Origin: a virus
Direction: 5' to 3' (one strand)
IMG/VR virus record: IMGVR_UViG_3300015360_000154
Span: 1 to 28,779 of that record
DNA: 28,779 bases
The position numbers were made by a program, and so were the translations under genes. The notes beneath the pieces are model-generated. The model saw nothing but the letters and a program-made list of their open reading frames with translations, was not told the origin of the DNA and did no database searches. Positions 1 to 28,779 of the stretch are shown in pieces. The number at the start of each line of letters is the position of its first letter. Positions within the stretch are counted from its first letter, which is position 1.

Positions 1-12
1 GAGGACATCAAA

Positions 13-300
13 ATGAGCAAGATTTACACAGGCACTGACTTGGTCGAAAAGATCGCAGCGGAAATTCACAGTCATGGCTTTTGCGAAGTAAGACCAGGGG
101 TTTTTTTGGCGTCACAAGAAAATATCATTTCTGATCAAAAAGGCTGGGAGGGTGACGCTTTAAAAAACTTCGATTTTAAAAAAGCTGATTTTTGGCTGAC
201 TACTGACGATGCTGCAAAGCCAGAAGGTTTTGATTCCATTCAAGAATTTCTCGTGGACTCTCTAGAGACAAAGAAAAGAAGGAGTTTCTTGCTCGAATAG
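13..300 (+). CDS. Hypothetical protein, 95 aa
   Basis: I do not recognise this protein. It starts at an ATG with GAGGA at positions 1-5 as ribosome binding site, seven bases upstream. It is soluble, of mixed charge, with no signal peptide or membrane segment and no motif I can name. The middle is rich in aromatic and acidic residues (KNFDFKKADFWLTTDDA) and the C-terminus is basic (ETKKRRSFLLE). It is the first of three plus-strand genes at the left end, facing the minus-strand gene at 318-536 with a 17-base gap between their stop codons. No clear terminator hairpin lies in that gap. Coding status rests on the good ribosome binding site and the tight fit between neighbours. Confidence 0.65.
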   Translation: MSKIYTGTDLVEKIAAEIHSHGFCEVRPGVFLASQENIISDQKGWEGDALKNFDFKKADFWLTTDDAAKPEGFDSIQEFLVDSLETKKRRSFLLE

Positions 301-317
301 GATGGAGCGTAGCCGTT

Positions 318-536
318 TCAATTCAGTATCCCCTCAATCCTAGAAGTTTTATCCTCTAAATTATTAACCCTCTCTTCAATCCTCGCCATTATATCAGTCA
401 CACGGTCAAACTCTTTGTCGAGTTGACTCACCTTTGATGTCAAACCTGAACACCACCAGACTGTACTAGCAGACCCAACTGCTAAAGAAAGAACCACACC
501 AGCAATTTCCAAGCTGTCTTTAAACCTTTCTTTCAT
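318..536 (-). CDS. Small membrane protein with C-terminal coiled coil, 72 aa
   Basis: A basic start (MKERFKDS) is followed by a hydrophobic segment at about residues 10-31 (IAGVVLSLAVGSASTVWW) and then a charged heptad-patterned helix at about 34-72 (VSQLDKEFDRVTDIMARIEE). One membrane span followed by a coiled coil is the layout of inner-membrane spanin subunits and of some small holin-like or XhlA-like phage proteins. It lies close to the lytic transglycosylase, which has no export signal of its own, so a lysis role is reasonable. It is on the opposite strand to that enzyme, however, which is unusual for a lysis cassette. An AAGGGA sequence lies about 9-10 bases before the ATG. The lysis role is inferred; the membrane/coiled-coil layout is visible in the sequence. 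Confidence 0.65.
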   Translation of the reverse strand: MKERFKDSLEIAGVVLSLAVGSASTVWWCSGLTSKVSQLDKEFDRVTDIMARIEERVNNLEDKTSRIEGILN

Positions 537-600
537 AGTCCAATTCCCTTTTGGCTGTTAAAGTTCAGATCAATTTGGGTTCAGAAAAGGAATTTTGACT

Positions 601-882
601 ATGACTGAAGGATCTAAAGAGCTGCAAGAGCTCATCGATGGACTGATGGCTTTGTCCTGCAAAATCGCCAAGCACCTCAAGGACGGTTTTCAATGGCATG
701 ACATTCCAAACCTGATGCGAGAGTTTCAAGAGGACAAGGAATTTTCTGAGATCATGAAAAAAGCCTTTTCCGGCATTAGCATGGTGCCAGTAGAAGTCAA
801 AAATCTTGGCGTGTCTGATGGTGTGGCTCTTTCTGTCTCCGTGATTCCATGGGTGCAGAAGCTCATCGACGAGTTGAAATAA
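601..882 (+). CDS. Small helical phage protein upstream of the lytic enzyme, 93 aa
   Basis: I chose the ATG at 601 because AAAAGGA (585-591) sits nine bases before it. A TTG at 595 in the same frame is only three bases from that site. The protein looks all-helical: an amphipathic N-terminal half, a central segment (DIPNLMREFQEDKEFSEIMK), and a C-terminal stretch with an EVKNLG motif and a final amphipathic helix (PWVQKLIDELK). Small helical proteins with an acidic E-V-K-D/N-L type motif are common near phage lysis genes, but I know of no assigned function. The next gene, the transglycosylase, starts 18 bases downstream, so the two are probably co-transcribed. Confidence 0.65.
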   Translation: MTEGSKELQELIDGLMALSCKIAKHLKDGFQWHDIPNLMREFQEDKEFSEIMKKAFSGISMVPVEVKNLGVSDGVALSVSVIPWVQKLIDELK

Positions 883-899
883 TTTTGGGGGTTGTCGTT

Positions 900-1373
900 A
901 TGGTGCAAGAGGTAGACAAGGCCGCAATCAGTGAAGCCGCACATAAGTTCGCAAAGCTATACAGCCTTGACGTCAAGCTTGTTGAGGGGATCATTAGGAT
1001 CGAATCAGCTTTCAACAAACGAGCGATTCGTTATGAGCCGGGCTACCGATACACCCTAAACCCGCAAAAATTCGCAAAGCTTAACAGGATCACAGCAGAC
1101 ACCGAACAAAAGCTGCAGATGTTCTCGTGGGGGCTCATGCAAGTCATGGGAGGAACCGCACGCGAGAATGGGTTTGAAGGGTCTTTGTTAAAGCTTGCTG
1201 AGATAGAAACAAGCATAGAGCAAGGATGCAGACACCTAGCCAAGCTATGGAGAAAATATCAAGTTGTTGACGATGTTGTGGCAGCTTATAACGCGGGGAG
1301 TCCACGGAAAACCTCGACGGGTCAGTACATGAATCAAAGCTATGTTGACAAGTTTCATAATCAAGATGTTTGA
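900..1373 (+). CDS. SLT-type lytic transglycosylase (probable phage endolysin), 157 aa
   Basis: Predicted to cleave the glycan strands of peptidoglycan, for lysis or possibly for DNA entry. The family signatures are in order: the catalytic glutamate E35 in GIIRIESAFN, the GLMQ motif at residues 78-81 (WGLMQVMGGTA), and the AYNAGS motif at 129-134. The length of about 157 residues is essentially one SLT domain (Goose-type lysozyme/Slt70 fold). No signal peptide or membrane anchor is visible, so a holin would be needed for export. The ATG at 900 is preferred, with GGGGG about nine bases upstream. An in-frame ATG at 849 would overlap the previous gene by 34 bases and add 17 residues that look non-coding. 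Its 3' end overlaps the convergent regulator gene by 13 bases. Confidence 0.88.
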   Translation: MVQEVDKAAISEAAHKFAKLYSLDVKLVEGIIRIESAFNKRAIRYEPGYRYTLNPQKFAKLNRITADTEQKLQMFSWGLMQVMGGTARENGFEGSLLKLAEIETSIEQGCRHLAKLWRKYQVVDDVVAAYNAGSPRKTSTGQYMNQSYVDKFHNQDV

Positions 1374-1585
1374 CAGCGCTTCTTTCCACGCTGTAATTTC
1401 ATTTCAACCATCTTTTCTTTTCCACCTTCCATATACCAACGCTCAACATTGATAGGAAGCCAGCCTATCCGATTTCTTTTAAATTCTATGCCTCGTGGAA
1501 AGAGTCCTTTTTTGATCCACCGTCGAATTGTTGTTTCATTCATGTGTACCAGCTCGGAAACCTTTTCTATTCCTACAAAGTCCAT
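1361..1585 (-). CDS. AlpA/MerR-like winged-helix DNA-binding protein, 74 aa
   Basis: A small transcription regulator or excisionase-like protein. The N-terminal 45 residues form a typical MerR/AlpA helix-turn-helix: a first helix IEKVSELVHM, a recognition helix NETTIRRWIKKGLFP, and a wing containing RNRIGWLPINVERWY. The C-terminal tail is strongly basic (KLQRGKKRCQTS). AlpA-family proteins of phages and satellites act as small activators or excisionases; which applies here cannot be told, and no integrase lies in this window. AAAGG seven bases before the ATG serves as ribosome binding site. A recognisable sigma-70-like promoter lies directly upstream (1614-1643), so this gene appears to have its own transcription unit. 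It ends inside the 3' end of the lytic transglycosylase gene. Confidence 0.8.
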   Translation of the reverse strand: MDFVGIEKVSELVHMNETTIRRWIKKGLFPRGIEFKRNRIGWLPINVERWYMEGGKEKMVEMKLQRGKKRCQTS

Positions 1586-1613
1586 TCATTAGCCTTTCAG
1601 TTAACAAGTTAAG

Positions 1614-1643
1614 TTTATAGCCTATGTGGAAATATAGAATCAA
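1614..1643 (-). promoter_or_regulatory. Sigma-70-like promoter for the AlpA-like gene
   Basis: Read on the minus strand, TTGATT (1643-1638), an 18-base spacer and TATAAA (1619-1614) lie about 30 bases before the ATG at 1585. Just downstream, over the expected start of transcription, is AACTTAACTTGTTAACTG, which contains repeated GTTAA/TTAAC half sites in direct and inverted orientation. That could be an operator for an autoregulating protein. The promoter elements are a good match by eye; the operator is speculative. Confidence 0.5.
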
Positions 1644-1705
1644 GAGGTAGGAAATTTCTAGCACGGCGCAAATTGTCCAGAAGGTATCGCTAAAGTCTGT
1701 GCAGC

Positions 1706-1731
1706 AAAAAAAAACAAGCTCAGTCACTTGT
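1706..1731 (-). terminator. Weak intrinsic terminator downstream of the 1819-2121 gene
   Basis: On the minus strand, ACAAG, an eight-base loop and CTTGT form a five-base-pair hairpin followed by an uninterrupted run of nine T. The stem is short, so this is a modest terminator at best. Its place between the end of one gene (1819) and the promoter of the next (1643) supports it. The rest of the gap (1586-1818) holds an unusual G-rich tract and nothing that looks coding. Confidence 0.4.
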
Positions 1732-1818
1732 CGGATGATGTACGCGGGGGCGGGGGGTGGTTTGTCCATTCGTGCATATGTCCTCACACTGAGAGTGTTA
1801 CATAGCGAACGGTATAGG

Positions 1819-2121
1819 CTATTCTTGCATCATTTCAACTGTATTGAACAGCTCTGTGAAATTAGAGAATTTAGAACTTGAAATAATAATATGGTCGCCT
1901 TGAAATGACAGACAACCAAGGGATTGCAAGACGATGAGCCATCGGTCAACCGTCCAGGCTCTCTGCCCTTTGATGGGATACCACAAGCTAGAGGGGTTAA
2001 TCTTTAGCACTGTGGATAAATTTTTGTAGTCTATTTTCCGGCCTAGTCTTTTAGAGCACTGTGTCATCGCGTCATTGACAACTTTGCAAGCGACCGGCGT
2101 TTTCAACTGTACCTTTGCCAT
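1819..2121 (-). CDS. Possible Cro/XRE-like DNA-binding protein, 100 aa
   Basis: The centre of the protein (about residues 31-70) reads like a helix-turn-helix of the lambda-repressor/Cro class: a helix in KNLSTVLKIN, a turn, the segment PSSLWYPIKGQRAWT, then the amphipathic helix VDRWLIVLQSLGCL, similar to the usual ending of XRE domains. The N-terminus is basic and the C-terminal 25 residues are polar and probably flexible. Its start codon follows the stop of the upstream 2122-2478 gene with no gap, so the two are likely translated from one message. It could be a repressor or Cro-like regulator of the early genes, but I assign this from pattern only. Other all-helical DNA-binding folds remain possible. 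Confidence 0.6.
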   Translation of the reverse strand: MAKVQLKTPVACKVVNDAMTQCSKRLGRKIDYKNLSTVLKINPSSLWYPIKGQRAWTVDRWLIVLQSLGCLSFQGDHIIISSSKFSNFTELFNTVEMMQE

Positions 2122-2478
2122 TTATTGGGCCTTCTTTTTTTTGCGTACCTTTTTTGTCACTTTAACTTTTGAAATTTGCTTGTAACAAACTAGCCATCGA
2201 GTGATCTCAGGATAAAAGTGATCTAGCTTGAGCTTATCGCCTGAAGAGAGCTTGGCATAATCAAAAAGACATCCATTCGTATAAATTCCATACAAGCAAA
2301 GTGGGATTTTCATGTCTTGAAGGTTTGGCATGAGGGTGACTTGCCTTGTGCGGTTAAGGTGCAGCACCAGACGCTCACCCTTTTGCGTGATCTTGACCTT
2401 CTCAAGCCTGCGGTAATAGTTAAAAAAGAATCCATCTTTGACGGTGATGGAATCATCGGCCGTAATTATTGTTTTCAT
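2122..2478 (-). CDS. Hypothetical protein with a lysine-rich tail, 118 aa
   Basis: I do not recognise this protein. Residues 1-95 look like a compact mixed alpha/beta domain with several aromatic residues (GFFFNYYRRLEKVKI, ITRWLVCYKQI). The last 15 residues are almost all lysine, arginine and valine (KVKVTKKVRKKKKAQ), which suggests contact with nucleic acid. GAGGG lies about six bases before the ATG. It is directly followed by the possible Cro-like gene, whose ATG abuts this gene's TAA. The pairing suggests a regulatory or DNA-associated role, but nothing in the sequence proves it. Confidence 0.6.
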   Translation of the reverse strand: MKTIITADDSITVKDGFFFNYYRRLEKVKITQKGERLVLHLNRTRQVTLMPNLQDMKIPLCLYGIYTNGCLFDYAKLSSGDKLKLDHFYPEITRWLVCYKQISKVKVTKKVRKKKKAQ

Positions 2479-2557
2479 AATGCCCTCTTGTTTGAGTGGA
2501 CACTATCACAAAACCCCGCCGAGCTGTATCCCTTCAATATAACTAGCCGATATCGAT

Positions 2558-2650
2558 CTATTTAAAGCCGCCACTTATCGCTATGATGGATGCCAGAAGC
2601 ATGATCGAGAGCGCAACAGCTCCAAGAGCACACAAGAAAACCTCGTCAAT
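2558..2650 (-). CDS. Membrane microprotein, 30 aa, apparent ATT start
   Basis: A 30-codon open frame sits after the small membrane-protein gene 2646-2837 and overlaps its TGA. It has no ATG, GTG or TTG in a sensible place, but an ATT lies seven bases after a strong GGAGGA ribosome binding site, and the reading frame begins there. After the start come DEVFLCALG, a strongly hydrophobic segment (ALSIMLLASIIA) and a short polar end (SGGFK), so the product would be a single-span membrane peptide. ATT starts are rare but known (infC, pcnB). The hydrophobic composition, the ribosome binding site and the overlap are more than I would expect from chance. It may act with its neighbour in lysis or membrane function; that part is inference. 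Confidence 0.4.
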   Translation of the reverse strand: MDEVFLCALGAVALSIMLLASIIAISGGFK

Positions 2651-2837
2651 CTTGACTTCCTCCGCTAATTTTTTTCTCTAGCTCGGTAATCTTGTCATGA
2701 TCCTTCTTGCACACTTCATAGAGCTGTTCCGTAAAAGCTTTATTCACTTTCAAAGTATCTCTATCGTATCGAATCAGCCAAATCATGATGGCAAATATTA
2801 TGATTGCGATTGCGATGACCCACATTTCTACGAACAT
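2646..2837 (-). CDS. Small membrane protein, N-terminal anchor plus coiled coil, 63 aa
   Basis: The N-terminus is one hydrophobic span (VIAIAIIIFAIMIWLI, about residues 7-22), followed by a charged helix with heptad spacing (FTEQLYEVCKKDHDKITELEKKI). This is the layout of phage inner-membrane spanins and of some small accessory membrane proteins. The resolvase gene ends 16 bases upstream. A weak GGTGA precedes the ATG, so translation may depend partly on coupling. The stop codon overlaps the ATT of the 30-residue membrane peptide. The pair could be a two-component membrane-disruption unit, although it is not next to the lytic enzyme. A lysis role is inferred only from topology. Confidence 0.6.
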   Translation of the reverse strand: MFVEMWVIAIAIIIFAIMIWLIRYDRDTLKVNKAFTEQLYEVCKKDHDKITELEKKISGGSQD

Positions 2838-2853
2838 GTTTTTTTCACCAATC

Positions 2854-3336
2854 TCATATAATTTTTCTGCGACAAAACTCGGCTAGCAAAATACTGTCAA
2901 TCATCCCGTCGTGAGGCTTCTTGCATCTCATTGTTGCTAAAAACTTCTCTTTCGGAAACATCCGCCTAACAATCTCTAGAGCCCTCTCCTTGGGGTCTTT
3001 CTTCACTCCTGCTGTCTTCTCTGCTGAGCCTTTAAACATTTCTTTTTGCCACTCCTGAGGCTTCACTAGAGTGAAGGGGATGCTGTGGGAAACGAGCACA
3101 CCTTGCAGCTGGCCAAAATGTTGTCCGTAACTAAACATCGAAGTTACGCCCTGCTTAGGCATGGCCTGCGCTTTCTCTAGGAAGCAATGAACAATTCCAT
3201 GCTGGATATTCCAAGAGTCAATTAAAAAATTGAACTCAAAAATATCAGGCATGGGTACAACGTAGGATTGTCTGGTCTTCGAGCAAATGTAGGCGACACC
3301 GCCTTTTTGTCCTGGATCAATTCCGAGATAGATCAT
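2854..3336 (-). CDS. RuvC-like Holliday junction resolvase, 160 aa
   Basis: Predicted endonuclease that resolves branched DNA before packaging or during recombination. The RNase H-like fold signatures are clear: strand 1 with D7 in YLGIDPGQKGG, the second acidic residue E54 in CFLEKAQAM, and the C-terminal motif KPHDGMIDSILLAEF supplying H142, D143 and D147. The segment GVTSMFSYGQHFG between the motifs is typical of phage RuvC-like proteins. I chose the ATG at 3336, with GGAG nine bases upstream; an upstream run of TTG codons in frame is a less likely start. It heads the small minus-strand cluster that runs down to the possible Cro-like gene and is separated from the fibre genes by about 120 bases. 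Confidence 0.88.
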   Translation of the reverse strand: MIYLGIDPGQKGGVAYICSKTRQSYVVPMPDIFEFNFLIDSWNIQHGIVHCFLEKAQAMPKQGVTSMFSYGQHFGQLQGVLVSHSIPFTLVKPQEWQKEMFKGSAEKTAGVKKDPKERALEIVRRMFPKEKFLATMRCKKPHDGMIDSILLAEFCRRKII

Positions 3337-3455
3337 CAACAACAACTCCGCGAGGTGGAGAAGGCTTTATACATTGCCATTGCGGATACGAAAAGTAAAT
3401 AATTGGGCGATTGAGGGGGTTATGCTGCGGAGTTGCCGAAAGAAAGTATTCAAGC

Positions 3456-3998
3456 CTAAGCTATTTTAGTACCCGTGAAAACGCCACCATTTGCGGCCCC
3501 TGCATCTAAAGTCCAGGTTCCAGAATATGTCAACGCTAAAACTGAAAGTTGCATTGTCTGCGTTGCCGTCATGAAAACAACAAAAGAACCCGCCAAATTT
3601 ACAAAATGCTGGTTTTGATCCGTACTTGCAGCTGTCGTTGACACTGTTCGAAACGCGGTTGCATTATATTTAAATAACATTCTTGCCAAATCTAATTCCC
3701 CTGCTGTTGTCGATGCTATCGCCACATTCGCAGTGAACAAATAGACACCATCAACCGGCGCAGTAAACACTCCGGAGCTTGTATTAAAATGTGTTCCGAT
3801 GTTGTGCTGAGGAGTTCCATATCTTGCGCCAGTTAAATCGACAGGGGTCGTGCTTGAAGTTTGCCCCGTTAAAGCCGAGGTTATTTCAGCTCGAAAAGAA
3901 GGCTGACTAGCAAAAGTCTTAATTCCACCGATAGACTGGGTTCCCGTTGTCACGAGTCCATCTTGTGTGGTGCTTGCAGATGGTAGTTTGATACCCAT
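3456..3998 (-). CDS. Tail fibre/receptor-binding protein with C1q-like domain, 180 aa
   Basis: The last gene of the virion operon. Residues 1-45 form a short fibre-like start containing the motif TGTQSIGGIKTF, seen in many phage fibre shafts. About residues 46-180 form a C1q/TNF-like jelly roll: FNTSSGVFTAPVDGVYLFTA is the classic opening of this domain, and it ends GGVFTGTKIA. C1q-like domains trimerise and often bind surface ligands, so this is a likely receptor-binding tip or accessory fibre. Its ATG overlaps the stop of the large fibre gene (TAATG), so the two are translationally coupled and probably assemble together. It is short compared with full fibres, so it may cap the end of the preceding 947-residue protein. 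Confidence 0.8.
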   Translation of the reverse strand: MGIKLPSASTTQDGLVTTGTQSIGGIKTFASQPSFRAEITSALTGQTSSTTPVDLTGARYGTPQHNIGTHFNTSSGVFTAPVDGVYLFTANVAIASTTAGELDLARMLFKYNATAFRTVSTTAASTDQNQHFVNLAGSFVVFMTATQTMQLSVLALTYSGTWTLDAGAANGGVFTGTKIA

Positions 3999-6841
3999 TA
4001 TAATTGCGCCTTATATGTTAAGTTAAGCCTGACTTTAAAGGCTGCATTGTTGATCTCACCAACCACAATTTTTGTTGCTGTCCCCCCTGCAAAACCACAT
4101 TTGTAGAGAAAGAAAGTTGCTTGGCTCCCAGTGTCGTCAAGTCCCGCTTCCAAGTTCTCATTGGTGATTGAAATCCCATCGTAGATGGTGTTTGCTGTGT
4201 ACATAGCAACGTTAGTCATGTCTGGCCTTGGCGCTCCTGCAACAACTATTGAGACGTTGCCTACAGGAGATGACGATGCAGAAATGGCAACCTCTATAGA
4301 GAGCATAACCATTTTGCCAATCTGTATCATCTCTGCTCTTTGGAGTGAGTGAGTATATGAGCCGCTTGTCGTGGGCGTTACTACAGGGGTTAGTGTTGTG
4401 ACTTCATTATATTTTGAAATCAATCCTGAGGTCGATGATGTTGCAGTACTAAAACCGACAAGAGGTGTGCCACTTTTATGATCAACTCGCCACTTCCACG
4501 ATGCATAGACCGACCAAGCTTCCTGACCGTTCGCACCATCTCCACCAAACTCAACATCAACATCAGTTGCGCTACCTGAAACACGAACAAGTCTAGCACC
4601 GTATTTTGCTGTGGTGGTTTGGAGATATGGAAATAGAGACTCAGCATCAAACCATTGCACCCCATCTTGAGAAATCTTTAAGGCGATTTCATCAGAAGCT
4701 AGAAAGTTAAACAGAGCCCTTACTCGCTTAGTTACTACTGCGTTTGCCGAGCTGTAGGCGGCAATTGCTTGACCAACTTGACCATAGCTAAAACTGGAAG
4801 TGTCTGATCCAGAAGTTGTCACGCTAGAGTTGATCAAGAAGTTTTGGGTGTTCTGCGTTGCGTCAACAGAGCCACCGGCGAATTCGAGGATTGGAATATG
4901 AAAGCTAACATAAAATTCGTCGTTAGTTGTCCATGTCATCGGAAAGGTTGCGTTCACACCAGACGATGCGGTTGCATATGTTGCGTCTGATCTCCAAATC
5001 CTTAAAGCAACATTTGTTGTACTGCTATTGTAACCAACCATTCCTTGAAACGTAGCTGTAGTCGAATCTTCGATGGTTACAGATGAGCCAGGAAAGGAAG
5101 TGTTATTGGTGCTTGCCACTGGCAACTTTGAAGTATCCAAAGTCATACCAGTTGGGAGGTTGAGTGTTAAGGTTCCGACTGGCGTACCTGTACAAATCCC
5201 TCTGTAATTTAAAAATACTAAATCACCGACGCGCTTATATCGTCCTGAGTATGTGGTGTTTGTAAAGCCTCCAGTCGGTGTAAACGTTGTCCATTCACCG
5301 ACAACCGCGCTTTGAACGGGTGTTCCAGGCCCTACAATTACACCAGATATGACAATGCTGCTGGTGCCAGCCACGCGAGTAATTCTAAGTTCCAAATAGT
5401 CCAAGGTGTTGGAATCTACAGCCGTGAGAAATACAATTCCACTGTCTGCCTTCGATATGTTTTGCGTGGACATAGACAGGGCAACATATGTTCCACCGTA
5501 ATTTGATGCTGTGTTTGTATACAGCTCAACCTTGAAATCGCTCGCCGTGTAACCCGCTGCTGTTTTCAAAGCGAACTGGATTTTCATTTTCTTGGATTTG
5601 TCGGAATCGTCAAGCGTGAATCGGTATCTAGCGTAATCCGTCCCGCTCACTCCCGTTATCTTAATCCCCGTGGCTTTTGATTCCTCGGGCAGCTCTGATC
5701 CGGTCGATGACGTGGCTACGGTAATACCAGCGCCACTTGCTAACCAACCGCTCCCGATCACGTCTTGATCGGCTATGTAATTCTTTTCTCCTGATCCGCC
5801 ACCCCCCAGTTGTCTTTCAACTCCTGTCTCGTCTTTGGAGTAGAATTTATTATCTGAAGTCTTGCAATATATCCTAGCCTTGTCTGTCGCAGGTGTTCCA
5901 GGAATGGAGCCTTGAGTATCAAATTGTAAAAAGTTTGTGACGTTCTTAGCAACCAGGTTACTTGTGAATGACATTACGCCAGCCGCGTTTGTTTGTAGCA
6001 AGTCACCACTTGTTCCGTCTACACCTGGAAGGTCGAATGTTAGATCTGAAGCAACAGAAGCAGGAGCTTTTAAGCCAATGTAGTTTGTTCCATTAGCTGT
6101 CAGCTCTCTAAAAAAAACTGCTTTGTCGTTATTAACGATCAAATCGGCTGTGAAAGTCTTTGCTCCACTGACTGTTTGAGCTGATCCAACCGTCATGACT
6201 TCAGACTCTGAGCCCGAATCACCCGCTTTAAAGCGTGATGCTAGAGATGAATCATAACCAAGCCTAGCAGCTGTCCCGTCATTCTCGACTGTAATACCTG
6301 CAACCGATGCGTTTGCTGTTGCTGTACTCCCACCCTTGTTCAATGTGATGTTTGGGTCAACAACGTCTAGCACAGTTGAGTTAACGGTTGTTGTAGTCCC
6401 TGCAACAGTGAGGTTTCCCCCAACGTTGAGGTTCTTTTCAATACCAACGCCACCTTCGAAGATTGCCCCGCCCGTATCTTTTGTCGTTGACTGTGTGGTG
6501 TCTGTAAACGTGTTGGCTCGATTGAGGATGGTAACCCTCAGCCACCGGCCTGTACCTGCAGCTGGTGTGAGTACAAAGTTATCATCGCCAGTATCTGAGC
6601 TTGCAGAGTTAAAGCGATAAACATTGTTTGTGCTTTTGACTAAAACAAAATCACCATCAATTCGTTCAGCCGCGGCCATAGCTTTTAAAGCCGTAACATC
6701 CGCAACCGCACTAGAACCTTGTGTATATCTCAAATCTGCGAAGCCAAGGCTGATCAAGTCATCGGGTAGCGATGGAGTCCCGATTGTAGGTAGTACGGAT
6801 GTCTCAGGCCCTACGATGAAATCAAACTGTCTGGTTGCCAT
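3998..6841 (-). CDS. Large tail fibre protein, 947 aa
   Basis: A long beta-rich, low-cysteine protein of tail fibre type. The N-terminus (MATRQFDFIVGPETS) is likely to join the tail tip. Residues about 105-245 contain the shaft motifs NLNVGGNLTVAGTTTT, VVDPNITLNKGG and AQTVSGAKTF, which recur in T4-like and siphovirus fibres. A glycine-rich hinge (GGGGSGEKNYI) at about residue 346 separates the shaft from several beta domains, including a GEWTTFTPTGGF segment and a repeat-like SYTHSLQRAEMIQIGKMVML segment near the end. It lies after the hub-like gene (gap of nine bases, with GGGGGA as ribosome binding site) and before the C1q-like fibre. The role as a host-recognition fibre is inferred from composition, motifs and position. 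Confidence 0.85.
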   Translation of the reverse strand: MATRQFDFIVGPETSVLPTIGTPSLPDDLISLGFADLRYTQGSSAVADVTALKAMAAAERIDGDFVLVKSTNNVYRFNSASSDTGDDNFVLTPAAGTGRWLRVTILNRANTFTDTTQSTTKDTGGAIFEGGVGIEKNLNVGGNLTVAGTTTTVNSTVLDVVDPNITLNKGGSTATANASVAGITVENDGTAARLGYDSSLASRFKAGDSGSESEVMTVGSAQTVSGAKTFTADLIVNNDKAVFFRELTANGTNYIGLKAPASVASDLTFDLPGVDGTSGDLLQTNAAGVMSFTSNLVAKNVTNFLQFDTQGSIPGTPATDKARIYCKTSDNKFYSKDETGVERQLGGGGSGEKNYIADQDVIGSGWLASGAGITVATSSTGSELPEESKATGIKITGVSGTDYARYRFTLDDSDKSKKMKIQFALKTAAGYTASDFKVELYTNTASNYGGTYVALSMSTQNISKADSGIVFLTAVDSNTLDYLELRITRVAGTSSIVISGVIVGPGTPVQSAVVGEWTTFTPTGGFTNTTYSGRYKRVGDLVFLNYRGICTGTPVGTLTLNLPTGMTLDTSKLPVASTNNTSFPGSSVTIEDSTTATFQGMVGYNSSTTNVALRIWRSDATYATASSGVNATFPMTWTTNDEFYVSFHIPILEFAGGSVDATQNTQNFLINSSVTTSGSDTSSFSYGQVGQAIAAYSSANAVVTKRVRALFNFLASDEIALKISQDGVQWFDAESLFPYLQTTTAKYGARLVRVSGSATDVDVEFGGDGANGQEAWSVYASWKWRVDHKSGTPLVGFSTATSSTSGLISKYNEVTTLTPVVTPTTSGSYTHSLQRAEMIQIGKMVMLSIEVAISASSSPVGNVSIVVAGAPRPDMTNVAMYTANTIYDGISITNENLEAGLDDTGSQATFFLYKCGFAGGTATKIVVGEINNAAFKVRLNLTYKAQL

Positions 6842-6850
6842 TCTTTCCCC

Positions 6851-8956
6851 CTACCATGAGCTTTGGTTATCTTGAATACCCTTTTGGTCATCCAGTGAGA
6901 TGATGATCCTATCAAGGCTTTTTTGTGTTGAAACCACTACAGCGTTTTTGTTTATAGTTTGGCCCGCAATATAGGCCGTCCCTGCTATTTTATCACGGCT
7001 TAAAGTAATTGCTTGGCCTAGCTCAGTATCAAAGAATCTGTTTTTCGTGGAAATGTTAAGCGTCCCTCTCCTGTCCCCTAAAGCCTTAGCTAATCTAGTG
7101 GCTAAAATTTGTGCATCAGCAGAGTCGCGGTGATACGTCACAAAGCTCTGTTGCTTTTGAATGCGATGCACATACTTCGCTACGTCGTTTGTTGCAGTCA
7201 CAACAGAATAAAATAGAGATAGACCTGTTTCGTTTCGGGTTGAAACTTCTGTCGGTGCATACTGGAGATAAATATCACTGATCACGTCTCTATAGTCAAA
7301 GTCATACCTGAAACTGTCTAGCAGGATCTCATCATCCTCAATCGTCTTTGCGATTGTGGTTATCGGCTTTGATTGAACAAAAGTTATCTTGTTATCGTCA
7401 AGAAAGATCTTGCTCAATAGTGTCACAGAAAGCTTTGACAGAATTTCTTTAAAGGTTGGATAATTCTGTTGACCTAACTCAGGAATTGAAAACCCGACCT
7501 CATCGGTAATCGAGCCGATACCAGCGCTGAATGCTGGCAAGTCAATCTGACTTTCCGATAACCCTACGTACGTTTTCAGGACATCATAAAGAACAATAAC
7601 ACCTTTGGACAAGTTGCCAGTTGTGCTTGAGACCGCTCCGAGTGGGCTAGCGCTGAGTGTAGGCAAAGCCTTGTTGCCGTAAATTCTGCAATAGACAAGA
7701 TCCAACGGCGTCAAAGTTGCCATTGAAAGATCGGCCTCGAGGGTTGAAAATAGAGTGAAGCCAGCACCACCGAACCCATCAGTATACTCATCATAGTGTT
7801 TGCCGTACTTGGCATAATAAGCCACGCCGATTTTGACGATTGTCACACTTCCAACAAAACTTCTCTTAATAACTGACGATGCTGCAGCTGAGTTTATAAC
7901 TGCTAAATGTTCAATGTAGTGAGCGCCTGTTTTGTTAACAACAGTTACAAATACAAACTCGTCAAATCCTGACCCACTAGATGAGTCAATCCACACACTA
8001 TCACCCACTCTAAAGCCATCTGCTGAAGTGAGATATGTTCTGGTTGTCGTTGATGCTGGGCTTGCAGGGCAGGCAGTTGAAACACTTCCTAGGTTTGTGT
8101 TTGGCTTTATGCAAAGCCATGTCCGATTGTTTCCAGTTGATGGTGAATTCGAATTGTAATCAATATTCACGGGAATGAATGAATCAACAACCCCATAAAC
8201 TTTTCTAATCGGCCTTGAGAAATAACTTAAATCTAAGTTTGCATAATTAGACACAGAATAAAAACTGTCCAAGTTATTCACATGCCGAAACTCTTCACTG
8301 AATCTTTCGTTGTTATCAAAAATTGAAATGACAACTTGCTCATCTGTCGACGTAATAGAGCCGCACACTGCCGAGCTTATCAACTTCACGTTGGCCGTCG
8401 TTAACTCATCGAGCCAATGATACAAATCAATCTCACACTTGTTGAAAGATGAATCATAAAGATGCTCTTGCAAGATGTGCGTGATGTTTGAAAGCGTGAT
8501 TGATGTTGATGAGGATGGAAGGAACCCAAACAAAACATCAACGCTCGAAGCTTGAACCTCTGGTGATTTTGTTATGATTGGCTCGTAGTAAACTACCCGA
8601 GAGGTTGAGTCGAGAGGGAGCCTATTAAAATGAGCGTCAAAAGTACCCAGGTAAAATTCGTATGTGGCCACAAAATCAGTAGTAGATGGATCAGCACCAA
8701 CGTTAACAAATAAATCATGTGATTCTGCGTCATAAAACCATTCCCCGGAAATCATCGTATCAGCGCTAGAGCCTAAGTTAAAGACTACCTCGTCAGCTTT
8801 CACGTCAATCACTTGACCATAAGGAAAGCGCTGCACATACGTATTCGAAACATTGTAGATCGACCAGATAGTCGAATCAGCAAGTCGTCTAGGCTTTATG
8901 ATTGCTAGATATTGGGATGCTATCCCCTCGCTATCTAACAGCGTTGCGTATGTCAT
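6851..8956 (-). CDS. Tail-tip/baseplate hub-like protein, 701 aa
   Basis: Probably the central tail-tip protein that closes the tube and links it to the fibres. The N-terminal 150 residues are beta-rich, with long runs of aromatic residues. The C-terminal third (about 470-690) has the layout of hub proteins: a helix FKEILSKLSVTLL, a strand DDNKITFVQSKP, a domain with DVISDIYLQYAP, and a closing OB-like beta segment around LGQAITLSRDKIAGTAYIAG. It is downstream of the tape measure and the two tail proteins 9442-10578 and 8956-9441, as expected for siphovirus tips. Its ATG overlaps the upstream stop (TGATG). No peptidase motif is visible. I assign it from position and general pattern. Confidence 0.65.
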   Translation of the reverse strand: MTYATLLDSEGIASQYLAIIKPRRLADSTIWSIYNVSNTYVQRFPYGQVIDVKADEVVFNLGSSADTMISGEWFYDAESHDLFVNVGADPSTTDFVATYEFYLGTFDAHFNRLPLDSTSRVVYYEPIITKSPEVQASSVDVLFGFLPSSSTSITLSNITHILQEHLYDSSFNKCEIDLYHWLDELTTANVKLISSAVCGSITSTDEQVVISIFDNNERFSEEFRHVNNLDSFYSVSNYANLDLSYFSRPIRKVYGVVDSFIPVNIDYNSNSPSTGNNRTWLCIKPNTNLGSVSTACPASPASTTTRTYLTSADGFRVGDSVWIDSSSGSGFDEFVFVTVVNKTGAHYIEHLAVINSAAASSVIKRSFVGSVTIVKIGVAYYAKYGKHYDEYTDGFGGAGFTLFSTLEADLSMATLTPLDLVYCRIYGNKALPTLSASPLGAVSSTTGNLSKGVIVLYDVLKTYVGLSESQIDLPAFSAGIGSITDEVGFSIPELGQQNYPTFKEILSKLSVTLLSKIFLDDNKITFVQSKPITTIAKTIEDDEILLDSFRYDFDYRDVISDIYLQYAPTEVSTRNETGLSLFYSVVTATNDVAKYVHRIQKQQSFVTYHRDSADAQILATRLAKALGDRRGTLNISTKNRFFDTELGQAITLSRDKIAGTAYIAGQTINKNAVVVSTQKSLDRIIISLDDQKGIQDNQSSW

Positions 8957-9441
8957 CAGTAGGAACTCCCGATTGCATACATTTGATAAGGAGCTTTGGT
9001 TATAGTCTCAAGAGCTGGCGTATAGTTGTTTGAATATACAGGATCTGGAAATCCTTTCATCCACGCGAGGTAGCTTGAGACCGTAGGAACGTAGCCAAAT
9101 CCATTGATGACAACGTTATAAAAGGTGCCCTCTTGGACTGGTATATCGTCAAAAGTGAAATAAATTTCTTTAACAGCATGCGGCAAAGTATGAATCTCTG
9201 CCTTCGTCCTAACGTCTGTACTTGTATGGAGGAGTTTTTTAGGGGTGTCATCACCACTCACCACCTCATTAGAGTAGATTTTCATATTCATATTTGTAAA
9301 CACTGGGTCATTAATAACAATGATCCAAGTTCGTATAGACCTGACAATGTAGTTTCCATTGAAACGAATGGGCTGATATTTTGCAGTACTTGCAAGCTCG
9401 CCACTTTCCCAGTCATCGCCCCAAACAGTCCAGCCCGCCAT
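8956..9441 (-). CDS. Tail-tip-associated beta-sandwich protein, 161 aa
   Basis: I do not recognise a named family. The protein starts with an aromatic segment (MAGWTVWGDDWES) and continues as a beta-rich domain: RFNGNYIVRSIRTWIIVI, MNMKIYSNEV and KEIYFTFDDIPVQEGTFYNV look like alternating strands of a jelly-roll or carbohydrate-binding type sandwich. No membrane segment or catalytic motif is visible. It sits between two tail-tip genes and is joined to both with no gap upstream (TAA directly followed by ATG) and a one-base overlap downstream. It is therefore likely a small structural piece of the tail tip, perhaps a ligand-binding accessory domain. Confidence 0.6.
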   Translation of the reverse strand: MAGWTVWGDDWESGELASTAKYQPIRFNGNYIVRSIRTWIIVINDPVFTNMNMKIYSNEVVSGDDTPKKLLHTSTDVRTKAEIHTLPHAVKEIYFTFDDIPVQEGTFYNVVINGFGYVPTVSSYLAWMKGFPDPVYSNNYTPALETITKAPYQMYAIGSSY

Positions 9442-10578
9442 TTATAGCTCCTCTCTAAGTTCCATAGTAGCCTCATAATTTCCAGGGCTGATCAGCCTAT
9501 AAGCTGGTGGCCTAACGAATTTTACGTATCTAATCATTTTTGATGCGGCACTAGAAAAAACTAAGCTTGGATCAAACTGTACAAAAAATGGGTTGGCAAT
9601 TCCTAGAGTGTCCCACACGTCGTCAATCTCTTCCTTTTCAGCAACAGTTAGGCCAGACCATCCAATTGAAAACGTTTCTGACTTCTCTCTGATATCTGAA
9701 AATGTTTGTCCACCTTCTGAAAAGCTCACTCTCGAATTGTCTTCGTACTGTGATTGTAACGGGTATTGCACCTGTCCCCTTGTACTCTCAAAGAATATCC
9801 CGAGAAATAAAGCGCCCACTTCGACGTAACCTTCCGGGTTGCTTAAGTCTTCAATTGAAAGTCTGGCATACCTTAACGCTTCAGGCCAAAGCCCTGTTGA
9901 GCTGATGCTTGCGATTACTGAGCTGTCATAGTCAAGCGTGATTTCTGTATTGACGCTGCCTGGCGTCCAGACTGAAGTTTCATTGCCTTGTAGTTTGATA
10001 GTTGCACTGGGGGTTATTCTAATTGGTCGGTTTCTTGGGCCGATAAGAATAAATGCAGTTGGTAAAGTAGATATGCCAAAATCAAATTGAATGAACTCTC
10101 CAGTAGAAATTCGAAGTTCGTCTGCCACATACGTTAACGCTCCCGTGTCCTCTTCGGTTGTTGAAAATCCCAGTATCTCGGCCATTGATGAGGTCGGCCA
10201 AGCTATTTGAAAGATGCCACCACCACCCGCGCCATTGCTTACAATCTTAACCTTCAGAGTGGTTGTATCACTTGTGACCGTATAGGTAGAATCCCCGTTA
10301 ACTTCCAGAGCCGCTTTGATTGCTGTGTACAGTGCGGTTGATGATGCGTATGTCCCGACCGTGATAGTGGCTGTCTTATCGACTGCTACGGTTTCCCTAA
10401 AAATGATTATGTTGTTTGACGATGTGATATTCCAAAAGCCGTTTGACCGCCAAACCTTTGATCTTCTGTTGAGGTTCAAAGCATTGACTACAGGAAAGGC
10501 CGCTTGCTCGCTTGACACTGACAAGTTTGATATCAAGTCTAGGTCAAGGTAATTGGTGCTCATTAAACGTACACTCAT
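9442..10578 (-). CDS. Tail-tip protein, Dit-like by position, with an inserted shared module, 378 aa
   Basis: It directly follows the tape measure gene (ATGA overlap), where siphoviruses usually encode the distal tail protein. Residues 1-50 and 155-378 form beta-rich parts, including LRISTGEFIQFDFGI and an ending GNYEATMELREEL that resembles the end of many tail-tip proteins. Residues about 52-155 form a separate module with the pattern TYASSTALYTAIKAAL, then a YTV strand, then GFSTTEEDTGALTY. The same module occurs in the tail tube protein of this phage. The module looks inserted in an otherwise continuous tail protein. The Dit assignment is from gene order only; the module match is visible directly. 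Confidence 0.6.
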   Translation of the reverse strand: MSVRLMSTNYLDLDLISNLSVSSEQAAFPVVNALNLNRRSKVWRSNGFWNITSSNNIIIFRETVAVDKTATITVGTYASSTALYTAIKAALEVNGDSTYTVTSDTTTLKVKIVSNGAGGGGIFQIAWPTSSMAEILGFSTTEEDTGALTYVADELRISTGEFIQFDFGISTLPTAFILIGPRNRPIRITPSATIKLQGNETSVWTPGSVNTEITLDYDSSVIASISSTGLWPEALRYARLSIEDLSNPEGYVEVGALFLGIFFESTRGQVQYPLQSQYEDNSRVSFSEGGQTFSDIREKSETFSIGWSGLTVAEKEEIDDVWDTLGIANPFFVQFDPSLVFSSAASKMIRYVKFVRPPAYRLISPGNYEATMELREEL

Positions 10579-13500
10579 ATCGTCCTAAATCCTTGTCTGC
10601 TGATATTAAGCATTACGTCCGCGAGTTGCTTTTCCCCAACTTGCAACACGACTTTGATTGGCCCTTGAGTTGTGCTTTGCTGTCCTGATTGACCAGTTAG
10701 AAATTTCTCTAACCTCTCACTGAGTGATCTATCAATCACGTTCTCGCCTGAGGTTAGGCCTGCCCTAAATGTGTCGTTAGGAAAGCCAGCTGGTACTTCT
10801 CCACCTGTTGCAAACAATGCTTTGACGTTCAGAGACTTTCCACCTAAAGCAGCCTTTATAGCATCAAAAATTCCATTGGTAATATCCGTGTAAACATTCT
10901 CGAAAGGCGTAAAAACATCAGAAATACCCTTTATAACTGCGTCAATAAGTGTTTGGCCAATAACCCCGAGTTGGTCACCAACGCCCAAAATAAAGGATTC
11001 CATGCCTTTAAAGAAGGTAGTGCCTGCATTGCCGATGTTATCAGCTAAACCCTTTCCTTCTTTTGATATCTGCAACCCAAAGGTTTTGCTTGTATCAGAT
11101 ATTTGAGCGCCAAAGGTTTTGCTTGCATTAGATATTTGAGCGCCAAAGGTTTTGCTTGTATCAGATATTTGAGCGCCAAAGGTTTTGCTTGCATCAGATA
11201 CTTGAGCGCCAAAGATTTTGCTTGCATCAGATACTTGAGCGCCAAAGATTTTGCCTGTATCGCCTACGTCATCCTTTAACTTTCTTCCAATCGTTCCAAT
11301 TAAAAATGTGTCAATAAAGGATTGCATGCCTGTAAAGAAGGTAGTGCCTGCATTGCCGATGTTATTCGCTAAACCCTTTCCTTCTTCTGATATCTGCAAC
11401 CCAAAGATTTTGCTTGCATCAGATACTTGAGCGCCAAAGATTTTGCTTGCATCAGATACTTGAGCGCCAAAGATTTTGCTTGCATCAGATAATTGAGCGC
11501 CAAAGATTTTGCCTGTAATCGATGTATCAGAGGCAAATTTTTCGCCTGCATCGCTTACGTCATTCTTGAATGAAACCGATGCTTCTTGAACCTCATCCGT
11601 GAACTGTCTTCCAATCCTTCCAACATCTTCAACAAATTCGTCAAAGGCGGTCTTGATTGCACCGCTTGACAATTCCGTAGAAAGCTCTTCTACTAAAGAG
11701 TCTCCTAGTGCTTGTGGAAGTTCTACAAGAAGAGCTTTTGCTATTTCTGGAATCGCTTTAATTATAGCGGTAATAATTTCAGGAATGGATTTAACTATAG
11801 CTATGATGATCTCTGGCGCATGGTCTGCAAGAGTTTCAATAATAACAGGAATGGCTAGATTTATATTTTTAAGAATTTCAGGAAATGCCGCTGCAAACTC
11901 TTCGACTATAGCCTTAACTTTTTCTGGACCTTGAGCAAGCAAGCCAATAATCCCTCCAACCGCCCCACCAATCCCAGGAACGATTGACTCGGCTATGGCA
12001 GCAAAGCCTGCTTGGATAAGCTTTGTTGCACCCGCTGCACCTTCGAGAGCCGCCCCTATCAAACCTACAGACTGACCAACAACGCCCGCTGTTTCTGTGT
12101 CAACGGGTTTAGATGGTCCAAAGATTTCATCAGCTTGAGATGACGTTATTAAAGGACTCGCTAAACCTTCAGCTGTTGCCTTCTTAATGCTAGTGATAAA
12201 CTCTTCTTGCTGTTTCCTCTGAAGCTCTAATCTTTCCTTGTCAATCCTTGCAGTCTCTTTTGAGATCTCAAGCTGTGCGTTGATTCCAATCTCTTGACGA
12301 ACCTTTGCAGCTTCCTCTTCTAAGACTAGCCCCGCTTGTATAGACTCCTTAAGAACATTAAGCTTGTTCTGTTCGTCTTGCTTAATACCCTCAATAGGGT
12401 TCCTTGTGTTGCGAGCTTTCTCTAGATCTTTTTGCAAGTCTGAATAGGAAGACCTGAGTTTGTCTAATTCCTTTTCTTGGTCTTCAAACGCTACGGTTGT
12501 TACCTTTGCGTTCTCACTTATCTTTTCGAATGCGTTCGATGCGTTATTTGTTCCATCACCAAGATCTTTAACTGAATCAACCAGCTTTTGAGCGCCACCC
12601 TTTAATAATCTAAAGCCCTTTTCGGTCTTGCTTATCGTTTCTGTTGTGCTGTCAAAATCATTTTGGGCGCTGTTAGTGAAGCTTTGGACGCTTTTCTTTA
12701 AGTCATCAAAAGCTTTTGTACCATTATCCGCTATGTCATTGGTGCTATCCGATAGGTCTTGAATTCCTTTCAACGTCTCATCTGAAACAAGCTGAACAGA
12801 ATTCATCGCGGTTGCAACGCCGAGAATCTGAGCAATCACAGGTTTGAAAACTTCAGCCCCTAGTTGCGCAAAGATGTTAATAATGGTTTCAGCGAAATTG
12901 ATAGATAACTCTGCAAAGCTACCTAGCCCAATCTTAATGATGCTTATTGTTCCACCAATACTCTGAAAGGCGACAACAACTTTTGCAAACCCTGAAACTA
13001 AATCAGGGATGATATCAAGAATCGCGATGATTCCCTTTTTGTTCAGCTCGATAAATTCTTTTTTATTCTTACTGGCAAACTCACCAAGCTCGACCAGTCC
13101 ATCAGAGAGTTTCCTTATGGCACCCACAACAAATGGATTTTGAGTTATCGTTTGGCCGATAGTCTCGACAAGCTCGCCGTAATTAACGCCGACTAATTTC
13201 ACAGCCCCTGAAAAGGTATTGGTAAGATCAGAGGCCGTTCCTTTGTACTTCTCAGCAAGGATGGCTATTTGATCGCCGTTTGCTTTCTGCGCTTTTGTTA
13301 ATCCGCTAATTTCTGGTAGGGCTTTCTCAAGGGAGGATTTAAATCCCAACATGCCTTTCGACAAACCCTCGACAGACGTGCGAGCGTCAATGCCTCGGCC
13401 CTCTAGGTCTACAGCTGTTTTAACAATCTCTTTTGCTTTTTCATTTGATATGCCAAAGCTTTTGGCAAGAGCTAGTAGACTAAGTGTTTCGTCATCACTA

Positions 13501-13898
13501 AAGCCTGTTGTTTGCTGCAAGCTCCCAGCGAATTCTTGCATGTCTTGCGATGCTTGCTTTGAGAATGATCCTGAATTGGCTAAAGCAATGTTCAGCTTCT
13601 GTACTGCAAACTCTCCCCCTGCTGCTGAACTGACAGCTTCAGAAAAGAAATTGATGATTGCTTTACCAGAAAAGAAAGCCAAGAGACCCGCAGCTGCGGC
13701 ACTAGCAGCCTGCAGACCAGAGGAAAAACCACCTGCGCTTTTCTGTGCTTTGCCTGCAAAATCATCGGCTGAGGTACCTAGATTTTTAAATCCAGATTCA
13801 ATTCCCTGAAGGGCTTTAGTGGATTTCTCAGAAAATCCCTCAATTTGCTTAATGGAATCTGAGACGTTTGTGATGATGTCTAAATCTATCCCAGCCAT
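10575..13898 (-). CDS. Tape measure protein, 1107 aa
   Basis: Sets tail length and is ejected with the DNA. At 1107 residues it is the longest protein here. The N-terminal part has Ala/Ser-rich helices with a hydrophobic stretch (AAAAGLLAFFSGKAIINF). The centre is coiled coil (KELDKLRSSYSDLQKDLEKA), followed by a glycine-rich hydrophobic stretch (GIGGAVGGIIGLLAQG) and amphipathic repeats such as APEIIIAIVKSIPEIITAII, typical of this family. Residues about 770-970 form an 11-residue repeat ladder. The C-terminus includes GEVPAGFPNDTFRAGLTSGE, a segment often seen near the end of tape measures. Its ATG overlaps the stop of the frameshifted chaperone (TAATG), as is usual for this gene pair. Assignment is firm by length, composition and context. 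Confidence 0.92.
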   Translation of the reverse strand: MAGIDLDIITNVSDSIKQIEGFSEKSTKALQGIESGFKNLGTSADDFAGKAQKSAGGFSSGLQAASAAAAGLLAFFSGKAIINFFSEAVSSAAGGEFAVQKLNIALANSGSFSKQASQDMQEFAGSLQQTTGFSDDETLSLLALAKSFGISNEKAKEIVKTAVDLEGRGIDARTSVEGLSKGMLGFKSSLEKALPEISGLTKAQKANGDQIAILAEKYKGTASDLTNTFSGAVKLVGVNYGELVETIGQTITQNPFVVGAIRKLSDGLVELGEFASKNKKEFIELNKKGIIAILDIIPDLVSGFAKVVVAFQSIGGTISIIKIGLGSFAELSINFAETIINIFAQLGAEVFKPVIAQILGVATAMNSVQLVSDETLKGIQDLSDSTNDIADNGTKAFDDLKKSVQSFTNSAQNDFDSTTETISKTEKGFRLLKGGAQKLVDSVKDLGDGTNNASNAFEKISENAKVTTVAFEDQEKELDKLRSSYSDLQKDLEKARNTRNPIEGIKQDEQNKLNVLKESIQAGLVLEEEAAKVRQEIGINAQLEISKETARIDKERLELQRKQQEEFITSIKKATAEGLASPLITSSQADEIFGPSKPVDTETAGVVGQSVGLIGAALEGAAGATKLIQAGFAAIAESIVPGIGGAVGGIIGLLAQGPEKVKAIVEEFAAAFPEILKNINLAIPVIIETLADHAPEIIIAIVKSIPEIITAIIKAIPEIAKALLVELPQALGDSLVEELSTELSSGAIKTAFDEFVEDVGRIGRQFTDEVQEASVSFKNDVSDAGEKFASDTSITGKIFGAQLSDASKIFGAQVSDASKIFGAQVSDASKIFGLQISEEGKGLANNIGNAGTTFFTGMQSFIDTFLIGTIGRKLKDDVGDTGKIFGAQVSDASKIFGAQVSDASKTFGAQISDTSKTFGAQISNASKTFGAQISDTSKTFGLQISKEGKGLADNIGNAGTTFFKGMESFILGVGDQLGVIGQTLIDAVIKGISDVFTPFENVYTDITNGIFDAIKAALGGKSLNVKALFATGGEVPAGFPNDTFRAGLTSGENVIDRSLSERLEKFLTGQSGQQSTTQGPIKVVLQVGEKQLADVMLNISRQGFRTI
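11064..11520 (-). repeat. 33-base tandem repeats encoding an 11-residue ladder in the tape measure
   Basis: Two runs of a 33-base unit encode FGAQVSDASKI-type hendecads: four closely matching copies at about 11385-11510 and six at about 11064-11255. Each run ends with FGLQIS, then E or K, then EGKGL, followed by a shared segment NIGNAGTTFF. Residues in matching positions 11 apart stay hydrophobic before and after the clear copies (FTDEVQEASVS, FKNDVSDAGEK, LKDDVGDTGKI), so the ladder is longer than the near-identical DNA repeats. An 11-residue period fits a long, slightly right-handed coiled coil. Variation between copies is mostly I/T and A/T changes. Confidence 0.9.
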
Positions 13899-14487
13899 TA
13901 TTTTCCCCGCGAGTTTTTAGCCTTATGCGCTCTCATCTCTTCAGCCTGAAGCTGATCAATATAACGGCTTATCATGCAAAAAGCGTCGGCCTTTTCAGCA
14001 GTGAGTTTTGATGAGTCAGTAGTATACCCGAGCTTTGCAAGTCCCAACCTCATTATGTACTCACGAACTAAAAAGGCCGCCGGTGTTTCAAGCTGGTGGC
14101 CTTTATAACTAGCGAAGACTTGCTTTTTTAAAGCTAGGGCGAAGTCTTCCCCAAGAGGAAACCACCATTCGTCATCTTGGTTGCAAGCTCTGATAGGATT
14201 CCAAAGCAGTCATTGTCGTATTTCAAATCATCTACGGTTGTAATCTTTTTACCATCAGCTTTTTTCTTCAGGTCAATCTTGACGATATGTTCGTATGAAC
14301 TTCTCATCATTGATGCGACTGGCTTAAGGTAAGCCGTGCCACCAGCAACTTTAAGATCTTCAAAATTGATGTTTGCTTCGGCCAAATAATCACAACGCTC
14401 ATCTGCAGTAGGCATCCGAATTACAAGCGATCCTTCGAATAGAGCGGCCTCGCCTTTGCATGATTCAGGGATAAAAGAAATATTCAT
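13898..14487 (-). CDS. Tail assembly chaperone, -1 frameshift product (GT type), about 196 aa
   Basis: The long form of the tail chaperone, made when ribosomes slip back one base at G-GGG-AAG (14152-14146), four codons before the short form's stop. Residues 1-113 are shared with the short form. The shifted frame then gives an 83-residue extension starting EDFALALKKQVF and ending in a TAA that overlaps the tape measure ATG (TAATG). The extension is charged and helical and uses the same codon style as its neighbours. It has no start codon of its own at its beginning, so it would be missed by start-based gene finding. In lambda the GT form recruits the tail tube protein to the tape measure; the same role is likely here. 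The open frame and slip site are seen; frameshifting itself is inferred. Confidence 0.8.
14109..14152 (-). promoter_or_regulatory. -1 ribosomal frameshift site with possible pseudoknot
   Basis: On the minus strand the slip sequence G GGG AAG (14152-14146) resembles lambda's GGGAAAG. The glycine tRNA on GGG can re-pair perfectly one base back. Downstream, GAAGACTT (14149-14142) is fully complementary to AAGTCTTC (14121-14114), and CTAGC in the intervening loop (14137-14133) is complementary to GCTAG (14113-14109) directly after it. That is the topology of an H-type pseudoknot, although the first arm overlaps the slip site. CTAGC begins eight bases after the slip site, which is a good spacing. 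Confidence 0.6.
14134..14487 (-). CDS. Tail assembly chaperone, short form (G type), 117 aa
   Basis: The unshifted product, lying between the tail tube gene and the tape measure gene, where siphoviruses place their chaperone. It has a short beta-rich start (MNISFIPESCKGEAALFEG) followed by helical and acidic segments (PTADERCDYLAEANINFEDL). A conserved-looking ASMMRSSYEHIVKIDL segment lies in the middle, and it ends KTSP then TAG. It probably coats the tape measure during assembly and is absent from the finished virion, as known for lambda gpG. By analogy with known G/GT pairs it should be made in large excess over the long form. No sequence identity to gpG is claimed; position, size and the frameshift arrangement support the call. 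Confidence 0.8.
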   Translation of the reverse strand: MNISFIPESCKGEAALFEGSLVIRMPTADERCDYLAEANINFEDLKVAGGTAYLKPVASMMRSSYEHIVKIDLKKKADGKKITTVDDLKYDNDCFGILSELATKMTNGGFLLGKTSP

Positions 14488-14497
14488 GAATAAACCC

Positions 14498-16006
14498 TTA
14501 TACTAAGTTAAGATAAGCTTCGCCGTTGCCGCTGTTATCAACATACCCCGTTAGATCCATTTCAAGCGCCACTAAACCGCTTTGGTCTGAGAGGTTGAAC
14601 GAAGAAATAACCGCACTAGGTAGATACAAACTAATACATTTGCCAGGCGTCCAATTGCCAGAGCTATCTCTGGGGCCAAAATTGTAAAGAAACTTAACAT
14701 TGTCACCGTCCCTAAAGCGTTTGAAATTTTTAGCTTCGTACTGGCTTAAAAGAGAAGTGAGTTTGCAAGTAACTTCTCTAGCCGTGATCAGTGAGCCACT
14801 CCTCCCAGACTCTGAGCAAATATCATCAATCACCTGTCTGGAGTTTGATAAGCTGAAAGAAATCGATGATGCGCTAAAGCAACCAGTATCTGTTGCATCC
14901 CCAAACATGACCGTATTGTACTTTGCAACTAGCGGGTCTGTTGTGTCGTAGCTTGGTGAATAAGCAGCTGCAAAGCTTACAGCGTTTTGACCTGCATAAG
15001 TTAAAGCTCCTGTTCTGTCGGCTGCAGTGAAACCAATTTGGTTTGCAATGCTGTTTGCAAGGTTGGCACCTGTTGCGAACAGAAGGCTAAAGACTGCTCC
15101 AGAACTTACAACAAAAGTATATTTCCCTGTTGTGTCGCTATAGGTGACAGTGAAAGTCTTTGTTGATGCTGTTGCGTCCATTGCGCTCTTTATTGCAGAT
15201 GCAAGCGCGTGAGGGTCTTTGTAGGTCTTAGCTGCCACAGTCGCTACGAATGTACCATCGTCATCTGTGAAGTCGATTTTTGTATCTGTTGAAAGAAGAG
15301 TGATTGGGTTGAAATAGTAGGACAACCCTTCGACTGTAAACTTACCATTAATCAACTCGCCGGCATCTGCGCTGAACTCAAAGCCTGTTACCTTGGCGCC
15401 GCTCATCATCTCAAGAGCGCCACCGTTGCCTTGATAAACCCACACAGATAGCGACTGGTGGCCAGAATCCGATGGATAGTATTCAACTGCCTTGCCTAGG
15501 TTCACACTCACTGCAGGTGCAGCGGTTAGGTTGAACCCGAGAGTTAGGTTATCTCCTGAAATGGAATCAATCGGCCTGATTGAAAACCCGTTTGTGGAGT
15601 CTTTAATCAAGAGAGCTTGACCACGACGGAAATTTGCACCCTCGCCAGTATCAACTTTGATAACTGAAACGGTGGATGCTGCAACAGTGTCATACTCAGT
15701 TGCGTTTACAGCTTCGGCACCGAACGCACCCTTTAGGAAGTCGTTAAAGTCTGGTGCTGTACCCTCTGTTCCAGATGCTTTCATATAATGAGAAAATGAG
15801 AATGATGGATTTTCTGATCCGACAATCGGCTTGCTTGTACCAATTGAACTTTTAACTTCTGCATTTGCCAATGAGTCAAAAGAGCTTTGCATGTCCCCAT
15901 CGTCTTGCAGCGCTGTAAAGTCTGTAACTGCAGCGGGAAGGGCTGGTGTTCCTTCTATTAACTCAACTTTTATTCCCAAGACCGTATTGCGTGTTTGTAT
16001 AGCCAT
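14498..16006 (-). CDS. Major tail tube protein, 502 aa
   Basis: Predicted subunit of the tail tube. It lies directly upstream of the chaperone pair and is beta-rich: MAIQTRNTVLGIKVE leads into SFSFSHYMKASG and later ALEMMSGAKVTGFEFSADAG, a pattern common in large siphovirus tube proteins. The C-terminus ends in a strand-rich segment, LVALEMDLTGYVDNSGNGEA. At about 500 residues it is much longer than a minimal tube protein (150-250). About 100 of the extra residues (near 243-342) are a discrete module with TYKDPHALASAIKSAM and DRTGALTY, also found in the tail-tip protein 9442-10578 and probably displayed on the outside. I chose the second of two adjacent ATGs because GAGAGG is six bases upstream; the first (16009) has only three bases. 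Confidence 0.75.
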   Translation of the reverse strand: MAIQTRNTVLGIKVELIEGTPALPAAVTDFTALQDDGDMQSSFDSLANAEVKSSIGTSKPIVGSENPSFSFSHYMKASGTEGTAPDFNDFLKGAFGAEAVNATEYDTVAASTVSVIKVDTGEGANFRRGQALLIKDSTNGFSIRPIDSISGDNLTLGFNLTAAPAVSVNLGKAVEYYPSDSGHQSLSVWVYQGNGGALEMMSGAKVTGFEFSADAGELINGKFTVEGLSYYFNPITLLSTDTKIDFTDDDGTFVATVAAKTYKDPHALASAIKSAMDATASTKTFTVTYSDTTGKYTFVVSSGAVFSLLFATGANLANSIANQIGFTAADRTGALTYAGQNAVSFAAAYSPSYDTTDPLVAKYNTVMFGDATDTGCFSASSISFSLSNSRQVIDDICSESGRSGSLITAREVTCKLTSLLSQYEAKNFKRFRDGDNVKFLYNFGPRDSSGNWTPGKCISLYLPSAVISSFNLSDQSGLVALEMDLTGYVDNSGNGEAYLNLV

Positions 16007-16017
16007 CATTTGCCTCT

Positions 16018-16473
16018 CTATGGTGTTAAGTCTTTAAAGTATTCTGTGCTGATATCTAGCTCAATAACGAAGTATCGACCCGTCGCACCCTCTAGAAATT
16101 GTATTCCAGTGTCGGAAATTACTTCAGCTTTAACGCATAGCCCGTTTAGGCTTACGTTCTTCTCGAGTGTTTCCATCACAAGGGTATGGTCTTCGAGCAA
16201 GCTTTTTACCAAGGTTTCCCTTTGAGAGATATTGTGATCAGTGGTTGTCACAAGACGAGACAAGACAACTGTAAAATCCCGTCGCCATGAGAACTGACAT
16301 GAAAGTTGTCTGTCCGTTCGAAACCCTGGCCCAACAGCAACGCCAAATCCTTTGGTGAGAAATAATTCGTTATTGTCTTGGATGAAATAAGGGTTTGGCA
16401 ATTGCTTATACGTAGTCAGCTGGCCAGCGACTAGAGATACGATTGCATCATGAATCTCAGATATTGTGCTCAT
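16018..16473 (-). CDS. Probable tail terminator/completion protein, 151 aa
   Basis: Located just before the tail tube gene and after the connector-like genes, where the tail terminator usually lies. Size and layout fit: an N-terminal amphipathic helix (ISEIHDAIVSLVAGQL), then strands with FTVVLSRLVTTTDHN, a central helix (RETLVKSLLEDHTLVMETLE), and final strands GRYFVIELDISTEYF. This alternation is typical of lambda gpU/SPP1 gp17-type proteins, which cap the tail before it joins the head. I do not see an exact family match. Its ATG overlaps the stop of the upstream gene as ATGA, so translation is coupled. Confidence 0.6.
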   Translation of the reverse strand: MSTISEIHDAIVSLVAGQLTTYKQLPNPYFIQDNNELFLTKGFGVAVGPGFRTDRQLSCQFSWRRDFTVVLSRLVTTTDHNISQRETLVKSLLEDHTLVMETLEKNVSLNGLCVKAEVISDTGIQFLEGATGRYFVIELDISTEYFKDLTP

Positions 16474-17309
16474 CTGCTTAAATACCCCGTAGCAGTGCCG
16501 CGCTCTTTGGCCGTTAGGTTGCTGTCTCCATCAAGATCTATCCTTAGAAAACCTAAGTCAAGTGACTGCTCATATTTGAGCGCTGCTGACATTCGACGGT
16601 CATTGTAAGCTTGACCAAGCCCAGCATAGATAAGCTCCGCCACCTTGTGGACGCTTGGCTCAACAAACAATTCTGCGTCTAAGATTTGATCCCCACTAAA
16701 AATGACGTTCTTTCTTTTCAAGGCTCTAATGATTTGTTCAGCCGCAACGTAATGCTGCTCGTTCCAGTCTGTTTTTGCAGTGGCAAAAGCTGACATAAGA
16801 GATGCATTGTTCAGGTCTGGGTAGTAGCTGAACAGCTCAACGTCTTCACTGAACTTTTGGCCTATAAACTTTATTGTAGTACCGGCAAAGAGAGATGCAG
16901 ACCAGGACAGCCGCAACCAGAAGAAATTAGATATTTTAGTATCTGCCAAGCCAAGCACATTAACGCTATCAAGTTCTCTAACCCATACCGTATCGCGATT
17001 ACGAGACCAACGAATAGACCCGTCTTTTGCAAGAGGAAGCGCGCCCACCCTTGTTTGGTCAATGATGTCAATAGCCGGATTAAAAACGCGACCATTCCAA
17101 ATTTCAATGACCACCTCCGCGACAGATGTATTCGCTGTTTGAACGTCAATATATCTGTGATTGAAAGGTAAATCGGTGCCGATGTAAATGTAATCTTGCG
17201 TTGAAACGTAAGGGATTGCGACAAACCCTGCTCTAAAATCATTGGCAACAACTGAGTGGTCGGTCAATACCCCGTTGTCAGAATAAAATACTCTCTGATC
17301 AAAAAGCAT
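16470..17309 (-). CDS. Structural protein with connector-like C-terminal domain, 279 aa
   Basis: A two-part protein. Residues 1-160 are beta-rich and aromatic (NFFWLRLSWSASLFAGTTIK). About 165-279 is a helical domain (MSAFATAKTDWNEQHYVAAE, then VHKVAELIYAGLGQAY, then RRMSAALKYEQSLDLGFLRI), similar in layout to head-tail adaptors, which are bundles of helices. It ends near a polar DLDGDSNLTAKERG segment. The fusion of a beta domain to an adaptor-like domain would be unusual, since adaptors are normally stand-alone at 100-130 residues. A purine-rich GAGAG run precedes the ATG. The role at the head-tail interface is inferred from order (before the terminator and tube genes) and from the helical part. 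Confidence 0.5.
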   Translation of the reverse strand: MLFDQRVFYSDNGVLTDHSVVANDFRAGFVAIPYVSTQDYIYIGTDLPFNHRYIDVQTANTSVAEVVIEIWNGRVFNPAIDIIDQTRVGALPLAKDGSIRWSRNRDTVWVRELDSVNVLGLADTKISNFFWLRLSWSASLFAGTTIKFIGQKFSEDVELFSYYPDLNNASLMSAFATAKTDWNEQHYVAAEQIIRALKRKNVIFSGDQILDAELFVEPSVHKVAELIYAGLGQAYNDRRMSAALKYEQSLDLGFLRIDLDGDSNLTAKERGTATGYLSR

Positions 17310-17327
17310 GGGCTCTCTCTTTCTCTC

Positions 17328-17927
17328 TTAGACCATTTTCCAAATAGCAACGTTTGCAGAATACAAACCAGTCGTAACAGCTTCGTTGTTGATCATCTTT
17401 TTAAACTGCTCAACTAACGTGATGCCTTGTATGAGTTGAGTGACGTTCATGGCAGCACCATAAACAACTCTAGATCCTGAGCATCCAGCGACAATAACGG
17501 ATAGCTCCGAGTTGTTGTAGGCATTTAGAATATCTTTAGCCGTCTTGAATAAAGACAGAGACGCTTCACACAAAACTTTCATTCTGTCTGCAAGAGACTC
17601 TGTTGCAGGGCTGATGATTGCAGGCGTCCCGGCATTTGCATAAATTACATTTTCAATGTTGCTTAAATAATCACCAGTTGTCACGGCTGAATTACTAAAA
17701 AACTTATTCATCTGCTCAACAAAACCAAGGCTGTTTTGATAAACAGTCTTCGTAAATTTTGTGTTTAAACTTGCGCCAGACGTACCACTAGGCAATGCAG
17801 ACACCAGAACGTTAGCATCTGTTGCCCAATAGCTTGCATAAACGTCGCTTGCCTCATTCATCATCCAATTGGAATTTTCAGCGAATGACTGAAAACTGCC
17901 TTGTAGATTTAACGTTATGTTACTCAT
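17328..17927 (-). CDS. Helical structural protein with internal duplication, 199 aa
   Basis: I do not recognise a family. I chose the ATG at 17927, which overlaps the upstream TAA (TAATG); a longer start at 17942 would lie inside the upstream gene. The protein has two related halves about 101 residues apart: GFVEQMNKFFSNSAVTTGDY (about 69-87) matches TLVEQFKKMINNEAVTTGLY (about 170-189), with weaker similarity before each (NVLVSALPSG and SVIVAGCSG). No signal peptide or catalytic motif is seen. Its place between the beta-rich protein 17927-18562 and the connector-like gene suggests a virion or assembly component. A two-domain repeat could bind a two-fold or pseudo-symmetric site. Confidence 0.6.
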   Translation of the reverse strand: MSNITLNLQGSFQSFAENSNWMMNEASDVYASYWATDANVLVSALPSGTSGASLNTKFTKTVYQNSLGFVEQMNKFFSNSAVTTGDYLSNIENVIYANAGTPAIISPATESLADRMKVLCEASLSLFKTAKDILNAYNNSELSVIVAGCSGSRVVYGAAMNVTQLIQGITLVEQFKKMINNEAVTTGLYSANVAIWKMV

Positions 17928-18562
17928 TATTCTTCTGTCCATTCTATGGTTATTGAAATTAATGGGTTTGTAATCGTATCAGCGCCAAAATTTACGCATA
18001 GCTGTTGATTTGTTCCACGTAGAACAATCGCCTGTGCTGGCCTTGAACCGAATTCATAAAAACTCAATGAGGAGCCATAGCCCCCGGCGCCAACAGTTGG
18101 TATTGCGATTTTTTGAGCAACCACCGCACCAACGGAAGTTCCAAGGGTAGGGTTGGCCGTGTAAGCCCTAACTACTGCTGTACCAACTGAATTTGAGGAA
18201 TCATAGGCGACAATGGTTGGCGTAGTTGAGGTACCAGAACTGTTGCTGCTCGATCTTTTAATCAAGCTCATGCCAACGCTTTTGCCTGATCCAGCACTAG
18301 TAGTTCCTGATACTGCCACCGCAAGAATACGCACAGTTTTAGAAGCGCTTCCGGTAATTGTAAAAATGTCTGTAGCAGCTGCAGCACACACTAACCCAGA
18401 TATCGAGGCTGAGTAAGTGGACAGAGTTCCAGCGGAAAGTGAAATTATTTGATTAGTTAAATCAACCTTCAGCCTATCAGATACAACGCCGATTTTCTTT
18501 CCGTCTTCAGTCCCATCGTCACCTTTGACGAGAACATCATCTTTGTCATTGATTGATAGCAT
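17927..18562 (-). CDS. Beta-rich virion protein, 211 aa
   Basis: Not assigned to a named family. The N-terminal 40 residues are charged (INDKDDVLVKGDDGTEDGKK). The remainder is rich in Ser, Thr, Gly, Val and Ala, forming a beta-sandwich-like sequence with strands such as SKTVRILAVAVSGTT, AVVRAYTANPTLGTS and QAIVLRGTNQQLCVNFG, and ending in LISITIEWTEE. This is the style of capsid decoration or virion surface proteins. It sits in the small-structural-protein segment after the capsid gene. Its ATG would overlap the TAA of an extended version of the upstream gene (see the A10 tract), and an AAGG lies eight bases before it as ribosome binding site. Confidence 0.6.
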   Translation of the reverse strand: MLSINDKDDVLVKGDDGTEDGKKIGVVSDRLKVDLTNQIISLSAGTLSTYSASISGLVCAAAATDIFTITGSASKTVRILAVAVSGTTSAGSGKSVGMSLIKRSSSNSSGTSTTPTIVAYDSSNSVGTAVVRAYTANPTLGTSVGAVVAQKIAIPTVGAGGYGSSLSFYEFGSRPAQAIVLRGTNQQLCVNFGADTITNPLISITIEWTEE

Positions 18563-18604
18563 TAACTCGCCTTCGATTCTTCTTGGTCAGTTTTTTTTTT
18601 CGTC
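18562..18604 (-). other. A10 tract with alternative frame reaching the next start codon
   Basis: The minus strand carries ten consecutive A at 18600-18591, just before the TGA of the 83-residue gene. Losing one A, or an equivalent +1 slip, would replace the final N with TDQEESKAS and end in a TAA at 18564-18562 that overlaps the following ATG (TAATG), the junction type seen repeatedly in this operon. A tract of this length is a known setting for polymerase slippage, and also for assembly error. Confidence 0.5.
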
Positions 18605-18838
18605 TTCCAATCCTTTGACCGGCCTAGCTTCTGAAACTTTCATGCTACTAAATTGAATCTGTGCAGCTGCGTCTCTAACCTCAAGCTCTTTAAGGATGCG
18701 CCCTTTGAGATGAGCGAGTCTTTGAACATGGGAAGAAAGAGCCAAAACTTCGTCGCCTTCGATATTAAAGAAGTGGCCCTTCCTTAGCGCAACAATCACC
18801 ATGTCAATTGCTGTCGCATCTTGCTTAACTAAATCCAT
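18587..18838 (-). CDS. Small helical protein, 83 aa (91 aa if slipped at A10)
   Basis: I do not recognise this protein. It is largely helical: DATAIDMVIVALRKGHFFN, then VLALSSHVQRLAHLKGRILK, then ELEVRDAAAQI. A polar tail follows, ending in EDEKKN. The tail meets an A10 run immediately before the stop codon. A one-base slip would lengthen the acidic/basic tail by eight residues and bring the stop into overlap with the next start codon. The ATG overlaps the upstream head-fibre-like gene's TAA (TAATG). Position in the small structural gene block suggests a virion or assembly role. Function unknown. Confidence 0.6.
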   Translation of the reverse strand: MDLVKQDATAIDMVIVALRKGHFFNIEGDEVLALSSHVQRLAHLKGRILKELEVRDAAAQIQFSSMKVSEARPVKGLEDEKKN

Positions 18839-19890
18839 TACGCGGCCTCAACGAAACGAACATCTTGACCGGCTGCTGTAGATACGGCCCACAAAGGCAA
18901 TGCTGCTGAGAATTCAAAATCTCTTTCGGAGTATTTTGGAATCATAATGCCGTTAGCAGTTGAAACTGTGTTGTCGTTCTTGATGTAAAGAGCCTTGTCC
19001 CCGAGGTTCTGAATAGTCTCTTTTCTACGCCCCGCAAGCGGAGTCGCGTCAAGCTGAACAGCTGAGGTGCCAACTGTTACAGCTGTAACTTTCCATGCTA
19101 CTGCGCATGAATCATTGACCCACATTCTGCGGTAGAGGTCAGTCGCAAAATGTACCTTGTCGAGTGACGCCGACACAGAACTAAGAGCAGCCGCTCCAGT
19201 GTGTGCAACAGCACCAATCAGCAATGGGTTTTCTGTAGATGCTGCATCGTCTGCTACAAACCCTGAAGTATCGAATTTGGAATAGGTTCTCAGCAGTCCA
19301 TCAGCATCCAAAGACAGCGCGCTAAAGTCACCATCAGCAGATACTAGGGAGGTGCCTGCGTCATTTCTGACAGCAAAAACGGCAAGGCCTTTGTAAGCGT
19401 CACCAGCTGCTACGTCTTCAGTCTTAACCAAGCTTGCAATGTTAGAGTCAATCGTAGCAGTGTCTGCAAGGATTGCTGTAGTGTCAGTATTGATTAGAAC
19501 GAGGTTTGCATTTACTGCATCAAGATCAGATTCGATAGTTGTAAGCATCGCAAGAGCATCAGCATCTTTGATGTACAACTCGCCTTTAGCGGTGCTCTTA
19601 AACTGTCCAAAGTCACCATCGGCAGACGTTGAAATGGCGAGTGTGTCTTGACGGACAAGTAAAATGTTCTGGCCTTTCTCCCCACCGGCCGCTGCTGAAT
19701 CTTCAAGGAACACGCCCGCATCAGAATCAAGAATCATATTGCCAACGTTGACATCAAGGGCAAGAACTCCACCGCCCAAGTCTGTGACCGTTGCAACTTC
19801 ACCAGCAGCGCCTAAAATATACGAACCAATTTGATCATGGTTTGCTGCATCAGCTGGATCAAAGTCAATTTTGTGTTTATAGAGAGCCAT
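18838..19890 (-). CDS. Head-fibre/decoration-like protein with repeated beta units, 350 aa
   Basis: The protein has two copies of a beta unit at about residues 70-110 and 163-207: the first holds STSADGDFGQFKSTAKGELY and the second holds SLVSADGDFSALSLDADGLL. Between them (about 113-158) is a coiled-coil-like run of repeated I/L and D/T residues (TTIESDLDAVNANLVLINTD). Units of the SADGDF-x-L-x-D-G-L type are frequent in phage head fibre and decoration proteins. The C-terminus (about 265-350) is a beta-sandwich resembling the products of the two following genes (RRKETIQNLGDKALYIKNDN). A trimeric fibre with a coiled-coil stalk and terminal jelly-roll-like heads is likely. AAGGGT precedes the ATG. 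Confidence 0.6.
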   Translation of the reverse strand: MALYKHKIDFDPADAANHDQIGSYILGAAGEVATVTDLGGGVLALDVNVGNMILDSDAGVFLEDSAAAGGEKGQNILLVRQDTLAISTSADGDFGQFKSTAKGELYIKDADALAMLTTIESDLDAVNANLVLINTDTTAILADTATIDSNIASLVKTEDVAAGDAYKGLAVFAVRNDAGTSLVSADGDFSALSLDADGLLRTYSKFDTSGFVADDAASTENPLLIGAVAHTGAAALSSVSASLDKVHFATDLYRRMWVNDSCAVAWKVTAVTVGTSAVQLDATPLAGRRKETIQNLGDKALYIKNDNTVSTANGIMIPKYSERDFEFSAALPLWAVSTAAGQDVRFVEAA

Positions 19891-19903
19891 GATTCATCAC
19901 CCT

Positions 19904-20212
19904 TTAAATAAGTTCCACTATCTCAACAATTTCCCCTGGAATATCGCTCTGAATATACATTAATTTATTTACAAAGTTAAATCCTGTCAGCTCCCAAGAC
20001 GAAGACCTAGGCACAGTCTTGTAAACAAGTGACGTGTCGCCCATTACAAAAGCAATCTTCAGTCTAGAGTTACCACGCGCGGCAATTTCAAAGCCCTTGC
20101 TCGATGCGCTCAAAGTAAATGCGACCTCGGTATTGGCTAAAGGAATTGTTAGATTGCTGATCTTAATATCCGTAACAGGAACCGTCGTTAAACTGCTGCT
20201 GATACCCGCCAT
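19904..20212 (-). CDS. Small beta-sandwich virion protein, 102 aa
   Basis: A compact beta-rich protein with strands ISNLTIPLANTEVAFTLS, KGFEIAARGNSRLKIAF and LMYIQSDIPGEIVEIVELI. The closing pattern, a short strand pair then an acidic EIVEIVELI end, is like the closing of the next gene upstream (AVITIEELA), and the two share an I/F-x-I-x-x-x-G/N-x-x-x-x-I-K-I central pattern. I infer they are divergent copies of one fold, probably decoration or minor capsid proteins. It overlaps the upstream gene by a TAATG junction. No specific family name can be given. Confidence 0.6.
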   Translation of the reverse strand: MAGISSSLTTVPVTDIKISNLTIPLANTEVAFTLSASSKGFEIAARGNSRLKIAFVMGDTSLVYKTVPRSSSWELTGFNFVNKLMYIQSDIPGEIVEIVELI

Positions 20213-20595
20213 TATGCTAACTCCTCGATCGTGATAACAGCGGAGCCGCTAGAAGATTTGCCGTAGATTATAATTTGGTCGGTTAAGTCGTAGAATCTCT
20301 CACCGCTGATTCCAATAGCTACTCCTGAATAACCGACGACTAAATTATCGTATTGGATTTTGATCTCTACGTTTGAAGTGTTTTGGACTGAGATAGCGTT
20401 ACGGTCTGTCAGTGGAATTGCTGGAAGAGCAACCCATGTTGCATCGTTAAGAGTAACCTCGGAGATCCTTCCACCAATTCGCAAGCCAGAAAATGAAAAG
20501 TTACCTTCAACGACGCCACGCACCGCCGTGTCACCGTTGGAATTCTCCGTGAACTTATCCCATTCACGATCTGATATCGTTCTTCTTAATACCAT
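20212..20595 (-). CDS. Small beta-sandwich virion protein, 127 aa
   Basis: The first 40 residues are polar (MVLRRTISDREWDKFTENSN). The rest is a beta-sandwich-type domain: ISEVTLNDATWVALPAIPL, then RNAISVQNTSNVEIKIQYDN, then RFYDLTDQIIIYGKSSSGSA, ending ITIEELA. The order (V-x-L-P-x-x-P-L, then R-x-x-I-x-x-Q-N, then I-K-I) is the same as in the C-terminal domain of the head-fibre-like protein (VQLDATPLAGRRKETIQNL) and is seen in many phage decoration-type domains. The ATG at 20595 lies 32 bases inside the preceding gene and has only a weak GAAAG ribosome binding site. No better in-frame start is present, so translation is probably coupled. Confidence 0.65.
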   Translation of the reverse strand: MVLRRTISDREWDKFTENSNGDTAVRGVVEGNFSFSGLRIGGRISEVTLNDATWVALPAIPLTDRNAISVQNTSNVEIKIQYDNLVVGYSGVAIGISGERFYDLTDQIIIYGKSSSGSAVITIEELA

Positions 20596-20815
20596 TTGAA
20601 ACTTTCGGTGGATTTAAAAGTTTGGCTATCTGGTCTTTGTACCTTAAAGAAGCGTCGCCGTAATACCAGCCCGTATACAAATCGAGTTTTTCGTCTCTAA
20701 GTATAGCAAAGAACTTATAGGTTATCCCGTCCTTAGCTTGAACTCTCAGCATTTCCTTTTCCAATTCCTGTGGTGAGGATGCTTTAACATGCAATGGAAT
20801 GTGAAACAGACTCAT
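20564..20815 (-). CDS. Hypothetical protein after the capsid terminator, 83 aa
   Basis: The ATG at 20815 follows AAGGAG by five bases, one of the best ribosome binding sites in the window; a TTG one codon earlier is not needed. The protein begins with a strand and helix (MSLFHIPLHVKASSPQELEK), has a compact alpha/beta middle (ITYKFFAILRDEKLDLYTGW) with a WYYGDASLRYKD segment, and a basic tail that overlaps the next gene. It is the first gene after the strong terminator that follows the capsid gene, so its expression depends on readthrough or on an unseen promoter. Family not recognised. Confidence 0.65.
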   Translation of the reverse strand: MSLFHIPLHVKASSPQELEKEMLRVQAKDGITYKFFAILRDEKLDLYTGWYYGDASLRYKDQIAKLLNPPKVSNGIKKNDIRS

Positions 20816-20826
20816 CAAGACTCCTT

Positions 20827-20864
20827 AAAAAAAAGGGGCTCAATCCTTTGTTAGATTAAGCCCC
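20827..20864 (-). terminator. Strong intrinsic terminator after the major capsid gene
   Basis: On the minus strand GGGGCTTAATC pairs with GATTGAGCCCC to give an 11-base-pair stem (one G-U pair) with an eight-base loop TAACAAAG, immediately followed by eight T. It starts 28 bases after the capsid stop codon. The T run abuts the AAGGAG of the next gene. It should cap most capsid transcripts and lower expression of the tail genes. Confidence 0.9.
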
Positions 20865-20891
20865 CCTTTGACTTAGTGACCTATCTAATGA

Positions 20892-21722
20892 TTAGGCCGC
20901 AGTACCAAGCATAACTTGGCGTTTTCCGCTGTCTAATGTAGCGGATCCATAAAGAGCATCTACAGAGTAAAGAGTTGCAAGGTTTGGAAGATCACGCATC
21001 TGATCAAAGCTTGGTTGTTTTTGCATTGCAAAAGCGACCGCTGTTGGGTGCCAAACAATTGTCTTAAGATCTGCAAAGCCGTTGCTCATGATAACGCGAG
21101 CACCGTACAGCTTGCCAATTTCTCCACTGACTAGTCCAGCGCTTGAGCCGTACTTGTCTACGTGTACGAAGTCATCAATCGCCAATAAACTATTCTCGGC
21201 TGCGGGGCTCACACCGATCCAGCATTCACTAAACGGAACGTTTTGGATGTGGAGCAATGAGCGAGCTGCCAAGAGATCAGCTTTGCCAAGAGTCGCACCA
21301 GCGTATGCAATGCGATGATCTGGAGCAGAAGCAGAGGCAGCCTCTAGTTTGGTGATGATCAATTGATCGACCTTGTATGCCATGTCATGCCCCATTCTCA
21401 TGAGGATATCTCGGATGATATCGGGGCGAGCTTGAATATTGGCAATGTCTTCAAGTCGAACTTGGATAACTTTGTGTTGGTCAAGGCTCAACGTGTCAGC
21501 TGCATAGGTAATGACCTGAGCAGTTACCGCTGTATTTTCTGATTTGTCGCCAACCGTAAATCCACCAGCGCGGCCAATTTTTACTGAGTTGTCACCCTTT
21601 GCCACTGGATACACTGTTACCTTGTCCAACAGCTTTGATTGCTCCTGGAGGTATAATTGTATGCTTTCCGCAATTTGTACGTGAGCGACTGCTACACTTT
21701 CCGTTACGCCAAAATCTGCCAT
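20892..21722 (-). CDS. Major capsid protein, 276 aa
   Basis: Predicted HK97-fold coat protein. It has an N-terminal helical arm (ESVAVAHVQIAESIQLYLQE), an E-loop-like region with basic and glycine residues (VKIGRAGGFTVGDKSENTAV), a long spine helix (RPDIIRDILMRMGHDMAYKV) and a P-domain/A-domain part with ECWIGVSPAAENSLLAIDDF and GLVSGEIGKLYGARVIMSNG. The phrase IGKLYGARVIMSNG and the nearby VAFAMQKQPS are typical of phage coat proteins of this size (270-330). AAGGA eight bases before the ATG gives a strong ribosome binding site. It is followed by the strongest terminator in the window and preceded by a coiled-coil scaffold gene, both expected for a coat gene. Confidence 0.88.
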   Translation of the reverse strand: MADFGVTESVAVAHVQIAESIQLYLQEQSKLLDKVTVYPVAKGDNSVKIGRAGGFTVGDKSENTAVTAQVITYAADTLSLDQHKVIQVRLEDIANIQARPDIIRDILMRMGHDMAYKVDQLIITKLEAASASAPDHRIAYAGATLGKADLLAARSLLHIQNVPFSECWIGVSPAAENSLLAIDDFVHVDKYGSSAGLVSGEIGKLYGARVIMSNGFADLKTIVWHPTAVAFAMQKQPSFDQMRDLPNLATLYSVDALYGSATLDSGKRQVMLGTAA

Positions 21723-21736
21723 GTTCTAGTTCCTTG

Positions 21737-22357
21737 TCATCGAGGTTTTGCTAAATAACTTGCAGCCTCTAGCAATTTTTCCTTACTCGACTTTGGCCTT
21801 AGCGAATCAGACCCGTGCAATAAAGGATTTCTTGGTGGGTCTCCTGGCATGTTGTGAACCTGCACAGCACCCTTGATGATCTCGGGATACTCTCTGCAAA
21901 TCCTATCAACTTCCCTTTGGACACTCACAGAATCGATTGAGCCAGACTCAGGATCTAACAAAATTCCATCCAAGTTTATGAAACTTGCATACTTAGGTTC
22001 GATCTTTCTAGACCCCATTGATTGCATAAACGAGTCAAGTTTGATTGCATCATTCCAGCGCTTCTCTTGCTCACCGAGCTTCGAGTTCAAAGACTCACGA
22101 TCCTTTAAAGTGGACTCATAAAGTTCTTTATACTGATTCTGTGCTTTCATTTCTTGCTCAGTCTTTGCTTTCCACTGAGTTTCGACCTGCTCAAGTCTGT
22201 CTTGCAGCTTCTTCTTTTCGCCTAAAAGCCTTTTGTGTGTCTCGTAAGATACAATCGCCTCTTGCTGCGCTACTGCTTCCGCTTTCTCGACTCCTTGATT
22301 CCCACTGGGAACTTGCGGTGTCTCACTGAGACCTGGAGAATTTAGAATTGATTCCAT
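21737..22357 (-). CDS. Capsid scaffold protein, 206 aa
   Basis: A temporary internal frame for capsid assembly. The N-terminal 30 residues are disordered (LNSPGLSETPQVPSGNQG). Residues about 35-110 are a continuous charged coiled coil (HKRLLGEKKKLQDRLEQVET, then QNQYKELYESTLKDRESLNS). The C-terminus is basic and serine-rich (SLRPKSSKEKLLEAASYLAK), the usual coat-binding end of scaffolds. Length, acidic coiled coil and the place immediately before the coat gene all fit SPP1/P22-type scaffolds. No protease motif is visible. AAGG precedes the ATG by six bases. Confidence 0.85.
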   Translation of the reverse strand: MESILNSPGLSETPQVPSGNQGVEKAEAVAQQEAIVSYETHKRLLGEKKKLQDRLEQVETQWKAKTEQEMKAQNQYKELYESTLKDRESLNSKLGEQEKRWNDAIKLDSFMQSMGSRKIEPKYASFINLDGILLDPESGSIDSVSVQREVDRICREYPEIIKGAVQVHNMPGDPPRNPLLHGSDSLRPKSSKEKLLEAASYLAKPR

Positions 22358-22365
22358 TTTTAGCC

Positions 22366-22851
22366 TTATTGTTTAACTATTTCAAGCTGTAGAATTTTAT
22401 CAAAAAAATTTACAACAACCTCAATTTCTCCTTGAGATAAATTATTAAAGGGTCTTCTCACTTGTAGGATCTCTGCCAATTGTGCGTTCGTCAACCCTCC
22501 CTTGCGTCTTCTGTTATTTGGCCCAACCTTTACAATGCTGTTTGTAACTTGCTTGACCGTCATGCTGCGAAGCATTTGACCCGTGAATGTCAGGTTAGAT
22601 TTTCTTGGTGTGGTTGTGCCGTCAAGCTTGCTTCTGTTCTTTTGTCGATAAGCTATATAATTCTCGGAAAGAGATTTTAAGTTAACCTCTTCTCCGCCAG
22701 TCCGCGCAACTCCAAAACCTTGTTGTGTGCGCCTAACTATCAGTTGAATGCACCGCTCACCGAGCAACCTCATGTTGGCTTTAGAGGTGGCAACGCCAGT
22801 GCCACGCCTTAAATTTCTCACGAACTTTTCGATGTCTGATTTGGCGCTCAT
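22366..22851 (-). CDS. gp10/gpG-like virion morphogenesis protein, copy 2, 161 aa
   Basis: Belongs by pattern to the HK97 gp10/Mu virion-morphogenesis type of head or tail completion proteins. It has a helical N-terminus, a central segment SNLTFTGQMLRSMTVKQVTN matching the family's typical L-T-x-T/S-G-x-M-L-x-S motif, and a C-terminal PFNNLSQGEIEVVVNFFDKI, where this family has a P-F-L-G-L-S type motif. The ATG at 22851 overlaps the upstream TGA (TGATG); a TTG one codon earlier was ignored. It appears to be a diverged copy of the neighbouring gene 22851-23276. Location between portal and scaffold is atypical for gp10-like proteins. Confidence 0.7.
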   Translation of the reverse strand: MSAKSDIEKFVRNLRRGTGVATSKANMRLLGERCIQLIVRRTQQGFGVARTGGEEVNLKSLSENYIAYRQKNRSKLDGTTTPRKSNLTFTGQMLRSMTVKQVTNSIVKVGPNNRRRKGGLTNAQLAEILQVRRPFNNLSQGEIEVVVNFFDKILQLEIVKQ

Positions 22852-23276
22852 CAACCTATCTCTTTTAATATGTCCCTAACTTCACTTCTTAGTAGCCCTA
22901 AAAAGTCTCGAGCCTTCTTTTTGTTCGGTGCCGGTTGACCATATGAACCTGTGATGTTGCCTTCTGCTTTGGCGTTCGCTTCACTGCCACTATCAAAGCC
23001 TATCAAAACTGAGCCCTTCTTAGAGCTGATCACTTTCAAAGCTGAGAGCATCTCGCCAGACAGCGTTAAGTCTACAGAGGTTTGGCCCTTAGCCTTGGCA
23101 TAGTCTTTGGTGTAAGCAGGGAAGACACGCCGCCTAGGGTTATCTGCTGAGCCAGTAACCCCAAGGCCATTGGTTGCATTCTCAACCATCTTATCGACCA
23201 TGGCTTGTCCTGCTTCTTTACGCTCGCCTGCAGTCAAGTCTTCAGGAACTTCAATTCGCAGCTTCTGCCATGCCAT
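22851..23276 (-). CDS. gp10/gpG-like virion morphogenesis protein, copy 1, 141 aa
   Basis: Related in layout to the adjacent gene. It has SVDLTLSGEMLSALKVISSK (the L-T-L-S-G-x-M-L motif), a VLIGFDSGSEANAKAEG segment with the usual glycine-rich turn, and a C-terminal ARDFLGLLRSEVRDILKEI, which is the family's F-L-G-L motif followed by a helix. Both proteins end with that motif and helix, and both have a basic N-terminal half. Such proteins join head and tail or help complete the neck. It follows the portal gene by three bases, so it may act at the portal. Why two copies are present is not clear. Confidence 0.7.
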   Translation of the reverse strand: MAWQKLRIEVPEDLTAGERKEAGQAMVDKMVENATNGLGVTGSADNPRRRVFPAYTKDYAKAKGQTSVDLTLSGEMLSALKVISSKKGSVLIGFDSGSEANAKAEGNITGSYGQPAPNKKKARDFLGLLRSEVRDILKEIG

Positions 23277-23279
23277 TGT

Positions 23280-24719
23280 TCACCCCCCTACATTTTCATC
23301 ATTGGCTTTCAACGACTGGGCATTTTGCAAATCTCCTATGCTGAGTTTTAAGCTCTTCTCTTGCTCGATTTCAAACAGCAGCTCATCAATTTCTTTCTCT
23401 GTCATCCTTGGATTAGCTTCTCTTAATGCTCTGCGCTTTGTTGTTAAGCCAGCATTTAACGAGTCAATCAGCGACTTAAGAAGCTCGGCTTTAGTCTGCA
23501 TTGGTATCTGTTCGGCAAAGTTGACTGTGACTTTAGCCGCTGGACTCCATGCGAGTGACTGATCAATTTGAGCACTGCTAATCCAATAAGGATGTGCGTA
23601 ATTAAGGACAAAATCCCATAAATCGTCTTCAGCTTTCTGAAAGTAGCCAATTTGTTTCATCCGGTGTTCTGCTGTGTCCATCTCATCAATCATCTTTGAG
23701 ATGCCGCTTGCTTGGGTTTCAGTTGTTAGATTTCCAATTGCTCCTGGCCTTATGCCGATTGTCTGAAACCACAAACCAAGTTGAGCTTGAATGAGAGTTA
23801 AAGCCTCTGACGAATTCATATCTGGCTTAAGGATACCGATCTCTGATTTACCGTCTTGGCCTGGGTCAACCTTAAATGTCCAGACTGAGTTAGGAGAGTA
23901 CACCAGTTTTTCAGCGCTTAGATTGATGACGTACTTAATGGGATGTACTGAAAACATCATCCCCGCGTTTAAGTCAGTCAAACAGATCGGGACAAGCAGG
24001 CTCATGTTGTACATGTCAGTATCTGGAATCGGAATAATTTCATTGTTTGATTTTGTGACGTAAACGAAAGGAAGTTTCCCATAAGGGTTTATCCCTTCAG
24101 GGTTTCCAGCCTCCTCTAATAAATCCCATCTAACAATATCATCCTGCAAAATCAAAAACTCTTGATCCGAATAGAGGTGATACAGGAATGATTTTTTCAT
24201 TGTGTCTTTAGGGTCGACGTATGTTTCCTGCACAGTAAGAACATGCGTAACTTTCATAGGGTTCAACCTGTTCTTTGCGAAAACATAGCTCCTATCAGAC
24301 GGTAAAGGTGTCAGCGTTGGCACACCATCAACAAGACAAATCTTAATCAATGTATTCTTAAACAGGTTAAAATATTCGTTCGCTGTGTTCATCTTAACGT
24401 CTGTCGAAAAGTGGTCTTGGTACCAAGCGAGGAGCTCATCGTCTTTGTCTTGTCCACCTGTGACATAACGTGACGGGCCCGGCTGATAAATCCTCGATAG
24501 CTTATCAACAACCCGCTTGAGGATGTTGATTGGAGGAATTCTAAACGTCATTTGCTCGTAGGTGTTTTCACCAAACTGGGGTTTTAAAGCCTGAAGAATG
24601 TGAGGGAGGATGTTCCCCTCGTTGACCTCATACAGAGCTGTGTTCCTGTGGATATACTCTTGAGATGATTTATTTAGGAACTCCGCAATTAATTCTTTTG
24701 ATTCTTCGACTAATGACAT
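23280..24719 (-). CDS. Portal protein, 479 aa
   Basis: Forms the ring through which DNA enters the capsid. Length and order (terminase, portal, minor head proteins, scaffold, coat) match SPP1-type portals. The N-terminal half has helices and strands (NILPHILQALKPQFGENTYE, then IPPINILKRVVDKLSRIY). The wing/stem part has GKLPFVYVTKSNNEIIPIPD and, near 330-380, IRPGAIGNLTTETQASGISK followed by the long helix MIDEMDTAEHRMKQIGYFQK, the typical tunnel and crown helices. The C-terminus is acidic and helical (RMTEKEIDELLFEIEQEKS). AAGG about eight bases before the ATG serves as ribosome binding site, and the terminase gene ends two bases upstream. Confidence 0.88.
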   Translation of the reverse strand: MSLVEESKELIAEFLNKSSQEYIHRNTALYEVNEGNILPHILQALKPQFGENTYEQMTFRIPPINILKRVVDKLSRIYQPGPSRYVTGGQDKDDELLAWYQDHFSTDVKMNTANEYFNLFKNTLIKICLVDGVPTLTPLPSDRSYVFAKNRLNPMKVTHVLTVQETYVDPKDTMKKSFLYHLYSDQEFLILQDDIVRWDLLEEAGNPEGINPYGKLPFVYVTKSNNEIIPIPDTDMYNMSLLVPICLTDLNAGMMFSVHPIKYVINLSAEKLVYSPNSVWTFKVDPGQDGKSEIGILKPDMNSSEALTLIQAQLGLWFQTIGIRPGAIGNLTTETQASGISKMIDEMDTAEHRMKQIGYFQKAEDDLWDFVLNYAHPYWISSAQIDQSLAWSPAAKVTVNFAEQIPMQTKAELLKSLIDSLNAGLTTKRRALREANPRMTEKEIDELLFEIEQEKSLKLSIGDLQNAQSLKANDENVGG

Positions 24720-24721
24720 TT

Positions 24722-26092
24722 CTAAAGCCTTATTGACCCTTGCGGGGTTATTGTCCGTTGGTCTGTTGCTATCTTAATCCCATAGCCAATTGCCGTCGTG
24801 ACGTGCTGGTAATGCTTCGAGTCGTCCTCTATGTAAGCGCCTCCAGGCTTGAGCCTAGTAAGCCTTAAGCCTTCGTCGCATGTCTTGGCCTTTTCATAGA
24901 CAAACAGCCGTCTTTTTCCATTTGCATTTAAGCAATAGGAGTTTACCAAATTGTGTCGCGTCCTAATAGGCGGATTCGATAAGCCAACATACAACTGAAA
25001 GTTGATCGCCTTGATTGCCTTGGTGCGGTAGTTCGAAAAGAACGCCGTTATGATGTCATAGTCGCTTCGTATGTTGCGCGTATCCTTTGACCTACCCGCA
25101 GCATCACCAGTCAGTACGTACTTCGTTTCGTAGTCGAGGAGTCCACGGTCCGCCATCTCGTCACATGACTGCAGCGTGCGCATACCATGGACGACAATTT
25201 CATTGAAAAAATGGAATTCATCATCGATATACTGGAAAAAACAGGCGGAGAGCGGCTTGCCCTCCCCGATGTTAAAGTCCCATGAAACAAAAATCGGATT
25301 CCTTGTGTCCACCTGGTACTGATATTTTCTAAAGTTATGCTCTTTTTGATACGCATAATAAAGAACCTCTGAGTTGATTTCAATCCACTTGCCGTAGATC
25401 ATTCGCTGTGCAAGCTTAGGGTCAAGCTCATTCTTTAGCTGGTTTACATACGATTCGGGGAGGAACGGGTTATCGGTTGTGACTGAGTAAAAAACCTTCC
25501 TTGTGGGATAGTCTGACTCGATGAAATATTTGTAGGCCCAGTGACTAGGTGAGTCTGGGTTTGTTGCTGACAAAATAAACTTTTCTTTAATATGTGTAAG
25601 CCTACCAACGCGCAATTTGATCTCGTCATAGGCTTGCTTGTCGTCTTCTGTGTTCTCTGTCAGCTCCTCGATGATTGCAGCAGACAGCTCTAGTGAGCGA
25701 AACTTTTTGTAGCGCTTATCGGCCCAGGTCTTTGAAATTATTTCAGAGCCATTGCGAAACACAATTTTGCAAGAATTTTGATTGATCCAATAATCTTTGC
25801 CCTCCTCAAGTACACCCTCAAGATGCTCCAGGATCTTTTTAAAGATTGTTTCCTTAAGGTCTGGAAGGGAACGACGCCCTATCATAAGCCTAGCATTGCT
25901 GTGAACGAGGCAATGAAAAACTGCTAGATGCGCTAGCAGGATTGACTTTGCAGAGCCCACCGCACCACTAAGCATGATCTCACTGGTGCCTTGGTTGTAG
26001 TCGTATTTGTTTTTCACGTAGTCAATGACTTGTCGCTGATATGGGATGATATCAGGATTGAACTCTGCAAAGTTCGGTGTGCTAGCAATCAT
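24722..26092 (-). CDS. terL: Terminase large subunit (packaging ATPase/nuclease), 456 aa
   Basis: The packaging motor. The N-terminal ATPase domain has a Walker A motif SGAVGSAKS at residues 42-50, a Walker B LSAAIIEE at 136-143 with catalytic E143, and the coupling motif SATNP at 175-179. The C-terminal nuclease domain supplies three acidic residues: D272 in VSWDFNIGE, D330 in LTGDAAGR and D424 in IEDDSKHYQH. The length of 456 is normal. The gene follows the small subunit with a TAATG overlap. The Walker A has V rather than the common G or K at its third or fourth place, a variation seen in terminases of this group. All catalytic residues appear present. Confidence 0.95.
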   Translation of the reverse strand: MIASTPNFAEFNPDIIPYQRQVIDYVKNKYDYNQGTSEIMLSGAVGSAKSILLAHLAVFHCLVHSNARLMIGRRSLPDLKETIFKKILEHLEGVLEEGKDYWINQNSCKIVFRNGSEIISKTWADKRYKKFRSLELSAAIIEELTENTEDDKQAYDEIKLRVGRLTHIKEKFILSATNPDSPSHWAYKYFIESDYPTRKVFYSVTTDNPFLPESYVNQLKNELDPKLAQRMIYGKWIEINSEVLYYAYQKEHNFRKYQYQVDTRNPIFVSWDFNIGEGKPLSACFFQYIDDEFHFFNEIVVHGMRTLQSCDEMADRGLLDYETKYVLTGDAAGRSKDTRNIRSDYDIITAFFSNYRTKAIKAINFQLYVGLSNPPIRTRHNLVNSYCLNANGKRRLFVYEKAKTCDEGLRLTRLKPGGAYIEDDSKHYQHVTTAIGYGIKIATDQRTITPQGSIRL

Positions 26093-26484
26093 TATAGAGG
26101 CTCAAGTTTTCCTGCTGGATTGTAGGCTAAAACAATCGGCCTTGTCGTTTCGATTGCGTGTTCTGTCTTGTCTTTCCATCCGTGTCTGTTCTTCATGTTG
26201 AAAATCCAGACAGAGTTATTTAATTGTGGACCGTCCTTTTCATTCCACAATCCCTTGACCCCTTCACGCTCCCAGAACAGCAGGCTGGCAGCCTTTGCAA
26301 GCTCTTTGGACTCGGAGAACTCTGGATGAACTTTAGCCCACTCGTAGACGTTATCCCTACTGACTCCGATTGCTGCACCGAAGCATTCGAAGCTTAAGCC
26401 ACTCTTCATATGTGCAATTAAAGCTTCGCAATATTCTGGCTTGTAGTTTGTCGGCCTTCCAGGACTCTTTTTTTTATCTTCCAT
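26092..26484 (-). CDS. terS: Terminase small subunit, 130 aa
   Basis: DNA-recognition subunit that starts packaging. I chose the ATG at 26484 (MEDKKKSPGRP); AAAGGAG lies ten bases upstream. A longer in-frame start at 26526 would lie inside the upstream gene. Residues about 12-60 form a helix-turn-helix: YKPEYCEALIAHMKSG, then LSFECFGAAIGVSRDNVYEW, then a KVHPEFSESKELAKAAS helix, as in many small terminases of Gram-negative phages. The C-terminal part (NNSVWIFNMKNRHGWKDKTE) is the common phage small-terminase ending with an N-M-K-N-R-x-G-W motif. It precedes the large subunit directly. Confidence 0.9.
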   Translation of the reverse strand: MEDKKKSPGRPTNYKPEYCEALIAHMKSGLSFECFGAAIGVSRDNVYEWAKVHPEFSESKELAKAASLLFWEREGVKGLWNEKDGPQLNNSVWIFNMKNRHGWKDKTEHAIETTRPIVLAYNPAGKLEPL

Positions 26485-26689
26485 CCTCTGCTTTCTCCTT
26501 TCTTGCCTCGCTCCGCAAATTCTCAAGATTTCTTCGGAGCTGCACGTTACGCATGACGTTCTTTGTGTGATTCTCGACCATCTTAAACATCTTGTTTTTC
26601 ATCTCAGCTTTTTTCTGAGCGTTTCGAACAAACAGATTGATGAGGGGAACTGCAAGTTGCAAGACTAAAGAAATGATACCGCTGATCAT
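26474..26689 (-). CDS. Small membrane protein with basic coiled-coil tail, 71 aa
   Basis: A hydrophobic N-terminal segment (MISGIISLVLQLAVPLINLF) is followed by a long, mostly positively charged helix (AQKKAEMKNKMFKMVENHTK, then RRNLENLRSEARKEKAEDGR). This is a single-span anchor plus basic coil, the layout seen in inner-membrane spanins and some holins. Its ATG overlaps the stop of the lipoprotein gene (ATGA), so the two are translated together. Its 3' end overlaps the terS start. A membrane/lipoprotein pair in front of the terminase genes is unusual; lysis (spanin pair) and superinfection exclusion are both possible. The tail's basic charge is a mild argument against spanin. Confidence 0.6.
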   Translation of the reverse strand: MISGIISLVLQLAVPLINLFVRNAQKKAEMKNKMFKMVENHTKNVMRNVQLRRNLENLRSEARKEKAEDGR

Positions 26690-27354
26690 AAAAGCACCTC
26701 GTTATAACCAAATGACGTATGCCTGTGTTCCGATGTTCCATCAGAAAAAAGATAAAGGCATTTGTCCTGGGCTATGATGTAGGTGAAAACCAAATCATCT
26801 TTGGTGTCAGGCTTTGGACACTCTTGAGTCGTCAAGGCTCTCACCGTACGTTTAAAGCTTATTTGCTGGATGAGTCCTGCTTTGCTCTGACAAATACTTG
26901 CCCCTCTTGCATCCATCGTCAGACCGTTACAGCCAACAACAGCGGGAAGCGTCTCTATATCTTCAAAGTCGATGAGTCCCCAAAGATGAGCGCCCTCATC
27001 ATCGAACGCCCCCATCTCTAAGAGACAAGATCCAGTATCCTCTAACCCTGGTACGGGTCGGTAATCATACTCGAGCTTCTTCCCAACATCCTTAAACGTC
27101 TCTTCTCTGTGGCATGTGGTGAGCTTAACGATGTTGGGTTTGTCTGGTAGCTCGAACTTCAGTTTATATAGCGCTCTCTTTGGGGCTACAAACACGCCCT
27201 TTGCTCTGACGTTATCCACAACCATCTCAACTTCTTTTCGATAGATCTCATCAAAGGAATAGTCGTTATTCCCAGAGCTGCAAGAAGCTGTGAAAGCTAA
27301 AGCTAAAAGGACTTTTAAAGCTTTCGATTGCGTTATAGGAATGCTACTATTCAT
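26686..27354 (-). CDS. Predicted lipoprotein, 222 aa
   Basis: The N-terminus is a signal sequence: a basic start, the hydrophobic core ALKVLLALAFTA, and a lipobox-like TASC with the likely lipidated cysteine at residue 25, followed by SSGNND. The -3 residue is T rather than L, so the lipobox is not canonical. The mature part holds six further cysteines (in TTCHREE, GSCLLE, VGCNGL, SICQSK, QECPKP and DKCLYL), which fits three disulphides in the periplasm. With serine after the cysteine, outer-membrane sorting is likely. Candidates are an outer-membrane spanin (though large for one), a superinfection-exclusion lipoprotein, or a host-altering protein. A probable promoter lies just upstream (27392-27420), so it leads the virion operon. 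No specific family match can be given. Confidence 0.65.
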   Translation of the reverse strand: MNSSIPITQSKALKVLLALAFTASCSSGNNDYSFDEIYRKEVEMVVDNVRAKGVFVAPKRALYKLKFELPDKPNIVKLTTCHREETFKDVGKKLEYDYRPVPGLEDTGSCLLEMGAFDDEGAHLWGLIDFEDIETLPAVVGCNGLTMDARGASICQSKAGLIQQISFKRTVRALTTQECPKPDTKDDLVFTYIIAQDKCLYLFSDGTSEHRHTSFGYNEVLL

Positions 27355-27391
27355 CTTTAAGGCCTTGGCTGTGATTAAAAATTACTCAGCT

Positions 27392-27420
27392 ATTGTGCCA
27401 TGTTAATTTCTTTTTGTCAT
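27392..27420 (-). promoter_or_regulatory. Candidate promoter for the lipoprotein and virion operon
   Basis: On the minus strand, ATGACA (27420-27415; one change from TTGACA), a 17-base spacer and CACAAT (27397-27392; two changes from TATAAT) precede the lipoprotein ATG by about 37 bases. The region between the two divergent genes is only 80 bases, so a promoter for at least one direction is expected there. I found no comparably good promoter for the plus-strand Sak4-like gene. Confidence 0.35.
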
Positions 27421-27434
27421 TTTAGGAGATTTTT

Positions 27435-28334
27435 GTGTTTAAAAAAACGGTGGCTTTGCGTGAAAAGGTCAAACTTAAAATTGCATTAACCGGTCCTGCT
27501 GGGTCAGGAAAAACGTTTTCCGCTCTTAAGTTGGCGTATGGAATTACCGGCGACTGGAAAAAGATCACTGTTGCCGATACTGAAAATCGTTCTGCTCTGT
27601 ACTATGCTGGTGAGAGGACGGGTGAGTGGAATCATATCGATTTTCCACCTACAATTCGTGGCGGGTATCACCCACAAAATTGGATATCCTTAATATCATC
27701 TGTCGAGCAAGACCCTGAAACGGAAGTCTTGATCCTTGATAGCATCTCACATGAGTGGGACGCAAAAGGCGGCGCTCTTGACCTTAACGCATCCTTGGGC
27801 GGTCGGTTCACTGACTGGGCCAAGGTCACTCCACTCCACAACGCTTTCATCGACAAGATGCGGACTTCTAGACTCCATATCATCGCGACGATGCGCTCGA
27901 AGTCTGACTTTGTGATCGAGCAGAACGAAAAAGGAAAATCCCAACCACGAAAGATTGGCTTAAAGAGTGTCCAAAAAGACGGCGTTGATTACGAGTTTGG
28001 CGTGATTTTCGATATTGACATCAAGCACATGGCAGAGTCATCGAAGGACAGGACAGGTCTTTTTGCTGACAGGATGCCCTTTTTGATGACCGAAGAGACC
28101 GGCCAAGAATTAGTAGCCTGGTCTAAAGACGGAGCAGAGCGCGCTACGGAATTGGGTGATGAGGAGTATTTTAAATCAGTTGTTGCACATGCAACGAACA
28201 TCGGAATTGATTTAAATATTTTTCTTTACACCTTTAAAGAAATAACAGGTCGTGACTTGTCATCTGTGACAAGAGCCGACGCACAGCAAATCGGCACAAT
28301 CGTAGATTTAATCAACCAAAGGAAAACACTATGA
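27435..28334 (+). CDS. Sak4-like single-strand annealing ATPase, 299 aa
   Basis: A RecA-fold ATPase of phage Sak4/AAA_24 type, used in DNA recombination. The Walker A motif is TGPAGSGKT (residues 19-27) and the Walker B is EVLILDSIS (97-105, with D102). An HIIATMRSKSDFV segment in the middle and SVQKDGVDYEFGVIFDID further on are characteristic of this family. The C-terminal part (about 230-299) is helical (YFKSVVAHATNIGIDLNIFL). The gene starts at GTG (27435), with AGGAG six bases upstream. It overlaps the next gene by ATGA. Sak4-type proteins are known to need an SSB for annealing, and the next gene looks SSB-like. The assignment to this family is strong; biochemical activity is inferred. 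Confidence 0.88.
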   Translation: MFKKTVALREKVKLKIALTGPAGSGKTFSALKLAYGITGDWKKITVADTENRSALYYAGERTGEWNHIDFPPTIRGGYHPQNWISLISSVEQDPETEVLILDSISHEWDAKGGALDLNASLGGRFTDWAKVTPLHNAFIDKMRTSRLHIIATMRSKSDFVIEQNEKGKSQPRKIGLKSVQKDGVDYEFGVIFDIDIKHMAESSKDRTGLFADRMPFLMTEETGQELVAWSKDGAERATELGDEEYFKSVVAHATNIGIDLNIFLYTFKEITGRDLSSVTRADAQQIGTIVDLINQRKTL

Positions 28335-28681
28335 ATGACCACGCACCAAGAGTTAAATTAGGCGGCCTATGGGCCAAGCACATGAAAAACGGACAGGTTT
28401 TTTTCTCGGGAGACTTTGGCGCTTATGGTCAAATAACTATTTGGCCGAATCAAAAGCGGCCCGATAAGAATGACCCAGACTTCAACATGTACATTTCTGA
28501 GAAGCCAAAGAAGGCTATTCCACCGGCCTTTGATATCAACTCGTATCTAAATCCCTCTTCCCCCTCTCAAGAGATGCCCCCGTACCCTCCTATGAATCCT
28601 CGCTCTTCTCAGCAACCAATGGCGATGAGGCCGCCGGCATATGATGATGGGCCTGCAGCATCGTTTGACTTGCCTTTCTAA
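28331..28681 (+). CDS. Small SSB-like/OB-fold protein, 116 aa
   Basis: The N-terminal 55 residues contain a short OB-like core (KLGGLWAKHMKNGQVFFSGD, then AYGQITIWPNQKRPDKNDPD) of the DUF736-like type found near phage SSB and recombination genes. The rest is a proline-, serine- and glutamine-rich disordered tail (EMPPYPPMNPRSSQQP) that ends with an acidic-aromatic tip, SFDLPF, similar to the DDIPF tip by which SSB binds partner proteins. Its ATG overlaps the Sak4-like stop, so both come from one message. The SSB-like reading is inferred from fold pattern, tail and partner. Its stop codon TAA follows TTC in a slip-prone TTTC context (see findings). Confidence 0.65.
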   Translation: MNDHAPRVKLGGLWAKHMKNGQVFFSGDFGAYGQITIWPNQKRPDKNDPDFNMYISEKPKKAIPPAFDINSYLNPSSPSQEMPPYPPMNPRSSQQPMAMRPPAYDDGPAASFDLPF

Positions 28682-28779
28682 GGGCCAGAGCCTCAGATGA
28701 CTTCTGTGTAATTTGTACGTCTGAAACTTGGGCCGTTCATAAAAAAGAACTGACAATATTCTGCGAGTCGATCTGTGAA
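28681..28779 (+). other. Open frame with zinc-finger-like CxxC...CxxxC at window edge
   Basis: The last 98 bases hold an open frame running off the window. It encodes a segment with FCVICTSETWAV and later IFCESIC. The C-x2-C ... F-C-x3-C spacing is that of small zinc-binding domains common in phage proteins. The frame has no ATG, GTG or TTG upstream of the first cysteine, and it is closed by a TGA at 28666-28668. It could be reached by a -1 slip at the end of the SSB-like gene. I cannot tell whether it is a real gene. Confidence 0.25.

Follow-up and report, generated by a model that had tools for sequence, protein, structure and literature searches.

A tail assembly chaperone pair of the lambda G/GT kind, predicted to arise by −1 frameshifting at a variant slip site with a probable downstream RNA stem, in a phage family

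The phage DNA analysed here (the window, the whole 28,779 nt of IMG/VR record IMGVR_UViG_3300015360_000154) very probably encodes a tail-assembly chaperone pair of the G/GT type, the longer member of which would be made by a programmed −1 frameshift at G GGG AAG, with a downstream RNA stem as a probable stimulator. Our high confidence in this reading comes from the comparison of related sequences. The majority of ribosomes would terminate at the G stop codon, yielding a protein of 117 aa, and a minority would slip one base back at G GGG AAG and read ~82 further codons to give GT, a protein of roughly 198 aa that ends in the three-helix T domain. If lambda is a guide, G would coat the tape measure protein and GT would bring tail-tube subunits to the tape measure. 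Its conserved position suggests that the stem in the mRNA, with its 5′ arm 5 nt past the slip site, probably retains the ribosome over that site and determines the ratio of G to GT. A spacing of 5 nt is within the usual range for frameshift stimulators.

All genes concerned are minus-strand genes. Directly 5′ of G is the gene for the tail tube, or major tail protein (14498..16009, 503 aa), and its product matches Pfam PF18906 Phage_tube_2 (E 7.7e-9, above the family cut-off) and phrog_290 (tail). G itself (14134..14487, 117 aa in the zero frame, TAG at 14136-14134) was assigned as the short tail assembly chaperone on its position, homologues and predicted fold. It sits between the tail tube gene and the tape measure gene (10575..13898, 1107 aa; phrog_5493 and other tape-measure families), which is the gene order of G/GT systems. 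The 3′ end of G reads GGT GGT TTC CTC TTG GGG AAG ACT TCG CCC TAG, the slip site G GGG AAG (14146..14152) being in phase with this frame. The −1 frame extension encoding the T domain (13898..14149) runs from GAA at 14149 to AAA at 13901, 83 codons in all, and ends in a TAA at 13900-13898 that has one base in common with the tape-measure ATG (13898-13896; TAATG). A first-pass annotation of the DNA had placed G, the slip site, the extension and the TAA/ATG overlap at these positions, and all of them hold on re-reading the sequence. It was also right that the gap between G and the tape measure is without a conventional gene, as no ORF of at least 60 aa with a conventional start is found there. 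Two further features of the neighbouring genes were observed. The tape measure gene contains 33-bp tandem repeats at 10989-11623 (minus), coding for 11-aa units like SDASKIFGAQV, within a 324-bp duplication. Residues 256-339 of the tail tube protein (14501-16009) and the product of 10578..9442 (9445-10578, minus) have a stretch of ~89 residues in common that is 31% identical (E 3e-4).

The open −1 frame in the window has a small but not negligible probability of occurring by chance. Of 5000 dinucleotide-shuffled versions of this stretch, 24 remained open, and the window alone is therefore suggestive; for this reason relatives were needed for the test. Further loci were drawn from IMG/VR by means of a tail-tube profile. 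The first set comprised 24 distinct G/extension pairs, the window included (23 relatives). The second comprised 49 loci, some of them duplicates, of which 47 were readable; one of the other two ends at a contig edge and one has neither G nor an extension. All 70 readable relatives, among them each of the 47 second-set loci with a recognisable extension, encode a homologue of the extension in the −1 frame relative to G. Within the first set the −1 frame was free of stop codons over 1907 codons; the other two frames contained 135 and 152. Stops in the extension frame of relatives had been named beforehand as the observation that would speak against frameshifting; there were none in the 24 distinct loci and all 47 further loci encode the −1 extension, which is strong comparative support for the lambda G/GT-type −1 frameshift that had been proposed. 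Judging from related pairs of sequences, the extension evolves as a protein under purifying selection (dN 0.03 and dS 0.21 for L024-L039; dN 0.32 and dS 2.24 for L016-L021). No relative came up when cultured phages were searched at the DNA and protein level for G, T and the tail tube, nor did the tail-tube profile give a match in the bacterial genomes scanned with it.

Since one base would join the frames of G and T, the two could in principle be a single gene whose frame was changed by a sequencing error or by breakage. This is hardly conceivable given that the identical −1 arrangement is found in 71 contigs, the window among them, from many samples. The near-identical partner of the window (L003) differs from it at 13 positions in 9.5 kb, none of them in G or the extension, and both frames are under selection. 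The comparison of sequences has, in our view, already refuted this reading. It is also very improbable that T is a separate small protein, made from an internal start or by ribosomes that re-initiate once past the G stop, even though ATG, GTG or TTG codons are present in the extension of some members and a comparable pair in Edwardsiella phage eiAU, gp15/gp16, is annotated as two genes. No start codon is conserved in the extension across the alignment of first-set loci; the earliest ATG in the frame of the window extension is codon 34, and several relatives lack any start codon in the first 20 or more codons. Internal initiation would also mean the loss of the conserved first helix of T (residues 2-17), and it leaves the conservation of slip heptamers at the nucleotide level without explanation.

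The −1 frameshift, by comparison, is well matched by the sequences at the end of G. Of the 24 first-set loci, 19 have an in-phase X XXY YYZ heptamer no more than 20 codons from the end of G, against 1.3 expected from the rate in the tail tube gene. A slippery sequence in phase is kept near the end of G in the relatives, and the window itself carries the variant G GGG AAG. In 18 loci the glycine is encoded by GGA or GGG (log10 P −9.1) and the codon before it ends in G (log10 P −8.6), both beyond what codon usage predicts, in a calculation that takes the loci, which were selected for having the motif, to be independent. When loci with an assigned slip site are taken together, 52/62 are canonical X XXY YYZ sites, mainly GGGAAAG, GGGAAAC and AAAAAAN. 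The non-canonical sites are GGGGAAG (window, L023 and L096), GGGGGAA/G (L074, L084 and L111), TTCCCCT/AACCCCT (L016, L021 and L061) and CCCCTTG (L009). Three loci (L083, L094 and L095) have the −1 extension but an overlap without a slip motif of the tested classes. An upstream Shine–Dalgarno-like stimulator found no support in most loci.

The window heptamer does not obey the canonical rule of two identical triplets followed by any base, but it is only one base off the usual G GGA AAN of the family and occupies the same position in the alignment. In the tail-tube tree, L023 belongs to a supported clade (99/95) separate from the window, and the motif class must change four times. The simplest account is thus that G GGA AAG gave rise to G GGG AAG on more than one occasion, by a substitution that leaves the product of G unchanged. 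We infer that the P-site GGG re-pairs perfectly after the shift and that the A-site tRNA-Lys must read GAA via a first-position G-U pair; slippage at this site may be of low efficiency because of that pair. The authors of PRFect bring up G-U pairing for related slip sites (PMC10885494), and in the literature we did not find GGGGAAG described as a tail-chaperone slip site. The manner of slipping also bears on the junction peptide LLG-EDFALALK predicted in the first-pass annotation, which is the one expected if the P-site tRNA slips alone, whereas tandem slippage would give LLGK-DFALALK. A frame change by slippage of the polymerase during transcription, in place of the ribosome during translation, appears very unlikely. 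Runs of 6-8 A can favour polymerase slippage and are found in some relatives (L042 and L125). However, the run in the window consists of four G only, which is short for polymerase slippage, and most relatives have G GGA AAN. Moreover, codon phase and a downstream RNA stem should matter to ribosomes only.

Such a stem was overlooked in the first-pass annotation, as was the variant status of the slip site, although its coordinates and frame for the slip region were correct. In the window, the 5′ arm of the predicted stem, GCCCTAGCTTT (14130..14140, minus), begins 5 nt after the heptamer and holds the zero-frame TAG. It pairs with the 3′ arm AAAGCTCGGGT (14026..14036, minus). After a 6-nt A bulge the helix continues with the 5′ arm GCAAGTCTT (14115..14123, minus), which pairs with GGGACTTGC (14037..14045, minus), directly adjoining the 3′ arm AAAGCTCGGGT. 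The predicted fold of the 125 nt has an energy of −39.1 kcal/mol, with a z of −2.4 against codon-order shuffles and −3.0 against synonymous shuffles. Compared with shuffles the window stem alone reaches p 0.06-0.09 only, and the whole 125 nt are more convincing. A separate 8-bp hairpin beginning within the window slip site was set aside, as it has no counterpart in L023, which carries the same heptamer.

Folding of 60-nt windows after the slip site detected no downstream structure among the relatives. We rejected this negative result because many 3′ arms lie beyond 60 nt, and windows of 110 nt reveal a signal: when beginning 0-7 nt past the slip site their mean z is −1.5 to −1.6, compared with 0.1 to −1.1 elsewhere. 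Folding only the first 60 nt evidently overlooks stems with distant partners. A positional test then looked, over offsets from −700 to +418, for the place along each locus at which a 13-nt arm has its most favourable pairing with the following 110 nt. In the 24 loci the strongest of all offsets was +4 (mean standardised energy −1.61, profile s.d. 0.33), and the signal at +2..8 corresponded to Fisher P values of 5.5e-8 with codon-order and 7.5e-5 with synonymous shuffles. The test had been fixed beforehand when it was repeated on 38 new loci, where +4 once more gave the peak (−1.93, s.d. 0.31) and the +2..8 signal of the 36 new loci of sufficient length gave Fisher P 1.5e-17 (codon-order) and 2.2e-11 (synonymous shuffles). 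The control offsets +32 and +50 (+50..56) showed no stem signal in the new loci. The Fisher P values are not exact, as the loci share ancestry; yet the peak recurs in the second set, in which the controls are flat. The 5′ arm begins some 4-6 nt past the slip site and the 3′ arm lies at a variable distance; the start of the best stem is mostly 5-8 nt after the heptamer, and this stem spans about 30 to 115 nt. Between L016 and L021, two stem pairs are changed on both sides (A-T to C-G and A-T to G-C).

Taken together with the position, these comparisons make the stem a probable structural stimulator of the frameshift. Even if the frameshift is real, the stem might be a by-product of the coding sequence and play no role, a possibility that we consider rather unlikely. 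In many cases its 3′ arm coincides with conserved (K/E)LG(Y/F) codons and its 5′ arm with Ala, Leu and Arg codons, which are partly complementary, and according to a review the shifts of certain tailed phages seem to occur without a need for stimulatory signals (PMC5009743). On the other hand, synonymous shuffles keep the protein and still leave the +2..8 signal significant in both sets, the signal is absent at +50..56, and the starts of the best stems cluster near 5-8 nt past the heptamer. On balance we lean somewhat towards an arrangement in which the 5′ arm is fixed a few nt past the slip site, the 3′ arm is free to lie ~20 to 120 nt downstream and the stem sets the frameshift. In this arrangement, X XXX-type variants like G GGG AAG, in which perfect re-pairing occurs in the P site only, would work with the help of the stem.

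The proteins themselves are not recognisable from known sequence families. At an E threshold of 0.001, G has no match in Pfam or PHROGs, and T matches one unnamed family in 1/24 members only; a PDB sequence search gave no match for G and chance-level matches only for T. As far as sequence goes, the G/T pair is a new family of the lambda G/GT kind, adding a chaperone pair that no Pfam or PHROG model matches. AlphaFold predicts an alpha/beta fold for G (pLDDT 84) and three helices for the T domain (pLDDT 93). Among the PDB matches listed for the G model are the HK97 tail assembly chaperone 2ob9 (Z 4.3), 3fgx (Z 5.8) and 5ir0 (Z 5.2), all with modest Z scores. The T model resembles no PDB fold convincingly, the best match being to unrelated helical proteins (Z 4.2). 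A profile search against GT-type extensions had been suggested earlier; in sequence it led to no family for either G or T, and the likeness that did emerge is that of the G model to the HK97 chaperone fold. Against viral folds, eiAU gp15 is the top match of the G model (prob 0.96); several proteins that bear the name tail assembly chaperone match as well, and the E-values are weak throughout. A 282-residue viral protein in BFVD, A0A514TZ59, is matched by both the G model (prob 0.89) and the T model (prob 0.96, TM 0.70), the pattern expected of a GT fusion, and is possibly an annotated fused GT.

A frameshift that sets the G:GT ratio is a known conserved feature of long-tailed phages, and in lambda this ratio matters for tail assembly. 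Lambda G/GT shares with the window the location between the major tail protein and tape measure genes, the −1 shift near the end of G and an extension that reaches the tape-measure start. Its slip site, G GGA AAG, is one base from that of the window and identical to that of many relatives. In lambda, G binds the tape measure protein and T the tail-tube protein (PMC5009743). The window family differs in that neither G nor T matches any sequence family searched and in its shorter T. The same stem test is not significant for lambda (p 0.17-0.29), in contrast to the window family. HK97 gp13 and its extended form are an annotated −1 frameshift pair in the same place as the window G; a fold shared by G and gp13 is only suggested by the models (2ob9, 83 residues aligned, rmsd 4.3, 8% identity over the alignment). 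In eiAU, gp15 comes after the major tail protein; gp16 overlaps it in the −1 frame, and A AAA AAC precedes the gp15 stop. These two proteins have no detectable sequence similarity to G and T and are annotated as separate hypothetical proteins; at 41459-42120 of eiAU (L045) they look like an unannotated −1 frameshift pair. The site of Bxb1 gp20/gp21, GGGGGAA, and the SEA-PHAGES GGGGGAA sites (PMC10885494) are G-rich like that of the window, with a P-site GGG able to re-pair perfectly. The window pattern of four G followed by AAG is absent from the named motif classes of PRFect (PMC10885494). Stems at tail-chaperone frameshifts may be wider spread than stated, since N15, Bxb1 and eiAU give p 0.005-0.18 in the same test, depending on the shuffle. 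The large comparative set allows the choice of slip site and a positioned RNA stem to be read together. From these sequences, the general picture drawn in the review (PMC5009743) does not appear to fit the uncultured phage family of the window, in which a stem after the slip point probably acts as a control of a sort not generally attributed to tail-chaperone shifts.
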